Shown here: positions 1-64,000 of the stretch, piece after piece
How positions within the stretch are numbered: position 1 is the first letter of the stretch
How the letters are laid out: each line of letters opens with the position of its first letter
From: Planctomycetota bacterium
Lineage (GTDB): Bacteria > Planctomycetota > MHYJ01 > JACQXL01 > JACQZI01
Assembly: GCA_016207825.1 (NCBI GenBank)
Contig: JACQZI010000023.1
Location: 124,001-188,000 of the forward strand
Length of the DNA: 64,000 nt
Reading direction: 5' to 3'
Notes under the pieces: generated by a model
What the model was told of the DNA's origin: nothing
The model's database searches: none
The model's input: only the letters and a program-made list of their open reading frames with translations
Program-made: the position numbers and the translations under genes

Positions 1-1618
1 CCAAAATAACTATTAACCAATCGTTTTTAATACATAATAAATCAAACCTGCGATTTTCTCTTTCCTCCTTTTTAAAAGGCAATTCCTTTTTATCAATCTC
101 TTCAGTAATTTCTTCAATCCACTTATCTATCCCATGTTCATGATAAAAATCCGCGGGTTTTAACTGTTCGTATTGTGGACCTAATAACCAAGGGTGGGTT
201 TTAATAAAGGTTTGCATATCAAGGGTTCCGGTCGGTGCTTTTTCTGGTAATCTTTCTTCTATATGATTTCTAAATTGTTTTATAATTTCGATTTTCCCTG
301 CCACTACTTCTGCGGTAGAAACCGCGCTAATAATATCCCATTCTTTAATAGCATCAAACAAATCCGGCAAGGCATTTTCATCAGTTGCATTAATCCTACG
401 TATTATTTTTTTTACGCTTTCCCTTTCCACTCCCGCAATCATTGACCGGGCAATAATTCTGAAATCATCTTCATTAATTCGTTCTATCCCAGCAATCTTT
501 TCAAGAGCTGTGGTTAAATCGCTTTGTTCTTGACGGGGAAGGCCACTAATAATAGGAGCAAACTCCGAATAATCATGTTTGAATTTATCAAGTTTTCTTT
601 GGTCGCTACGTTTTTTCCAATCCCGGCATAATTCTTTTATTTTATCTTGCCCCCATTTTTCAAGAATGGGTGCGTTCCCAAATTGCCAGTTTACAGTTTG
701 CCGAGGGGTAGCAATATAATCTATATCTTCATCTAATATTTCAGCTTTAACTTGTCCGGTAAGATATTCTAATCCAACTTGACCATTTATTCCTCCACTT
801 AGATTAAAATGAAATGGAGTAAATTGAGCTACTCTATCTCGTGCGAAAACAGATATTCCCCTTAATTCTTTATCCTTAATGGTTTCTTTTAGGAACCCAA
901 ACCAATATTTAACTTTTCCGAAACCGGCAACTTCCTCTTCCGTCCATTGTTCACCATTAGTGGACGTTAAGTATTCAAAATCTAGAGTTTCTTTTGTTAA
1001 CGATTGTCCGTTTATATGTACTTGCATTTCGATAGTATTTAATGCAAATCTTCTACTCATGCTCTTTCTAAAACTCTCAACATTTATTCTATTATTAAAT
1101 TTAAGATTTTTTAATATTACCGTGACACCATTTGGTTCGTTTGATTTCTCGTCTTTATCTGGCAAAAACTCAAAACCGCTTATCTCGGCTTTAGATTTTA
1201 GTGTGGTATAATTTAAATTAAATTCAATCAAATGCCCGTTCTTAACGCTGGTCAAAACCATATCTTCGGCAATTCCAAATCCCGCCAATTTACCTATACC
1301 TTTTCTTCCCATAACTAATCTATTACCTGTTGTTCGTTCTCCGCGATTTTTTCTTCTTTCATACCCAATATGCAAATAAAAGTCATTTATTTCATCAAAG
1401 GTCATTCCCTCTCCGTAATCTTTTATTATTATTTGCGCATCGGGGTTTTCTTGTGGTGAGGCTTCGGGTATAGTTATCTCCACTTTTTTAGAATCAGCAT
1501 CCCATGAATTTGCAATAAGTTCCGCAACTGACGGAACTGGCCCACCATACATTTGATGTCCAAGCAAATCAATAAATCTTCCGGCAAATGTCATTTTGAG
1601 TTTTCTTTGGGGAATCAT
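1..1618 (-). CDS. GHKL ATPase with C-terminal PD-(D/E)XK-like domain (3'-truncated by window edge)
   Basis: The reading frame runs from the ATG at 1618 to the window edge without a stop, 539 codons visible. The start has a clear Shine-Dalgarno (AGGAGAAAG). The N-terminus reads as a GHKL (Hsp90/MutL/MORC-type) ATPase: ELIANSWDAD is the N-box that binds Mg-ATP, followed by IKDYGEGM and GRKGIGKLAGFG, the G1 and G2 nucleotide-lid motifs. The middle is helical and unassigned. Near the edge a THPWLLGPQYEQL segment and then RRFDLL resemble the lead-in of DUF4263-type PD-(D/E)XK nucleases; the ExK part lies beyond the window. It follows vsr by 46 bp in the same direction, so the two are probably one operon. 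MutL/MORC-like ATPases with Vsr endonucleases are known from restriction-like prokaryotic systems, so a DNA-defence role is inferred. The ATPase call is firm, the nuclease call tentative. Confidence 0.8.
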   Translation of the reverse strand, partial: MIPQRKLKMTFAGRFIDLLGHQMYGGPVPSVAELIANSWDADSKKVEITIPEASPQENPDAQIIIKDYGEGMTFDEINDFYLHIGYERRKNRGERTTGNRLVMGRKGIGKLAGFGIAEDMVLTSVKNGHLIEFNLNYTTLKSKAEISGFEFLPDKDEKSNEPNGVTVILKNLKFNNRINVESFRKSMSRRFALNTIEMQVHINGQSLTKETLDFEYLTSTNGEQWTEEEVAGFGKVKYWFGFLKETIKDKELRGISVFARDRVAQFTPFHFNLSGGINGQVGLEYLTGQVKAEILDEDIDYIATPRQTVNWQFGNAPILEKWGQDKIKELCRDWKKRSDQRKLDKFKHDYSEFAPIISGLPRQEQSDLTTALEKIAGIERINEDDFRIIARSMIAGVERESVKKIIRRINATDENALPDLFDAIKEWDIISAVSTAEVVAGKIEIIKQFRNHIEERLPEKAPTGTLDMQTFIKTHPWLLGPQYEQLKPADFYHEHGIDKWIEEITEEIDKKELPFKKEERENRRFDLLCIKNDWLIVIL

Positions 1619-1664
1619 AGCTTTCTCCTAATAAATTTTTACCATTGAACCTTTTACTCACCTT

Positions 1665-2063
1665 TTAATTGTTTAACAAAGCGGCTAATCGTAATACTCC
1701 TTTTTTAATAGCGCATTCCCAAATACGCAGGACTTTCCAGCCTAATGATTTCAGCGTTTTTGTGACTTTCCTATCGCGTTCTTTATTACGCTTTATTTTA
1801 TTTTTCCAAAATGCCGCGTTACTTTTTGGAATTAGCTCCCTACAGTTATGCCCGTGCCAAAAACAGCCGTCTGCGAAAACTACTATTCTCTTAGACGGAA
1901 AAACGAAATCCGGATTCCCAACAAGCATAAATCTCCTGCGCCACCCTTTTATTCTGGCTCGCCTAAAGATTTCTATCAGTTTCAACTCGGTTGATTTGTT
2001 TCCGCGCGATTTTACGGCTCGCATTATAGACGAGCGTTTTCTTTTGGAAAAACTATCCGCCAT
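1665..2063 (-). CDS. vsr: Very short patch repair (Vsr-type) DNA mismatch endonuclease
   Basis: A 132-residue protein of normal Vsr length. It carries the family signatures in order: MRAVKSRGNKSTE (N-terminal Met-Arg and metal-related Glu), GNPDFVFP (catalytic Asp), FADGCFWHGHNC (His and zinc ligands), the FWKNKIKRNKERD helix and a final GWKVLRIWEC strand. Vsr enzymes nick beside T:G mismatches created by deamination of 5-methylcytosine and normally accompany a cytosine methyltransferase. None is visible here, but the operon continues past the left edge. The downstream partner is a GHKL ATPase-nuclease, a pairing seen in MutL-like restriction systems, where Vsr-fold proteins may act as effectors rather than repair enzymes. 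An ORF on the opposite strand across the same DNA is a shadow. Confidence 0.9.
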   Translation of the reverse strand: MADSFSKRKRSSIMRAVKSRGNKSTELKLIEIFRRARIKGWRRRFMLVGNPDFVFPSKRIVVFADGCFWHGHNCRELIPKSNAAFWKNKIKRNKERDRKVTKTLKSLGWKVLRIWECAIKKGVLRLAALLNN

Positions 2064-2144
2064 TTTTCTTAATAATAGTTATGTAATTCCCGAGACAGCA
2101 TACTTAATTCTGTGAAAATCACCTCTTTCGTAATAAAGCTAAAC

Positions 2145-2282
2145 TTACCTGATTAGCCACAACTGGAATTCGGGGTAAGTGTCTTTATCGTAAAAATCCA
2201 AATCCTTATCGTCTTGCCAGACAAGCTCGGTAAAGTTTTCGTAATCTTCGTTGTATCCTTTACACACAATGCGTATTGCCAT
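2145..2282 (-). CDS. Possible 45-residue acidic protein upstream of vsr
   Basis: A short frame opens with ATG at 2282 and stops at 2145, 81 bp before vsr on the same strand. The predicted protein starts MAIRIVCKGYNEDYENF and is acidic and aromatic-rich, with codon use like its neighbours. No strong ribosome site is visible and I recognise no family. It could be the first gene of the vsr operon or a degraded remnant. Confidence 0.35.
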   Translation of the reverse strand: MAIRIVCKGYNEDYENFTELVWQDDKDLDFYDKDTYPEFQLWLIR

Positions 2283-2522
2283 GGATTAAAGTATAGATTC
2301 CTATCAAGATATTGTCAAACGAATTTACAACTTACGAATGTTATTATAATTCCTGGTCCCGCCTACCCCTCACCCACTACGCTCCGCTACGGGAGGCTAC
2401 ACTCTGTTCCGCACCGGGATGCCTGCGACCACGCAAAGCGGGGAAGTCCTTTAGGGCTGGATTATACACCGCAGAAAAACGGTGACTTTTAGGGGAAAAA
2501 TTGGTATAATAAATGTTCTAAT

Positions 2523-3275
2523 ATGAAACTGCACCTTTTGACTATTAACGTCCATAAGGGCTTTTCGCCCCTGAACCGGCGCTTTGTCCTGCCACGGATT
2601 AAGGACGCCATCCATTCGACACAGGCGGATATCGTTTTCCTACAGGAGATTGTCGGCGAAAATACCAGGAAAGCGGCCAAACATTACGACTGGCCCGCTA
2701 AGCCCCAGCATGAATATATCGCTAATGCCCCCATCTTTAACCATGCCTACGGGAAAAACGCGGTTTATGCCGCCGGACACCACGGCAACGCGATACTCTC
2801 CCGCTTCCGGATATTGGATTCTGAAAAGATGGATGTCTCCACCAACATGTTTGAAAAAAGGGGCATCCTCTACAGCCGGCTGAAAATACCTCACCATCGC
2901 CATCCTTTGCATTGCGTCTGCGTCCATATGGGGCTCTTCCACATCTCCAGGAAGAAGCAGTTCAGGAAACTCCGGGACTACATCCGCCGGGTGGTGCCGG
3001 ATAACGAGCCGCTTATCGTGGCCGGCGATTTTAACGAGTGGCGCAAGAACAAGAAAGACGAGCTGGAAACGCACCTGGGGATGAAGGATGCCGGGCTGGA
3101 AATCCACGGCCGGAAGCTCAAGACCTTCCCGGCGCTCCTGCCGGTTTTGCCTTTAGACCGCATTTACCTCAAGGGCTTTAAGGTCCTGAAAGCGCGGATT
3201 CTCCATAAAGGAATGTGGAAAAACCTTTCCGACCATGCCGGTTTCTCGGCGGAAGTGGAGATACCCCATCTCTAA
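2523..3275 (+). CDS. Endonuclease/exonuclease/phosphatase (EEP) family protein, YbhP-like
   Basis: A 250-residue EEP-fold metal-dependent phosphodiesterase. Visible catalytic elements are TINVHKG near the start (Asn), DIVFLQEI (metal-binding Glu), GDFNEW (Asp/Asn) and the terminal SDHAGF (Asp-His pair). There is no signal peptide, so it is probably cytoplasmic. In E. coli the related YbhP lies beside ClsB (YbhO); here a ClsB-like phospholipase-D gene sits just downstream on the opposite strand, suggesting a shared lipid-head-group role. A TATAAT at 2505-2510 lies only 12 bases before the ATG and no Shine-Dalgarno is seen, so the mRNA may have a very short leader. The exact substrate cannot be told from sequence. 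Confidence 0.85.
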   Translation: MKLHLLTINVHKGFSPLNRRFVLPRIKDAIHSTQADIVFLQEIVGENTRKAAKHYDWPAKPQHEYIANAPIFNHAYGKNAVYAAGHHGNAILSRFRILDSEKMDVSTNMFEKRGILYSRLKIPHHRHPLHCVCVHMGLFHISRKKQFRKLRDYIRRVVPDNEPLIVAGDFNEWRKNKKDELETHLGMKDAGLEIHGRKLKTFPALLPVLPLDRIYLKGFKVLKARILHKGMWKNLSDHAGFSAEVEIPHL

Positions 3276-3319
3276 TCCGGGAACAAGGACTGCCGGTATC
3301 CTGCAAGGATAATAAGAAA

Positions 3320-3841
3320 TTAATGATGCATATGATGATGGTTTTTGACAAGCGCGTGCCCTCTGCCGCGTGAAATCAGCCAGCGGTTCGCCGGAAACGC
3401 GGCAAGCCCGGCAAGAACAAGCGAAATAAAAAGGCTGAACCAAAAAATCGGCTGGCCAACACCAGCGGACATGGCATCCGGGATAACAAGCATTACCCCA
3501 TTATCAATAATTTCCATAATGGTGATGGAAAGGGTATCTGCCGCTAAAGCCAGCATTATCGCCGTGCCCAACTTCATTTTTGCCTTGAGAAGCGGGCTTA
3601 ACGTCATCAGGTAGCCGAAAATAAAGGCGAGCACTATGGAAAGCGCGACGGTCGGCCAGTTTTCCCACTTTAATGCCGCGCCGATTACCATCCCCAGGAC
3701 TTCGCCAATCGAACAGCCGGCCAGGCAATGGGCAGTTGCTTTGAAAGCGATACGGTTTAAGGAAGGCGCGCCGCCATCGTGTTTTTCCTGCATCATATCA
3801 GATTCTTTCCAATTCCGTATTATATTGCCGATTCGCGGCAA
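3320..3841 (-). CDS. DUF4396-family membrane protein with histidine-rich tail
   Basis: A 173-residue integral membrane protein with about four hydrophobic segments. The stretch HCLAGCSIGEVLGM is characteristic of DUF4396 proteins, whose function is unknown; its Cys/His, together with the C-terminal HHHMHH, suggests metal binding (inference). It is the last gene of a three-gene minus-strand operon (PGPGW protein, phospholipase-D protein, this gene), 15 bp after its upstream neighbour. The annotated ATG at 3841 is plausible, but an internal MMQEKHDGG start fits equally well. It ends convergently with the EEP gene. Confidence 0.75.
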   Translation of the reverse strand: MPRIGNIIRNWKESDMMQEKHDGGAPSLNRIAFKATAHCLAGCSIGEVLGMVIGAALKWENWPTVALSIVLAFIFGYLMTLSPLLKAKMKLGTAIMLALAADTLSITIMEIIDNGVMLVIPDAMSAGVGQPIFWFSLFISLVLAGLAAFPANRWLISRGRGHALVKNHHHMHH

Positions 3842-3856
3842 TCTGCTTAAGAGGCA

Positions 3857-4888
3857 TTAAAGTATTGACTGGAGAACCCGGATAATCGGCGCGATGAGGT
3901 AATCGAGCCATAAAGGCTTCCTGAACGGCTTAAAAATATCTGACGCCTGCTTCCAGCCATCGACGATTTTCCGGATATCCCGGACCATATTTTTTTCCCT
4001 GAAGAATAATCCTATTTCCACGTTATAATCGAAAGAAAGCGGGTCGATATTTTGAGAGCCGATTACGCCTTCCGTATCGTCGATAATCATGGTTTTCGCG
4101 TGATTCATCTCTTTCTGCAGATAAAATTTTATTCCCAGCTTATGCATCTGGTAAAGATAAAAGTAATTGACCCTGTCCAGCATCCAGGAATCCGTCTCCT
4201 TAGGCAAAATCACCTGGACATCGACGCCCCGGAGCACCGCCTGATGAAGCTCGCCGATGAGCCATTTTGCCGGAGCGAAATAAGGGGTCGTTATGACGAT
4301 GCTCTTCTTCGCGTTTATTATGCTTTCCCGGTAACGCTGCGTTATGAATCTTTTTCTTTTAAAATGCCAGTTTTCGAGAACCCATAATTTGGTTTTATTT
4401 AAAAGCCCTTTCTCATTGACGTGCCGGAGAAGCTCCGGATCCGCCCCTCCGCAGTGGCGGTAGGTGTGGGCAAAAGATTTTAGGACGCTTTTCGCAATCG
4501 GGCCTTCTATGCGCATCTGCAGGTCATTCCACTTACGGAAAACCTTGTGGATATTCACCCCTCCCAGGAAAGCGATTTTCTCGTCCACCACCAATATCTT
4601 CTTATGGGTGCGCTGGAGCCAATAGCTGAAAAAGAGGAGTTCTATTCCGGACGCCCGGATTTCTTCGACGGTTTGCGACGGCATTTCCAGGCTTCCGAAA
4701 GAATCAATGATGATTTTCACTTTCACGCCCGCCATTGCTTTTTGCTTGAGCGTTTCAAAGAAATTATAGTGCTTGGTGTTATCGGCGAAGATATACATTT
4801 CCAGGTAGATTGATTTCTTGGCGCCGGATATCGCCCTAAGCATCGCGTTCCAGGCCTTTACCGATGTGATGTAGAATTTATATTTCAT
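3857..4888 (-). CDS. Phospholipase D-like / cardiolipin synthase B-type phosphatidyltransferase
   Basis: A 343-residue protein with two HKD motifs, THKKILVVDE (about residue 115) and NHAKTMIIDD (about residue 263), each followed by a conserved G-x-N turn (GGVN, GSQN). This two-HKD layout without long N-terminal membrane helices matches the ClsB/YbhO branch, which makes cardiolipin or transfers phosphatidyl groups by a phospho-histidine intermediate at the inner membrane. The start codon lies 2 bp after the stop of the PGPGW gene, so the two are translationally coupled. Cardiolipin synthesis is the likely role; a general phospholipase cannot be excluded. Confidence 0.88.
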   Translation of the reverse strand: MKYKFYITSVKAWNAMLRAISGAKKSIYLEMYIFADNTKHYNFFETLKQKAMAGVKVKIIIDSFGSLEMPSQTVEEIRASGIELLFFSYWLQRTHKKILVVDEKIAFLGGVNIHKVFRKWNDLQMRIEGPIAKSVLKSFAHTYRHCGGADPELLRHVNEKGLLNKTKLWVLENWHFKRKRFITQRYRESIINAKKSIVITTPYFAPAKWLIGELHQAVLRGVDVQVILPKETDSWMLDRVNYFYLYQMHKLGIKFYLQKEMNHAKTMIIDDTEGVIGSQNIDPLSFDYNVEIGLFFREKNMVRDIRKIVDGWKQASDIFKPFRKPLWLDYLIAPIIRVLQSIL

Positions 4889-4890
4889 TT

Positions 4891-5133
4891 TTACTTGGGC
4901 TTGTCCGGTTTAACCGCTTTTATTATATCCCGGAACTTGGCTTTTGTCTTTTTCAATAAGACTCTCGCCCAGATAAATTCGGTGCCGAGTATTGCCAGGC
5001 CGAGAGGAATCACTATGATTGCCGGCCCCGGCAAGACGATCATGGCAATTCCAATCAGGAGCACCGTAAAACCTATTACGATTATTACCACCCTTTTCGC
5101 CTGCTTAACGCTTTTAGTGAAAATATCCGTCAT
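4891..5133 (-). CDS. PGPGW-type small transmembrane protein
   Basis: An 80-residue protein with two closely spaced hydrophobic helices around MIVLPGPAIIVIPLGLAILG, the hallmark of the PGPGW family of putative transmembrane proteins (function unknown). Basic flanks place both termini in the cytoplasm by the positive-inside rule. It is first in the operon with the phospholipase-D-like gene, 2 bp upstream. A structural or regulatory role in the cardiolipin synthase complex is only guessed from this coupling. Confidence 0.8.
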   Translation of the reverse strand: MTDIFTKSVKQAKRVVIIVIGFTVLLIGIAMIVLPGPAIIVIPLGLAILGTEFIWARVLLKKTKAKFRDIIKAVKPDKPK

Positions 5134-5216
5134 ATATCATTAGCCTTTACCGATACCAGGCTTTGTTCCTCGGTTTCGGTAAAAATGGCATTTCCGGCGG
5201 GTGTTGCTTTACATTA

Positions 5217-5600
5217 TTATCTCGTATTTCCTGCAAATTTTACCTGATTCATCAGCCATTCGGGCGAGGTTTCCGTTGGCGCGTGTATTACCACGATATT
5301 ACCGTCCGGGTCTTCCAGCCTAATCCCCCTCATCCCGAGATGAGAATCAAACGGCTCCGGAATTTTCGCACCCCGCTCTTTAAGTTGCCTGATAGTCTCT
5401 TCAAGGTCAAGGACAAGGAAAGAAATCTGCGTTTTCCCCGGATTGTGGCCGGATACATCCAAATCCAGACCTTTAACGCCGGAATCAAACACCTTTAATT
5501 CCTTCTGGTCCACCCGAACCGTAAGCCTTAGAAGCTCGTGGTAAAAGCGCCTGCTCGCTTCAGGGTCTTTTGAGAAAAGCTCTATTTCGTGAAGTTTCAT
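5217..5600 (-). CDS. VOC-family (glyoxalase/bleomycin-resistance fold) protein
   Basis: A 127-residue single-chain VOC protein. It begins MKLHEIELFSKDPEASRRFYHELL, the usual first beta-alpha unit, and ends RLEDPDGNIVVIHAP, the second metal-ligand strand (Glu/Asp and His). VOC proteins bind a divalent metal in paired beta-alpha-beta-beta-beta units and act as lyases, isomerases, dioxygenases or drug binders; the substrate cannot be assigned. It stands alone between two repeat-containing spacers with no operon partner. Confidence 0.8.
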   Translation of the reverse strand: MKLHEIELFSKDPEASRRFYHELLRLTVRVDQKELKVFDSGVKGLDLDVSGHNPGKTQISFLVLDLEETIRQLKERGAKIPEPFDSHLGMRGIRLEDPDGNIVVIHAPTETSPEWLMNQVKFAGNTR

Positions 5601-5718
5601 AATGATACCCGTTCATTTGTTCATCCCGCCTACCCCCGCTTAGGCGGTGTTCGGGGACGTCGCGACTACTCCGTCGGCTCATTAGTTCAATCGGCCTAAT
5701 CCTGCTTAATCCCGTTGT

Positions 5719-5757
5719 TGTTATTTCCTCACGAACTCAAACTCCCCATCATTTCCG
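5719..5757 (-). pseudogene. Fossil copy of the clpB 3' end
   Basis: On the minus strand this 39-bp stretch reads [13 protein letters not shown] and a stop. The last eight residues before the stop (GEFEFVRK) are exactly the C-terminus of ClpB at 6642, with synonymous changes at the DNA level. The matching DNA also continues into the 3' flank: both copies are followed by the word TTAATCCCG then TTG. An in-frame TGA directly upstream shows it is not expressed as a longer protein. The real clpB end and this fossil flank the nucleotidyltransferase pair as direct repeats about 900 bp apart. Confidence 0.75.
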
Positions 5758-5758
5758 G

Positions 5759-6334
5759 TCAATCACTGTTCTTAATAAGCTTTTCCAGATTTTCTTTTAT
5801 ATCCGTCCGCATTAAATCCTTCTGCATCTGAATAATACGCTTTTTGAGATATCCCTTATCCAGCTTGCCCTTCTGCGATAGGATAATGTTCGATATATCC
5901 GCCTGGTCAATGGCGCGGTAAGAAACCAGCTTATAAAGAATCACGTCTTCGGGTGATGCCACGAAAACTTTCCTCCTGAATATTTCAATCCGGCGTTTCC
6001 TTTGAAACACGGTTTTTTCGAATTCGGAATAGCCCATTATAAAATCAACGTGGTAATGCCCGTAATAAAGCCGGCACATTCCCATATCGCGCATTTGTTT
6101 CAATGCTTTTTCCGGATTAAAGGTAAACTTGCGTCTGCTTATTTTGGAAAGAAAATCACGGTAGTTATTGAGTACTTCTGGCGATAAGCGGATGACGATA
6201 TCTATATCCAGCGTTTTGCGCGGTCTGCCCCAGATATCAGAAGCTACCCCGCCGATAATCACATATTCGGATTTTTCTTTGGAAAGGAAATCAATTAAGG
6301 CAATAAAGAGAGAACGGAATGTCTTAGCCGACAT
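5759..6334 (-). CDS. Nucleotidyltransferase of the AbiEii/MNT-like superfamily
   Basis: A Pol-beta-fold nucleotidyltransferase of 191 residues. It has YVIIGGVASDIWG (GG motif), RPRKTLDIDIVI (two catalytic Asp in DID) and a third Asp region at HVDFIMGYSEF. The start at 6334 is preferred over one at 6397 because a GGAAAG ribosome site lies just upstream; this start overlaps the end of the upstream gene by 11 bp, showing translational coupling. Such enzymes in two-gene pairs often act as toxins (tRNA or protein nucleotidylation) or defence factors. The cassette is flanked by direct repeats that include the clpB tail, so it looks inserted. The toxin role is an inference. Confidence 0.75.
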   Translation of the reverse strand: MSAKTFRSLFIALIDFLSKEKSEYVIIGGVASDIWGRPRKTLDIDIVIRLSPEVLNNYRDFLSKISRRKFTFNPEKALKQMRDMGMCRLYYGHYHVDFIMGYSEFEKTVFQRKRRIEIFRRKVFVASPEDVILYKLVSYRAIDQADISNIILSQKGKLDKGYLKKRIIQMQKDLMRTDIKENLEKLIKNSD

Positions 6335-6536
6335 GCTGTCTTTCCAGTAATTTCGATAATGAACGGAAAAGAGACGCGGCTTTAACATGGCCGGCATCGG
6401 ATTCCATGTCCAAAAGCTCCTCGGTCATTTTAATCCGCGTGCCAAGCGGCACCCTTTTAAGCCAACGGGCGGTTTGCCTGCTCTTGTAAAAGCCCGCCTT
6501 GCCCATTTTTTTTGCCCAGTTTAAAGTGTCATTCAT
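6324..6536 (-). CDS. Small basic protein paired with nucleotidyltransferase (putative antitoxin-like partner)
   Basis: A 70-residue, basic, all-helical-looking protein. It overlaps the nucleotidyltransferase start by 11 bp and so forms a tight bicistron with it. I do not recognise a named domain. Its size, charge and position upstream of the enzyme are typical of antitoxin or partner subunits of nucleotidyltransferase pairs. About 105 bp of spacer, containing a copy of the AATCCCG repeat word, separates it from clpB. Confidence 0.6.
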   Translation of the reverse strand: MNDTLNWAKKMGKAGFYKSRQTARWLKRVPLGTRIKMTEELLDMESDAGHVKAASLFRSLSKLLERQHVG

Positions 6537-6641
6537 ATGGTTAATTATATCAAATTAAGGCGGCTGATTCAAGCTTTTACCATGCCATCTTTGCCATCGG
6601 ACGAATCAGTTTAATCCCGCTTAATCCCGTTGTTTAATGTA

Positions 6642-9233
<2,592 letters not shown>

Positions 9234-9240
9234 AGAATGT

Positions 9241-9268
9241 ATTTTACTAAAAACACAGGAATCGTCAA
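9241..9268 (-). promoter_or_regulatory. Putative sigma-70 promoter of clpB (leaderless)
   Basis: On the minus strand TTGACG (9268-9263) and TAAAAT (9246-9241) are separated by 16 bp. Transcription would start about 7 bp downstream, at or next to the A of the clpB ATG at 9233. There is no ribosome-binding site in the intervening bases, consistent with a leaderless mRNA. Confidence 0.5.
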
Positions 9269-9372
9269 GAAAACTTTACAGCCACTGCCACAAAGGCAGA
9301 AAAAGCAATATCAAGTATTTAATTCTTAGTGTCTTGGTGCCTTCGTGGCAAAATATTTTCCTTTATAATTAT

Positions 9373-9401
9373 TTGACAATTATTTTATTGCGTGGTAAGG
9401 T
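9373..9401 (+). promoter_or_regulatory. Putative promoter of the cobalamin operon
   Basis: A perfect TTGACA at 9373-9378 is followed after 17 bp by TAAGGT at 9396-9401. The -10 match is weak but the position is right: transcription would begin around 9408, about 20 bp before the first pairing strand of the cobalamin riboswitch. Confidence 0.5.
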
Positions 9402-9424
9402 TTAGCAGTTCTTTTAAAACCTAA

Positions 9425-9588
9425 AGCGGATAACCACCCCGATTAAATATTGGGGCCCCCATATATTTGGGGGGAGGAAGTCTCCGTTAGATTCGGAGCG
9501 CTGTCCCGCAACGGTAATGCCCTCGGCTGACGTTCAGGATTTATCCTGAGCCTGTCGAAGGACAAGCCCGGACGACTGGTTATCTCGC
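9425..9588 (+). promoter_or_regulatory. Cobalamin riboswitch aptamer with an embedded repeat
   Basis: The conserved core is readable: GGAAGTCTCCG, then CGGAGCGCTGTCCCGCAACG and GTAA at about 9496-9517, then AAGCCCGGACGACTGG near 9564. The closing stem P1 pairs GATAACC (9429-9435) with GGTTATC (9578-9584). It senses adenosyl- or related cobalamins and, with the terminator at 9704, should shut off the downstream operon when B12 is plentiful. Between core elements (9532-9562) sits TTCAGGATTTATCCTGAG followed by CCTGTCGAAGGA, a dispersed palindromic repeat unrelated to the aptamer consensus, apparently tolerated in a peripheral helix. Confidence 0.9.
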
Positions 9589-9652
9589 CCCGTTAGAAGT
9601 AGGACGCCATTGGCGTCCGCCCTCGCTTTCGGCGAGTGACCTCTAACGGGGC
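9587..9652 (+). repeat. GC-rich hairpin element in the riboswitch expression platform
   Basis: GCCCCGTTAGA is closed by TCTAACGGGGC around inner hairpins GGACGCCATTGGCGTCC and CTCGCTTTCGGCGAG. It sits between aptamer and terminator. The outer word recurs as GCCCCGTTAG ... AACGGGGC at 48236, where it contains a stop codon, so this is a dispersed element and not a riboswitch part. Confidence 0.7.
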
Positions 9653-9703
9653 AAGCTGAGTACCTTCGCGAGAAAAGGGAATATTAAGGAAGTGTCATTT
9701 GAG

Positions 9704-9748
9704 ACCTCCTTTGCCTTTCCGTGAAGGTCAGGCAAGGGAGGTTTTTTT
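9704..9748 (+). terminator. Rho-independent terminator of the cobalamin riboswitch
   Basis: ACCTCCTTTGCCT (9704-9716) pairs with AGGCAAGGGAGGT (9730-9742), with one wobble, and is followed by a run of seven T. It lies 115 bp after the aptamer and 135 bp before cobC, so it acts as a transcription attenuator. Confidence 0.88.
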
Positions 9749-9883
9749 ATTGGGGATTTTTACAGCAGGATTTAACTGATTAAACTGATTATCCGCCCCT
9801 CTACGAGGGACTCCCTATAATCGGGGGTCCCCGAAACAAAGTTGAGCGGGGCTAAATCCGTTTAATCCCGTTGTTAAAATACT

Positions 9884-10510
9884 ATGAGATTGTTACTGAT
9901 TCGTCACGGAGAGATCGATTTCAACCGCCAGGCGCGTTACTGCGGCATTACCGATGCCCCATTGAATAAGCACGGCATTGCCCAGGCAAGGGACCTCCGG
10001 TCATTCTTCAGCAAAGAGAAAGTGGACGCCGTTTATTGCAGTCCGCTTACAAGGACTAAACAGACCGCGCGGATTCTTTTCGGGCGGCGGCGCATCACTC
10101 TCGAACCGGCCCTCAAAGAGATTAACTTCGGCAAGATGGAATGCATGTCCGTAAAAGAGGTGAAAGAAAAGCATCCGGTCTTTTACCGCACCTGGCTCAC
10201 CAATCTTAACACCGCCAAGGCGCCGGGAGGAGAAAGTGTTAACCAATGCCGAAAGCGCGTCTGGAAATTCATCAATTCGCTTATCAGGAACAGGAAAAAT
10301 GCCCATAAAACCATCGCGCTTGTCATGCACGGCGGCCCGATTAAAATCTGGATAAGCGATATCATGAAATGCGGGAAAGACGGATTCTGGATGTTCCATC
10401 CGGAGCCGGCTTCGGTTACTACCGTGGAATATGATAAGGGCAGATTCTGCCTTTTAGGGAGGAACTTTTATTATGCGAAAAACTATCCGGGCTTCGGCTG
10501 GAGGCCGTGA
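9884..10510 (+). CDS. cobC: Histidine phosphatase, probable alpha-ribazole-5'-phosphate phosphatase
   Basis: A 208-residue histidine phosphatase. The phospho-acceptor motif LIRHGEIDFN lies at residues 5-14; further active-site residues are in YCSPLTRTKQTA, the catalytic Glu in KEINFGKMECM and the second His in VMHGGPIKIW. As the first gene behind a cobalamin riboswitch and before cobU-cobT-cobS, it most likely removes the phosphate of alpha-ribazole phosphate (or of cobalamin phosphate) in nucleotide-loop assembly. The family also includes phosphoglycerate mutases, so the symbol rests on context. Confidence 0.85.
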   Translation: MRLLLIRHGEIDFNRQARYCGITDAPLNKHGIAQARDLRSFFSKEKVDAVYCSPLTRTKQTARILFGRRRITLEPALKEINFGKMECMSVKEVKEKHPVFYRTWLTNLNTAKAPGGESVNQCRKRVWKFINSLIRNRKNAHKTIALVMHGGPIKIWISDIMKCGKDGFWMFHPEPASVTTVEYDKGRFCLLGRNFYYAKNYPGFGWRP

Positions 10511-10588
10511 TATATTAAACAACAGGATTAAACTGATAAAACGGAATTGACCAATCTGTTTAATCATATCTAATAATAGAAGGATTTT

Positions 10589-10999
10589 ATGCAACACAAA
10601 GCGAAAGAGGGTCTTATTTATGAAGAGTTAACACACAAAATCATTGGCGCGGCTATGGAAGTCCACCGTGAACTCGGACCGGGATTTATCGAGAAAACAT
10701 ACGAAAACGCCCTGATTATAGAATTGAAAGAGCGAGGAATCCCCGCGCAAACACAGAAGAAAATAACGGTGCACTATAAAAACCATCTTGTCGGTGAGCA
10801 TCTTATTGATATTCTGGTGGACGAGAAAGTAATCCTGGAACTGAAAGCGGTTGAAGAACCGGGCAAAGCGCATGAAGCCCAATTAATATCATATTTGAAA
10901 GCGGCTAATATTAAAATAGGATTGCTTATAAACTTTTCAAAGGAGTCGCTGGATTGGAAACGGATTATGCTGAAGGATAATCTTTCCGTAAAGCATTAA
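10589..10999 (+). CDS. GxxExxY family protein
   Basis: A 136-residue member of the GxxExxY family, named from the motif seen here as GPGFIEKTYENAL (about residues 31-43). Other shared parts are LIDILVDEKVILELKAV, which looks like a PD-(D/E)XK-type D...ExK pattern, and the end LLINFSKESLDWKRI. Function is unknown; a nuclease fold has been suspected for such proteins. It interrupts the B12 operon between cobC and cobU and is flanked by inverted copies of an AACAACaGGATTaAACTGAT word, so it looks like an inserted accessory cassette. The start has a modest AGAAGGA ribosome site. Confidence 0.85.
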   Translation: MQHKAKEGLIYEELTHKIIGAAMEVHRELGPGFIEKTYENALIIELKERGIPAQTQKKITVHYKNHLVGEHLIDILVDEKVILELKAVEEPGKAHEAQLISYLKAANIKIGLLINFSKESLDWKRIMLKDNLSVKH

Positions 11000-11038
11000 T
11001 TAAATCAGCTTAATCAGTTAAATCCAGTTGTTAAAATT

Positions 11039-11581
11039 ATGAAAAAAGTAACATTAATACTGGGTGGCGCCCGTAGCGGGAAAAGCCACCACGCCGTGGA
11101 GATGGCCAAGCAAATTAACAAGCGCACAGTATTCCTGGCAACCCTGGAATTCCATGACGCGGAAATGGATGAGCGGATAAAACTCCATAGAAAACACCGT
11201 CCGGCTGAATGGCAGACCGTCGAGGAAGGCAAATACATAGATAAAATACTTTTTAACCTGAAAGGACTTTGCGACGTGGTGATAATAGACTGTGTGACCA
11301 ATCTTGTCTCCAACCTTTTGATAGAATTGGATGATGAGGATAAAGTCGTGGAAGAAATTAAAAGTATCGTGCAAGTAATGTCCGATATGGATTGCCATAT
11401 AATACTGGTCTCTAACGAGGTCGGCGAAGGAATCGTGCCGGAAACACCGCTGGGCCGGGAATTCCGCGATATCGCCGGCATGGTAAACCAGCTGATTGCC
11501 AAGCACGCTGATGAAGTGATTCTTATGTGCGCCGGGATACCCCTGTGCATAAAAGGCGGAAAAAAGAATGAGCCTGCTTGA
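11039..11581 (+). CDS. cobU: Adenosylcobinamide kinase / adenosylcobinamide-phosphate guanylyltransferase
   Basis: A 180-residue CobU/CobP. Visible are the P-loop LILGGARSGKSHHAVEMA, the HRKHRPAEWQTVEE segment holding the guanylylated His region, IDCVTNLVSNLL (Walker B like) and VSNEVGEGIVPETPLGREFRDIAG. It phosphorylates adenosylcobinamide and transfers GMP to give adenosyl-GDP-cobinamide, the entry step for salvaged cobinamide. It overlaps cobT by 14 bp, indicating translational coupling. Confidence 0.97.
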   Translation: MKKVTLILGGARSGKSHHAVEMAKQINKRTVFLATLEFHDAEMDERIKLHRKHRPAEWQTVEEGKYIDKILFNLKGLCDVVIIDCVTNLVSNLLIELDDEDKVVEEIKSIVQVMSDMDCHIILVSNEVGEGIVPETPLGREFRDIAGMVNQLIAKHADEVILMCAGIPLCIKGGKKNEPA

Positions 11582-12653
11582 TACGGCCATAAGCAAAATA
11601 GGCGGATTGGATAATGCGGCAATGGCGCGCGCCCGGAAGCGGCTTGATAATTTAACAAAACCGCAAGGGAGCCTGGGCAGGCTGGAAGAACTCGCCAAAC
11701 AAATCACTGGAATTACCGGGAAAGAAAACCCGCCGCTTAAAGACAAAGTTATCGTCACCATGGCCGGCGACCACGGCATAACCGAGGAAAAAGTGAGCGC
11801 TTACCCTAAAGAAGTAACGCCCCAGATGGTTTATAATTTCCTCTCCGGCGGCGCGGCAATCAATGTCCTGGCAAGGCAGGCCGGCGCAAGGGTGGTTGTC
11901 GTGGATATGGGGGTTGCTACGAAAATACAAGCTCAACAGTTCAATAGTTCAATGGTTCAAGGGTTAAGATTTAAGGATTGTAAAATTGGATTAGGAACAA
12001 AGAACTTTGCCAAAGGCGCGGCAATGACCAAAGAAGAAGCGATTCTGTCTATAGAAAAAGGAATCGCTGTCTTTGAAGAAGAATTCCGCAAAGGGCTTGA
12101 TATCTTGGGGACAGGTGATATGGGCATTGGGAACACCACCCCGAGCGCCGCGATTATTTCGGTCATCTCCGGCAAGCCGGTTGATAAGATAGCCGGACGC
12201 GGCACAGGACTTAACGATACCGGGCTTTTACATAAAATCGCGGTTATTAAAAAAGGGATAAAGATTAACAAGCCCAATCCGCGCGATGCGATTGATGTCC
12301 TGGCGAAAGTCGGCGGATTTGAAATCGGCGGGCTTACCGGCGTAATATTGGCCGGGGCGGCGCATCGGGTTCCGGTTGTTATAGACGGATTTATTTCCAC
12401 CGCCGCAGCGATGCTTGCGGTTAAATTAGCGCCAAAGTCCAAAGATTTCCTCATCTCCAGCCATTGCTCGGCGGAAAACGGGCATAAATGCGCACTTGAA
12501 TACATGGGAATGAGGCCGTTGCTGGATTTAAACATGCGGCTGGGTGAAGGCACGGGCGCGGCGCTGGCGATGAGCCTGGCCGAAAGCGCTATCAGGATTA
12601 TGACGGAAATGGCGACATTTGATAGCGCAGGGGTGGCAAAGAAAAACAAGTAG
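11568..12653 (+). CDS. cobT: Nicotinate-nucleotide--dimethylbenzimidazole phosphoribosyltransferase
   Basis: A 361-residue CobT with the expected landmarks TKPQGSLGRLEELA, MAGDHGITEEKVSAYP, GDMGIGNTTPSAA and, near the end, the catalytic-Glu region HCSAENGHKCALEYMG. It makes alpha-ribazole phosphate from a benzimidazole base and NaMN. At about residues 121-133 the protein reads QAQQFNSSMVQGLRF, encoded by the tandem word CAGTTCAATAGTTCAATGG at 11935-11955. This is an in-frame repeat insertion of roughly nine residues in a surface loop just before the conserved GLGTKNFAKGAAMT. The catalytic core looks intact. Confidence 0.97.
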   Translation: MSLLDTAISKIGGLDNAAMARARKRLDNLTKPQGSLGRLEELAKQITGITGKENPPLKDKVIVTMAGDHGITEEKVSAYPKEVTPQMVYNFLSGGAAINVLARQAGARVVVVDMGVATKIQAQQFNSSMVQGLRFKDCKIGLGTKNFAKGAAMTKEEAILSIEKGIAVFEEEFRKGLDILGTGDMGIGNTTPSAAIISVISGKPVDKIAGRGTGLNDTGLLHKIAVIKKGIKINKPNPRDAIDVLAKVGGFEIGGLTGVILAGAAHRVPVVIDGFISTAAAMLAVKLAPKSKDFLISSHCSAENGHKCALEYMGMRPLLDLNMRLGEGTGAALAMSLAESAIRIMTEMATFDSAGVAKKNK

Positions 12654-12728
12654 CGCGCAGTGAGTAGTGAGTAGAGAGGGATAATTCCTCGCTGCTCGTT
12701 GCTCGCTACCGGCTACTGGATATAAGAT

Positions 12729-13484
12729 ATGAAATCGTTGCTAATTGCTATACAATTTCTTACCAGATTACCGATTCGCATCAAAGAAGTTAAGCCGGAA
12801 GACCACGCGCGGTCGATGATGTGGTTCCCTTTGGCTGGAATCTTTATCGGACTGGTTCTGGCATTAATCGCTTATGAATCATTCCTGTATAATCTGCCGG
12901 GCTCCATTACGGCGGCTTTGATTATCCTGGCAATGGTTATCATTACCGGCGGACTGCATCTGGACGGATTAAGCGATACCTGCGACGGATTCTACGCCGG
13001 CAAAGACCGGGAAGATATTTTGCGGATTATGCGCGACCCTCATACCGGCGCCATGGGGATTATCGGAATCGTCACGGTGCTTTTGCTGAAATACGCTGTC
13101 TTAGCAGAACTCGTATCTTCGCTTCCGTTCCGCCCGCTATACATCTCTCTGGCAATTGCGCCCATGATAAGCCGGTGGGGAATGGTTATGGCATCAAGCA
13201 TCTCTCCCGCGGCGCGCGAGGACGGAAAACTCCTGCCTTTTATACAACACCTGCGCGTCAAGCACTGGCTTATCGCGACCATGCTTACATATATTATCGC
13301 TATTGGGCTATTGGGAAACCACGGCTTCGTGCTTTGCATGATCGGATTAGGCGCTGTGGTTATCGGCGTCATTTATTTCCGGCAGAGAATCGGCGGCGTT
13401 ACCGGCGATACACTGGGCGCGTTAAATGAAGTTATCGAGTTAATCGTCTTGTTCAGTATTTATATGATGTATAGAATATGCTAA
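12729..13484 (+). CDS. cobS: Adenosylcobinamide-GDP ribazoletransferase (cobalamin synthase)
   Basis: A 251-residue polytopic inner-membrane protein. It has the CobS signature FLTRLPI at residue 11, the metal-binding GGLHLDGLSDTCDGFYAG (about 78-95) and KDREDILRIMRDPHTGAMG. It joins GDP-cobinamide to alpha-ribazole (phosphate), finishing the lower loop. The 75-bp gap from cobT is filled by word repeats (AGTGAGTAGTGAGTAG and CTGCTCGTTGCTCGCTAC). It overlaps btuF by 7 bp. Confidence 0.96.
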   Translation: MKSLLIAIQFLTRLPIRIKEVKPEDHARSMMWFPLAGIFIGLVLALIAYESFLYNLPGSITAALIILAMVIITGGLHLDGLSDTCDGFYAGKDREDILRIMRDPHTGAMGIIGIVTVLLLKYAVLAELVSSLPFRPLYISLAIAPMISRWGMVMASSISPAAREDGKLLPFIQHLRVKHWLIATMLTYIIAIGLLGNHGFVLCMIGLGAVVIGVIYFRQRIGGVTGDTLGALNEVIELIVLFSIYMMYRIC

Positions 13485-14419
13485 AAGTTTCAAGTTTCAA
13501 GTTAGAAGTTGCAAGGACCTTCGTGGTTTTCTGTCTTTACTTGCTCACTGTTAATTGTTCATTGTTAATTTGCGTGTCTTGCTCCAGAGAAAAACCCGCT
13601 CTGCCGGCAAGCGGACCGACTATCACGGATGCCACGGGAACAGCGGTTCCCTTAAACCCGCCGCCAACGCGGATAATATCGCTGGCGCCATCCATCACCC
13701 AAAATATCTATACGCTCGGGGCTGGAGATAAATTAATCGGGGTAACCACCTACTGCAAACTGCCCCAAGGCGAAAACAAGGCGCGAATCGGGAACGTCTG
13801 GGAGCAGGATATAGAAAAAGTCCTCCAGCTAAAACCGGATTTAATACTGGCCACCAAGGAAATAAACCAATCCGAACCCGTCAATAAGCTGAGAAGTTAC
13901 GGATTGCGCGTATTTGCCTTCCCGGAGGTGAAGACGTGGGAAGACATCAAGAACGAATTCGCCTTAACAGGAAAGTTTTTAGGCAAGGAAGAAATAGTCC
14001 AACAATTATTAAAGGAATATGAACTAAAACTAAAAAGTATTGAAATACAAAAACTCAGCACTTCTTCTGAGCAACCCACTGTTTTTATCCAACAATCGGA
14101 ACAGTTTCATACAGTAGGTAAAGACACTTTTATAGATGCGGCTATTAATTATGCGGGGACATTGAATGTTGCTTGGAATACCATAGGACGCTGGCCAATG
14201 CTTAGCATAGAGGAAATAATAAAACAAGACCCTGATTTAATCCTAATCTCAACCATGGGCGAAGCGACCGCGCAGGCGCTGGAAAACTGGAAAAGGTATC
14301 CGTCGCTCAAAGCCGTTAAGAATAATAAAATAATCGTGATAGATGCGGATATCTGCTGCCAGGCGACACCAGATAGCTTTATTAAACTGGTAGAGATAAT
14401 TTCGGAAAATATAAAATGA
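13478..14419 (+). CDS. btuF: Cobalamin/corrinoid-binding periplasmic protein (BtuF type)
   Basis: A 313-residue ABC-transporter binding protein of the helical-backbone (Peripla_BP_2) type: RIISLAPSITQNIYTLGAGDKLIGVTTYC, then IEKVLQLKPDLILA, EQPTVFIQQ and SIEEIIKQDPDLILIS. A hydrophobic leader ends LLICVSC, a probable lipoprotein Cys. The leader region (13481-13576) is built almost wholly from repeat words such as AAGTTTCAAGTTTCAAG and TGTTAATTGTTCATTG, so the signal peptide appears recruited from repeat DNA. It overlaps cobS by 7 bp and btuC by 4 bp. It delivers corrinoid to BtuCD. Confidence 0.92.
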   Translation: MLKVSSFKLEVARTFVVFCLYLLTVNCSLLICVSCSREKPALPASGPTITDATGTAVPLNPPPTRIISLAPSITQNIYTLGAGDKLIGVTTYCKLPQGENKARIGNVWEQDIEKVLQLKPDLILATKEINQSEPVNKLRSYGLRVFAFPEVKTWEDIKNEFALTGKFLGKEEIVQQLLKEYELKLKSIEIQKLSTSSEQPTVFIQQSEQFHTVGKDTFIDAAINYAGTLNVAWNTIGRWPMLSIEEIIKQDPDLILISTMGEATAQALENWKRYPSLKAVKNNKIIVIDADICCQATPDSFIKLVEIISENIK

Positions 14420-15411
14420 ATCGTTTAATATTCTTTGTTTTAATCATTTTAGCAATCCTAAGCTCTGTTATCGCACTGCGGGTGGGAAGCGGGGCAATAA
14501 GCTGGCAGGAATTCTGGCAGGCGCTTTTCAATCCTTCCGAATCGAGCGCCGCGCAGATGATACTATGGATGCACCGCCTGCCCAGGATTCTGGCCGCATT
14601 ATTAATCGGCGCCGGATTATCGGTGAGCGGATGCGTCCTGCAGGGCCTCTTAAGAAATCCCTTGGCTGAACCTTATACGCTGGGTATTTCCGGAGGCGCG
14701 GCGTTAGGAGCAACCGCGGGCATACTCATTATCCCGGGATTCCTTGGTGCGTGGTCGCTTCCCTTTGCCGCATTTGCCGGCGCGGCTTTGGTCAGCGCCT
14801 TGGTTTACATGATTGCCGGACAGCACCGCTTTTCCGTTATCGGGCTCGTTCTGGCAGGCGTAATCCTGAGCTTTATCTCATCATCACTTGTCCTTTTGAT
14901 ATTCAGCCTGATTAACCCGATAGAAATAAATTCCATTTTATTCTGGCTTATCGGGAATCTTTCTTCGCTGAGGCCGGAAATGCTTCATGTGATTCCTTTC
15001 TTTATCACCATCGGGATTATCCTGCTCTATTTATTCGGGCGGGAGCTGGACGCCATGTCTTTGGGAGACGAAAAGGCGTTTCATCTTGGAGTGAATACGA
15101 TTACGGTCCGTAAGTGGTTGTTTATTATCACCTCACTGGTTGTGGGCGGGTGCATCGCTACGGCCGGGATGATTGGTTTTGTCGGGTTAATCATCCCACA
15201 TCTTATGCGGTTGATAATCGGGCCGAAGCACCGCCCGCTAATCGTAGCAAGCGCCCTGGCCGGAGCCGCGTTTCTGGTGATTTGCGACACAATAGCCCGG
15301 ACACTTTTGAGCAGTTACGGACAGGAACTGCCCGTGGGCGTGGTGACAGGCATTATCGGCGGAATGTTTTTCTTGTTATTCCTGATGAAACGGAAATTGA
15401 ATTACCAATAA
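14416..15411 (+). CDS. btuC: Corrinoid ABC transporter permease (FecCD family)
   Basis: A 331-residue FecCD/BtuC permease with about ten membrane helices. Signatures are HRLPRILAALLIGAGLSVSG, QGLLRNPLAEPYTLGISGGA, the cytoplasmic LGVNTITVRKW and GFVGLIIPHLMRLIIGPKHR (the coupling helix contacting BtuD), and ELPVGVVTGIIGGMFFLLFL at the end. It starts inside the btuF stop (4-bp overlap) and precedes btuD by 6 bp, so the three are one transporter. Confidence 0.96.
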   Translation: MNRLIFFVLIILAILSSVIALRVGSGAISWQEFWQALFNPSESSAAQMILWMHRLPRILAALLIGAGLSVSGCVLQGLLRNPLAEPYTLGISGGAALGATAGILIIPGFLGAWSLPFAAFAGAALVSALVYMIAGQHRFSVIGLVLAGVILSFISSSLVLLIFSLINPIEINSILFWLIGNLSSLRPEMLHVIPFFITIGIILLYLFGRELDAMSLGDEKAFHLGVNTITVRKWLFIITSLVVGGCIATAGMIGFVGLIIPHLMRLIIGPKHRPLIVASALAGAAFLVICDTIARTLLSSYGQELPVGVVTGIIGGMFFLLFLMKRKLNYQ

Positions 15412-15417
15412 TCTAAT

Positions 15418-16206
15418 ATGTTAGAAGTAAATAATTTAACTTCCGGTTATTCCGGCGCGGCCAAAGTGGTCGAAGATATCACTTTCCGGGTATTGCCGGG
15501 CGAGGTGGTCGGGATAATCGGCCCGAACGGAGCCGGGAAAACCACCCTTTTTAGAGCGCTCACCCGCTTATTAAAACCGTGGGCGGGTGAAATCCGCTAT
15601 CGCGGAAAGAACATCCAGGAAATCCCGATAAAAGAGCTGGCGCAGTTGATAGCGGTCCTGCCGCAGAATCTGCCTTTGGCATTTTCCTTTACGGTAAAGG
15701 ATTTCGTGCTGATGGGACGCCTGCCCCACATGGGCATGTGGCAGAACTTACGGGAAAGAGACCGCGCAATCGCCACGGATATGATGCGCCTGACGGAAAT
15801 AGAAACTCTCGCCGAACGATATGTCACAGAATTATCAGGCGGTGAATTACAGCGCGTTATGCTCGCCCAGGCCTTGACGCAGGAACCGGAATTATTGTTG
15901 CTGGATGAGCCGACTTCACACCTGGATATCGGGCACCAGGTGGAAATAATGGATATGATTACGCATCTTAAGGCAGAAAAGAATCTGACTATACTAATGG
16001 TTTTGCATGACTTGAACCTGGCCGCCTTGTATTGCGACAGGTTAATACTTTTGAATAACGGCAAAATACATTCAAGCGGGACGCCGAGCGAGGTATTAAC
16101 CTATCAGAATATAGAAGCTGTTTACAAAACGGTCGTGGTGGTAAAGGAAAACCCGATTACCCAACGGCCGCATGTGCTTTTGATACCGAAGGAGCGGTGG
16201 AAATAA
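15418..16206 (+). CDS. btuD: Corrinoid ABC transporter ATPase
   Basis: A 262-residue ABC ATPase with Walker A GPNGAGKTTLFRAL (about residue 35), Q-loop VLPQNLPLAF, signature LSGGELQRVMLAQAL, Walker B LLLLDEPTSHLD and H-loop LMVLHDLNLAA. It powers BtuC/BtuF import. It is followed by a 74-bp spacer made of TTTAAAGG and TTTTGAACC words before the Dph6-like gene. Confidence 0.96.
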   Translation: MLEVNNLTSGYSGAAKVVEDITFRVLPGEVVGIIGPNGAGKTTLFRALTRLLKPWAGEIRYRGKNIQEIPIKELAQLIAVLPQNLPLAFSFTVKDFVLMGRLPHMGMWQNLRERDRAIATDMMRLTEIETLAERYVTELSGGELQRVMLAQALTQEPELLLLDEPTSHLDIGHQVEIMDMITHLKAEKNLTILMVLHDLNLAALYCDRLILLNNGKIHSSGTPSEVLTYQNIEAVYKTVVVVKENPITQRPHVLLIPKERWK

Positions 16207-16280
16207 CCGTTTAAAGGTTTAAGGGTTCAAGAGTTTAAAGGATTATCTTTTGAACCTTTAAACTATTAAACTTTTGAACT

Positions 16281-16985
16281 ATGTATATATCATCGTGGAG
16301 CGGCGGAAAAGACAGTTGCTTGGCTTGTTATAAAGCAATCCAGTCCGGTTATAGGATTTCGCATCTGGTAAACTTTATCTCGGCTGAGTTTAAACGGGTC
16401 AGCTTCCACGGCACGCCGGCAAAGTTGGTCCAAAGGCAAGCGGATGCTATCGGAATCCCTTTATTGCAGAAAGAGGCCCATCCCGAAGACTACGAGCCAT
16501 CTTTTAAGGAAGCGGTTAACCAATTGCGAATGGCGAATGGCGAATGGGGAATTAAAAATTCCGAATCCCGAATCCCCAATTCCGCACTTGAGGGCATGGT
16601 TTTCGGTGATATTTATCTGCAGGAACACCGGCAATGGACAACGCGCGTCTGCAACGAACTCGGCATACAAGCAATAGAGATGCTCTGGGGCATGCGTACG
16701 GAAGATATACTGGATGAATTCATCGGCCTTGGATTCAAATCGCTTATCATTTCCGCCAAGGCATCGCTTATTGGCAAGGAATGGGTCGGTAAACTAATCA
16801 GCCATGAATTCATAAACTATCTTAAAAATGAAAAGCCCCATGTGGACATCTGCGGGGAAAACGGGGAATACCACACGTTCGTATTTGACGGGCCGTTATT
16901 CAAGAAACCTGTAAAGGTTGCAAAACAGGAGGTGATAGAAAAAGAAACGCCTTATGGCAAATGGTATTTTTTGGATATGGAATAA
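16281..16985 (+). CDS. Dph6-like (MJ0570-related) ATP-pyrophosphatase of B12 operons
   Basis: A 234-residue PP-loop adenylating enzyme: SSWSGGKDSCLACYKA at residues 3-18 is the ATP-binding SGGKDS loop, and GMVFGDIYLQEHRQW, MLWGMRTEDILDEF and GENGEYHTFVFDGP match the diphthine-ammonia ligase relatives. In bacteria such proteins often sit beside B12 ABC transporters and have been suggested to help corrinoid use or amidation; the reaction is unproven. Residues about 82-103 (RMANGEWGIKNSESRIPNS) are encoded by the repeat words GGCGAATGGCGAATGG and CCGAATCCCGAATCCCC at 16521-16584, an in-frame insertion of about 20 residues in a loop. Confidence 0.85.
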   Translation: MYISSWSGGKDSCLACYKAIQSGYRISHLVNFISAEFKRVSFHGTPAKLVQRQADAIGIPLLQKEAHPEDYEPSFKEAVNQLRMANGEWGIKNSESRIPNSALEGMVFGDIYLQEHRQWTTRVCNELGIQAIEMLWGMRTEDILDEFIGLGFKSLIISAKASLIGKEWVGKLISHEFINYLKNEKPHVDICGENGEYHTFVFDGPLFKKPVKVAKQEVIEKETPYGKWYFLDME

Positions 16986-16988
16986 TCA

Positions 16989-17034
16989 AATCTGCCGGCG
17001 TCCCGACGTATGTCGGGACTTTGCCCGGCCGGCA
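16989..17034. repeat. Nested GC-rich palindrome between the Dph6-like gene and btuB
   Basis: TGCCGGC ... GCCGGCA encloses GTCCCGAC-GTAT-GTCGGGAC, giving two nested stems. No T-run follows, so it is a dispersed repeat or RNA-processing hairpin and not a classic terminator. The inner GTCGGGAC word recurs in the rsmE insertion at 59357. Confidence 0.65.
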
Positions 17035-17086
17035 TGATTTAGTTTTTAGATATTAAAACAGAATAGTTTTAAGAAAGGGATATATC

Positions 17087-19147
17087 ATGAAACGTTTTAT
17101 AATAATAGGCTTTTCTCTGTGTGCTCTGTGTTTCTGCGGTTTGCCAACCAAGGCTGAAGAAGAGATGGAAGAAATCGTGGTTACCGCCACGCGCGAGGAA
17201 AAACCGCTGAAGGACGCGCCCGGCGCAATCACTCTTATCAAGCAATCGGAAATAGAAGGCAAGAATACGCTTGATATTACCAATGCGCTTGCCTATAGCC
17301 CGGGCGCTAAGATACTGCGCTACGGCTCGCTCGGCTCGAACGCCACTATTCACCTGAGAGGCTTGTATTCACAGCATACGCTGGTCATGGTTGACGACCG
17401 AATCATCAACGCGCCATCAAGCGGGGGAGCGGATTTATCGTTTCTCTCCGCGGATAATGTCGAACGGATTGAAATCATGCGCGGGGCGGCTTCTTCCCTC
17501 TACGGAGGCAACGCCGTTGCCGGGGTGATCAATATCATTACCAAAAACCCATCTGGCCAGCCAAAAAGCTATCTCAACACATTATACGGCTCTTATGACA
17601 CGTCCATTACACAGTTTTCGGACAGCCGTTCTTTCGGCGGTTTCGGATACATCTTTAATGGAAACTATAAATCATCGCAGGGGCACCGCGACAACAGCGC
17701 CTATTACTCAAACGACAGCCATCTCAAAATGAATTATAAATGGGCGGATGAAATGAAGCTGTCGCTTGATATCGGCGCAAACGAAGGCAAAAACGATTTG
17801 CCCGGCACGCGCCCGGCAAAAGACCCGGCATTAAGAACCGCCTCCCAAAAAACATTCGGCGACAGCAAGATTTCCACCAGCCGCGATTCAGGGGAAAGCG
17901 CGAAATCATACCTAAACCTCGTCTTTAACATAGGGCATTTCAAGGTTAAACAATATGGCAATTACTGGGATGATATTAATCACCAGGAATGGATTTCCGT
18001 GGGCGCGCATTACACCCGGAACAGCAATTACCGCAGCGCTACTTACGGAACGGAAATAATCGCCGACTTGGATTATTCCTATATTAACCACTGGACCGCC
18101 GGCTTGAGCGCAGGCGGGGCGCGTTACAAGATACATGATGACGAGGTTAATTTACAAACCGTAACCCTTACCGAAAGCAAATGGAACGCACGCAGGGGCA
18201 ATTACGCCGCATTCGCCCAGAACGAAATAAAACTGGATAACATCCTTTTTACCATAGGCGGACGCTGGGATAACCCGACTGATTTCGCGACTCAGCTTAC
18301 GGGCAAAGGCAATATCCTCTGGCACATAAACGAGACCACATCCATGCGCGTTTCCGGAGGCAGTTCTTACCGAGCGCCTTCCCTTAACGACCTTAACTGG
18401 CCAAAAGACGCATTTTCCGAAGGGAATCCGGAATTGCAGCCGGAAAAAGGCAAGACCTACGAAGCCGGAATAAAACATGAACTTAAACCAGTCGCATTGG
18501 TTACAGAACTGACTATCTTCAGGCAGAATCTTAAAAACATGATCGCTTGGGCACCGACCGGCTCTATGGGACCCTGGGGTAACAGATGGCATCCTTCAAA
18601 CCTTAATACCGCGTGGATTACCGGGCTGGAATTGGGGGTAACCTACCGGCAGATAAAAAATATTACGTTCAACCTGAATTATACTTTTCTGGACGCATAT
18701 CAGCGAAACAAAGAAGCGCGCCAGTATATCTATGACCCGTTTACCTGGGCGACCCTGGCTGTCATCAGCAAATCAGAAACCCGCCAACTGGCTTATACGC
18801 CTGTCCATAAAACTGATATCGGAATAAACTTTGCCAATCTCGGCGGGGCGGAAAACTTGTTTCTGGATATGGATGTGCAATATATCGCATCCACCTACCA
18901 ATACTACGGAAATAGCGACCTTGGTTTTCCCGTGGAAACAGCCTGGACAGAAACCAAAAAGCAGGGCGGTTACTGGCTGGTGAATATGAAGATAAGGAAA
19001 AACACCGCGGGCAATTTCGGGTTCTTTATTGGAATGGAAAATATTACCAATAAGGAATATGTTATCCAGCTGGGCAGTTCGATTAATGACCGCGGCTATC
19101 CCATGCCGGGGAGAACGGTATTGGCAGGTGCCGAGTTCAGGTTTTAA
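17087..19147 (+). CDS. btuB: TonB-dependent outer-membrane corrinoid receptor
   Basis: A 686-residue TonB-dependent receptor. A signal peptide (1-23) precedes the TonB box EEIVVTATRE (residues 28-37), the plug domain with IHLRGLYSQHTLVMVDDR and MRGAASSLYGGNAVAGVINIITK, and a 22-strand barrel ending in the outer-membrane signal GAEFRF. As the last gene of the B12 operon it is the outer-membrane corrinoid importer. No TonB/ExbBD genes are in the window. A Shine-Dalgarno AAGAAAGGG precedes the ATG. A second cobalamin riboswitch is not present before it. Confidence 0.94.
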   Translation: MKRFIIIGFSLCALCFCGLPTKAEEEMEEIVVTATREEKPLKDAPGAITLIKQSEIEGKNTLDITNALAYSPGAKILRYGSLGSNATIHLRGLYSQHTLVMVDDRIINAPSSGGADLSFLSADNVERIEIMRGAASSLYGGNAVAGVINIITKNPSGQPKSYLNTLYGSYDTSITQFSDSRSFGGFGYIFNGNYKSSQGHRDNSAYYSNDSHLKMNYKWADEMKLSLDIGANEGKNDLPGTRPAKDPALRTASQKTFGDSKISTSRDSGESAKSYLNLVFNIGHFKVKQYGNYWDDINHQEWISVGAHYTRNSNYRSATYGTEIIADLDYSYINHWTAGLSAGGARYKIHDDEVNLQTVTLTESKWNARRGNYAAFAQNEIKLDNILFTIGGRWDNPTDFATQLTGKGNILWHINETTSMRVSGGSSYRAPSLNDLNWPKDAFSEGNPELQPEKGKTYEAGIKHELKPVALVTELTIFRQNLKNMIAWAPTGSMGPWGNRWHPSNLNTAWITGLELGVTYRQIKNITFNLNYTFLDAYQRNKEARQYIYDPFTWATLAVISKSETRQLAYTPVHKTDIGINFANLGGAENLFLDMDVQYIASTYQYYGNSDLGFPVETAWTETKKQGGYWLVNMKIRKNTAGNFGFFIGMENITNKEYVIQLGSSINDRGYPMPGRTVLAGAEFRF

Positions 19148-19217
19148 ATATAATCATTTAAGTCAAATTATATTTTTATTGCCTTTGTGGATTTTTTGTC
19201 TTACAATATACGACGTT

Positions 19218-20165
19218 ATGGCGGAAATGAAATGCACTCGAGAAGCGTGCGGAAGCGCGCTGGTGGAATTGGGAAAAATAAACCCCAATGTAGTCGTACT
19301 TTCCGCAGACTTGGCCGGCTCAACTAAGACAAGCGATTTCCAAAAAGCCTTCCCGGATCGGTTTTTTAATATGGGAATCGCCGAAGCCAATATGATGAAT
19401 ACCGCCGCGGGACTGGCGTTTTCCGGCAAAATTGCCTTTGCCACAACCTTCGCAATATTTGCCACCGGACGCCCATGGGAACAAATCAGGAATACGATTG
19501 CCTATACCAAAGCCAATGTCAAAATAGTCGCCACACACGGAGGCGTTGCGGTCGGCCCGGACGGCGCTTCTCATCAGGGAATTGAGGATATCGCTCTCAT
19601 GCGCGTGATTCCGGGAATGACCGTTATCATTCCCTGCGATGCCGTGGAAACGCCCAAGGCAATATTCGCCGCCGCCCAGATTAAAGGCCCGGTCTATATC
19701 CGTCTTTCCAGGCCGAAACTGGCGGTGATTACAAATCAAACAGATTATTTTAAGGTGGGTGGGACCAATATTTTACGCGAGGGAAATGATGTTACAATCA
19801 TCGCCTGCGGAATAATGGTTGCCAAGGCGCTGGAAGCGGCGGATGCCCTGAAAGCGCAAAACATAAGCGCCACAGTAGTCAATCTCCACACGATAAAACC
19901 GCTTGATAACGACAGTATCATCAGCCTTGCCAAAAAGACCGGAGCCGTTGTCACAGCCGAAGAACATCTTGTTGCCGGAGGCATGGGAAGCGCTGTCGCG
20001 GAATTATTGAGCCGCAACCATCCAGTGCCGATTGAAATGGTCGGGATAAACGACCGGTTCGGGCAATCCGGCGAATCGGATGAACTGCTTAAATATTATC
20101 ATCTTACCGCAGAGGATATCGTCGGCGCCGCAAAAAAAGCAATAAGCCGCAAAAGGACCCAATAA
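19218..20165 (+). CDS. Transketolase C-terminal subunit (orphan half)
   Basis: A 315-residue protein equal to the pyrimidine-binding plus C-terminal domains of transketolase: REACGSALVELGKINPNVVVLSADL, FNMGIAEANMMNTAAGLA (catalytic Glu), HGGVAVGPDGASHQGIEDIALMR and VVTAEEHLVAGGMGSAVAELL. The start at 19218 (MAEMKCTREACG) is chosen because any upstream start falls inside btuB. Split transketolases normally have the TPP-binding N-terminal half directly upstream; here it is missing and btuB lies there instead. An N-half must be elsewhere if this one works. It lies 29 bp before ctpA. Confidence 0.92.
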   Translation: MAEMKCTREACGSALVELGKINPNVVVLSADLAGSTKTSDFQKAFPDRFFNMGIAEANMMNTAAGLAFSGKIAFATTFAIFATGRPWEQIRNTIAYTKANVKIVATHGGVAVGPDGASHQGIEDIALMRVIPGMTVIIPCDAVETPKAIFAAAQIKGPVYIRLSRPKLAVITNQTDYFKVGGTNILREGNDVTIIACGIMVAKALEAADALKAQNISATVVNLHTIKPLDNDSIISLAKKTGAVVTAEEHLVAGGMGSAVAELLSRNHPVPIEMVGINDRFGQSGESDELLKYYHLTAEDIVGAAKKAISRKRTQ

Positions 20166-20194
20166 AATCCACTACTAGAGGGAAAAGAAACAAA

Positions 20195-21433
20195 ATGATC
20201 ATCTCGTTTAAAATCAGCAAGCTTCATATTGTTCTGTTTATCTTCGCCCTAGTGGCGGCGTTTCTGATAGCAACTAAAATATCAGGAGGTTCCTCGGACT
20301 CCCAAATCGTTGAAAAAGAAGTAAAGAAAATCGTCACGGTTTATGATATCATCAAAAATAATTACGTAAACGATGTTAAATCTGAAGATATATTCAATAA
20401 CGCCTTTAAAGGCATGCTTAATAATCTTGATCCCTATAGTGATTATTTTTCCCCGGATGAATACAGAGAATTCCAGATTTCAATGAAAGGCGAACTTACC
20501 GGGGTGGGAATGGAAATCACCATGGAAAATGGGATGCTTAAGGTCATTGCCCCGCTGGAAGACTCGCCTGCTTTCCGGGCAGGAATACTCGCCGGAGACC
20601 ATATCCTGGAAATAGACGGGGAATCTACAGAATCTTTCACGCTTTCCGATTGCTTCCGCCGTATCATAGGGAAAGAAGGAACCGAAGTCACCTTAACACT
20701 CCTTCACCAGGGAGAAGACACTCCCCAAAAAATCACCGTTATCAGGGAAAAGATAAAGATAAAAAGCGTGAAATACGCCCATATAATAAACAAAGAAGAA
20801 AATATTGGCTATATCCGCATTACTAATTTCCAGGAAGATACAAGCGAGTCGTTTGCGCAAGAGGTAAAAAACCTGCGGGAAAAAGGGATAAAGTCCCTCA
20901 TAATAGATTTGAGATTTAATGGAGGTGGACTGATGATCCCTGCCGTAGAAATATCCAATATGTTTATCAAGAATGGCATTATCGTTTCCACCAAGGGGCG
21001 GGCTGAAGACTCCAAAGAAATCTACAAAGCCGAACCTAAAAACGCTGTTTTTGACGGGGTGCCTTTAGTTATTCTCATTAACGGATATACCGCCAGCGCT
21101 TCAGAAATATTTTCGGGCGCCATCCAGGACCATAAAAAAGGAATACTAGTCGGTTCGCGTACATACGGCAAAGGACTTGTCCAGACGCTCGTGGAAATCC
21201 CCGGAGATAAATCCGCCGTAAAACTTACTATTTCTAAATATTATACTCCTTCCGGCAAATGCCTGCAAAGGCAAAAAGATAAGAATTACGGATTGGATCC
21301 TGATGAATTGGTTGAACTCTCTACCGCGGAGGAGGTGGAATTATTAAAAGCGCGCAGCCGGGGAGACCAGATTGATATAACACACGATAAGCAACTTGAA
21401 AAGGCGATAGAAAAACTAAGCCTGCCTAAATGA
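20195..21433 (+). CDS. C-terminal processing peptidase, S41 family
   Basis: A 412-residue CtpA/Prc-like protease. An N-terminal membrane anchor (residues 7-26), a helical S41 N-domain, a PDZ domain (about 85-165, APLEDSPAFRAGILAGDHIL) and the catalytic core follow in order. The nucleophile Ser is in NGYTASASEIFSGA and the base Lys in TYGKGLVQTL. It degrades or trims envelope proteins from their C-termini in the periplasm. The ribosome site AGAGGGA precedes the ATG. It is probably co-transcribed with the transketolase half, without obvious functional logic. Confidence 0.95.
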   Translation: MIISFKISKLHIVLFIFALVAAFLIATKISGGSSDSQIVEKEVKKIVTVYDIIKNNYVNDVKSEDIFNNAFKGMLNNLDPYSDYFSPDEYREFQISMKGELTGVGMEITMENGMLKVIAPLEDSPAFRAGILAGDHILEIDGESTESFTLSDCFRRIIGKEGTEVTLTLLHQGEDTPQKITVIREKIKIKSVKYAHIINKEENIGYIRITNFQEDTSESFAQEVKNLREKGIKSLIIDLRFNGGGLMIPAVEISNMFIKNGIIVSTKGRAEDSKEIYKAEPKNAVFDGVPLVILINGYTASASEIFSGAIQDHKKGILVGSRTYGKGLVQTLVEIPGDKSAVKLTISKYYTPSGKCLQRQKDKNYGLDPDELVELSTAEEVELLKARSRGDQIDITHDKQLEKAIEKLSLPK

Positions 21434-21457
21434 CGGGGACGGCCGACTGGTCAACGC

Positions 21458-21712
21458 TTAAAACTTATCTTTAATCTGATCCGCCAGGTTTACCTTATTT
21501 TTCTCCTCGTATTCCTGCAGTTTCTCTATCCGCTTGAGGTCATCCTTAATACGATTAACCAGTTTGAAAATATAAGGTCTGCCTTTTAACCGGTCACCCA
21601 GGTCTTTAAGCATCCTTTCCCAGCTGCCGCCATAGAGTTCGTCCCTCAATGTAATAAGCATTTTTTCCTCCGAAGATAGATTTTCCGCAAAAGATTTATT
21701 CTTTCCTGCCAT
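21458..21712 (-). CDS. Small conserved-looking protein of unknown function
   Basis: An 84-residue soluble, strongly helical and charged protein. The central MLITLRDELYGGSWERML and KGRPYIFKLVNRIKDDLKRIEKL are compact and regular, consistent with a real small protein. I recall similar ELYGGSW/RPYIFKL proteins in Planctomycetes genomes but cannot verify this. It stands alone on the minus strand, converging on ctpA. Confidence 0.65.
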   Translation of the reverse strand: MAGKNKSFAENLSSEEKMLITLRDELYGGSWERMLKDLGDRLKGRPYIFKLVNRIKDDLKRIEKLQEYEEKNKVNLADQIKDKF

Positions 21713-21862
21713 AATCTCTGCTATACTTATATTATCAGCTATATTTCACAAGTAGTTTAGCAAAATTTTAGTAAAAAAGTAATTTTTAGTCTGCAAGACA
21801 GATGATTTCGGCTACCTTTAACCACATATAAAAGCTATCGGGAAACATCTCGCTTTTATTAA

Positions 21863-21891
21863 TTGACTTTTAGCTTTATCGGAAGTAATAT
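21863..21891 (+). promoter_or_regulatory. Promoter of the PLP-binding protein gene
   Basis: TTGACT (21863-21868) and TAATAT (21886-21891) are 17 bp apart; an overlapping TATAAT lies at 21889. Transcription would start near 21898, which rules out a protein start at 21863 and supports the ATG at 21911, with a leader of about 13 nt and no clear Shine-Dalgarno. Confidence 0.6.
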
Positions 21892-21910
21892 AATAAGTTT
21901 AAAAGCCCAT

Positions 21911-22624
21911 ATGAACGAGCTAATTGTTCCGGAATATTTGACGAATAATCTGGATTGGATAAGGCAGAAAATCGAGAAATCGGCTCGTAAGGTAAACAGG
22001 GATCCTTCGGAAATTAAACTGATAACAGTTACTAAATACGCGGACATTGAAACCATCGGGTATTTACCAGCACTCGGACTCTTCGATTTAGGGGAAAACA
22101 AAGTTCAGGAACTGGTAAAAAAAGCAGAGGCTTTACCGGATTCGGTAACCTGGCATATGATTGGTCATATGCAGACTAATAAAATCAAGAGGGGGTTGCC
22201 TTTTTTTAATTACCTGCACTCGCTGGACAGCTTGCATCTGGCAGAGGCGCTGGAAAACGAAGCTAACAGGATCAATAAGCAACTTAATGTTTTTATCCAG
22301 CTTAATATAAGCGGGGAAGAATCGAAATACGGGATAAAACCGGAAGAGCTCTTTAATTTTTACGGGAAAGCAAAGGATTATTCCCATCTGAAAATTATCG
22401 GCTTGATGACCATTGCACCAGAAGCAACTAACCCTGAAGAATCCCGCCCCGTATTCCGAAAACTCCGGGAATACCTCGACGAATTGAAAACTAAAATGAC
22501 TGGTCAGGCAAGAAATGATTTCTGCCACCTGTCAATGGGCATGACCCAGGATTATGATGTCGCGATAGAAGAAGGGGCTACGTTCATCAGAATCGGGACA
22601 GCTCTTTTTAAAGAAGCGGCCTAA
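21911..22624 (+). CDS. YggS/PROSC family pyridoxal-phosphate homeostasis protein
   Basis: A 237-residue PLP-binding TIM-barrel protein: IKLITVTKYADIETI carries the PLP lysine, followed by LGENKVQEL, WHMIGHMQTNK, LNISGEESKYGI, GLMTIAP and LSMGMTQDYDVAIEEGATFIRIGTALF. This matches the YggS family (alanine-racemase-like barrel without racemase partner), which buffers free PLP and amino-acid pools. The start is fixed by the promoter at 21863-21891. It precedes the FHA-kinase gene by 24 bp and may be co-transcribed with it. Confidence 0.95.
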   Translation: MNELIVPEYLTNNLDWIRQKIEKSARKVNRDPSEIKLITVTKYADIETIGYLPALGLFDLGENKVQELVKKAEALPDSVTWHMIGHMQTNKIKRGLPFFNYLHSLDSLHLAEALENEANRINKQLNVFIQLNISGEESKYGIKPEELFNFYGKAKDYSHLKIIGLMTIAPEATNPEESRPVFRKLREYLDELKTKMTGQARNDFCHLSMGMTQDYDVAIEEGATFIRIGTALFKEAA

Positions 22625-22648
22625 ATAACTTTTATATCTTGTAATATT

Positions 22649-25522
22649 ATGCCTCGTTTAATAGTAGAAAAAGGCCCTGATAAAGGCAAATCCATCCGCA
22701 TCAGCGGAAACGACACCATTGTCATTGGACGGGAAACTACCGCTAACCTGCGCTTAAGCGACATCATGGCTTCGCGCATGCACTTCCGGATAGAATTCCG
22801 CGCGGACGGCGGTTATTACCTGATAGATTTGAACAGCATGAACGGCACCTTTGTTAACGGACAGAAAGTCAAAGAACGCGCACTAAAACTGGGAGACAAG
22901 GTACAAATCGGCGAAACTCTTTTCACTTTTATGGGAGATATCGAAGCCCAGAAACAGGGACCCATCGGTCAGACTATCGGCGGATACACCATCATGGAAC
23001 GCGTCGGCCGCGGCGGCATGGGCACGGTTTATAAAGCACTCCAGATTTCTTTAAATCGCGTGGTAGCGTTAAAGCTCCTCTCGGATGAATTGGTAAAGGA
23101 TAAAACATTCATCAACCTCTTTGTGCAGGAAGCCCGCGCGGCTGCCCAGCTTAACCACCCCAATATCGTCCAGGTTTACGATGTCGGTTCCGACAAAGAA
23201 GTTTACTTTTTCTCCATGGAATATGTGCCGGGTGCCAGTCTGCAGGATATACTTTCCAAACGTAAGAAACTACCGCCGGAAGTGGCCGTCGGCATTGTTT
23301 TCCAAGCGGCCCAGGGACTGGAATACGCGGAAAAGAAAGGCATCGTCCACCGCGATATCAAACCTGATAATCTTATGATGGGGGAAAACGAAATAATTAA
23401 AATAGGAGACCTCGGCCTGGCAAAAAGCCTCAAAGCCCCTTTCGCCGAAGAACAGGCAAGCAGCGTTTTCGGCACTCCCCATTACGTCGCGCCTGAACAG
23501 GCAACGGGAAAGCCGGTTGACCACCGGGCGGATATATATTCGCTCGGCTCTACTTTTTACCGCATACTTACCGGCATAACGCCATATTCCGGGTCTAGCG
23601 TCAAAGAAATCATCGCCAAGAAAATCAAGGATGACCCGACCCCCATTAAGCAATTGGAACCCGGCTTATCCAGCGAACTCAGCAAAATAATTGATAAAAT
23701 GATTAAAAGGAATCCAGACGAACGTTTCCAGACTTTTTCCGAAGTCCTGAAAGCGCTGGAAACGATTAAAAGCGGAGTCATTAGCACACGGGCAACATCC
23801 ACTCCGGATGACACCTCCAAAAAAGAACCCTCTAAAGAGGAAGGCACGCTGCCGAAAAATCTGATAGATAGCATTGTGTTACCGGTGATACTAACCGTAC
23901 TTTCCGGATTAAGCCTGTTCCTTATAGTCTGGCATCATTATAAAAATATCGGGCCTGGATTTGAGCCTACGGTTATTCCCCAGAACGGGTTCCAGCCGGA
24001 TGAAAAACAGATTATTGCGGAAATTGATAAATTGGACACGGCTTTAAAAGACACCCCTCAAGATGATGTCGAACTCCTCATGGAGCTTATTACACGCTAT
24101 GAGAAATTAACAGAAAAATGCCGCAATATAAAATTATCAATTGTGGTCCAGGTAAAACTAGCTGACCTAGACAAACGTTTTAACCAGATAAGCGAACCGG
24201 TTAGGCAAAAATATAAAGAAAAGAAATCATCCGAGCTTTTTACCGCCTTAACGGAAGAGACAAGCCACGAACGCCAGCAGATTATTACGCTTGCCAAAAC
24301 AGGCGACGTCGATTTCTATATAAAAAAATGGATTGAAGGATGGGAAAATTTCAAGCTTAAATATGCCGGCACAGCTTCGGTTGCCCATGCGGATGAACAA
24401 ATACGGCAAGCAAACCTGTTTAAAGGGCGCATCGAAAACAGCCGGGAACATTATGAAAAACTTCAGCCTCAGGTTAAAAACGCGGTTAAAGAGCATCGTT
24501 TCAAAGAAGCATATGATATAACGACCGGTTTTATAAATGATGAAAAATATCAGGATACTCTCTATAACATAGTCGCCTCGGAATTGCTCCTTGAGATAAA
24601 AAACCGCGGGTTGGATGATTTCCAGGAAACCCGTAACGAAGCGGTAAAACTTATGGCGGAAGAAAAGCTGGAGGAGGCCAAGAAGTTACTGGAGAAAAAA
24701 CAGGGGTTTTACGGCGAACCGGAACTAGAACAGATGGTCCGGGATAATTTGGCTGATATAGAACAGAAAATACAACAACAAAAAAACACGGCATTTCAAA
24801 AGCTACTTGGGATCGATGAAGGAATATTCTACCGGACATATCCTGATGTCCTTATGCTGGTCCACGAAAGCGATTTGTCCAATCCGGATAAACTTCTCAA
24901 AGAAGCGGAATCGCTTTTGAATATAATTACTGTTAAAACACCTGATTATAACGAGCGGAAAAAAGATATCCTTTATGAACTCACTTGCGAAATCCGAATA
25001 ATGAACCAGCTGAAACTCAATGCCGCGCAGTTTAAGGGTAAAAAATCCCTCAGAAACCAGAAAATAAGCGATATCTCCAACAGCGGTATTGTCCTGCAGA
25101 ACGGGGAACTGGTTCTCTGGCGCAAAATCTCATCTCCGGAACTTTTCGATTTAATCAGCAAAGGATGGAAACTTTCCAGCAGCGAAACTCTTAAATTAGC
25201 AATTCTTTGCCTAAAAAGGGGAGGCATGATAAACGAGGCGAAAACACTCCTGAACACGGCCTTAAAAAACAATCAGGACAAAGAAGAAACGGCTGTTATA
25301 AATAAATATCTCGGCAAGCTTGAGGAATCCGTTCCGATGAGGGAAAAAGACGCTGATTTTATTTTCCGCCAAGCAAATGCCCAGTTTAATGACCAAAACT
25401 ATTTTAGCGCCCTCAAAAGCTATAACCTGATTAAATACCGTTTTGTCGATACCAAGCTATACCGGCAGGCGGAAAATTTCATCGATAAAAAAATCATCGA
25501 AATTGAGGAGCGACTTAAATGA
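22649..25522 (+). CDS. FHA-domain Ser/Thr protein kinase with membrane anchor
   Basis: A 957-residue receptor-like kinase. An N-terminal FHA domain (about 1-97: GRETTANLRL, SRMHFRI, NSMNGTFVNG) binds phosphothreonine. The Hanks-type kinase domain (about 112-375) has VGRGGMGTVYKA, the VALKLL lysine, IVHRDIKPDNLMM, a DLG in place of DFG in IGDLGLAK, and GTPHYVAPEQATG. One transmembrane helix (about 407-427, LPVILTVLSGLSLFLIVW) leads to some 530 residues of helical, charged outer sequence with no recognised domain. FHA-first kinases are frequent in Planctomycetes. It overlaps the PNP gene by 4 bp. Confidence 0.93.
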   Translation: MPRLIVEKGPDKGKSIRISGNDTIVIGRETTANLRLSDIMASRMHFRIEFRADGGYYLIDLNSMNGTFVNGQKVKERALKLGDKVQIGETLFTFMGDIEAQKQGPIGQTIGGYTIMERVGRGGMGTVYKALQISLNRVVALKLLSDELVKDKTFINLFVQEARAAAQLNHPNIVQVYDVGSDKEVYFFSMEYVPGASLQDILSKRKKLPPEVAVGIVFQAAQGLEYAEKKGIVHRDIKPDNLMMGENEIIKIGDLGLAKSLKAPFAEEQASSVFGTPHYVAPEQATGKPVDHRADIYSLGSTFYRILTGITPYSGSSVKEIIAKKIKDDPTPIKQLEPGLSSELSKIIDKMIKRNPDERFQTFSEVLKALETIKSGVISTRATSTPDDTSKKEPSKEEGTLPKNLIDSIVLPVILTVLSGLSLFLIVWHHYKNIGPGFEPTVIPQNGFQPDEKQIIAEIDKLDTALKDTPQDDVELLMELITRYEKLTEKCRNIKLSIVVQVKLADLDKRFNQISEPVRQKYKEKKSSELFTALTEETSHERQQIITLAKTGDVDFYIKKWIEGWENFKLKYAGTASVAHADEQIRQANLFKGRIENSREHYEKLQPQVKNAVKEHRFKEAYDITTGFINDEKYQDTLYNIVASELLLEIKNRGLDDFQETRNEAVKLMAEEKLEEAKKLLEKKQGFYGEPELEQMVRDNLADIEQKIQQQKNTAFQKLLGIDEGIFYRTYPDVLMLVHESDLSNPDKLLKEAESLLNIITVKTPDYNERKKDILYELTCEIRIMNQLKLNAAQFKGKKSLRNQKISDISNSGIVLQNGELVLWRKISSPELFDLISKGWKLSSSETLKLAILCLKRGGMINEAKTLLNTALKNNQDKEETAVINKYLGKLEESVPMREKDADFIFRQANAQFNDQNYFSALKSYNLIKYRFVDTKLYRQAENFIDKKIIEIEERLK

Positions 25523-26349
25523 CAAAAACGAAACTATCGGCTAAGATTAAAGAGGCGACAAACACCATACGCAAAAAACTGGCCTTTAAACCTGATGTGG
25601 GCGTTATCCTCGGCACGGGGCTGGGAAAACTGGCCGAGGAAATTAAAGTAAAGGCGGTATTGCCTTACTCCAAAATACCGCATTTTCCTGTTTCCACCGT
25701 ACTTTCCCACAAAGGCGAGCTGTTGCTGGGCACATTAAACGGAACAAAAGTCATCGCCATGGACGGCCGGTTTCATTACTACGAAGGCTACTCACTTGAA
25801 GATATCACCTTGCCGGTGAGGGTAATAAAAGCGCTTGGGGCAAAAACGCTTATTGTTTCCAGCGCAGTCGGCGGCTTAAACCCGAAATACCAGCGGGGCG
25901 ACCTCATTATCATTGAAGACCACATAAATCTCATGGGCGTAAATCCGCTTATTGGACCAAATGACGACACTCTCGGCACCCGCTTCCCGGATATGAGCGA
26001 GCCATATAACCGGAAATTCATCGCGCAGGCAGAATCCATTGCCAAAAAACTCGGCATAACCGCGCACCGTGGGGTTTATGTCGCGCTTACCGGGCCGAAC
26101 CTAGAAACCCGCGCGGAATACCGCTTCCTGCGTATTATCGGCGCTGATGTGGTCGGCATGTCCACCGTTCCGGAAGTGATTGTCGGCATCCATGCGGGCT
26201 TGAAAATACTGGGCATTTCCGCCGTGACCGATATGTGCATACCGGAAACGCTCCGCCCGGCTAATATAAAAGAAATCATTAAAATCGCCAACCAAACCGA
26301 ACCGAAAATGACCGCTTTGGTTAAAGAATTTATCAGAAAAATAAATTAG
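25519..26349 (+). CDS. Purine nucleoside phosphorylase
   Basis: A 276-residue trimeric-type PNP: ILGTGLGKLAEEI at the N-terminus, the phosphate/ribose site HFPVSTVLSHKGELLLG and GRFHYYEGYS, VSSAVGGLNPKYQRGDL, TGPNLETRAEYR and VGMSTVPEVIVGIHAGL, the family signature. It cleaves guanosine/inosine (or methylthioinosine-like substrates) with phosphate in the cytoplasm. Its start overlaps the kinase stop (ATGA), so the two are translationally coupled without an obvious functional link. Confidence 0.95.
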   Translation: MTKTKLSAKIKEATNTIRKKLAFKPDVGVILGTGLGKLAEEIKVKAVLPYSKIPHFPVSTVLSHKGELLLGTLNGTKVIAMDGRFHYYEGYSLEDITLPVRVIKALGAKTLIVSSAVGGLNPKYQRGDLIIIEDHINLMGVNPLIGPNDDTLGTRFPDMSEPYNRKFIAQAESIAKKLGITAHRGVYVALTGPNLETRAEYRFLRIIGADVVGMSTVPEVIVGIHAGLKILGISAVTDMCIPETLRPANIKEIIKIANQTEPKMTALVKEFIRKIN

Positions 26350-26359
26350 GAGAGGAAAA

Positions 26360-27805
26360 ATGAAAGAATTATCGCAGATAACTTTGGACACGGCTCAATC
26401 CAAGGGGGCCAGTTACGCGGATATCCGCATTATTAAGCTGGATACGGAAAGTATCGGCGTGCGCAACGGCCGCATTGTCGCCATGGACCACGACGAATCA
26501 TACGGATTCGGCGTAAGGGTGCTGGCAAACGGCGCTTGGGGCTTTGCTTCCAGCACGCGTGTCAACCCTTCAGAGATCAGCCGGATAAGCGCTCTGGCCG
26601 TGGAAATCGCTCAGGCAAGCGCCCGCTTAAAAAAAGAAGATATCAAGCTGACCCAGGAACCTGTCTATAAGGATAAATGGCAAACCCCATATCTAATAGA
26701 CCCTTTCAAAGTCCCGATGGATGAAAAACTGGACATCCTTTTTAAAGTAGATGCCATCCTGCGCAAAAACCGCAAGATTGCCGTTGCCATAAGCAGTATG
26801 GGTTTCCGCAAAGAGCGCCAGTGGCTGGCAACTTCAGAAGGAAGTTTTATCGAGCAATTATTACTGCGCAGCGGCGCCGGCTATTCCGCCACTGCCGTGG
26901 ATAAAGGAGAATCCCAGATACGTTCTTACCCGACTTCGTTCGGCGGGCAGTATATGTCACTCGGCTATGAATTGATAAACAACCTTAGGCTGGTGGAAAA
27001 TGCCGCGCGTACCCGCGACGAAGCTGTCGAACTCCTTACAGCTAAACCATGTCCAAGCGGTAAAACGGATTTGATTCTCGGCGGGGCACAACTGGGGCTT
27101 CAAATACATGAATCCGTCGGACACCCAACAGAACTGGACCGCGTATTCGGAGCTGAGGAAAGTTACGCCGGCAGGAGTTTCCTCACCCCGGAAAAATATA
27201 CCGGGCACTTTAAATACGGCTCCCCTATCGTCAACTTGGTAGGCGACGGTACCGTGCCTGGAGGACTGGCAACAATTGGTTATGATGATGATGCCGTAAA
27301 AGCCCAGCGCTGGCATATTGTGGAAAGCGGCATTTTCAAAGGCTACCAGACAAATCGCGAATTCGCCGGCAAAGTAGGCGATAAAGCAAGCCGCGCCTGC
27401 TGCCGCGCGGATGGATTTAATCGAATTCCTATGGTTCGCAACAATAACATCAGCCTTATGCCCGGAGATTGGGAATTGGACGATTTAATAGCCGATACCA
27501 AAAATGGCCTTTATATGGAAACCAACCGTTCCTGGAGCATCGACCAGATGCGTCTGAATTTCCAGTTCGGTTGTGAAATCGGCTGGGTAATCAAAAACGG
27601 CAAGAAAACCCACATGGTGAAAAACCCGACTTACCAGGGCATTACCCCAGAATTCTGGAGCTCTTGCGACGCCATCTGCAATGAAAACCACTGGGTTTTA
27701 TGGGGCGTGCCCAACTGCGGCAAGGGAGAACCCTCGCAAACCGCGGAAATGTCGCACGGCACCAGCCCGACCCGTTTCCGTAATGTTACCGTAGGCGTAA
27801 AATAA
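26360..27805 (+). CDS. tldD: TldD-family metalloprotease subunit
   Basis: A 481-residue TldD. The metal-binding helix is HESVGHPTELD (HExxxH type) near residue 253, and the C-terminal ligand region is VPNCGKGEPSQTAEMSHGTSP. TldD works with TldE/PmbA, forming a protease that trims unfolded or peptide substrates such as microcin precursors. No partner is adjacent: holB follows after 4 bp. The protein may pair with a distant TldE or act alone. A ribosome site AGGAGAGG precedes the ATG. Confidence 0.93.
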   Translation: MKELSQITLDTAQSKGASYADIRIIKLDTESIGVRNGRIVAMDHDESYGFGVRVLANGAWGFASSTRVNPSEISRISALAVEIAQASARLKKEDIKLTQEPVYKDKWQTPYLIDPFKVPMDEKLDILFKVDAILRKNRKIAVAISSMGFRKERQWLATSEGSFIEQLLLRSGAGYSATAVDKGESQIRSYPTSFGGQYMSLGYELINNLRLVENAARTRDEAVELLTAKPCPSGKTDLILGGAQLGLQIHESVGHPTELDRVFGAEESYAGRSFLTPEKYTGHFKYGSPIVNLVGDGTVPGGLATIGYDDDAVKAQRWHIVESGIFKGYQTNREFAGKVGDKASRACCRADGFNRIPMVRNNNISLMPGDWELDDLIADTKNGLYMETNRSWSIDQMRLNFQFGCEIGWVIKNGKKTHMVKNPTYQGITPEFWSSCDAICNENHWVLWGVPNCGKGEPSQTAEMSHGTSPTRFRNVTVGVK

Positions 27806-27809
27806 AAAT

Positions 27810-28793
27810 ATGTTTAACAATATTCTCGGCCAAGAACAGCCGAAAGCTCTCTTCGGCGATATCATAAAAAAACGGAAGCTGGCGCACGCCTATATCTTTT
27901 CCGGGCCTGAAGGAGTCGGCAAGTTTCTATTTGCCCAAGAACTGGCAAAGGCACTCCTTTGCGAAAAAGGCACAGGCTGCGGCAAGTGTCGCTCATGCCT
28001 GCGCACAGAGCACAAAAACCACCCTGCTTTAAATATCTTATCCGTTCCTGAGAAAAAGAAAAACATCCCGATAGAAGCCGTCCGTGAGCTGGAACATGAA
28101 ATAGCCCTGAAACCGTTTGAAGGCAGATACAAAATTTTTATCATCAACAATGCGGAAACTTTGTCTGAAGAAGCCACCAACGCCATCCTGAAAACGCTGG
28201 AAGAGCCGCCCCCTTATTCATTAATTATCCTGATAAGCTCCAAGCCGGAATCGTTATTGCCGACCATTCTTTCCCGTTGCCACCTTATTCGTTTTTATCC
28301 GTTACCGGAAAGCGCCCTTAAAGGATTGCTTTCCAAATCCATAAAAGGCAAGTTAACCGAAGCAGAGTTGAAAATCTTGATAGCCCTTTCCGGCGGCTCG
28401 GCCGGGCAGGCACTGGAACTTTATGAAAAAGGCTTTATCCCCCACCGGCAGAAACTCATCAGGGGCGCGCTCCAGCCAAGCTCAGCCCTGACAGAGGACA
28501 TCATCGGGTTCGCCAAAAGGGAAAAAGAAAACGAGGACATCAGGACAAGCATCATACGCCAGTTGAAAATAATATCGCTTGCATTGCGCGATTTGATGCT
28601 CTTAAACCTCGGCATCGGCGACGATAAAACAATCTTTAATTACGATAACATCGTCTCCTTAAATAAGGCGAAGGGGTTATTTCCGCTCCGGCGTGTTTCC
28701 AAAGCGATTGAAACAATCATCCAGGCAGAACAATATATCCGGCTTAATATGAATTACAATCTTGTTGTAACCAATACGGTTATTAATATATAA
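27810..28793 (+). CDS. holB: DNA polymerase III delta-prime-type clamp-loader subunit
   Basis: A 327-residue AAA+ clamp-loader protein: GPEGVGKFLFAQELAKALL has a degenerate P-loop (GKF instead of GKS/T), a zinc module CGKCRSC lies near residues 55-61, then FIINNAETLSEEATNAILKTLEEPP and LSRCHLIRF (SRC motif). The loss of the P-loop Ser/Thr fits a non-hydrolysing delta-prime subunit. It is followed directly by a PSP1/YaaT gene, a neighbour order also seen in Firmicutes. Confidence 0.93.
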   Translation: MFNNILGQEQPKALFGDIIKKRKLAHAYIFSGPEGVGKFLFAQELAKALLCEKGTGCGKCRSCLRTEHKNHPALNILSVPEKKKNIPIEAVRELEHEIALKPFEGRYKIFIINNAETLSEEATNAILKTLEEPPPYSLIILISSKPESLLPTILSRCHLIRFYPLPESALKGLLSKSIKGKLTEAELKILIALSGGSAGQALELYEKGFIPHRQKLIRGALQPSSALTEDIIGFAKREKENEDIRTSIIRQLKIISLALRDLMLLNLGIGDDKTIFNYDNIVSLNKAKGLFPLRRVSKAIETIIQAEQYIRLNMNYNLVVTNTVINI

Positions 28794-28804
28794 TAGGGGA
28801 AAAT

Positions 28805-29722
28805 ATGTATATTGCAACAGTTCGTTACGGGATAGCGCGTTTAATCGGTGATTTTAAGACTAGTTTAAGTGATTTACGGCGTGGGGAAACGGTCGTGGTA
28901 AAAACCGAGCGCGGGACGGAAATCGGCATTGTTATTTCTTCTGCGGCTCCCACAGAAACTGTGGCACCAGCCAAAGACACCCAGAAGACGGATGGCGCAC
29001 CTCTCCCAGCACCGCCTCTGGCGGAAAGTACCGGAGAAGTCTTACGTCGCCTGGCAACAGAAGACCAAAAAGAACTGGATAACATTTGCCAGATTAAAAT
29101 TCCCAAGGAAATGGAATACTGCCAGTCGAAAATAAAGGCGCTCAACCTAGCGATTAACCTGATCTGTGCCGAGCACCTGCTGGGCGGTGAAAAGATAATC
29201 TTTTACTTTATCGCGGACGGCAGGATAGATTTCCGGGAACTGGTCAAGGAACTGGCGCGCGAATATAAAACCCGGATAGAAATGCGCCAGATAGGCGTGC
29301 GAGATAAAGCACGCTTCCTGGGTGATTTCGAACACTGCGGACAGGAACTCTGCTGCAAAACCTTCCTTAAAGGGCTCGAACCGGTCACTATGAAAATGGC
29401 CAAGCAGCAGAAAACCATGATGGACCCTTCCAAGATTTCCGGCAGATGCGGTCGCCTGATGTGCTGCCTGCGTTTTGAGGACGAAACATACACTGAGCTT
29501 AAATCCAAACTCCCTAAAAAAGGCAGCCGGGTAAGAACCGCCAAAGAAGTGGGCGATATCATTGATGTGGATATCTTAAGCCAAAAAATGCTTATCGAAC
29601 TTGAAGACAGAACCAAGGTTAAAATAAACGCCTCGGATATCATAGAAACAATCCGCGGTCCCATCCTTAAAGTAAGCGCGGAAAAGGAAGAGGAAGAAGA
29701 AACTCCGGAAAAACATTCTTAA
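28805..29722 (+). CDS. PSP1 family (YaaT/RicT-like) protein
   Basis: A 305-residue PSP1 protein. The cysteine-rich core EHCGQELCCKTFL ... SKISGRCGRLMCCLRFE carries the conserved Cys residues that, in B. subtilis RicT, help hold iron-sulfur clusters in the RicAFT complex affecting RNase Y. A proline/alanine-rich insert at residues 52-78 lengthens the N-terminal half and an acidic tail ends the protein. It lies 11 bp after holB. Cytoplasmic. An RNA-processing role is by homology only, since RicA/RicF partners are not seen. Confidence 0.92.
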   Translation: MYIATVRYGIARLIGDFKTSLSDLRRGETVVVKTERGTEIGIVISSAAPTETVAPAKDTQKTDGAPLPAPPLAESTGEVLRRLATEDQKELDNICQIKIPKEMEYCQSKIKALNLAINLICAEHLLGGEKIIFYFIADGRIDFRELVKELAREYKTRIEMRQIGVRDKARFLGDFEHCGQELCCKTFLKGLEPVTMKMAKQQKTMMDPSKISGRCGRLMCCLRFEDETYTELKSKLPKKGSRVRTAKEVGDIIDVDILSQKMLIELEDRTKVKINASDIIETIRGPILKVSAEKEEEEETPEKHS

Positions 29723-29854
29723 TTAAATTATGCTACGCGTTCTTGCTGTTAGGCGTATTCTGTGTGATTCCGCGGCAAAACTAATTTATTTGAATTTATA
29801 TCGGCCTTGTGATAATATTTGGATAAATTAATTCCGTAATAAGGGAGGTGGTTT

Positions 29855-30784
29855 ATGTCTCCGAAAATACATTTGTTTATCTGGTTATCCGTAATAATTT
29901 TCCTGCTGGGATTTTTTTCCTTCCCCATAGCCGGCTTAATGGGACAGGATGAGACAAAACCTATTGACGGAACCGATGGCAGCGAAAATTCCAAGGAAGA
30001 TGAAATACTTCCGGGAGAGGAAGAAACTTTCCCCAAGCCAAAGATTCTGGAACAGGAAATGGTCCTGGTAAAAAGCGGGCAGTTCTTAAGAGGTAGTAAA
30101 CCGGAAGACCAGAACGCTGATATCAACGAACAGCCCCAGTATAAAGTATATTTGAAGGCCTTTTATATAGATAAATACGAAGTGACCAACGCCATGTATA
30201 AGAAATTTGTAGATGCCAAAAACTATAAACCCCCGCGCCACTGGGTGGACGGCGAAATCCCTTTCGACAAGGAAAATTATCCGGTGGTATATGTTTCCTG
30301 GGAAGACGCCAAGGCTTATGCCGACTGGGCGGAAAAAAGGCTTCCGACCGAAGCCGAGTGGGAAAAGGCCGCTCGGGGTGACGAAGGCTTTATCTATCCT
30401 TGGGGCAACGATTTCGATAAACTTAAATGCCGTAACGCCCTTTCCAATATACGGGATTTGACCTTTGCCAATGACTATGAAAACGGCAATAGCCCCTACG
30501 GATGCCACAATATGGCAGGCAACGTTTCCGAATGGGTAAGCGACTGGTATGACTGGCGCTATTACCGGCAGGACCCGCCGCCGGAACGTAACCCACCCGG
30601 CCCGGACGAATCGGAAAAGGATTCGCAAGGGAATCCGAAATTCCCTTATAAGGTAGTGCGTGGCGGAAGCTGGGGAGATTTCTCCGAGGATTTACGGTGC
30701 GCCATGCGCAGTTCCTATCCGCCTGACTACACATCATTCAGAATCGGCTTCCGCTGCGCCAAGGATGCCAAAGAAGGCGAATAA
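29855..30784 (+). CDS. Secreted SUMF1/formylglycine-generating-enzyme-like protein, probably non-catalytic
   Basis: A 309-residue protein with an N-terminal membrane segment (7-30), an acidic spacer and an FGE-sulfatase domain (about 70-305): FYIDKYEVTNAMYKKFV, YVSWEDAKAYADWAEKRLPTEAEWEKAARG, YPWGN, NMAGNVSEWVSDWY and VVRGGSWGDFSEDLRCAMR. The paired active-site cysteines of true formylglycine-generating enzymes are not seen; the C-terminal part reads RCAMRSSYPPDYTSFRIGFRC. It is therefore likely a ligand-binding or structural relative. A strong AGGGAGGTGG ribosome site precedes the ATG. No sulfatase gene is nearby. Confidence 0.85.
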   Translation: MSPKIHLFIWLSVIIFLLGFFSFPIAGLMGQDETKPIDGTDGSENSKEDEILPGEEETFPKPKILEQEMVLVKSGQFLRGSKPEDQNADINEQPQYKVYLKAFYIDKYEVTNAMYKKFVDAKNYKPPRHWVDGEIPFDKENYPVVYVSWEDAKAYADWAEKRLPTEAEWEKAARGDEGFIYPWGNDFDKLKCRNALSNIRDLTFANDYENGNSPYGCHNMAGNVSEWVSDWYDWRYYRQDPPPERNPPGPDESEKDSQGNPKFPYKVVRGGSWGDFSEDLRCAMRSSYPPDYTSFRIGFRCAKDAKEGE

Positions 30785-31183
30785 AGGAAAGGCGCTGTTC
30801 TATTTTAATCAATCTGCAGTCCCCGAAATGAAATGGAGAGGGGGCGACCCATTTCTGAATCGCCCCAAACCCTTGGCTTACGCTTGGCTCACTCGGAGCA
30901 AAGCGACGTCCCAATACGCAGTATTGGGATGTACCTTACACCTGACTGACTTTTACCTCAAGGAATAACTGCGGAACGTCCTTGTAAAAGGGCCTGTTAT
31001 CCTTGACGAAGTCCAGTTAAGAAGCGCCGCCCGGAGTAAAGCGATTTAGTTTTAGCCCATTCTTTATTAATGCCAAACATATCTATTATCCGAAGTATCT
31101 ACTGCGGACAGAATCATATAAACCTAAACCCAATAAACTTTGGAACGGCTAAAAACTTCGCACCCTACCGGATAAGTAATCTA

Positions 31184-31205
31184 CCCCCTCCCTACCCGTC
31201 CCCCC
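31184..31205 (-). other. G-quadruplex motif 1
   Basis: On the minus strand four G-runs of 6, 3, 3 and 5 are separated by loops of 2, 2 and 1 bases, a canonical tight quadruplex pattern. It lies about 460 bp past the glmU stop codon. Confidence 0.6.
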
Positions 31206-31311
31206 TGCCATACCCCTATCCGGAGTATTCCGAACCCGGAAAGGGAGTATATGGATTTTCTATCTGGAGGGAATAAAATAGCCTGAACCACCCGGAGCCG
31301 GTATCACCACT

Positions 31312-31339
31312 CCCTATACCCACCTACCCTACACCTCCC
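31312..31339 (-). other. G-quadruplex motif 2
   Basis: On the minus strand four GGG runs are separated by loops of 7, 5 and 4 bases. It meets the usual quadruplex rule but is looser than motif 1, 107 bp away. Confidence 0.5.
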
Positions 31340-31662
31340 TCCTGACCCCTATCCGGACCGGTCAAAGCACTTGGAATAGGGGGTACGACGGGAAAATATA
31401 AAAGTAGAGGTTAAGTTCAGGATTGATTTCCGTAAAAGGAAAAGCTGTAAGCCCTAAATTACTTTAGCGTGATTAGTCTATTTGAATGACAGAATTATCC
31501 TAAAAACCATTGCCATTAGTTGATTTTTATGGTAACATCATGCCTGATTAGAACCTGACTTCGGCCAATTCTTTTGATATTCTATTCATTTTCCCCTTGT
31601 TCAGATGTCCGTCGCATCTACAACCAGTTTAATCCGTGTGTAAACAATACCTATTTTCCGCC

Positions 31663-32955
31663 TCAATGGCGGGCAAGCTTGCTCTTGCGTTTGGGTTTCT
31701 TGCCGCCCAGCGGTTTTGCCGGGATGCCAGCTACGGTAACACCTTGGGGGACGTCATTGCCTTTGGTGATAACCGCGCCCGCGCCGGTAACCGCGTCTTT
31801 GCCTAATTTTACAGGGGCGACCAAAACAGTCCCGCTTCCGGTAGATGCGCCATCTTCGATAATAGTCTGGTGCTTGGATTCCCCATCATAATTTGCCGTG
31901 ATGGTGCCTGCTCCGATATTGACATGGTCACCGATAGTCGTATCGCCGAGATAGCTCAAATGTTTTGCCTTGGAATGTTCCCCAATTTTAGTCTTTTTGG
32001 TCTCCGTGAAATTGCCCACCTCGGCATGGTCTTTTAAAACTGTGCCGGTTCTTAAATGCGAGAACGGACCGACCTCACAATTGGCGCCAATTTTCACCCC
32101 TCTCCTTATCACGGTAAAGGGAAAGATGACGGTATCCGTCCCGATATTGACATCGGCTTCGATATATGTCTTGGAAGGATCTATGATAATGACACCCTGA
32201 TTAATTAATTTTTTCTGGATGCGCTCCTCCATTATCCGGTTTGCCTTGGCAAGCTCCTCGCGGGAATTTATCCCGAGGCATTCGGTAGCATCCGGCGCGA
32301 TAAAGACTTCCACGCGCTCGCCTTTTTTCGCCAGAAGCGAAACCATGTCGGTAAGATAATACTCGCCGTTCTTAGAATTGGGTCTTACTTCTTTAATGGC
32401 ATCAAACAATTTCTGCGGATTAAAGACATAGATGCCGGAATTTATCTCGTTTATGCGCAGTTGTTCTTCATCGGCATCTGATGTCTCAATAATAGCCATA
32501 AGCTGTCCTGTAGCATTGCGGATAAGCCGTCCATATTGATTCGTGGAATTGACAATACCGCTTAATACGGTTACGGCAGTATCTTTATTCGTCTCATGTA
32601 ACGAAATAAGTTTATTTAATGTTTCCGCGGTGATTAACGGAGCGTCCCCGCAAAGGACGAGCAGCGTGCCGACGAAACCCTTGAGTAAAGGCGCTGTCAG
32701 GGAAATGGCATGGGCAGTCCCCATCTGTTTTTCCTGCAAAACCCATTTCAGATTTTCATTAGCAAAAGCGTTTTTCACCTTTTCCGCACCGTGCCCGATG
32801 ATAACGTGGATGGGATTCATATTCGCTTCGCGGGCGCAGGCGATGACATAGGAAAGCAAGGGCTTGCCGCAAAGGGGATGGAGCACCTTGGGCAGTTCCG
32901 AGCCCATACGGACGCCCTTTCCGGCGGCTAAAATCACACATGCGGTTTTGTTCAT
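31663..32955 (-). CDS. glmU: Bifunctional UDP-GlcNAc pyrophosphorylase / glucosamine-1-phosphate acetyltransferase
   Basis: A 430-residue GlmU. The N-terminal uridylyltransferase has VILAAGKGVRMGSELPKVLHPL, KQMGTAHA and LCGDAPLI; the C-terminal left-handed beta-helix has hexapeptides from about residue 245, VGPFSHLRTGTVLKDHAEVGNFTETKKTKIG, AKHLSYLGDTTIGDHVNIGAGTITANYDG and VAPVKLGKDAVTGAGAVI. It makes UDP-GlcNAc for wall and lipopolysaccharide in the cytoplasm. It is slightly shorter than E. coli GlmU at the C-terminus (basic KPKRKSKLARH end). Confidence 0.96.
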   Translation of the reverse strand: MNKTACVILAAGKGVRMGSELPKVLHPLCGKPLLSYVIACAREANMNPIHVIIGHGAEKVKNAFANENLKWVLQEKQMGTAHAISLTAPLLKGFVGTLLVLCGDAPLITAETLNKLISLHETNKDTAVTVLSGIVNSTNQYGRLIRNATGQLMAIIETSDADEEQLRINEINSGIYVFNPQKLFDAIKEVRPNSKNGEYYLTDMVSLLAKKGERVEVFIAPDATECLGINSREELAKANRIMEERIQKKLINQGVIIIDPSKTYIEADVNIGTDTVIFPFTVIRRGVKIGANCEVGPFSHLRTGTVLKDHAEVGNFTETKKTKIGEHSKAKHLSYLGDTTIGDHVNIGAGTITANYDGESKHQTIIEDGASTGSGTVLVAPVKLGKDAVTGAGAVITKGNDVPQGVTVAGIPAKPLGGKKPKRKSKLARH

Positions 32956-33069
32956 ATGGGATATCTAACCACTAAGGAACGGGAAAATCAAGAAAAAGGA
33001 ATCCGAATGACGCGAGTGCCAACTATAAGGAAAAGTGATTACACACCCCTACCCCTCTCAAGAGGGGAT

Positions 33070-33894
33070 TTAGAAAGATACGTTTTTATAGAACAGTTCT
33101 TCTGCCGGACCGGTGATATAAAGCGTGCCATCGGGCTTGGATTCAACCAGGAGCTTCCCGCCTTTAAGATGGACACTAACTTTACGGGTAAGCCGCTTCT
33201 TAAAGATTCCGGCGGCGACAGACGCGGCGGCGCCGGTCCCGCAGGCAGTTGTCTCACCCACCCCGCGCTCCCAGGTGCGCTGTTTAATGTTGGTTTTGTT
33301 TACTATGCGGACGAATTCGACATTGGTGCGCTTGGGAAATATCCGGTGCTTTTCGATAAGCGGCCCATAGCGCTCGACCGGGAATTTAACGGTGTCCGGA
33401 ACGAAGATAACGCAGTGCGGGTTTCCCATGGAGACTTTTACCGCTTTGAACTTCTTATCTAAAATCTCCAATCTGCAATCTGCAATACTTTCCGGCTTGC
33501 CCATCTCCACGCGGATGTTTTTCACCTTGTTATCCTTAATATCCAAATCAAGCGTTTTAATACCGGCAAGGGTTTCCACTTTGATAGTTTTCTTCCAGGT
33601 CAAACCATGTTCGTAGGCGTATTTGCCCAGACACCTGATGCCGTTCCCGCACATTTCTGCTTCTGAACCATCCGCGTTGAAGATACGCATCCTGAAATCA
33701 GCAGGGGCTAACGAGTGAGCCGGTGAATTAGCGAATTTATGAAGCGGCAGTATTATGATTATTCCGTCAGCTCCTATGCCGCTTTTCCTATCGCAAAGCT
33801 TCTTTATAATAGCAGGCGACAGGTTGAGCCGTGCTTTTGTGCCGTCGAATACGATATACTCGTTGCCGAGCCCGTGCATTAATGATATCTTCAT
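33070..33894 (-). CDS. dapF: Diaminopimelate epimerase
   Basis: A 274-residue DapF with both active-site cysteines, in GSEAEMCGNGIRC and GVGETTACGTGAAA, plus HGLGNEYIVFDG and VSMGNPHCVIF. It converts LL- to meso-diaminopimelate for lysine and peptidoglycan. Two loops are unusual and encoded by repeat words: residues about 52-64 (KFANSPAHSLAPAD; DNA 33704-33740) and about 137-145 (ESIADCRLEIL; DNA 33462-33487, CCAATCTGCAATCTGCAATA). Both lie between core beta strands, so the enzyme should still fold. Confidence 0.96.
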   Translation of the reverse strand: MKISLMHGLGNEYIVFDGTKARLNLSPAIIKKLCDRKSGIGADGIIIILPLHKFANSPAHSLAPADFRMRIFNADGSEAEMCGNGIRCLGKYAYEHGLTWKKTIKVETLAGIKTLDLDIKDNKVKNIRVEMGKPESIADCRLEILDKKFKAVKVSMGNPHCVIFVPDTVKFPVERYGPLIEKHRIFPKRTNVEFVRIVNKTNIKQRTWERGVGETTACGTGAAASVAAGIFKKRLTRKVSVHLKGGKLLVESKPDGTLYITGPAEELFYKNVSF

Positions 33895-33917
33895 AAAAGC
33901 CTGATCGAATTATTATA

Positions 33918-33946
33918 TTGAAAAACCTACCAGTTAATGATAAAAT
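33918..33946 (+). promoter_or_regulatory. Promoter of nadA
   Basis: TTGAAA (33918-33923), a 17-bp spacer and TAAAAT (33941-33946) give a good sigma-70 promoter. Transcription would start near 33953, leaving a 28-nt leader with an AAAGG ribosome site before the nadA ATG. Confidence 0.6.
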
Positions 33947-33980
33947 TATATATTCTGGTTGTAATAAAGGCAATTAATTT

Positions 33981-34895
33981 ATGCTGGCAGAAACTTATTT
34001 AATCCAAAAGATTAATAAACTTCGCAAGGAACGCAAGGCGGTGATTGTGGCGCATAATTACCAAAAGAGCGAGGTGCAGGATATCGCCGATTACGTAGGC
34101 GATTCGCTGGAGTTGGCACAGATTTCCTCGAGGACAGATGCGAAGGTAATAGTCTTTTGCGGAGTGCATTTCATGGCGGAGACTGCTTCCATCATCACGC
34201 CGGATAAAACCGTCTTAATCCCTGATGAAAACGCCGGATGTCCCATGGCTAATATGATTACGGCACGGCAATTAAAGGAGCTTAAGGCACAACATCCTAA
34301 TGCCGTGGTGGTTACCTATATCAACAGCAGCGCAGCGGTCAAGGCGGAAAGCGATTACTGCTGCACTTCGTCAAACGCGGTGAAAGTGGTTAAGGCAATC
34401 CCCAAAGAAAAACCCATTATATTTATCCCTGACCAGAGCCTGGGAAGCTATACCGCGGCCCAAGCCGGGCGCAGGCTAATCCTGTGGAACGGATATTGTC
34501 CGACGCATCACCGTATTACGGCAAAAGATATAAAGGAACAAAAAGAAAAGCATCCTGATGCCAAGGTAGTCGTCCATCCGGAATGCCTTCAGGAAGTGAT
34601 TGACATTGCGGATAAGGTGGCTTCAACCAGCGGGATTCTTAAATATTGCAAGGAAACCGATGCTAAAGAATTCATTATTGGGACGGAGATAGGTATTATC
34701 CACCGCTTAAAAAAGGAAAACCCGAACAAAATATTTATGGCAGCATCAAACTTAGCGGATTGTCCTAACATGAAATTGAACACCTTGGAAAAGATCTTGT
34801 GGTCGCTGGAAGATATGGTTTACCGGGTAACAGTCGAGCCGGAGACGGCTAAAAAGGCGATGGATTCAATCAGGAGGATGCTTGAGATAGGATAA
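33981..34895 (+). CDS. nadA: Quinolinate synthase
   Basis: A 304-residue NadA of the compact three-domain type. The three [4Fe-4S] cysteines are visible in [20 protein letters not shown] and NLADCPNMK. Further signatures are [36 protein letters not shown] and [23 protein letters not shown]. It condenses iminoaspartate with dihydroxyacetone phosphate in NAD synthesis and is oxygen-sensitive. NadB and NadC are not in the window. The next gene begins 5 bp later. Confidence 0.97.
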
Positions 34896-34900
34896 TAATT

Positions 34901-35494
34901 ATGATTCTGGTTATTGATAATTACGATTCTTTTACCTATAACCTGGTTCAAGTGATAGGAACACTCGGCAAGGATGTACAAGTTTACCGCAATGACGCGA
35001 TAACGACCAATGAGATAAAATCCAAAAAACCTTCCCACATCATAATTTCGCCCGGGCCCGAGACACCCAAGGAGGCGGGGATTTCAAACAAGGTAATAAA
35101 GAAATTCGCCGGGAAAATACCGATTTTGGGAGTATGCCTGGGCCACCAATGCTTGGTGGCGGTTTTCGGGGGTAAAATCATCCGTGCGGGGAGATTGATG
35201 CATGGCAAGACGTCCAAAGTCTATCACGATGGAAAAACAATCTACAAAAACTTACCGAATCCATTTGCCGCGGCAAGGTATCATTCCCTTATTGCCGAAC
35301 CGAAAAGCCTCCCGAATTGCCTTGAAATAACCGCCCGGACAGAAATGACTAAAGGCAATAAACCAGAAACGGAAATTATGGGAGTCCGGCACAAGAAAAT
35401 ACCGGCATTGGAAGGGGTGCAGTTCCATCCGGAATCTTTTATGACGCCGGACGGCCTGCTGCTTCTTAAGAATTTTCTGGGGTTTAAAATATAG
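34901..35494 (+). CDS. Anthranilate/aminodeoxychorismate synthase glutaminase subunit
   Basis: A 197-residue class-I glutamine amidotransferase: [17 protein letters not shown] start, [13 protein letters not shown], the nucleophile elbow GVCLGHQCL and the His-Glu dyad in [14 protein letters not shown]. This is the TrpG/PabA type that supplies ammonia for anthranilate or 4-amino-4-deoxychorismate. No TrpE or PabB is adjacent, so which pathway it serves cannot be decided. It follows nadA with a 5-bp gap. Confidence 0.93.
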
Positions 35495-35561
35495 CTGTTC
35501 GTTTGACTTAAAAGAACTTTGGGATTAGAATCTTTCTTAATATAATAAAAACAGAAAGTAT

Positions 35562-37013
35562 ATGACAAAAAACCTATTTAAAATAACGGGACTAATAATT
35601 ATCTGCCTGGTTTTCCCCTTAGAAGCAGTCTTTATTTTTGCCCAGGCATCCAAAACCATTTACGAGAAAAACAACGATGCCGTGGTAACCATCATTACTT
35701 ACAATAAAAAGAACAAGCAACTGGCGCAGGGAAGCGGTTTTATAGTAAAAAACGACGGAATTATCATCACCAACCAGCATGTAATTGAAGAGGCAAAAAC
35801 AATCGAGGTAAAAACGACCGGGGGCAAAACCATTGAGGTCGAAAATGTAATTTATGAAGACAGCGAAAACGACTTTGCGGTATTAAAAATAGTCGCCAAG
35901 AACCTGCCGACCGTGAATTTAGGCGATTCCGACAAGGTTACACCGGGGGAAAACGTCTATGTAATAGGGAGCCCTCAAGGGTATGAGAACAGCATTTCCA
36001 ACGGCCTCTTAAGCGCGGTACGTAAATGGAAATCAAAGAAAGTCCTGCAGATAAGCGCGCCGATTTCCCATGGGAGCAGCGGCGGCCCGGTCTTTAACGA
36101 AAACGGCGAGGTTATCGGCATCGCTACGCTTACGCAGGAAAACGCCCAGAACGTTAATTTTGCCATGCCGATAAACATCATCAAAGACTATATAGATGAA
36201 ATAAAGCCTGGCGCGCCGGATAAAAATGCCGTTACGAAATCCAAGTATAATAAACAGGCAACGTACTGGTTCTGGCAGGGGCGCGCCTTGAGTGAAGAGA
36301 GAAAAAACGAAGAGGCGATAGAAGCGTATGAAAAAGCCATAGAAATCGAACCCGAATATGCCGAGGCATACAACGATATCGGGTTAATTCATGAGGGAAA
36401 CGGCAATTATAAAAAGGCCGTGCTTTCTTATAAGACGGCGATACGGATTAATCCAGATTACGCCGATGCTTACAATAACCTCGGCCTTGTATACGGAAAA
36501 ATGGGAGATTACGAACGGGAAAAGGAAGCTTACATGGAAACATTGCGTATAGTCCCGGATAGTGCGGTGGTTAATTACAATATCGCTTTCACTTACCGAA
36601 AGATGAAAGACTTTAAAAGTTCGCTCAAGCATTACGAAAAAGCGGTCGAGCTTGACCCGAATTATGCGGATGCATATAACAGCATGGGTTTCACCTATGC
36701 GCTTTTGGATGAAAGCGAAAAAGCAATCGGGTGTTATAAAAAAGCCCTTACGATTAACCCGGATTTCGCCGTGGCATATTATAACCTGGGGATAGAATAT
36801 GCCATCAAGCGCGAATACGAGAAAGCAATCGAATCGTATAAAGAAGCAATACGGTGCTTACCGGATTACGCCGATGCGCGGTACGACCTGGCACTTGCTT
36901 ACCTTATAACAGGCGAAAAGGAAAAAGCCGCCGAACAACACAAGGCGTTGAAAAAACTGGATGAATCGCTTGCTGAACAATTGCAAGAGAAATTATATCC
37001 GGACAAGAAATAG
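35562..37013 (+). CDS. HtrA-like serine protease fused to TPR repeats
   Basis: A 483-residue envelope protein. An N-terminal hydrophobic signal/anchor (5-28) precedes a trypsin-fold domain (about 30-215) with the triad in GIIITNQHVIEEA (His), ENDFAVLKI (Asp) and SHGSSGGPVFNENGEVIGIAT (Ser). From about residue 225 to the end at least six tetratricopeptide repeats follow (for example EAIEAYEKAIEIEPEYAEAY). There is no PDZ domain; the TPRs probably take the substrate-binding role. It is likely periplasmic or outward-facing, with quality control or a scaffold as the inferred function. Confidence 0.92.
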   Translation: MTKNLFKITGLIIICLVFPLEAVFIFAQASKTIYEKNNDAVVTIITYNKKNKQLAQGSGFIVKNDGIIITNQHVIEEAKTIEVKTTGGKTIEVENVIYEDSENDFAVLKIVAKNLPTVNLGDSDKVTPGENVYVIGSPQGYENSISNGLLSAVRKWKSKKVLQISAPISHGSSGGPVFNENGEVIGIATLTQENAQNVNFAMPINIIKDYIDEIKPGAPDKNAVTKSKYNKQATYWFWQGRALSEERKNEEAIEAYEKAIEIEPEYAEAYNDIGLIHEGNGNYKKAVLSYKTAIRINPDYADAYNNLGLVYGKMGDYEREKEAYMETLRIVPDSAVVNYNIAFTYRKMKDFKSSLKHYEKAVELDPNYADAYNSMGFTYALLDESEKAIGCYKKALTINPDFAVAYYNLGIEYAIKREYEKAIESYKEAIRCLPDYADARYDLALAYLITGEKEKAAEQHKALKKLDESLAEQLQEKLYPDKK

Positions 37014-37026
37014 CCGTGAAATGGAT

Positions 37027-37755
37027 TTACCTACCGTATTTTAATCTTTCTGCCAGTATTTCGGGCAAACCCGCTTTTCTTATTTTGGAAACGGCTTTAT
37101 CCACGTCATAAGGAACACGTTTTATCGCAATAGCCTCGTCCGTATCATCATAAACGGCATAGCAGGCGTGGGGATTATCATCCCGCGGCTGGCCTACGCT
37201 GCCGACATTGACAAAGAATTTACCGGATTTATTTATCTTAAGCAGCGGGTCGGTATTAAAAGAAATGCTTCCCCTCTGCAAAGAAAAGAAAATAGGAACG
37301 TGCGAATGCCCGATGAAACAAACGGGGTTTTCCATGACGTTAAACCCGAGTTGCAAATCATAACTGGTCTGGATATACTCAAACAATTCAGGCAGATACA
37401 GGTTAGAATGCGCTACGGAAATACTATTTAGCGTCTCGACGAGTTTCAACCCGCCCAGGAACTTTTTTTCCTCTTCGTTCAATTGTTTGGCAGTCCAGCT
37501 GATGGCGGATTTCGCAAAATCATTAAAGAAGCCGTTGTTAAGAGTGCCGATGGCCGCATAATCATGGTTGCCTGCAACGATAATGCAACCCGGGATGGCA
37601 CGGACTTTTTTAATACATTCATTCGGGTCGGCACCATAGCCGACGATATCCCCCACGCAAATATAGCGGTCCGGTTTTTCCGCTGCCAGCTTTTCCATCA
37701 CCGCTTCCAGGGCTTCTAAATTGCCGTGGATATCACTGAAGATAGCATATTTCAT
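37027..37755 (-). CDS. Calcineurin-like metallophosphoesterase
   Basis: A 242-residue YfcE/MJ0936-type phosphodiesterase: FSDIHGNLEALEAVM, CVGDIVGYGADPNECI, VAGNHDYAAIG, IGHSHVPIFF and VNVGSVGQPRDDNPHACYAVYD supply the two-metal site. Typically Mn-dependent, with unknown natural substrate. It starts 2 bp after the stop of the ABC-permease gene, so the two are co-translated. Confidence 0.93.
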   Translation of the reverse strand: MKYAIFSDIHGNLEALEAVMEKLAAEKPDRYICVGDIVGYGADPNECIKKVRAIPGCIIVAGNHDYAAIGTLNNGFFNDFAKSAISWTAKQLNEEEKKFLGGLKLVETLNSISVAHSNLYLPELFEYIQTSYDLQLGFNVMENPVCFIGHSHVPIFFSLQRGSISFNTDPLLKINKSGKFFVNVGSVGQPRDDNPHACYAVYDDTDEAIAIKRVPYDVDKAVSKIRKAGLPEILAERLKYGR

Positions 37756-37757
37756 AA

Positions 37758-38660
37758 TCAGCGTATTTCCCTTTTGCTAAAAGCCATATTGGCAACCAAT
37801 AATAACAGGCCGCACCATACAAAGGCATATAGCGTAATCCAAAACAGGTATCCCCAAGAAATGGGTTGGGGCAAAATCATCCCCGGGGAAATATCCCTTA
37901 TTGGCGGGTAAAATCTTGAAACCTGCGAGGAAAGGTTAAAATCGGTGAAATTAGGAAGGATAGTATAAAACATCTGCGCCGGGACAGTCACTAAAAGCGA
38001 GCTTTTTTTTACCATGGCAAGATAGATATACGGGGAAATATTCCCGATAATAAAAACCAGGACGATACTGCCGGCCATGATAGGCAGCGAAAAGAAAAGG
38101 GAAACGGTTACGGCAACGGCGGTAATAACGGCAACCATAAGAAACGAGGCATAAACGCCCTGCAACAGGATAAGGCCGTTTAATTCAAGGAAACTAAAAA
38201 CATCTTTCCATATAAAAGAAGGACCTTTTTCCAGGTAATAACCGCTTTCTATGCCGCTGTTGATAAAAGCGGTTCCTTCTTTAAACCAATAAACAAGCAA
38301 CAAGACAAGCGCTAGAAAAAACGTGGCAACAAAAACCGCCGTGCTAATGCCGATAAATTTGCCGACTATGAATTCCGAACGCCGGAGCGGTTTTGTCAGG
38401 GTTAGTAAAACAGTCTGTTTTTCTATATCCGAAGCAATTACAAAATCTGTGCTTAATACCGCCAGGATAATGCCGGCAAAGGTGATGGTTGCCAAACCGA
38501 CTTCCCTGAACATGCTAAGCTCTTGCCCGAAGGAAAACAGGGAAAAAGGGGCGGCAAGGAACAGCAAAAGCGCGGAGGCGAAAACTATGATGTAATAAAT
38601 CTGCTGGCGAACCGTTTGCCCGTAGGTTATATTAGAAATAACGTAGAGTCGGCCGAACAT
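37758..38660 (-). CDS. ABC-2 type transporter permease
   Basis: A 300-residue membrane protein with about six hydrophobic helices. It starts MFGRLYVISNITYGQTVRQ, an amphipathic entry helix usual in ABC-2 permeases, and contains DFVIASDIEKQTVLLTLTKPLRRSEFIVGKF, the cytoplasmic signature turn. The ATPase that normally pairs with it is not upstream; tRNA genes lie there instead. Substrate unknown; the neighbouring phosphoesterase gives no clear hint. Confidence 0.85.
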   Translation of the reverse strand: MFGRLYVISNITYGQTVRQQIYYIIVFASALLLFLAAPFSLFSFGQELSMFREVGLATITFAGIILAVLSTDFVIASDIEKQTVLLTLTKPLRRSEFIVGKFIGISTAVFVATFFLALVLLLVYWFKEGTAFINSGIESGYYLEKGPSFIWKDVFSFLELNGLILLQGVYASFLMVAVITAVAVTVSLFFSLPIMAGSIVLVFIIGNISPYIYLAMVKKSSLLVTVPAQMFYTILPNFTDFNLSSQVSRFYPPIRDISPGMILPQPISWGYLFWITLYAFVWCGLLLLVANMAFSKREIR

Positions 38661-38698
38661 ATTTACGTATAACCGGATTGCCCGATGTAAATTATTAA

Positions 38699-38773
38699 CG
38701 CCCCGAACGGGATTTGAACCCGTATTGCAGACTTGAAAAGCCTGTGTCCTAAACCAGGTTAGACGATCGGGGC
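38699..38773 (-). tRNA. tRNA-Glu (anticodon TTC)
   Basis: A complete cloverleaf on the minus strand: acceptor GCCCCGA/TCGGGGC, anticodon stem CAGGC/GTCTG with loop TTTTCAA giving anticodon TTC, and T-arm ACGGG-TTCAAAT-CCCGT. CCA is not encoded. Confidence 0.95.
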
Positions 38774-38783
38774 ATTTATCAAA

Positions 38784-38856
38784 TGAGGGTGGGCCGATTC
38801 GAACGGCCGACCCACGGCTTAAAAAGCCGTTGCTCTACCAGCTGAGCTACACCCCC
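38784..38856 (-). tRNA. tRNA-Lys (anticodon TTT)
   Basis: A complete cloverleaf on the minus strand: acceptor GGGGGTG/CACCCTC with one G-T wobble, D-arm with GTAGCTCAGC, anticodon stem ACGGC/GCCGT around TTTTTAA (anticodon TTT), and T-arm GGCCG-TTCGAAT-CGGCC. It lies 10 bp upstream of tRNA-Glu, probably in one transcript. CCA is not encoded. Confidence 0.95.
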
Positions 38857-38876
38857 GTTATAATTTTCCAGAGAGC

Positions 38877-40091
38877 TTATTTCAATAAATGGCCTAACTT
38901 ATTCTTTTTAGTATCCAAATAATTCTTATTATACGCCGAACACGTTATTTCTATCGGCACGCGTTCGACGATTTCCAAGCCATATCCGTTCAAAGCGATT
39001 ACTTTACGCGGATTATTAGTTAACAGTTTTATTTTCCTTATGCCCAGGTCAACCAGAATCTGCGCGCCTATTCCGTAATCCCGCAGGTCAGCCGGAAACC
39101 CCAGCGCCTCGTTGGCTTCAACCGTATCCATTCCTTTATCTTGAAGAGCATACGCTTTGAGCTTGTTTTCCAGGCCGATGCCCCTGCCTTCCTGCCTCAT
39201 ATAAAGAACGACCCCTTTCCCTTCTTTGGCAATCATGGCGAGGGCGCTTTGCAATTGGTCGCCGCAATCGCACCTGAGCGACCCAAAAATATCTCCGCTC
39301 AGGCATTCGGAATGGACCCTGACCAGAACCGGCTCATCATAAACCTTGCCTGGTTCGGTTCCTATTCCCCCCGCGCACAACGCAATATGCAAATAATCAT
39401 CTATCTGGGAACGGTAAAGTGAAATATTAAATTCCCCGTATTTAGTGGGCAATTTAGTATCGACTGCCCTGGTAATCATTTTTTCCGTAGTCCTGCGGTA
39501 AGCAATAAGGTCGGCAATGCTTGCCATTTTCAATTTGTGTTTCTTACAGAATTCCTGCAATTGTGGAAGCCTTGCCATGGTTCCGTCGTCATTCATTATT
39601 TCACATATTACTCCGGCCGGTTTCAACCCGGCGAGTTTTGCCATATCCACCGAGCCTTCGGTCTGCCCGGTCCGCACCATTACCCCTCCTTTTTTAGCCC
39701 TTAACGGGAATATATGGCCCGGGCGGGCCAGGTCATCGGGCTTGCAATCATCTTTAATCGCCGTTAAAATCGTCCTGGCGCGGTCATGAACCGAAATTCC
39801 GGTAGTAACCCCTGTTTTAGCATCTATAGAAATAGTAAACGCCGTTCCGAATTTAGAAGAGTTATCATTTACCATGGGCGGCAAATCGAGCGCATCGGCC
39901 TTTTCCTCGGTCAAAGCAAGGCAGATCAAGCCGCGCCCGTATTTGGCCATAAAATTAATGGCCTCGGGCGTGATTTTTTCAGCTGCCATGGTCAGGTCAC
40001 CTTCGTTTTCCCTATCCTCATCATCGATGAGAACTATCATGCGACCGGCCTTAAGCTCTTCCAAAACTTCCGGAATCGGTGACAAATTCAT
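38877..40091 (-). CDS. ribBA: Bifunctional 3,4-dihydroxy-2-butanone-4-phosphate synthase / GTP cyclohydrolase II
   Basis: A 404-residue RibBA. The N-terminal RibB half (1-200) has [11 protein letters not shown], and the C-terminal RibA half has [24 protein letters not shown] (zinc cysteines), [10 protein letters not shown] and TNNPRKV. It catalyses the two entry steps of riboflavin synthesis. No FMN riboswitch is visible upstream and no other rib genes are adjacent. Confidence 0.97.
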
Positions 40092-40175
40092 ATTTATTCC
40101 TTTAACCGAAACTCTTAATTATAAATAGATTTTACGGGAAGTCAACATAAATTAGAGTTGTGCTTGCCGAAGCGG

Positions 40176-41078
40176 CTATTTACCGGTGGCGGCTGTTTTT
40201 GCCAATAGCGGAAAGCCCATTTTCTCCCTCATCTCCACATAGCCAGAAGCGCATTTGCGCGCCAGATCCCTGATACGCGCGATGTATGTAGTGCGCTGTG
40301 CCGTGCCGATGGCGCCGCGCGCATCAAGAATATTGAATGTGTGCGAACATTTCAGGACATAATCATATGCCGGCAAGACAAGCTGTTTTTCCATCAGGCG
40401 CTTCACCTCGCCCGCATACATTTCAAACAGGTCGAAATGCATTTTAATATCGGCTTCTTCAAAATTATATTTGGAAAATTGCACCTCATCTTTATGATGC
40501 ACCTGACCGTAAGTAATGCCCTTTACCCATTCCAGGTCATAAACGCTGTCTTTTTTCTGGATGAACATGGCAATTCGTTCCAACCCATAAGTAAGTTCCA
40601 GGGAAATCGGGTTAAGCTCAATATTACCCACTTTTTGGAAATAAGTAAACTGGGTGATTTCCATGCCGTCAATCCATACTTCCCATCCCAGGCCGCTCGC
40701 CCCGAGAGTGGGTGATTCCCAATCATCCTCGACAAAACGTATATCGTGTTTTGTCAAATCAATCCCCAGATATTTGAGGCTGTCCAGGTAAATATCCTGG
40801 GCATCGGCAGGAGCCGGCTTGATGATAGCCTGATATTGGTAATAGTGCTGGAGGCGGTTAGGATTATCACCGTAACGGCCGTCGGTCGGCCTGCGTGACG
40901 GCTCCACATAAGCCGCTTTCCAGGGCTCGGGCCCCAGTGATTTAAGAAAGGTTGCCGGGTTAAAAGTCCCCGCGCCTTTTTCCACATCATAAGGCTGGTA
41001 AATTACGCAACCGTAATCCGCCCAGTAACGCTCAAGAGCCAGTATGATTTCCTGGAAACTGTATGGTTTAGACGTCAT
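40176..41078 (-). CDS. glyQ: Glycyl-tRNA synthetase alpha subunit
   Basis: A 300-residue Gly[90 protein letters not shown] and [19 protein letters not shown]. It forms the catalytic half of the heterotetrameric enzyme. The beta subunit glyS, usually directly downstream, is absent: ribBA follows instead. It overlaps nothing but lies only 3 bp after an 85-residue gene of unknown function. Confidence 0.96.
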
Positions 41079-41081
41079 CTG

Positions 41082-41339
41082 TCATTTTTCTTTCCAGCGT
41101 TTTAGCCCAAGTTCCTCGCCTATTTCAAAGAATTCCTTTTCAGAAATGGTTTCCATTGTCTTCCCGCACTTTTTCAGTTTCTCGTTTATTTTTATGGCGG
41201 TTTCCTGCATTTTTTCATGCGTCGGCTTGGACCCTCCCATCAGGATAAAATTCGGACCTTTGGTCATACGGATATGCTTATCCTTATGGTCCAACCCCAA
41301 TCCATATAATAACCCTCTGCCTTTTTTCTTATCTACCAT
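41082..41339 (-). CDS. Small protein of unknown function upstream of glyQ
   Basis: An 85-residue soluble protein. Noticeable parts are RGLLYGLGLDHKDKHIRMTKG and FILMGGSKPTHEKMQETA, followed by a charged helical C-terminus. It is tightly linked to glyQ (3-bp gap), so the two are very likely co-translated. I do not recognise a named family; the regular composition and coupling argue it is real. Confidence 0.7.
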   Translation of the reverse strand: MVDKKKGRGLLYGLGLDHKDKHIRMTKGPNFILMGGSKPTHEKMQETAIKINEKLKKCGKTMETISEKEFFEIGEELGLKRWKEK

Positions 41340-41407
41340 AACTTTAATCAGTTTATAATATTATTATGGAATTGGCAAATAATTAATAGCCGGCTTTTAT
41401 CGGCGGC

Positions 41408-42760
41408 TTACAGTTTAATTCGTTTCCAGCGCCCTTTAAGGTAAAGAATCCTGAAGGCGATCGACCGGGCAACCCAATCAATCGGCATGGAAAGCCAGAT
41501 GCCGACTAAACCCATTTTCAAGATAATCGCGAATAAATATGCAACGGGCAGGCGCACCAGCCAGACCCCGATAAAAGCGACATAAGCCGTGCTTTTGGTA
41601 TCGCCCGCCCCGCGCAGGGTTCCCTGGTGAATCATGGCTAATGCAATAAAAGGCTCTTCAATCGCGCCTATTACCAGGCATAAAGCCGCCAGCTTGACCA
41701 CCTCGTAGGATTTATCCGCATCCACAAATATGCGCACCAGATAATCCGGTATAAGCACAAACATTAATCCCATTGAAGTCATTATGAGCAGGGCAATCTT
41801 AAGCGATTCGCGGTAAGCAGATTGGGCCAAATCAATCCGTTTAGCTCCCAGATACTGGCCGACCAGCGCTCCGCAGGCAATCGAAAAGCCCATCCCGGGC
41901 ATAAACGAAAGGCTTTCTATGGAAAGGACTATCATGTGGCTGGCAATGGCGATTTCCCCAAAACCCGTTACCATAGAATAGACAATGAGCATCCCAAACT
42001 GCAAGATTGCCGGTTCCAGCATTGCCGGAAAACTGACTTTAAATAAGGTTTTAAAATTCTCCCATTGGACTTTAAATAAAGAGGGAACCTTGAGGTTAAT
42101 TACCCTTCTCTTTGAAAATATCAGGATAATAAACATGACTCCTTCTATGACATCAGCCAGGGCCGTGGATAAAGCCGCGCCTTCTATGCCCATCCTGGGA
42201 AAACCGAAATTGCCGTAAATCAGGCAATAATTTCCGGCGATATTAAAGAGATTGGCGTAAAGAGAAATCAGCATCGGGCTTCTGGTATCGCCGCAGGCGC
42301 GCAATATGCTGGCGCCGACCATGAATATATAAGTAAAACCGAAAGCTGAAATGACAATCTTAAAGTAGCTGACCGCTTCTATCCACAGCTCCGGTTGTAT
42401 GTTTTTATCAATATACAGGCTGATTAATTGAGGAGCCAAAAGCGCACCAAAGCTGGAGACAACCAAGCCGATTAGGACAGCGCTCCACAAGGATGTTGCA
42501 ATTTGCTGGCGTGTTTTTGTTAAGTCTTTATTGGTTGAATTAGCTTCCCCAAAAGCGCGGGCAACCGTGGCAAGCGTTCCTACGGCAATTGCCATTAAAA
42601 TCAGACGGATTGCCATAAGAAGCGGGCGGTTTACACCCATTGCCGCCAGAGAGGTCTGGTCATACCTGCCCAGCATAAAGGTATCCACATACATCATCAG
42701 GGTCATCAAAAGATTCTGGATGACCACGGGCCAGGCAAGCTGAAAAACTGTTTTACGCAT
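41408..42760 (-). CDS. MATE family multidrug/sodium efflux transporter
   Basis: A 450-residue inner-membrane protein with twelve predicted helices in two six-helix halves. Typical MATE features are QLAWPVVIQNLLMTLMMYVDTFMLGRY at the N-terminus, GASILRACGDTRSPM (end of the first half), its counterpart HQGTLRGAGDTKSTAYVAF in the second half, and ALVGQYLGAKR. It exports cationic compounds using Na+ or H+. It lies 26 bp after the KimA-like gene on the same strand. Confidence 0.94.
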   Translation of the reverse strand: MRKTVFQLAWPVVIQNLLMTLMMYVDTFMLGRYDQTSLAAMGVNRPLLMAIRLILMAIAVGTLATVARAFGEANSTNKDLTKTRQQIATSLWSAVLIGLVVSSFGALLAPQLISLYIDKNIQPELWIEAVSYFKIVISAFGFTYIFMVGASILRACGDTRSPMLISLYANLFNIAGNYCLIYGNFGFPRMGIEGAALSTALADVIEGVMFIILIFSKRRVINLKVPSLFKVQWENFKTLFKVSFPAMLEPAILQFGMLIVYSMVTGFGEIAIASHMIVLSIESLSFMPGMGFSIACGALVGQYLGAKRIDLAQSAYRESLKIALLIMTSMGLMFVLIPDYLVRIFVDADKSYEVVKLAALCLVIGAIEEPFIALAMIHQGTLRGAGDTKSTAYVAFIGVWLVRLPVAYLFAIILKMGLVGIWLSMPIDWVARSIAFRILYLKGRWKRIKL

Positions 42761-42786
42761 AGGTTTCGGGCACAGCCGAAAATATT

Positions 42787-44748
42787 TTAATATACCCTAA
42801 TCGGCATAACAACAAGCTGTTTTCCCTCAAGGGCAAGCCGGCGGTGAAGGCGAAAAGCCGTATCATTATGCAAAAACGAGGTCAGCATATTCTCGTTTTT
42901 AAACACCAGCTTATTGACGAAGAAAATCGCCCGCGGGTATTCGTTGTTTAATTTAGTGCATATATCAACCAGCGTTTCTATGGTGTCTACCGAAACATCG
43001 AAACGGGATTCGGCATAAAAACCGAAATCATTGGCCATTCGGACGTATTTTCCCATTGCCTCCTCGGTGTTTTTGCGGAGATTTTCCACCTCGCCGATTC
43101 CTTTAAACCGGCCGGTATCCAATTCCCCGACGCTTACGAAAATATAACGCTTGAATATCTTCGGAAAGAGCTTCTCCACGGAAAAGAAAGTATGGACTCC
43201 GAACCCGTTAAAACCGCCGGCCAGAATCACCGCGGTCGGCTCATCAGCCGCCAGGTTAACCGGGATAGCCGCCGGTTTTTCCGGGCGGGGCACATTACCC
43301 AGCATATCATCCAGCCGCTTTAAAGCGCGCCGTGTGGCGGAATAGTGCTTTTTTATAATAACCGCCAAAAAGATAAAGCCCGTGGTAATAACCAGGGTCA
43401 GCCAGCCGCCCTCAAAGAACTTAAAACCTATAAGGATAACCAAAACAGTTAAAGTCAGCAAGAATCCAACCAGGCTGATTAAGAATTTGCTTTCCCATGC
43501 GCCTTTTATCTTGCGCACTTCCAGCCAATGGCGGCACATGCCGAACTGGGAAAGCGTGAATGTTATAAACACGTTAATACTGTATAAGACAATCAAAAAG
43601 CTGATTTGCCCTTTGGCAATCGCCATGACGCCGATAGCGCTTAATCCCATGAATATAATGCCGTTGGAAACAGTCAGTCGTTCGCTTAAGTTCGTAAAAC
43701 GGCGCGGCAGCCAGTAATCCAATGCCATATTAGCCATAACCTGCGGTCCGCCGATAAAACCGGTCTGGGCGGCGACAAACAAAAGAGCCGCCTCTGAAAA
43801 CATGGTCAGGATTACAAGCCAGGTCCCGAAGGGGCTGTTCCACGCGGCAACAATGCTTTCAAAGAGGCTGGCGTTAAGGGTCTTGCCCGGCACGCTGATT
43901 ACATTAAAAAGCCCGTAAAATACCAGAAGACCGCCGGAAAGCAGCGCCAGGGAAACCGCCATATAAAGCATCGCGGTTTTTCCCGTATGGACTTTCGGCT
44001 CCCGTAAAGTGGGCATGGCATTGCTGACCGCCTCGATTCCGGTAAATGTTCCCGCGCCATGGCTATACGATTTCATGATTATCAATATCATTCCCCAAAG
44101 GCCTATATCACGGATTGTCTCTCCGGTCCGGACACCTGTCTGGCTGATATAAGAAGGAATATCTGAACTTTTCTGGATTAACGCAATCAAAAGAAAAACC
44201 AGATGGGTGGCGACAAATATCATGAATATCGGCACAAGAACGGTGATGGATTCTTTTACCCCGCGCAGGTTTAAAAGAATCAGTAAGCCTACAACCAAAA
44301 CAGCCGCAATAAACTTATACGCCTGGTATTCCACGGGCAGGAAACTGAAGAACGCGTTTATGCCGCCGGTAACCGAAACGGCGACAGTCAGGATATAATC
44401 TATGACCAGGGCGCTTCCGGCAACCAGTCCGGCCGAAGGATTAATCAGCTTTGTCGCAACAAGATAACCGCCGCCGCCGAAAGGGAACAGCTCGATAATC
44501 TGGCTGTAAGAAAGCGAGATTACGGCAATGGTTAAAATGGTGGCAACCGCCACATAAATATTGAGGAAACTGTTGGCGTTTAAAATGACATAGGCTTCCT
44601 CCGGGCCGTAGCACGCGGAGGTAAGCCCGTCCGCGCCCAGGCCCACCCAGGCCAAAAGCGCGATAAGGGAAATACGGCGGAAGATAGTCGGGTCACACGG
44701 ATTTTTCGCCTTACCGACCAATAAACGCTTTATATCGCCCCATGTCAT
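42787..44748 (-). CDS. APC-superfamily permease, KimA-like potassium importer
   Basis: A 653-residue protein: about twelve membrane helices (1-480) and a soluble C-terminal domain. Features shared with KimA/YdaO transporters are GADGLTSACYGPEEAY, ELFPFGGGGYLVATKL, AGSALVIDYILTVAVSVTGG and SHGAGTFTGIEAVSNAMPTLREPK. KimA imports K+ with protons, and its soluble domain binds c-di-AMP in Firmicutes. No ydaO-type c-di-AMP riboswitch is recognisable upstream. Potassium as substrate is inferred; amino-acid transport remains possible. Confidence 0.82.
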   Translation of the reverse strand: MTWGDIKRLLVGKAKNPCDPTIFRRISLIALLAWVGLGADGLTSACYGPEEAYVILNANSFLNIYVAVATILTIAVISLSYSQIIELFPFGGGGYLVATKLINPSAGLVAGSALVIDYILTVAVSVTGGINAFFSFLPVEYQAYKFIAAVLVVGLLILLNLRGVKESITVLVPIFMIFVATHLVFLLIALIQKSSDIPSYISQTGVRTGETIRDIGLWGMILIIMKSYSHGAGTFTGIEAVSNAMPTLREPKVHTGKTAMLYMAVSLALLSGGLLVFYGLFNVISVPGKTLNASLFESIVAAWNSPFGTWLVILTMFSEAALLFVAAQTGFIGGPQVMANMALDYWLPRRFTNLSERLTVSNGIIFMGLSAIGVMAIAKGQISFLIVLYSINVFITFTLSQFGMCRHWLEVRKIKGAWESKFLISLVGFLLTLTVLVILIGFKFFEGGWLTLVITTGFIFLAVIIKKHYSATRRALKRLDDMLGNVPRPEKPAAIPVNLAADEPTAVILAGGFNGFGVHTFFSVEKLFPKIFKRYIFVSVGELDTGRFKGIGEVENLRKNTEEAMGKYVRMANDFGFYAESRFDVSVDTIETLVDICTKLNNEYPRAIFFVNKLVFKNENMLTSFLHNDTAFRLHRRLALEGKQLVVMPIRVY

Positions 44749-44783
44749 AATATTAACCTCTCAAAAACATCTAACCGCTTTAT

Positions 44784-44814
44784 ATTATAAGGAATTAGCG
44801 GAGAGGGTGTTCAA
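44784..44814 (-). promoter_or_regulatory. Possible promoter of the KimA-like gene
   Basis: On the minus strand TTGAAC (44814-44809) and TATAAT (44789-44784) are 19 bp apart, about 35 bp before the ATG at 44748. The -10 is perfect, the spacing slightly long. Confidence 0.4.
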
Positions 44815-44924
44815 AGTTTTGGTGTATATTTAAACTGCTATTATATCCCAAAAAAGGCCGCCCGTCAATTAAAAGAATATCGGCTGTTTTTGGGCCTGGC
44901 ACACCCGGCTTAAAGGCAGGATAA

Positions 44925-44956
44925 GAAAAGGGGCCTTAGCCGAAGCCAAGACCCCT
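44925..44956 (-). terminator. Rho-independent terminator after the protease gene
   Basis: On the minus strand AGGGGTCTTGGC-TTCG-GCTAAGGCCCCT forms a 12-bp stem with two wobble pairs and a stable UUCG loop, followed by TTTTC. It lies 13 bp past the stop codon at 44969. Confidence 0.85.
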
Positions 44957-44968
44957 AATCCCACTGGT

Positions 44969-46849
44969 TTAAACCTGCGTTGCCTTAATCCTGAGCTTGA
45001 AAATCCCGTCTTCCAGCATGAAATCCACGCATGAATCTCCGCCCGGAATAAAAGACATCAAACCCAAGGCCGGGTCAATCATCCCCTGCACCAAATTATT
45101 GGTGACAGTGTTCTGAGCGCTGATAGACCCCGTGCTGTATTCAGCATTGGATATCAGCATCCCGGCTTGAATCAGGCGGCCCATCAAGGCAGACCTGAAA
45201 GATTGGATGAACTCTTCCCGGCAAATCCGGTAAGGGGCACCGGCAATCAATTGGTCGCCCTGACGCAGTTTACCCGCTACCGTAGGCTCACCGGTCATCC
45301 AGAAACAGGCAATGGCCGCGGCGCCGATTCCGTGGATACGGTCACCGGTGATGCGCAAGGCTTTCTTGCGCCACGATTCGGCAACCCGTTCCTTGGAGTC
45401 ATTCACCGCATCCACAAACCTTTTCGCCTTAACCCCGCCGATTTCTTCAAAGACGCGGGTAACCCTTGTTACCCAGTTCTGGTAAGCGTCCTGGATATTC
45501 TTGGCAAAGGTCTTGACTACCGAAGCCTTGACCCGACCCCTTTTAGTCCGATAGGTATCGGACATAAAGGAAGGCCACTGCTCGGCGGCGGGAGTAGAAA
45601 GCTTTTCCTGGTAGCTGGCTTCATCGGGAATTGCCCTTTGAAGGCGGTCTATCAAGAGTTCGGCATTCTCACCCAGATTTTTCGCCCACTTTTCCGCGAT
45701 ATCTCCGGCAGGCGCGTACGAAGCAGGTATTTCCAGCTTTACATCAAACAGTATGTTTGGCATAAAACTATCCTCCGTTTTCCTCGTTAGTTCTGCTCGC
45801 CGATACATCTCCTTTCCGTGCATGCTAACGGAAAGACACCTCGATGCGTCTGATTGACGAACAGAAGAACTGAGGAACGGAAAAACGTAAGAACTATTTA
45901 ATGTCCTTTCGTCCTTCGGTTCTTTAGTTCGCTTGCGCGGTCCTTCGGTTCTTTGGTCGAGGAAATCGTATATTTCCGAGATGGGAACAATTCCCGCCAT
46001 GGTGGTAATCAATTGGTCTCCATATAATCTTACCCAAACGGCTATTCCAATTAACTCATATTGGTAGGCATTCCCGTCATTAGACGGGACGGCGCTTCGC
46101 TTCGCATATACCGGTCCCCCGGAGTTACCGGGTAAAACCGGAGCTGTTATTTCCCAAGAAAAGCCACCGATTACACTGATAATACCGGATGAAGGTCTTG
46201 GAGATAAACCTAATGAACATCCAACAACATAAACCGGAGCGAATAAGTAAGGAACATAATCCTTCGGAGCCAGATTTGCAGTTTTAACCGCAAAGTCGCA
46301 AAGAACGCTAAGAAGGGCTAAATCCTTAACCGTATCTGTAATAACAACCGTCGCATCTATCTCGGTATCCTTTGCGTCTTTGCGGTAAGAAAAGAACGTT
46401 ACGCTTACTTTAGCATAATTTCCTACTACATGTCCTGCTGTCAGAATCAGTGTATATCCGTGTTCATCGGTGGTTGCAATGACTACCCCGCTTCCGCATC
46501 CGGTCAGTGTTTCAATCATAACCGTTGGACTTAGCATCTCGTCATACTCACGCTGGTAAGGATTATTAGCCTTGTCCATAGGCCGAATGATGATAACGCC
46601 GGAAGGAAGTTCGGCAGGCTTAGTTGACCATGCCGTCAATCCGATTAAGAGAATGCCCGCAATCAGGATAATCAATAATCTGATAACCTTTCCCTTGCCC
46701 TGAACCTGACCCCGACCAAAGGTATCGGGGGAATGGTTCATGGGTTTCTTGCTCATATCTTCAAGTTTCTTTTCCACCTTACGCTTGATGATTGTCAGCA
46801 GGACTTCCACGGCCACCTTTAATATTCCTTTAAATATTTTCTTAAACAT
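44969..46849 (-). CDS. Membrane-anchored trypsin-like protease joined in frame to a protein of unknown function
   Basis: The frame spans 626 codons from the ATG at 46849, which has a strong GGAGGG ribosome site and overlaps the upstream stop by 8 bp. Part one: an amphipathic start, one membrane helix (LLIILIAGILLIGLTAW, about residues 55-71) and a trypsin fold with TLILTAGHVVG (His), VKDLALLSV (Asp) and LPGNSGGPVYAK (Ser). Part two, from M at 45763, is a 264-residue helical protein I do not recognise, and it has its own GGAGG site 7 bp before that ATG. The linker between is made of repeat words, so two ancestral genes may have fused, or a stop was lost. Further repeat words sit inside the protease domain (46079-46110, 46281-46316, 46369-46390). 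Outward-facing protease is inferred. Confidence 0.75.
   Translation of the reverse strand: MFKKIFKGILKVAVEVLLTIIKRKVEKKLEDMSKKPMNHSPDTFGRGQVQGKGKVIRLLIILIAGILLIGLTAWSTKPAELPSGVIIIRPMDKANNPYQREYDEMLSPTVMIETLTGCGSGVVIATTDEHGYTLILTAGHVVGNYAKVSVTFFSYRKDAKDTEIDATVVITDTVKDLALLSVLCDFAVKTANLAPKDYVPYLFAPVYVVGCSLGLSPRPSSGIISVIGGFSWEITAPVLPGNSGGPVYAKRSAVPSNDGNAYQYELIGIAVWVRLYGDQLITTMAGIVPISEIYDFLDQRTEGPRKRTKEPKDERTLNSSYVFPFLSSSVRQSDASRCLSVSMHGKEMYRRAELTRKTEDSFMPNILFDVKLEIPASYAPAGDIAEKWAKNLGENAELLIDRLQRAIPDEASYQEKLSTPAAEQWPSFMSDTYRTKRGRVKASVVKTFAKNIQDAYQNWVTRVTRVFEEIGGVKAKRFVDAVNDSKERVAESWRKKALRITGDRIHGIGAAAIACFWMTGEPTVAGKLRQGDQLIAGAPYRICREEFIQSFRSALMGRLIQAGMLISNAEYSTGSISAQNTVTNNLVQGMIDPALGLMSFIPGGDSCVDFMLEDGIFKLRIKATQV
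45761..45776 (-). promoter_or_regulatory. Internal ribosome site and ATG inside the protease frame
   Basis: GGAGGA (45776-45771) stands 7 bases before ATGCCA (45763-45761) in the same frame as the protease. This is as good as any gene start in the window and marks a likely independent start for the C-terminal 264-residue protein. Confidence 0.55.
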
Positions 46850-47282
46850 CTTCGCACCCTCCTTCCTGCCAGCTTTCGATATAATCAACCCAATCTTCAT
46901 AGAATTCCTGTTTGAGTTCAGATTCTTCCTGCTCTTCCTGAAGGCTTACCCCGAAGGCGATATCCTGTCCCGCCAGCTTGCCCCGCTCCACTTCGCTCCG
47001 CGGGACGATAGGGAGTCCCTGACCATAGGTCAGGGCGCCCTTTTCCAATAACCGCCGGTCGGCATATGAAAGGAGCGATTCAAACCCCATCCTTAAAGCA
47101 GGCAGTTCCAACCGCTTTCTTTCCGGGTAATACATGAGGTAGCAATACCGGCAATAACCCAAGCCCCTTGCCGCCCACGAAATAAGCGCCTTGCCTTTAA
47201 GCACCGGCTTGTTAACGGCTTTAGGCAGGGGTTTGCCGCATTCTTTGCATCGTATCGCTCCGCAATTTCTTAAATCTTTCAT
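46842..47282 (-). CDS. Zinc-ribbon protein of unknown function upstream of the protease
   Basis: A 146-residue protein with a four-cysteine zinc ribbon, CGAIRCKECG (residues 7-16) and CRYCYL (about 44-49), then a helical acidic C-terminal half. Residues about 82-103 (EKGALTYGQGLPIVPRSEVER) are encoded by a GC-rich palindromic insertion at 46980-47045. The gene has a good AAAGGAGA ribosome site and overlaps the protease start by 8 bp (ATGTTTAA), so the two are translationally coupled. It diverges from the sigma-factor operon across a 358-bp spacer. Confidence 0.7.
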   Translation of the reverse strand: MKDLRNCGAIRCKECGKPLPKAVNKPVLKGKALISWAARGLGYCRYCYLMYYPERKRLELPALRMGFESLLSYADRRLLEKGALTYGQGLPIVPRSEVERGKLAGQDIAFGVSLQEEQEESELKQEFYEDWVDYIESWQEGGCEDV

Positions 47283-47640
47283 ATTTCATTCTCCTTTCTA
47301 ATTGGTCATTGTTCATTGGGGCTTGGTCATTCCCAAGCTCCCCTCTCCATAACCTAACCTGGAAAAACCCCAAAAGTTATATGGAAATCTTTTTTTCTAT
47401 GAAAATAGTTGCAATTTTCCCTTAAGCTACTTTGCTTGGATGCCAAATAAGTTTACATTTTTGTAAAGTTTCTTTACGCCAGAACAGCCGGAAAGCGCCC
47501 GAAAAAACACGATTCTACCGTCGGAAAGCTATAAAATAAAGATGGGCAGATTTTTAATCATCGGTGGATTGTTTTAAGACGCCTTGGCATGCTATTTGCT
47601 TATGTATCCTTATGTATGGGGAGAAGAAGGACTCGGCGCC
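47283..47640. other. Divergent regulatory spacer of the protease / sigma locus
   Basis: No gene is seen. The DNA near the zinc-ribbon gene holds repeat words (GGTCATTGTTCATTGG, CTTGGTCATTCCCAAG). The middle is AT-rich with TTTACATTTTTGTAAAG, an imperfect inverted repeat near 47452 that could be an operator. Promoters for both directions must lie here but none is unambiguous. Confidence 0.5.
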
Positions 47641-48246
47641 ATGGAGTGGAATACGCTTTCGGACGAGGACCTGATTCGGTTATACCGGCAGGGCGTAACC
47701 GAAGCATTGGATATTCTGTTCCATCGCTATCTTGACCCCTTGCGCGGATATCTTTTGAAATACAGCTGGTTTAAGGACGATTCCTATCTGGATGACTTAA
47801 TCCAGCAAATCCTGATGATTGCCTTTACGCGCATAAAGGAAAAGGCGTTCGAACCCAAAGGGGATGGTTCATTCAGGCATTATTTGTATAGGATAGGCAC
47901 CATTGAGTATAAAAAGCAGGATTGCCTGCGCGCCTCGGAGTTACCCCCGCTCTCGAGGCGTTTCCCAAACGTCTCCACGGGTTTTGCCGATGAACGGGTC
48001 CCTTCAAGGCCCGTGGAGACACCTAATCATCACGCGCTCCATAAAAAACTAAGCAAGGCCTTTAAGGCGCTTGCGACCGAAGAGATAAAACTCCTGATTA
48101 TGGCGAATCTGGGCATCCCGTATGAAAAGATATTGGCCCATCCTCTATTTAGCAAATTTACTCTTGCATATTTAAAGCTGAAAATATATAATATCCGGCA
48201 AAAGGTGATTAAAATCATCGAGGAGGAAAAGGACGAGCCCCGTTAG
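47641..48246 (+). CDS. ECF-like RNA polymerase sigma factor
   Basis: A 201-residue sigma-70-family protein. Region 2 is clear: SDEDLIRLYRQGVTEALDILFHRYLDPLRGYLLKY, then YLDDLIQQILMIAFTRI and GSFRHYLYRIGTIEYKK. Region 4 (about 140-195: LSKAFKALATEEIKLLIMANLGIPYEKILAHP) is weaker. The linker (about residues 103-128) is encoded by a palindromic repeat at 47953-48020. The start at 47641 is preferred over one at 47584 because the extra residues are not sigma-like. The last codons and stop lie in a GCCCCGTTAG hairpin. It is followed by a zf-HC2-type gene and a kinase gene, as in ECF groups linked to Ser/Thr kinases. Confidence 0.8.
   Translation: MEWNTLSDEDLIRLYRQGVTEALDILFHRYLDPLRGYLLKYSWFKDDSYLDDLIQQILMIAFTRIKEKAFEPKGDGSFRHYLYRIGTIEYKKQDCLRASELPPLSRRFPNVSTGFADERVPSRPVETPNHHALHKKLSKAFKALATEEIKLLIMANLGIPYEKILAHPLFSKFTLAYLKLKIYNIRQKVIKIIEEEKDEPR
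47953..48020 (+). repeat. Palindromic repeat element in frame inside the sigma-factor gene
   Basis: GTCTCCACGGG (47971-47981) is exactly complementary to CCCGTGGAGAC (48010-48020). A second hairpin, AGGCGTTT-CCC-AAACGTCT, lies just before. The element encodes SRRFPNVSTGFADERVPSRP in the linker between sigma regions 2 and 4. It resembles the in-gene palindromic elements known in Rickettsia. Confidence 0.75.
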
Positions 48247-48262
48247 AGATAACCAACGGGGC
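48236..48262 (+). repeat. GCCCCGTTAG hairpin covering the sigma-factor stop codon
   Basis: GCCCCGTT and AACGGGGC form an 8-bp stem around GAGATAACC and contain the final Pro-Arg codons and TAG of the sigma gene. The same outer stem occurs in the riboswitch spacer at 9587. A short A-run, not a T-run, follows, so it is not a plus-strand terminator. Confidence 0.65.
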
Positions 48263-48299
48263 ATCAAAAAAGTTCCTAAAAAACGAAAGGACTTAGATT

Positions 48300-48857
48300 A
48301 TGGCTACACCTGATAAAAAACGCGACAAAAACTCTGATGGGGTGAAGAAGACATGTAAGAAATACGCGCGGGCAATCACGGATTACGTCCTGAACCAGCA
48401 AACGGATATCCCGAAAGAAGAGCTATTCCAACATCTCAAGGAATGCGCTAAATGCCATAAGGAATTCTCCGATTGGAAAGACTTCAACGATTTCGTCCGG
48501 GTCAAGGAATATCATTCCCGTCCCGAGGTAAAGGAGAAATGGGATAAATTTATAACAGAACTGGTTCACAGTGGAGGAGCTCCGGCGAAACCGTCCCAAT
48601 GCTCCACGGCGGTCATACCGGGTGCGACGGTCGTAGACGTCAAATGGGAAATCGGCAATGCCGCGGGAGTTATATATAAGCATTTATCCACGGCGGGAAT
48701 AACCAAACTGAATGACATTCCGGGCAAGACCAGCATCCCGATGGAAACCGCCCTGCAGGCGATTGGCTGGCTGGCGCGGGAGGAAAAGGTCTGCAAGGAG
48801 CGCGTAAAAACGACGAGTTATGTCTATGTCCCCGAACATAAACAGGCGCAGGGGTGA
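48300..48857 (+). CDS. zf-HC2-type putative anti-sigma protein with winged-helix C-terminus
   Basis: A 185-residue soluble protein. The N-terminal half has HLKECAKCHKEF (about residues 41-52), the H-x3-C-x2-C core of zinc-binding anti-sigma domains, set in a helical bundle. The C-terminal part (about 112-165: WEIGNAAGVIYKHLSTAGITKL ... ALQAIGWLAREEKV) matches the winged helix-turn-helix domain PF10771 (DUF2582). No membrane segment is present, so any sigma control would be cytoplasmic. It lies between the sigma factor and the kinase. The mixture of anti-sigma and DNA-binding domains is unusual. Anti-sigma function is inferred. Confidence 0.75.
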   Translation: MATPDKKRDKNSDGVKKTCKKYARAITDYVLNQQTDIPKEELFQHLKECAKCHKEFSDWKDFNDFVRVKEYHSRPEVKEKWDKFITELVHSGGAPAKPSQCSTAVIPGATVVDVKWEIGNAAGVIYKHLSTAGITKLNDIPGKTSIPMETALQAIGWLAREEKVCKERVKTTSYVYVPEHKQAQG

Positions 48858-48937
48858 GAAGAGAAAACAAGAATAAACAAAAGGCGCTTGTCACCGAACG
48901 AAAATCAAAATAAAGTAATCGAAGGGAAAAGGTAAAC

Positions 48938-50485
48938 ATGTTTATTACAATAGGTACTGTTATATACGATAGTAATAAAGCTGCGTATAACGTTCTTGAA
49001 TTCATTGGAAAAGGGGCTTTTGGTGATGTTTACAAAATTGAAAAGAATGATGACAAGTCAATATGGGCTTTGAAAACACTACCAACTACATTTCAAGATA
49101 AAAATAACCTAAAAAGCTTAATTCATGAAGGGAATCAAGCCATTAAAATATCCCATCAAAATTTTATAAAGTATATATTTTTCCACGATGGTTCCCTTTT
49201 CCCACAATTACCCCCTTATATAATTATGGAATTCGCAGACCAAGGAACCCTAGAAAATGTAATTATAGAACAAAAAAGGAAGAATGAATTTATTCCAAAT
49301 GGTGAGCTGCAAAAATATTTTAACCAGCTAATAAACGGTATGGATGCGGTTAATTTAATTCTCATTCATAGAGATATCAAGCCTAACAATATTCTTATTA
49401 AGAAGGATTTATTGAAAATATCTGATTTCGGATTATCAAAAATCATTGAAGAAGAAACAAGAACTTCTACCTTTAAGGGTATTGGTCATGTTAAATACAT
49501 GTCTCCAGAAGGATGGAAAAACCAAACAAATACCATTCAGATGGATATTTATTCAATGGGTGTCGTATTTTTTGAATTAGCAACATTATGTCATCCTTTG
49601 GAAGTTAAACCGAGTGATGGTTTTCAAGAATGGCGTGATGCGCACCTTTATCAGAACCCTAAAAGACCTAATACAATTAACACAAATTTATCACCTGCGT
49701 TTTCTCAAGTGATATTTAAAATGATAGAAAAAAGCGTAAGTAATCGTTTTAAAAGTTGGACTGAAATTAAAGCGGAGTTAGCAAAAGAAAACCTACCCGT
49801 CACTTCCAATACACCTTTAGTAGATGCAATTTTGAATAAGCGATTAGAAAAGGATTCAATGATAAAAGAAGAACAACTTAAAAAGCAGAAACGACAGAAA
49901 GAAATAGAAGACTTTTATAAACTCGTAGAATATCAAATTAAAAAGGATATTTATGAGCCACTTGATAGTTTTATTAAAGAGCTTAATGAGAGATATACGG
50001 GAAGCAATAAGGTTATTCTTCATAATAGGCAGCCAGGTCGTGATTTTAATTGTTTAATTGGGTTGCCTTCAGGGAACCCCTTGGCCTTGGAAATACGCCC
50101 TTTGATTGATGAAGAATTTAACAGAGAAAAAGAAATAGATGATTACGGTCGGACAATACGCGTTAGACGATTAGAAAGGCCTTTATGGAAAAATAAAAAG
50201 ATAATGGCTTGGGGATATTTGAAAAGCAAAGATGGCAAAGGGTTCAATGTAATTTTAGTGGAAAAAGACAATGATGCTTATGGAGAATGGGTTATTTTAA
50301 CAAATACGAATAATGCTCTAGTTAAACCTGAAGCAAGAAGAAATGTGGAGCCATTCCCTTTCGAATTCCGTGAAATGGAAAAAGAAATTAAATTCGCTAG
50401 TGGTAATGTTACACATATATATGTTACTAAAGCAGAACAACTAAAGATTAACCATTTCGTTAATTTTATTGAAGAATATATTTAG
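48938..50485 (+). CDS. Cytoplasmic Ser/Thr protein kinase with unknown C-terminal domain
   Basis: A 515-residue Hanks-type kinase. The kinase domain (about 15-285) has IGKGAFGDVYKI, the ALKTL lysine, LIHRDIKPNNILI, ISDFGLSK and an activation loop GIGHVKYMSPEGW. A coiled-coil-like basic segment follows (about 305-330), then an alpha/beta domain of about 170 residues that I do not recognise (LEIRPLIDEEFNREKEID, KIMAWGYLKSKDGKGFNVI). No membrane helix. Its DNA is visibly more A+T-rich than the sigma/anti-sigma genes 80 bp upstream, suggesting separate acquisition. It may phosphorylate the sigma or anti-sigma protein (inference). Confidence 0.85.
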   Translation: MFITIGTVIYDSNKAAYNVLEFIGKGAFGDVYKIEKNDDKSIWALKTLPTTFQDKNNLKSLIHEGNQAIKISHQNFIKYIFFHDGSLFPQLPPYIIMEFADQGTLENVIIEQKRKNEFIPNGELQKYFNQLINGMDAVNLILIHRDIKPNNILIKKDLLKISDFGLSKIIEEETRTSTFKGIGHVKYMSPEGWKNQTNTIQMDIYSMGVVFFELATLCHPLEVKPSDGFQEWRDAHLYQNPKRPNTINTNLSPAFSQVIFKMIEKSVSNRFKSWTEIKAELAKENLPVTSNTPLVDAILNKRLEKDSMIKEEQLKKQKRQKEIEDFYKLVEYQIKKDIYEPLDSFIKELNERYTGSNKVILHNRQPGRDFNCLIGLPSGNPLALEIRPLIDEEFNREKEIDDYGRTIRVRRLERPLWKNKKIMAWGYLKSKDGKGFNVILVEKDNDAYGEWVILTNTNNALVKPEARRNVEPFPFEFREMEKEIKFASGNVTHIYVTKAEQLKINHFVNFIEEYI

Positions 50486-50725
50486 CTATCACGGACTAAA
50501 GCGTGACGCACACCGTTCCAGGAAACTCTTTATTTTTCGAAGCGTAGCGGAGTCCCGACCGACAGCCAGCAGGTCGTCCCGCGTGATCAAAACGTGACAC
50601 ACACCGCGACTGGAATACCCCGATTCCCCTGCGATTCAAATCCTAATTCCCTTGAATCCCTTTTTCTTTAATGGGGTATACCGGCTTGCACCATGGAGCA
50701 TAGTAGTTATTAAGATGGGGTCGGG

Positions 50726-50955
50726 TAGCTTTTAGAATGGGGTCTGGTAGCTCTTACCTATACGTATTATAGCTTTTAGGATGGAGTCAGGTAGCCTTTA
50801 CCTATATGTATTATAGCTTTTAGGGGTGAGTAATATAGCCTTTACCCGTATGTATTATAGCCTTTAGGATGGGGTCAAGTAGCTTTTACCTATATGTATT
50901 ATAGCTTTTAGAGTGGGGTCAGGTAGCTTTTATAATGGAGTCTAGTAGCCTTTAG
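50726..50955 (+). repeat. Tandem array of 44-bp units, each two related 22-bp halves
   Basis: Four full units begin at 50726, 50770, 50814 and 50858, and a fifth diverged one at 50902. Each 22-bp half begins TAGCtTTTA; the first half continues with gATGGGGTCaGG, the second with CCTATATGTATTA. Copies differ at several positions, so the array is old. There is no coding frame. Confidence 0.85.
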
Positions 50956-51026
50956 GGGGGTGTATACCCGCCCCCCCCTCCGCCTAAAACCTCATTTAAT
51001 TGATTTAGAAATGAATATACCTGCCT

Positions 51027-51062
51027 CGCCGCCTGCCTGTCCGGTAGGCAGGGCAGGCGGGC
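51027..51062. repeat. GC-rich inverted repeat (CTCGCC-GCCTGCCTG type)
   Basis: CGCCGCCTGCCTG pairs with CAGGGCAGGCGGGCG around TCCGGTAGG. On the plus strand GTTTTAGCC follows, too few T for a confident terminator. Such CCTGCC/GGCAGG palindromes are dispersed repeats in many genomes. Confidence 0.6.
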
Positions 51063-51120
51063 GAGTTTTAGCCACCCTTGCGTGACGGGGATGCGTTTTA
51101 AGTAAAACGATTAATCCTTA

Positions 51121-52242
51121 TCACTCCTCGCGCTTTTTCCAGTCTTCCCATTTCTCTGAATTACCGGTATATTCTATGACGGTTATTTCCCTTGCCCGTT
51201 TCTTGATATCTTTATCTTTATCTTCTATTAATTTATCCAATACCTCCGCAACATGTTTTTTTATGGATTTATCTTTTAGTTTAACGTAGCGGTCATCAAG
51301 CTTTTCTACAAACAACTTGCCTGCTTCTATGGCGGTTAACCGGACTTGTTTATCTTCACTCTGGTCGCCGGCAATCGTTAACAGCCGTTTTATTATATCG
51401 CCGTCTGCATAATTCCCAGCAAGCGTTAGTAATGCCTCAACAAGCCTCTTACGTGCTTTTACATCTTTATCATACGGCGATACGCTTAAACTATTTAACA
51501 CCGTGCCTTTTGAAATAACATAAAGCGAAAGCATTTCCAGGGCATTATTCCTTTCATCTTCATCAGCACTAACGATTAAATCCTTGTATTTATTAAAGGT
51601 TTCGACGTGTTCTGGGTTTTCTTTTATTACAACGGTTTTATTTGTAAACAACGCCCCAAACCATGCGCCTTCTATTGGAATTGTTTTTACATCTGCTGGT
51701 TTCTCTATTGTCGCATAACTTCTATGTTGTTCCTTCTGCTTACCGGTACAAGCCGCTTCTATCTTTACCGAACCGGTTTTTAACGGCACTAATGTCCAGG
51801 TATAAGTTATTGTTTGATGAGGCTCTACATAAACAAAAGAATAGTCATAACTATAACCCCACCCTTCCCGTGTTCTGCTCCACGTCCCACGAGCATCATA
51901 TTGTTTGCTTTCATTTATTGAATAACCATCACCAAAAAGCGCCGGTTCATAAAATGGCTTATGAGTAGTATAGGCCTCGGTAAACGCCCTCTTTTTATCG
52001 GTCAGGCTGGTCAGTTTTAATTCCGCTTTAATCTCTTCGCCAAGCAGATATTCGTCTTTATCCGTAACAAGCTCAAGCCGGAATATTCCGTCGTTGTTTA
52101 TATCAGTCTTCTTAAAAAGACGATTATGTTCCATTTCCGGCTTGGACTCCTTTTCTTCGGCATAAGATAAAAGGAAGGAAGAAAACGTTATTATAGAGAA
52201 ACAAACAAGGCTTACCGTTGAAATCAGCTTCTTGTATTTCAT
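51121..52242 (-). CDS. Secreted protein with beta-rich N-terminus and HEAT-like helical C-terminus
   Basis: A 373-residue exported protein: signal peptide MKYKKLISTVSLVCFSIITF and following residues to about 28, then a beta-sandwich-like region (about 45-185, LELVTDKDEYLLGEEIKAELKL) similar to intracellular proteinase-inhibitor or Ig-like folds, then helical repeats (about 225-350: VRLTAIEAGKLFVEKLDD) suggestive of HEAT units. An AAAGGAGAG ribosome site precedes the ATG. It belongs to a same-strand cluster of secreted genes. Function is unknown. Confidence 0.8.
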   Translation of the reverse strand: MKYKKLISTVSLVCFSIITFSSFLLSYAEEKESKPEMEHNRLFKKTDINNDGIFRLELVTDKDEYLLGEEIKAELKLTSLTDKKRAFTEAYTTHKPFYEPALFGDGYSINESKQYDARGTWSRTREGWGYSYDYSFVYVEPHQTITYTWTLVPLKTGSVKIEAACTGKQKEQHRSYATIEKPADVKTIPIEGAWFGALFTNKTVVIKENPEHVETFNKYKDLIVSADEDERNNALEMLSLYVISKGTVLNSLSVSPYDKDVKARKRLVEALLTLAGNYADGDIIKRLLTIAGDQSEDKQVRLTAIEAGKLFVEKLDDRYVKLKDKSIKKHVAEVLDKLIEDKDKDIKKRAREITVIEYTGNSEKWEDWKKREE

Positions 52243-52261
52243 AAAACTCTCCTTTCTTGGT

Positions 52262-52988
52262 TTATTTTTCAGGGAAAGTAATCACTTTATTTGTTACCTC
52301 AACCCCGTCGCCCCCTGAAAACTCAATCGTTTTAGATGCAGGAGCAGTATTACCATCCACGGTTTTTGAAAATTCTACACCAATATTTACTGCAAAGACA
52401 TTTTTCGCAGGGACTGGTTGCCCATTTCTGGTGAAAGTTGTTTTGTTAAACGCATCCTCTATCTTTTGCGCCCGTAGAACGTAACGCATATCCTTGGTGA
52501 ATTCTTCTATAAGTTTTCGAATATCTTCTTCATAAGTTTGAATTGTTTCTGTTTGGGAATTAAAGACTCGAATATTTTTCATCCCAATGTTTAAGGCTAA
52601 ATTCCTTAGAAACTCAGCATATTCATTGTCGGTAGCATTTTGGACATTTAGTGTTTTTGTTCCAATTCCAAACTGGAAAAATATAAAAGAATCATAACCG
52701 ATTGAAGAAACACTGCCAACCCCATCTTTTTTCATTAAGGGTTCCGGTGAGTAGCCTAAACTTCCTGCAACTATAAGCTCGGTATCATCATCTTTTGAAC
52801 CGCTATGGCAATGCCTGATATCAACGACTACACCATGAAGCTTTAAATAGGGAATCCTATATGGCGTAGGTTGTGCCGGGTTTGCCTTTTGCACTCCTCC
52901 CTTATTTCCAGCCTCAAACCCAGCAAATGCGATATCGTTCAGCAATGATACCGCCTAATAAAACTAGTAACAATGGTTTGTTAATCAT
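52262..52988 (-). pseudogene. Secreted protein gene with frameshift in its signal peptide
   Basis: The open frame 52262-52945 gives 227 residues starting from a TTG with no ribosome site. Upstream, a perfect AGAGGAGATGG site precedes ATG at 52988, which encodes MINKPLLLVLLGGI, a clear signal peptide that soon runs into a stop in its own frame. A single-base shift near 52945-52950 would join signal and body. Either the gene is broken or the read has an error. The body has VVVDIRHCHSGSKDDD and a helical middle (ATDNEYAEFLRNLALNIG) but no domain I can name. Confidence 0.65.
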
Positions 52989-52999
52989 AACCATCTCCT

Positions 53000-53161
53000 C
53001 TATTTTTTAATTCTTATAGACAATGTTTGAATATCAGCTGTCGCTCCTGGAATTAGGTTAGAATCCTGTGCTTCCACATCAAAAGTAAATGTTCCAGCAG
53101 TTGTCGGTATTCCGCTTATTCTACCAGTCATAGAATAACCGATGAAAAATATTCCTCGTTC
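53000..53161 (-). pseudogene. C-terminal relic of an Ig-like (He_PIG-type) domain protein
   Basis: Between an in-frame stop (53164-53162) and TAG (53002-53000) lie 53 codons reading MTGRISGIPTTAGTFTFDVE and AQDSNLIPGATADIQTLSI, the typical end of a putative Ig (He_PIG) domain (G-x-I-S-G-x-P-x-x-A-G-T-F). No start codon with a ribosome site is present. It is a leftover of a larger surface protein. Confidence 0.7.
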
Positions 53162-53169
53162 CTACAATT

Positions 53170-53775
53170 TTATTTCTGCTTGATTTCTTGTGCGATACCA
53201 GAAAGACATTCTTTAAGTTTCGCCGAAGTGTTTGTATTATTTATCTTGTCTTCTAGAAAGACTACAGACAATTTTTTACCTATTGTCTCAACTAATAAAT
53301 ACTTTAAGGCTTCTTTTAAGAAATGTATCCGATGTCGGGTATCTTCACTATAGGTTAGTTTTTCTAATTCTGTATAAATTCGTTCGCTAACGGGTTCTAA
53401 TGATGGCGTCCCTATTTGGGCAAGAGCGTTAAGAGCAAACCGACCTTCTAATATTGTCCTTGGCCTTTCACGCTCAATTCCAAGATAGCAAAAATCAAAG
53501 TTTTTAACAAGTAAAGATAAAGACTCGTTGGCCCGATAAGTAGCCATTAATTTACAAAAGCTCACCTTGACTTCATCGGTTTCTTTATCCCAATTGGCCT
53601 CAAAATACTTCACCAGCTCTGTTATATCAGTTTTATATTTAATCACTTGACCATCCATAAAGTTAATTTTACCTTCTTTATTCATATCATTAAACCGCTG
53701 CTTGTTATCATCACCACTTAAATACAGGACACATCCTATTACCAGTAAAATCATTGTTACTTTTAATTTTATCAT
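53170..53775 (-). CDS. Secreted helical-repeat protein of unknown function
   Basis: A 201-residue protein with a signal peptide (MIKLKVTMILLVIGCVLYLSG; the Cys after VIG could be a lipoprotein site) and an all-helical body with HEAT-like turns (RFALNALAQIGTPSLEPV). A modest ribosome site AAAGGCGAG precedes the ATG. It lies 39 bp downstream of the large fibronectin-type protein on the same strand, so they may be one operon. Function is unknown. Confidence 0.75.
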   Translation of the reverse strand: MIKLKVTMILLVIGCVLYLSGDDNKQRFNDMNKEGKINFMDGQVIKYKTDITELVKYFEANWDKETDEVKVSFCKLMATYRANESLSLLVKNFDFCYLGIERERPRTILEGRFALNALAQIGTPSLEPVSERIYTELEKLTYSEDTRHRIHFLKEALKYLLVETIGKKLSVVFLEDKINNTNTSAKLKECLSGIAQEIKQK

Positions 53776-53814
53776 ATTCTCGCCTTTCTAATAATTTATT
53801 TAATTAAGATTAAA

Positions 53815-56800
53815 TTATTTTAAATCCCAGGTTAAATTAGTATAAGATCCGAATTCTACTTTATTGTCTTTTCTGATAGAGTTTTCCTGAATCCAATCAT
53901 CATTTGCTGGGCCTATTTTCTTTCCGCTTCGCACACAATACCACTGATAGACCAGTGAACATCGTATCTCTGCTCCATTATCATTATAAACAGCGTATTC
54001 TTTCATATTTGAGCGAGCTCTAATAATAGTCCCAATGGGTTCGTTGAGGAATCCAATGCCGGGGGCGTCATAGTCATATATTTCACCCTGCGATTTATCG
54101 GATAGTGGGTTATTATCCTGATAGACTCTGGGACTAGTATCGTTACCAGGGGGTATTACAATAGAAAAATTTCGAATAAGCCCTGGCCAAGGAATGCTTC
54201 CATTATTGGTGTCCTTAAAATATCTAAATGCTCCATCTCTTTGAAGAACCACAGGGAAGTTAAAATCTGAAGGCTTGACCGTTCCTTTCAGTTCAATCCC
54301 CAGTCCATATCTATCCCATCCCTTTCTCCATACGCCTAAATCCTCAAAATAATCATTCGCAATTTTATCTCTAGCAGCGTTTTCGGTTACCGGCGAAAGT
54401 TTACCAGATGTTTTGCCGGTTATATCCGAAACCCATAAGACGGTAAAGTTTATTTTATCATTAATCCCTCCTGTGTCTGCCGCTTCCAATGAAATCGTCG
54501 CATCTCTCATTGTCGTGCTTTCAGAGAACCCCTCAACCCAAAAATCTTTTGGTAATGCCGCATTTGAAAATTTATTATTACGACCATTAAATTTAATTTC
54601 TGTTCCACCTACAGGAGCTGTGAATATTTTAACTTTATCGTTATTTCTTGTAAGAATCAGATTAACATTACCGTTCCATGTGGTTGGGGTTACCCGCTTG
54701 ATCTCAATTTTTTTCCGAGGTGCATTATTGTTATCAAAGTTCCTAACCACAATACCTCCGATAGATATTTCATCTGTATCTAAAATACCGTCAATATCTA
54801 AATCTAATTCTAATACTGTAAAATCCTCTTCAAGAACACAAGTAATATCTTCTGTATAGCCACGCACCCGCACTTTCGCACTAATCGCTGTTTTATTTAC
54901 GTCAATGCTGGGGCGAACCCCCTTAAGCTGCAGGGTTAAGCCACCCCGAATAAATGTATAAGGTGGTTGAGTTGTTAATGAGGCATCTTCTTGAGGAATA
55001 ATTTTTGGTGGTTCGGTTAAGCCCATCATTACCGATGGCACCGGCCCCTGAATATAAATATAACAGGTCTGTTCTGTATCTACTCCTATCAGGTCATCAT
55101 TAGGGTCAAATGTATTGGCGAACTTTATTTGCATATCAATTACGGTAAATCGTTCTTCAGTCCAACCATACCCAACGGTCGTTAATACCACATCATCATT
55201 CTGGTCGCTGGTTGCCGTACCTTTAATTATGACAGTTATTGGCTCGCTCTTATTTTCTCCTTTCGGGATGGTTAAGCTGATAATATTTGGTGTTACAGTT
55301 GCGCGGCCACCAGACTTACCGGAAACCGGTATTCTCAAAGTAATAGATTCCGTAATCTGTTCTTTAGCCGTTTCTCCTGTAGCCATTTCTAAAGTAACGG
55401 ATATTTCTCTTGGATTATCCACTTCAACATACTCAAACTGTTGGATTACTACCCTGGTTTTCGGTTTTTTTGCATGCATTCGAGAAGTGGATTGATAAGG
55501 TGAATCGTTAAAAGCGGCAGGCATTGTTCCATCACTTATCACCTGAATAACGCCATTTTCTAATCCAATCGGATAAAAAGTGCCTTTTGAAACACGGCTG
55601 AAAGATACCGGTTCGCCAATTGTGGAATCAATATAAGGGCTTCTTATCCAAAGTTTTTCCGTTAGTTCAACTTGGCCAGTTACAAGATTTATCGTCCCGG
55701 AAGAAATCTGCGCCGGGTTATTAGCAAAGTTCATAGTTCCATAATTAATATTGTTTAACGTAAATGCAGTCCCTGTATAGGCCGTTCTGGTAATTGTAAG
55801 CGCAAACACCCCTGGATTGCCGGTTGGTTTTAATTCTATGGAGAGGTCACCTGTTAGGCTCGTAGTAATTACCTGCTCACCGGACTGTTGAAGACGAATT
55901 TCATTCTGGCAAGGGTATCCATAGAGATATAAATTAATTGCGGCAGTTGGGTTAATTAAAAGTGTTAAATAATCTATTAACAAATTAAGAGAATAGCCAA
56001 AAGATAAACGTGCTTCAACGGTCATTTCGTTATCCGTTAATTTCTCTAACTTCTTGGAGATAGAATTAAGCGGGTCAAGCGCTGATTTATAATCATTTAT
56101 AATAAGATATGATTTTGCTTCATTTAAACGGTCGGAGAATGATTCATAAAGCCCCGGCTTGATAATACCAGCTTTAACGTTATTAAGTGTAGTAATAGTT
56201 TCGTCTATGGTCGGAATATGGGCAAAGGTTACCGCCGCGGACATATTGGATGGCGCGCTATTACCGGCCACATTATAAGCTCTGATCCGGTAATAATAAA
56301 CCGCACCCGGAGAAAGATTCGTATGAGAATACGTGGTTGCGGGGACTTCCGGATTGGATTCAACAACCGCAATCTGGACAAACGGGTCGTGGCAACTGGT
56401 TTTGCTTTCAATTATAAAGCCTTGCTCATTATCCGAATTATCCTGCCATGTAAGATTAATCTGTGATGAAGATACTGCTGTAGCTACTAAATTACTCGGC
56501 GCGGCAGGCGGCTGGATTTGCGGGGCGAAATCCACTACCGCAGGCACTGCCTGCATATTATGCACCGTCCCGGTAAGGAAATAACCACGATATCCGCCAC
56601 TGCTATTTGTAACAGTGTAAGCAAATGTAGTCGTGCCGGCCTGTAAAGCCTTCCACGTAATAGTAAACGCCAGGCGATTCGGGTCACTGGGAGGAACATC
56701 ATCCTCGGAAAACCACATCCACGGGTCTACGATTATCCAACCGGTTCCCCTCCTTGATATCCCTGTAGAAAATGCCCCGGATGTAACATGGTCCGCTTCC

Positions 56801-57186
56801 ACAATATTCGGGTCAAAGGTTATCTTAAGATACCCCATGCAGAAATACCCAAACAAATCTCCTTCGTCCCATGTTATAAAATGTTTTATGGTTTTAGTCT
56901 GGCCTGCCTCCGAAAAGGTTTCTGTGCCGTTTGAATCCACCTTGACATGTAATGTATTGTGCCCTGTAAATTGTAGTTGCGTATTGGATGAGTCCAGATT
57001 ATCCGATGCCTTTGTGATTTCCTCTTTAAGAACGGCTTGAGAAAATCCGGCAAGCTCGTTTGAGGAAGATGTTGTTTCATTGCCAGCGGAGGAACCTGAC
57101 GTGATATCTTCCGCCCTGATTCCCAAACCCAGCAACATCCAACCCAAGAGTATTATAAGACCAGCTTGTTTCACTTTGCGTGGCAT
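53815..57186 (-). CDS. Large secreted surface protein with cohesin-like and fibronectin type III domains
   Basis: An 1123-residue exported protein. The ATG at 57186 (MPRKVKQAG) is chosen because AAAGGAG lies 6 bp upstream. In order: signal peptide (1-25); a beta-rich region (about 60-215, GYLKITFDPNIVEADHV ... GTTTFAYTV) resembling cohesin-type or similar carbohydrate-surface modules; an Fn3 domain (about 230-322, PPAAPSNLVATAVSSSQINLTW ... YYYRIRAYNVAGNSAPS); a helical segment (about 330-420); and some 700 residues of beta-rich sequence, including a calcium-loop-like LDLDIDGILDTDEI. No membrane anchor is visible at the C-terminus. It is probably extracellular or surface-bound; adhesion or matrix binding is a guess. 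Confidence 0.85.
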   Translation of the reverse strand: MPRKVKQAGLIILLGWMLLGLGIRAEDITSGSSAGNETTSSSNELAGFSQAVLKEEITKASDNLDSSNTQLQFTGHNTLHVKVDSNGTETFSEAGQTKTIKHFITWDEGDLFGYFCMGYLKITFDPNIVEADHVTSGAFSTGISRRGTGWIIVDPWMWFSEDDVPPSDPNRLAFTITWKALQAGTTTFAYTVTNSSGGYRGYFLTGTVHNMQAVPAVVDFAPQIQPPAAPSNLVATAVSSSQINLTWQDNSDNEQGFIIESKTSCHDPFVQIAVVESNPEVPATTYSHTNLSPGAVYYYRIRAYNVAGNSAPSNMSAAVTFAHIPTIDETITTLNNVKAGIIKPGLYESFSDRLNEAKSYLIINDYKSALDPLNSISKKLEKLTDNEMTVEARLSFGYSLNLLIDYLTLLINPTAAINLYLYGYPCQNEIRLQQSGEQVITTSLTGDLSIELKPTGNPGVFALTITRTAYTGTAFTLNNINYGTMNFANNPAQISSGTINLVTGQVELTEKLWIRSPYIDSTIGEPVSFSRVSKGTFYPIGLENGVIQVISDGTMPAAFNDSPYQSTSRMHAKKPKTRVVIQQFEYVEVDNPREISVTLEMATGETAKEQITESITLRIPVSGKSGGRATVTPNIISLTIPKGENKSEPITVIIKGTATSDQNDDVVLTTVGYGWTEERFTVIDMQIKFANTFDPNDDLIGVDTEQTCYIYIQGPVPSVMMGLTEPPKIIPQEDASLTTQPPYTFIRGGLTLQLKGVRPSIDVNKTAISAKVRVRGYTEDITCVLEEDFTVLELDLDIDGILDTDEISIGGIVVRNFDNNNAPRKKIEIKRVTPTTWNGNVNLILTRNNDKVKIFTAPVGGTEIKFNGRNNKFSNAALPKDFWVEGFSESTTMRDATISLEAADTGGINDKINFTVLWVSDITGKTSGKLSPVTENAARDKIANDYFEDLGVWRKGWDRYGLGIELKGTVKPSDFNFPVVLQRDGAFRYFKDTNNGSIPWPGLIRNFSIVIPPGNDTSPRVYQDNNPLSDKSQGEIYDYDAPGIGFLNEPIGTIIRARSNMKEYAVYNDNGAEIRCSLVYQWYCVRSGKKIGPANDDWIQENSIRKDNKVEFGSYTNLTWDLK

Positions 57187-57338
57187 AAGCAACTCCTTTT
57201 ACATATTATTATATTGTTACAGACCGTTTCCCCTGATTGGTGCTATCCGCAAAGGTGTGTTCTCAATTAATCAGGAATCAATTATCAATTAATACAAGTA
57301 TAAAATATCATTCTCAAGGTGTCAAGAGATTTTATATC

Positions 57339-58727
57339 CTACACTTGCTCAGGCTCTTTCCTGAAGACTATCAGCTGTGCTTTGGAAATGGCCTCTCTTA
57401 AAGACCCTATTTTTACCGGGGTTAGTTCAGGAGAATGACTCAATCCCTTGGCATTCTTGATTGGCATCATAATTTGCTTAAACCCGAGGCGCTGGGTTTC
57501 ATTAATGCGCTGGTTTATCTGGTTTACCCCGCGAACCTCCCCGGTCAGGCCAATCTCCCCTACCATCACGGTTTCATTGGATATGGGTTTGTTCTTGATA
57601 GATGATACTATCGCCAAAGCTATCGCCAAATCCGCCGCCGGTTCGTCTATCTTTACCCCGCCCACGACATTGACAAAGACGTCCTGGTTGGAAAACGACA
57701 GTCCGATACGCCGTTCCAATACCGCCAGTATCATCAGGACACGGTTAAAATCCACCCCGCTTACCCGCCGACTCGGCACGGAATAAAACGACGGCGCAGT
57801 CAATGCCTGTATTTCAACCAGAAGCGGCCTGGTTCCGATAATCGTGGGCATAACGACCCTGCCGGCAGAGGTATCGTCATGGTCTCCGATAAATAGCGCC
57901 GATGGATTGGTCACCTCCTGCAGGCCTTCCTTATCCATATCAAAAAGCCCGATTTCGTTGGTAGAGCCGAAACGATTCTTGACAGCGCGCAGTATTCTAA
58001 ACGACTGGAACCGGTCGCCTTCAAAATATAATACCGTATCAACCATGTGCTCAAGCGTCCTCGGACCGGCAAGAGAGCCTTCCTTGGTAACGTGTCCGAT
58101 AAGGAATAAAGCAATACTCTTACGTTTGGCCAGATACATGAGTTCCAGGGTAGATTCACGCACCTGGGTAACTGTGCCGGGCGTGCCGGGAAGCTGGGGT
58201 TTATATATCATCTGAATAGAATCTATAATCAGGAAATCCGGATTGTATTCTTCGACATAGCCTCCGATAACGTCCAGGTTGGTCTCCGAAACCAAGAGAA
58301 GATTGTCGGAATTGGTGCCTAACCGCTCGGCGCGGATTTTGGTCTGGTAGATGGATTCCTCGGCGCTTACATATAACACCTTTTTGCCGAGTTCGCAGAG
58401 CTTGCCGGAGACCTGAAGGATAAGAGTGGATTTGCCGATGCCCGGGTCGCCGCCGATAAGCGTGGCAGAGCCGGAAACGATGCCGCCGCCCATAATCCTA
58501 TCCAACTCATTAATGCCGGTAGAGACGCGTTCTTTATCTATGCTTTTTATTCGGCTCACCGGCTGGGGCTTTTCCCCGGAAAGAATCGGGCGGTCGGTCA
58601 GGGCGGTCGGGGTAATGACTTCCTCAATCAGGCTTCCCCAAACGCCGCAATCCGGGCATTTGCCGAGCCACTTGCCGGTTTCATAACCGCATTGCTGGCA
58701 GCGAAAGGCTTTCTTCAACTTCTTCAT
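57339..58727 (-). CDS. radA: DNA repair protein RadA (Sms)
   Basis: A 462-residue RadA: N-terminal zinc finger CQQCGYETGKWLGKCPDCG, RecA-like core with Walker A GGDPGIGKSTLILQ (about residue 93) and Walker B DFLIIDSIQ, the RadA-specific KNRFG motif in RAVKNRFGSTNEIG, and a Lon-protease-like C-terminal domain (about 290-455, lacking the protease dyad). It is a branch-migration helicase in recombination. It is last in the minus-strand group with rsmE and a four-helix-bundle gene. Confidence 0.97.
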   Translation of the reverse strand: MKKLKKAFRCQQCGYETGKWLGKCPDCGVWGSLIEEVITPTALTDRPILSGEKPQPVSRIKSIDKERVSTGINELDRIMGGGIVSGSATLIGGDPGIGKSTLILQVSGKLCELGKKVLYVSAEESIYQTKIRAERLGTNSDNLLLVSETNLDVIGGYVEEYNPDFLIIDSIQMIYKPQLPGTPGTVTQVRESTLELMYLAKRKSIALFLIGHVTKEGSLAGPRTLEHMVDTVLYFEGDRFQSFRILRAVKNRFGSTNEIGLFDMDKEGLQEVTNPSALFIGDHDDTSAGRVVMPTIIGTRPLLVEIQALTAPSFYSVPSRRVSGVDFNRVLMILAVLERRIGLSFSNQDVFVNVVGGVKIDEPAADLAIALAIVSSIKNKPISNETVMVGEIGLTGEVRGVNQINQRINETQRLGFKQIMMPIKNAKGLSHSPELTPVKIGSLREAISKAQLIVFRKEPEQV

Positions 58728-58775
58728 AAGTTACAAGTAAAAATGAGCAATGAACAATTAAGAAATACAAATAAA

Positions 58776-59150
58776 TTATTTGGCGTTCTTTTTCAGGTTC
58801 TGCTTAGAAGTCTTAACACTTTTCCCGAATATTTTCTTAATTTCCAAGGATTCCTGTATTAACTTATCAATATCCTCCGATTTGTTTAATTCAGAATCCT
58901 TTAATAATCTTAACCAAAGATTAGTTTCTTTTGCTTCCTTAAAAGAAATACTTAATTTATAGGTAAAATCCTCTTTACTGAACGCAACAGTGGCTTCCTC
59001 ATAATTCGCCGCGATAGAAGTTGCCGAGCGCAATAATTGGCGGCCAATTTCCTGCGCCGCCATCTCACGCGGGAGCTTTCTGACCAATTCAATTACACTC
59101 AAAGCAAACTTATAAGTTCTATCCGAAAGGTCGTTTTCAATACTGCTCAT
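58776..59150 (-). CDS. Four-helix bundle protein (23S rRNA intervening-sequence type)
   Basis: A 124-residue all-helical protein of the four-helix-bundle/IVP family: YKFALSVIELVRKLPREMAAQEIGRQLLRSATSIAANYEEA and KLSISFKEAKETNLWLRLLKDS are characteristic. Members occur inside 23S rRNA intervening sequences or as free mobile-looking genes; the function is not established. Its ATG overlaps the rsmE stop (ATGA), and the overlap itself lies in a repeat word CAATTAGCAATGAACAATGA. A matching word lies just after its 3' end, so it appears carried in by repeats. Confidence 0.9.
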   Translation of the reverse strand: MSSIENDLSDRTYKFALSVIELVRKLPREMAAQEIGRQLLRSATSIAANYEEATVAFSKEDFTYKLSISFKEAKETNLWLRLLKDSELNKSEDIDKLIQESLEIKKIFGKSVKTSKQNLKKNAK

Positions 59151-59938
59151 TGTTCATTGCTAATTGCTAATTGATATTTAAGCATCGCCAGCATCGCCAC
59201 GGCGGCGGTTTCCACCCTCAATATTCCGCCCACCGGCATCTGGACCGCCTTAAACCCGGCGGCCTTGGCCTTTTCCACTTCATCAGGCGAGAAATCGCCT
59301 TCCGGCCCGATGAGGTATAGTATCTTTACACACCCCCTACCCCCTCCCCGATTAGGTCGGGACTCCGCTGCCGCTACGCTTATTAGAGGGGAATATGTTA
59401 TCAAATCATCTCCTTCGGGATAAGCTAAGAGTTTTATATTGTAGTCGTTTATTGTACCAAGTAATTTCGCAAATGGCAATATTTCCGCGATTTCCATAAC
59501 GGTGGATTGGGATGATTGCCTGGCGGCCTCCACGGCTATCTTTTTCCAACGCTTAACCTTGTTTTCGCCGACGTCCCTGACGACACTGCGCCTGGTTTCC
59601 ATGGGGATAAGCTTATTAAGCCCTAGTTCAGCGCACTTTTCCACCAGCCAGTCCATCCGGTTGCCTTTGGGAATAGCGACAGCAAGAGAGATATTAGTTG
59701 TTGGTTGTTGGTTGTTAGTTGTTGGCTCTTGCGGAATAATTTTTAGCTGTGTATTCTTGCCAAGCACACTTATTTGCGCATGATGAATATTGCCGGATTT
59801 ATCGAAGAGTTCCACCTTATCGCCGATTTTCAGGCGGAGAACCCGGCTAAGATGCAGGGACTGTTCTTCGTCAAGGGAGACCTCCGCTTCCGCGCCGGTA
59901 ACGGGCGTATCTATGTAGAATCTATGAAGCCGTTTCAT
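59147..59938 (-). CDS. rsmE: 16S rRNA m3U1498 methyltransferase
   Basis: A 263-residue SPOUT methyltransferase: N-terminal PUA-like part (HLSRVLRLKIGDKVELFD) and the knotted domain with LAVAIPKGNRMDWLVEKCAELGLNKLIPMETRRSVV, WKKIAVEAARQSSQS, LIGPEGDFSPDEVEKAK and GGILRVETAAVAML. Two loops are repeat-derived: PTTNNQQPTTN (DNA 59694-59726, GTTGTTGG words) and SPLISVAAAESRPNRGGGRG (DNA 59329-59392, GC-rich word containing TCGGGACTCCGCTGCCGCTA). The C-terminus QLAISNEQ is also encoded by a repeat word that runs into the next gene. The core motifs are intact. Confidence 0.95.
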   Translation of the reverse strand: MKRLHRFYIDTPVTGAEAEVSLDEEQSLHLSRVLRLKIGDKVELFDKSGNIHHAQISVLGKNTQLKIIPQEPTTNNQQPTTNISLAVAIPKGNRMDWLVEKCAELGLNKLIPMETRRSVVRDVGENKVKRWKKIAVEAARQSSQSTVMEIAEILPFAKLLGTINDYNIKLLAYPEGDDLITYSPLISVAAAESRPNRGGGRGCVKILYLIGPEGDFSPDEVEKAKAAGFKAVQMPVGGILRVETAAVAMLAMLKYQLAISNEQ

Positions 59939-60030
59939 ACAACTAATAAGTTACAATGAACAAGTATCAATGAGCAAGGAATTTCATCCTTAATTGTTAA
60001 TTGCTAATTGTTCATTGTCACTTGTAACCA

Positions 60031-60072
60031 ATAAAAAACCCCCCGGATTTTTAATATCCGAGGGGCTTTTAT
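60031..60072. terminator. Bidirectional-looking terminator between rsmE and the porin gene
   Basis: CCCCTCGGATATT pairs with AATCCGGGGGG (minus-strand reading) and is followed by TTTTTT. On the plus strand the same hairpin ends in a shorter T-run. It terminates the porin gene, whose stop is at 60101. Confidence 0.8.
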
Positions 60073-60100
60073 CTGTGCAATTAAGCACTTACATACAGGG

Positions 60101-61627
60101 TTAGAATTTTACATTGGCCCCAAACATAAGCAGGGTCATCGAGTCAAAGGTTTCATAAGCGCCTGCATTCGTCGGTGTCGGGTTTGTAAAGGCGATTGAA
60201 TCGAAGAAATCGCCACCGGATAACATTCCCAAACCGAGAACGAAATCGACATTATCAGAATACTTTAAAGTAGCCTTAATATCGACTTCCATTCCGAGCG
60301 CATCGTCTGCGGCTTTCGCCACATCATCACCAGTTAACAGCAAGCCATCCGGACCGGCAGTATTAGTGAACGGCGGAGTGTCAAGCGTAAACTGGCCGAT
60401 GAGCATCTTCAGGTTAAGGGGCATCGAGTTCCCGCCTAATTTGAGTGAGGTTTTAATCCCCGCCTCTATCTTAATAGCGTTATAATTGCTATCAAGATCC
60501 AGACCGTAGAGAGAATCCTCTAAGATCATGGTTGATTGTGAGTTCTCGTAGGAGATAAAGTGATTATTTTCGGTATATTTTACGGAGGCTGATTTATAGG
60601 CATTCGAATCATCACCGCCGCTTACGTTCCACATGGAAAGATCCACGTAGGGCTTTACCGAAACATCGACGAAATCATATCTTCCGCCGAGACGATAAGC
60701 CGAAGCAACTTGGTCGACATCCGCTACCTGTCCGGCAGCGTTGACACCAATATTGCTAAGAGTGCCGGTCTGGTTGTAATACTCAAAATAGAGTTCCAGA
60801 TTAGGCACTGCACCGAAATAATCCACTCCAAACCCGATGGTCATGGCGTTCAATCCGGTATTTAAAGCTGCCCCACCGTTGGTATCCGGGTTATTCATCT
60901 GGGCAATTAATACCTTAAGAACGTTCTTTTCACCGGGTAGTTTGTAGGCGACATTCACCCCGACCAAATTATCATTGGCGCGGGCGGCTCCTGTCTGCCT
61001 GGTCACCCCATACATGAAGTCGACCTGATAGTTATCGTCCTTCAGCGAGCCGTAATTAAACAGGAACCCGCTGAATTCAGAAACTCCACGAGCGGTTGCT
61101 GCGTTGGCAGCAATCTGGCTATCCATAGGCAGCCAAACGCTGTAGGTCTGCGCTTCGGAAACATCCATAAAGAAGGCGCCTTCGCCTTCCCTGAGGGTAA
61201 ATTTAAGGTCCTGGATTCCATAGCTCATTGTTAGTTTAGGGCTGAAAAATTCACCTACCCTGATGTAAGCCTGTTCAATGGCAGGAGAAATGTTATCGGC
61301 TCCGCCTAAATCCACGTTGGAAGCGGTGCCTGTTGCCGCTGCGCCGGCGTCATTAAGAGCGCTCACGCGGCGGTTTTCGAACTGAACAATCGCGGTCACT
61401 TTCTCTGCCAATTCCCATTTCGTATTAATCGTAATGAGAGGTGTCAAAATCGTGTCGCTGTGTGAAAGTGCCCCGTTGTGGAAGGTATTGATTTCCTTGC
61501 TGCGATAAGCAGTAGGAAGCTCAACATCTCCTGACAGGCTGAAGCTTGCCGGCACATCTGCCAGAGAGCTGCCCGCCACCAGTCCGACTAACATTATGCT
61601 TAAAACAACTAACCCGAGTTTCTTCAT
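60101..61627 (-). CDS. Outer-membrane beta-barrel porin-like protein
   Basis: A 508-residue exported protein. The signal peptide MKKLGLVVLSIMLVGLVAGS ends near residue 23 and is followed by alternating amphipathic strands with frequent aromatic girdle residues, long polar loops and a terminal phenylalanine (LLMFGANVKF), as recognised by the BAM machinery. No named family is evident; it looks like the general porin/alginate-export-like barrels of anaerobes. It has an AAAGGAGG ribosome site and a consensus promoter about 230 nt upstream, implying strong expression and a long leader. Confidence 0.8.
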   Translation of the reverse strand: MKKLGLVVLSIMLVGLVAGSSLADVPASFSLSGDVELPTAYRSKEINTFHNGALSHSDTILTPLITINTKWELAEKVTAIVQFENRRVSALNDAGAAATGTASNVDLGGADNISPAIEQAYIRVGEFFSPKLTMSYGIQDLKFTLREGEGAFFMDVSEAQTYSVWLPMDSQIAANAATARGVSEFSGFLFNYGSLKDDNYQVDFMYGVTRQTGAARANDNLVGVNVAYKLPGEKNVLKVLIAQMNNPDTNGGAALNTGLNAMTIGFGVDYFGAVPNLELYFEYYNQTGTLSNIGVNAAGQVADVDQVASAYRLGGRYDFVDVSVKPYVDLSMWNVSGGDDSNAYKSASVKYTENNHFISYENSQSTMILEDSLYGLDLDSNYNAIKIEAGIKTSLKLGGNSMPLNLKMLIGQFTLDTPPFTNTAGPDGLLLTGDDVAKAADDALGMEVDIKATLKYSDNVDFVLGLGMLSGGDFFDSIAFTNPTPTNAGAYETFDSMTLLMFGANVKF

Positions 61628-61860
61628 ATTTCCTCCTTTTAAAACAAACTTACTAGGGTGGTCCAGTTATCAAGATAAGATTCTGTCACTCTTAGGAAGC
61701 GGCAAACCTTAATAATTTCCCATCTTATCTCTTATACTTTCTCACCTCCTTTCTTATTTTTATGTCAGGACCATTTCCCTCAAGACCCTTTAGAAACATT
61801 ATCTAAATTTTCCAATCTGCCTCATTTAGATACCGCTTCTAAGAGGCCAAGCAAATTCCG
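61628..61860 (-). promoter_or_regulatory. Long structured 5' leader of the porin gene
   Basis: The promoter at 61864-61891 gives a leader of about 230 nt. It contains TATCTAAAT ... ATTTAGATA and GATAAGAT ... ATCTTATC inverted repeats. Between them is a full anti-16S match AAGGAGGTGA (61751-61742) with no start codon at usable distance. The same context (GAAAGGgGGTGAGAcAG) directly precedes the ATG of the neighbouring barrel gene at 62752, so this may be a decayed gene start. Confidence 0.55.
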
Positions 61861-61863
61861 ACA

Positions 61864-61891
61864 ATTATACTCAAAATTCCCTTCTTGTCAA
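61864..61891 (-). promoter_or_regulatory. Consensus promoter of the porin gene
   Basis: On the minus strand TTGACA (61891-61886), 16 bp, TATAAT (61869-61864): perfect -35 and -10 boxes. The core and downstream bases closely resemble the promoter at 62823-62850. Confidence 0.75.
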
Positions 61892-62109
61892 GAGAAAAAT
61901 CATTTTTTGGATAAAATTTTTTCCTTAACAGGATACAACCCAAGCCCCGGCCCTTTTAGCCCATTAGGATAATATCGGTAAATATGAGGGTAAGGCTTTA
62001 GAATAATATTAGGTATACTCAAGAATGAATAACCCCCACCTCCGGTGGGGGCGACTTAACAGTCCCCGCCCTAAATCGGGCGTGGAATAAAGTCGTAGAG
62101 TCGAAAAAA
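61892..62109. other. Non-coding spacer between the porin promoter and the upstream terminator
   Basis: No gene is seen. It includes CCCCCACC-TCC-GGTGGGGG (about 62034-62052), a perfect GC-rich palindrome, and GCCCTAAATCGGGC, both of the dispersed-repeat type. Confidence 0.6.
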
Positions 62110-62146
62110 TAGCCCCCGAACTTTCGTCCGGAGGCTATTTTAGATT
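62110..62146 (-). terminator. Terminator of the 197-residue barrel gene
   Basis: On the minus strand AATAGCCTCCGGACG, loop, TTCGGGGGCTATT then TTTT form a strong hairpin, 13 bp beyond the stop codon at 62159. Confidence 0.8.
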
Positions 62147-62158
62147 AACCGTTGTGGG

Positions 62159-62752
62159 TTAGAACTTCATACCTAAAGAAATGGCTACCCACATACCGCC
62201 GAGGTCATTGATATTGTCAACATAATCAGTGGCGACGCCATCAGGATCGAAAGATACTGTGGTCAGTACTCTGTATCCTAATGTGACGTTCAGGTTAGTC
62301 ATGATTTTTTCTCCACCTGAAACAACGCCCCATGTAACAAAGACATCAGCCATTGGAGTTGTATCGTTCATTCTGATAAGGGCCGCGGTATTATCCCAAG
62401 CCTGTAAATCAGCCATACCGATATGCAACCCGGCTGTGAATTTGTCGGTCAGCTTGCGAGCCAGTAACATGGCTTCGATGCTGACATCAACATCAACAAC
62501 TGTAGAAGTAGCACCCGCGTTTTTATCTTCTTCTAAGGAAATAGTTGAGCCCTCTTTGTAGAAGCCGATATCGGTTTTCGCATCAACCGGTAAAGCAATA
62601 GCTAAAAAGCTACCGCCGCCTGTTTCAGCGTTCTTATCGTTGCACTTGTAATACATCGTGCCCAATTCGAAACCGAGTGATTCGGCCTTAGCGGATAAAA
62701 CCATTCCGCTCACGAGAGCCAGTGCTAATACCAACATTGTCAGTTTTTTCAT
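62159..62752 (-). CDS. Small outer-membrane beta-barrel protein
   Basis: A 197-residue exported protein with signal peptide MKKLTMLVLALALVSGMVLS (cleavage near AKA-ES), about eight amphipathic strands and a terminal phenylalanine (VAISLGMKF). Size and pattern resemble OmpW/OmpA-type eight-stranded barrels, but no family motif is certain. An AGGGGGTGAG ribosome site lies 9 bp before the ATG. It has its own promoter, near-identical to that of the 508-residue porin, so the two are probably co-regulated. Confidence 0.78.
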   Translation of the reverse strand: MKKLTMLVLALALVSGMVLSAKAESLGFELGTMYYKCNDKNAETGGGSFLAIALPVDAKTDIGFYKEGSTISLEEDKNAGATSTVVDVDVSIEAMLLARKLTDKFTAGLHIGMADLQAWDNTAALIRMNDTTPMADVFVTWGVVSGGEKIMTNLNVTLGYRVLTTVSFDPDGVATDYVDNINDLGGMWVAISLGMKF

Positions 62753-62822
62753 TATTCTGTCTCACCCCCTTTCATATTTTAAATACTCTATCTGTTATTT
62801 TGTTTCCAAGTTAATTTAGACG

Positions 62823-62850
62823 ATTATACTCATTATTCGCCTTGAGTCAA
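62823..62850 (-). promoter_or_regulatory. Promoter of the small barrel gene
   Basis: On the minus strand TTGACT (62850-62845), 16 bp, TATAAT (62828-62823). Transcription would begin near 62816, giving a leader of about 63 nt. From -35 to +17 about two thirds of bases equal those of the porin promoter. Confidence 0.7.
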
Positions 62851-62921
62851 CTATTTTCTGGTTAATTTTATTTTTCTCGATTATTTAATTATCGTAAACA
62901 AAACCGAATAACTTTAATAAA

Positions 62922-63665
62922 TTATAATTTTTCTTTAATAATTTCCAAATCACCGATGGTGGTAATCTTCATATTATCGTAACTTCCCGGGACGATCCTC
63001 ACTTTATAGCCCGCGTTTTCCGCTAAAGAGGCATCATCCGTGATTATATGCTTATCGGCAACGAATGCCATTTTACTATAGGCCTTTTCGAGGATTCCCC
63101 TTTTAAACCCCTGCGGAGTCTGCGCCGCCCAAAGTTCGGCCCTTTTCAGGGTCTTTTCTATCACCCCGCCCGTTTTAACCAGTTTTATGGTATCTACAAC
63201 CGGAACAGCCAGGATAGCCGCCCCGAATCTCCTAACCGCCCTTATTAATGTATCTATATCATCTTTATTAACCAGGGGGCGGGCAACATCATGAACCAAT
63301 ACGACCTGACTCCGCTCATCCACCGCCTTTAATGCCCTGGCAACCGAATCCCGGCGTTCCTTACCCCCTTTAACCAGCTTAACTTTGCTCTTCTTTACAT
63401 ATATATTAACGAGTTTCCCGGCTTTTTCCATATCCTGCGGGTTTATGGCAATAATTATCTCTCTTAAACGCGGGATGGCGGCAAACTTATTAATAATATG
63501 CATAAGGAGCGGCTTGCCTTTTAATATGATAAAGGGCTTACGGACAGACTCCTTCCGTGCCCTTGGCTGCCTCTTTGCAAATCCGGAGACTTGCATCCTT
63601 TTGCCCAAGCCGGCAGCGGGTATTATTACACTAATATCCCTATTGGTTCTCTTGGCTTGTTTCAT
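62922..63665 (-). CDS. ispD: 2-C-methyl-D-erythritol 4-phosphate cytidylyltransferase
   Basis: A 247-residue IspD: SVIIPAAGLGKRM (CTP loop), KPFIILKGKPLLMHII, VKGGKERRDSVARAL, LVHDVARPLV, AAQTPQGFKRG and ITDDASLAENAGYKV. It makes CDP-methylerythritol in the MEP isoprenoid pathway. Between the CTP loop and KPF lies an extra stretch, SGFAKRQPRARKESVR (DNA 63544-63594), longer than usual and arginine-rich; by analogy with other genes here it may be a repeat-derived insertion. It follows scpA by 37 bp. Confidence 0.95.
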   Translation of the reverse strand: MKQAKRTNRDISVIIPAAGLGKRMQVSGFAKRQPRARKESVRKPFIILKGKPLLMHIINKFAAIPRLREIIIAINPQDMEKAGKLVNIYVKKSKVKLVKGGKERRDSVARALKAVDERSQVVLVHDVARPLVNKDDIDTLIRAVRRFGAAILAVPVVDTIKLVKTGGVIEKTLKRAELWAAQTPQGFKRGILEKAYSKMAFVADKHIITDDASLAENAGYKVRIVPGSYDNMKITTIGDLEIIKEKL

Positions 63666-63702
63666 CGGTATTCTTAAAATTACCCTTTAGGAAAAAATCA
63701 TA

Positions 63703-64000
63703 TTATTCTGGCTGCCCGGTTTGTATTTGGGGGTTATCCGGAATTTCCGGAATGCTTTCCGCCTCTTTTACCGGTTGAGACGCGCCTTCCGGAACTGCCT
63801 CAGGGGTTTCTGCCGGCTTAACGGCATCAGGCTCTTGCGGTTGCGCCGCCTGGGGTGTAATGACTGGATTAGCTTCAGGGACAACCGCAGGCACAGACGG
63901 GGGCGCCAACTTTATGGTTATTTCCCCGAAATCGCTTTCCTGGTTCAGGGTGATCTTCTGTTCTTTGGCAAGCTCCAGCGCCGCCAGGAAGTTTTTAAGG
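63703..64000 (-). CDS. scpA: Segregation and condensation protein ScpA, C-terminal part (5'-truncated by window edge)
   Basis: The frame is open to the window edge. The first visible residues NFLAALELAKEQKITL and FGEITIKL match the winged-helix C-terminus of ScpA (FLALLELxK...FGxI), which binds the SMC ATPase head. It then continues for about 70 residues of Pro/Ala/Glu-rich low-complexity tail (PAVVPEANPVITPQAAQPQ and so on) not usual for ScpA. A TTG at 63909 is inside the domain and is not a start. ScpB and Smc are not in the window. Confidence 0.8.
   Translation of the reverse strand, partial: LKNFLAALELAKEQKITLNQESDFGEITIKLAPPSVPAVVPEANPVITPQAAQPQEPDAVKPAETPEAVPEGASQPVKEAESIPEIPDNPQIQTGQPE

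Follow-up and report, generated by a model that had tools for sequence, protein, structure and literature searches.

An apparently undescribed ECF sigma factor module and its predicted link to an expanded orphan gene family in one order of Planctomycetota

The locus analyzed here lies in a 64,000-nucleotide stretch of DNA (hereafter "the window") from the 2.9 Mb genome of a Planctomycetota bacterium, the relatives of which are Planctomycetota/Brocadiia bins, several of them from groundwater. When the window was re-read, all five genes that an earlier note had described at this locus were found, each in its place. The genes for a zinc-ribbon protein (ZNR) and a trypsin-like protease (PROT) are divergent from those for an ECF sigma factor (SIG), a predicted zinc anti-sigma carrying a winged helix (ZFWH), and a Ser/Thr kinase. 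The earlier note had overlooked the last part of the PROT frame, an orphan unit for which we will use the term D270, together with the genome-wide set to which this unit belongs. The features of the locus are collected in Table 1.

Table 1. Genes and other features of the locus, with window positions, strand, and the basis of each assignment.
Feature	Position	Strand	Basis
PROT, membrane-anchored trypsin-like protease, frame continuing into D270	44969..46849	-	Trypsin_2, catalytic motifs, hydrophobic segment KVIRLLIILIAGILLIGLTAW
D270, orphan unit of ~264 aa having a separate ATG and ribosome-binding site	44969..45763	-	~40 genome copies; no family match
Structured 72-nt leader of three helices, preceding D270	45793..45864	-	Covariation; genome search
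ZNR, zinc-ribbon protein	46842..47282	-	Cysteine conservation among 7 homologues
Predicted ECF promoter of the ZNR-PROT-D270 operon	47343..47386	-	Motif and matrix searches
Sigma-54-type promoter before SIG, TTGGCATGCTATTTGCT	47584..47600	+	Perfect match
SIG, ECF sigma factor, 201 aa	47642..48246	+	Sigma70_r2; family profile against solved ECF factors; start aligned with homologues
ZFWH, soluble predicted zinc anti-sigma (C-x25-H-x3-C-x2-C) with an attached DUF2582 winged helix	48300..48857	+	Pfam; homologue alignment
Ser/Thr kinase, neighbour	48938..50485	+	G+C; missing from other copies

SIG is composed of sigma2 and sigma4 regions without sigma3, the make-up of an ECF factor. Its Pfam score is weak, with Sigma70_r2 at 24.1 bits in the genome search and 22.1 bits in hmmscan (cut-off 24); the same family is matched in six of nine relatives, and Pfam reports sigma4 in no member. 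The family identity is nevertheless firm because a profile of the nine relatives can be aligned over its full length with solved ECF factors (E 9.5e-17). This profile covers both regions, so that sigma region 4, which the earlier note had listed as a point that might prove spurious, is genuine. The SIG subfamily is set off from other ECFs by a large gap (1e-54 vs 1e-25). Its nine counted members, which are also the seeds of the search, are distributed over this genome (four), G003 (one), G005 (one), and G007 (three).

The start of SIG is most likely the ATG at 47642 and not the listed TTG at 47584, since the latter falls within the sigma-54-type promoter. This site is the sole sigma-54 match in the window, even when one mismatch is allowed. 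A site of the same kind precedes the SIG paralogue on contig C27, and RpoN is encoded in the genome. Stretches of this genome totalling 604 kb contain 11 perfect sigma-54 promoter matches (e.g., L032, L098, L102, and L109), a high frequency that suggests a sizeable RpoN set.

In the mapped modules, the ZFWH gene adjoins SIG. The zf-HC2 score of ZFWH is under the Pfam cut-off (18.8 bits), and DUF2582 scores 47.5 bits. The zf-HC2 core is genuine, as the residues Cys19, His45, Cys49, and Cys52 are invariant in nine homologues and have a ligand spacing identical to that of RsrA. Inspection of the sequence by eye revealed no hydrophobic segment or membrane anchor, in agreement with the earlier description of a soluble anti-sigma that carries a winged helix. 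In RsrA, the release of sigma upon oxidation requires the N-terminal zinc-ligand cysteine (PMC4960319). ZFWH keeps this cysteine at the RsrA spacing, which makes a thiol or zinc signal the likely trigger of the switch by analogy. Elsewhere in the genome, a stretch of 30 codons with 67% identity to the ZFWH C-terminus (G000:C7:200338-200427) is a possible gene remnant.

ZNR has no Pfam match, and a ribbon of the CxxC...CRxCY type is common to its seven homologues. Where ZNR is found in the mapped modules, it always adjoins PROT. The listed PROT reading frame begins at 46900, and the most likely start is the ATG at 46849, which overlaps the ZNR stop. Trypsin_2 covers residues 136-267 of PROT with 57 bits, the motifs TAGH, KDLAL, and GNSGGP are intact, and a hydrophobic segment is present. 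Pfam finds Trypsin_2 only and no PDZ domain; the trypsin domain is followed by D270, and residues ~380-643 of the frame belong to a separate orphan family and not to the protease. In four PROT genes, the frame stays open into D270, while other PROT genes stop before it. Since D270 of the window has its own start codon and ribosome-binding site, the PROT-D270 fusion may be an open frame only.

Searches with ZFWH, ZNR, and PROT, followed by mapping of the matched loci, found ZNR-PROT(-D270) divergent from SIG-ZFWH in the window, in three further copies of the four-gene module in the same genome (C27, C5, and C10), and in G003 and G007. In the C5 and C10 modules, the divergent halves are separated by four to five genes. 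In an additional G007 copy (L090), ZNR is missing and TPR repeats stand where the winged helix would be. The module therefore recurs across related genera of one Planctomycetota order. Of the proposed five-gene locus, four genes are conserved together; ZNR, PROT, SIG, and ZFWH form a genuine module, and the kinase stands outside it. The result is a conserved signalling locus that is apparently undescribed. A second ZNR and PROT/D270 operon (G000:C23:118585-120984, L098) lies ~3 kb left of the window and has no adjoining SIG or ZFWH. In G003, other ECF sigma genes are divergent beside single D270 genes at two places (L173, G003:C27:201205-202862; and G003:C3:379571-381319).

D270 has ~40 copies in this genome, most of them free-standing genes; the genome stretches that were read contain 38 domain hits. 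The copies are located at unrelated places and are 21-80% identical to the window copy. Assignment to a known family was rejected, as neither Pfam nor PDB sequences gave a match and the AlphaFold2 model (mean pLDDT 84, pTM 0.64) found no fold with E < 0.001 among PDB or viral (BFVD) structures. A phage protein was likewise rejected; no viral contig matched in a collection scan made with a closer subset of the sequences, the full alignment being too divergent, nor did any BFVD fold. D270 was found in six of 392 Planctomycetota genomes, all six in one order of nine genomes. Several copies are located at or near contig ends (C3, C8, C12, C24, C26, C40, and C41), as expected if repeats break the assembly.

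The leader element was found at the window locus and at L030, L096, and L097, with weaker occurrences at L103, L105, and L159. Its covariance model was built from four sequences. At E 0.1, the genome has only four matches, all before D270, and a weaker match that was not a seed (L103, E 2e-5) also precedes a D270 gene. In seven aligned matches, four of them model seeds in an alignment that leans toward the model, two-sided changes occur in 15 of 20 pairs, and 92.5% of the cells pair, vs ~40% when slid. The element has no match in Rfam. Small peptides that resemble one another are readable in front of some D270 genes; in the window copy, however, the DNA motif is retained in a different reading frame, so that a nucleic-acid structure, as RNA or DNA, is the better reading of the sequence. 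An integron attC site has also been rejected because the ends, inspected by eye, are not consistent.

A shared promoter motif, one of the checks proposed earlier, has been found. The sequence TGTNACWT-N18-TANTTATGGAGGG precedes ZNR in four modules and also lies upstream of several D270 genes. When up to three mismatches are allowed, the whole genome contains nine matches, all nine upstream of ZNR or D270 on the right strand, a pattern built partly from those same sites. As a control for this circularity, a matrix was trained on the four ZNR promoters alone. It detected nine other sites of at least 18 bits, eight of which are upstream of D270 (expected share 2.2%), and these eight held-out sites fall on five genes only, some in tandem. 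A genome of the same genus has five matches to the motif; one D270 gene is preceded by four of them in tandem, and the fifth, located at the end of a contig, resembles the ZNR promoter of C10. In other genomes, the pattern matches at background level only; in the matrix search, G003 and G005 have related sites in front of ZNR. A recognizable promoter site is limited to roughly one in four D270 genes. The motif was not found before the adjacent secreted proteins, contrary to the suggestion that the switch governs them.

The promoter subtypes largely match the four modules. Eight of the 12 non-ZNR sites have an identity of 0.80-0.98 to the ZNR promoter of one module and of at most 0.66 to the others; the subtype of the other four is less clear. 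At each of L108, L095, L100, and L159, a single D270 gene has in front of it two to four promoter-like units, arranged in tandem and differing in subtype; such genes may therefore sum several inputs.

The spacers of the motif are conserved as strongly as the boxes and are also subtype-specific, an indication of copied DNA or of a second protein binding there, and not of sigma contact alone. This observation, together with the winged helix carried by ZFWH, would suit a motif made of binding sites for that winged helix (or for ZNR), through which D270 would be controlled directly while SIG serves other targets. On the other hand, the two-block layout, the mostly constant spacing, and the ECF41-like -35 fit a promoter, and the winged helix is replaced in some modules, as at L090. 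We consider direct control of this kind unlikely. The number and dispersal of the D270 copies, their divergence, their occurrence at contig ends, and their restriction to one order could also be explained if D270, its promoter, and its leader were a selfish dispersed element, with the modules as hosts or older copies and not as controllers. However, no transposase and no end repeats were seen, the DNA similarity among the D270 copies is largely limited to genes and promoters, and D270 has no viral match, which leaves a selfish element quite improbable.

A sigma-54-driven ECF sigma factor that is restrained by a redox-type zinc anti-sigma and activates ZNR-PROT-D270 and scattered D270 genes is the reading that we prefer, with a probability of roughly 0.6 on the sequence evidence. 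It builds on the observed gene arrangement, domains, motif and motif location, promoter subtypes, and sigma-54 site. The sigma-54 promoter would drive production of SIG, and ZFWH, encoded in the same operon, would keep SIG inactive, acting as a cytoplasmic, RsrA-like, redox-sensing CHCC zinc anti-sigma with a winged helix. SIG would be freed by a signal in the cytoplasm, with thiol oxidation or loss of zinc as the most likely candidates, and would then read the motif and transcribe the divergent ZNR-PROT-D270 operon and the scattered single D270 genes. Each of the four paralogous modules has its own promoter subtype, and the subtypes may reflect sigma specificity. The regulatory link between the SIG module and D270 is a strong prediction and not a demonstration. 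Proteolysis, which had been suggested as a control step, does not fit a ZFWH without a membrane anchor; PROT is located behind the predicted ECF promoter and therefore looks like an output of the switch rather than a regulator.

Several known systems resemble parts of this locus. As in SigR-RsrA of Streptomyces, a soluble anti-sigma is encoded with its sigma, and the RsrA residues Cys11-His37-Cys41-Cys44 have the spacing of the four ZFWH ligands. The differences are the extra winged helix of ZFWH, the promoter, and the orphan family as the target. ECF41 factors have the -35 box TGTCACA in common with this locus, and their promoter has a similar layout of two blocks (PMC3426412), but the -10 here is not CGTC and SIG (~201 aa) ends after sigma4, without a fused C-terminal regulatory domain. 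HrpL is a precedent for an ECF factor made from a sigma-54 promoter, with RpoN driving the ECF gene, and its control has been described as transcriptional alone (PMC8103513), whereas the predicted anti-sigma ZFWH is additionally present here. In the DegS/HtrA-type stress pathway (RpoE-RseA), a trypsin-like protease gene also stands beside an ECF sigma gene; here there is no PDZ and no membrane anti-sigma, and PROT is a predicted target.

The kinase-regulated ECF43 and ECF59 have a Ser/Thr kinase gene nearby, and in kinase-activated ECFs uncharged residues replace the DAED motif of sigma2 (PMC8103513). Activation of SIG through phosphorylation by the adjacent kinase (Pkinase, 146 bits) would accord with these known ECF-kinase pairs and with a kinase gene that follows ZFWH on its strand at a distance of 80 bases, but it is very improbable, given that SIG has LDD at the DAED position, which is acidic in all nine members, that the G+C of the kinase gene is 32% vs 47-52% for the other four genes, and that the locus maps place no kinase gene in other module copies, the contigs of the closest relatives ending directly behind ZFWH. 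The kinase, which the earlier note had made a component of the switch, is thus probably not part of the module. A low-G+C stretch (31-41%, window 49001-56000, in a surrounding region of 45-47%) holds the kinase and the secreted genes, and tandem 22/44-bp repeats (TAGCTTTTAGGATGGGGTCAGG...) are located behind the kinase (window 50703-50956).

The locus is an order-specific variant of the ECF/zinc-anti-sigma theme, and its targets are probably an expanded orphan family. A broader and more tentative proposal is an order-wide network of paralogous ECF/zinc-anti-sigma modules, every one having its own promoter subtype, which might jointly drive the ~40-copy, new-fold family by way of mixed promoters in tandem and structured RNA leaders; such a gene family, expanded and under combinatorial control, would be of a new kind. 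An order-specific family of ~40 genes per genome that is tied to a concrete regulator and promoter has expression conditions that can be predicted and tested. If the promoter subtypes reflect sigma specificity, the locus would provide a natural example of paralogous ECF factors that share targets via tandem promoters, and also an example of a zinc anti-sigma that may bind DNA.
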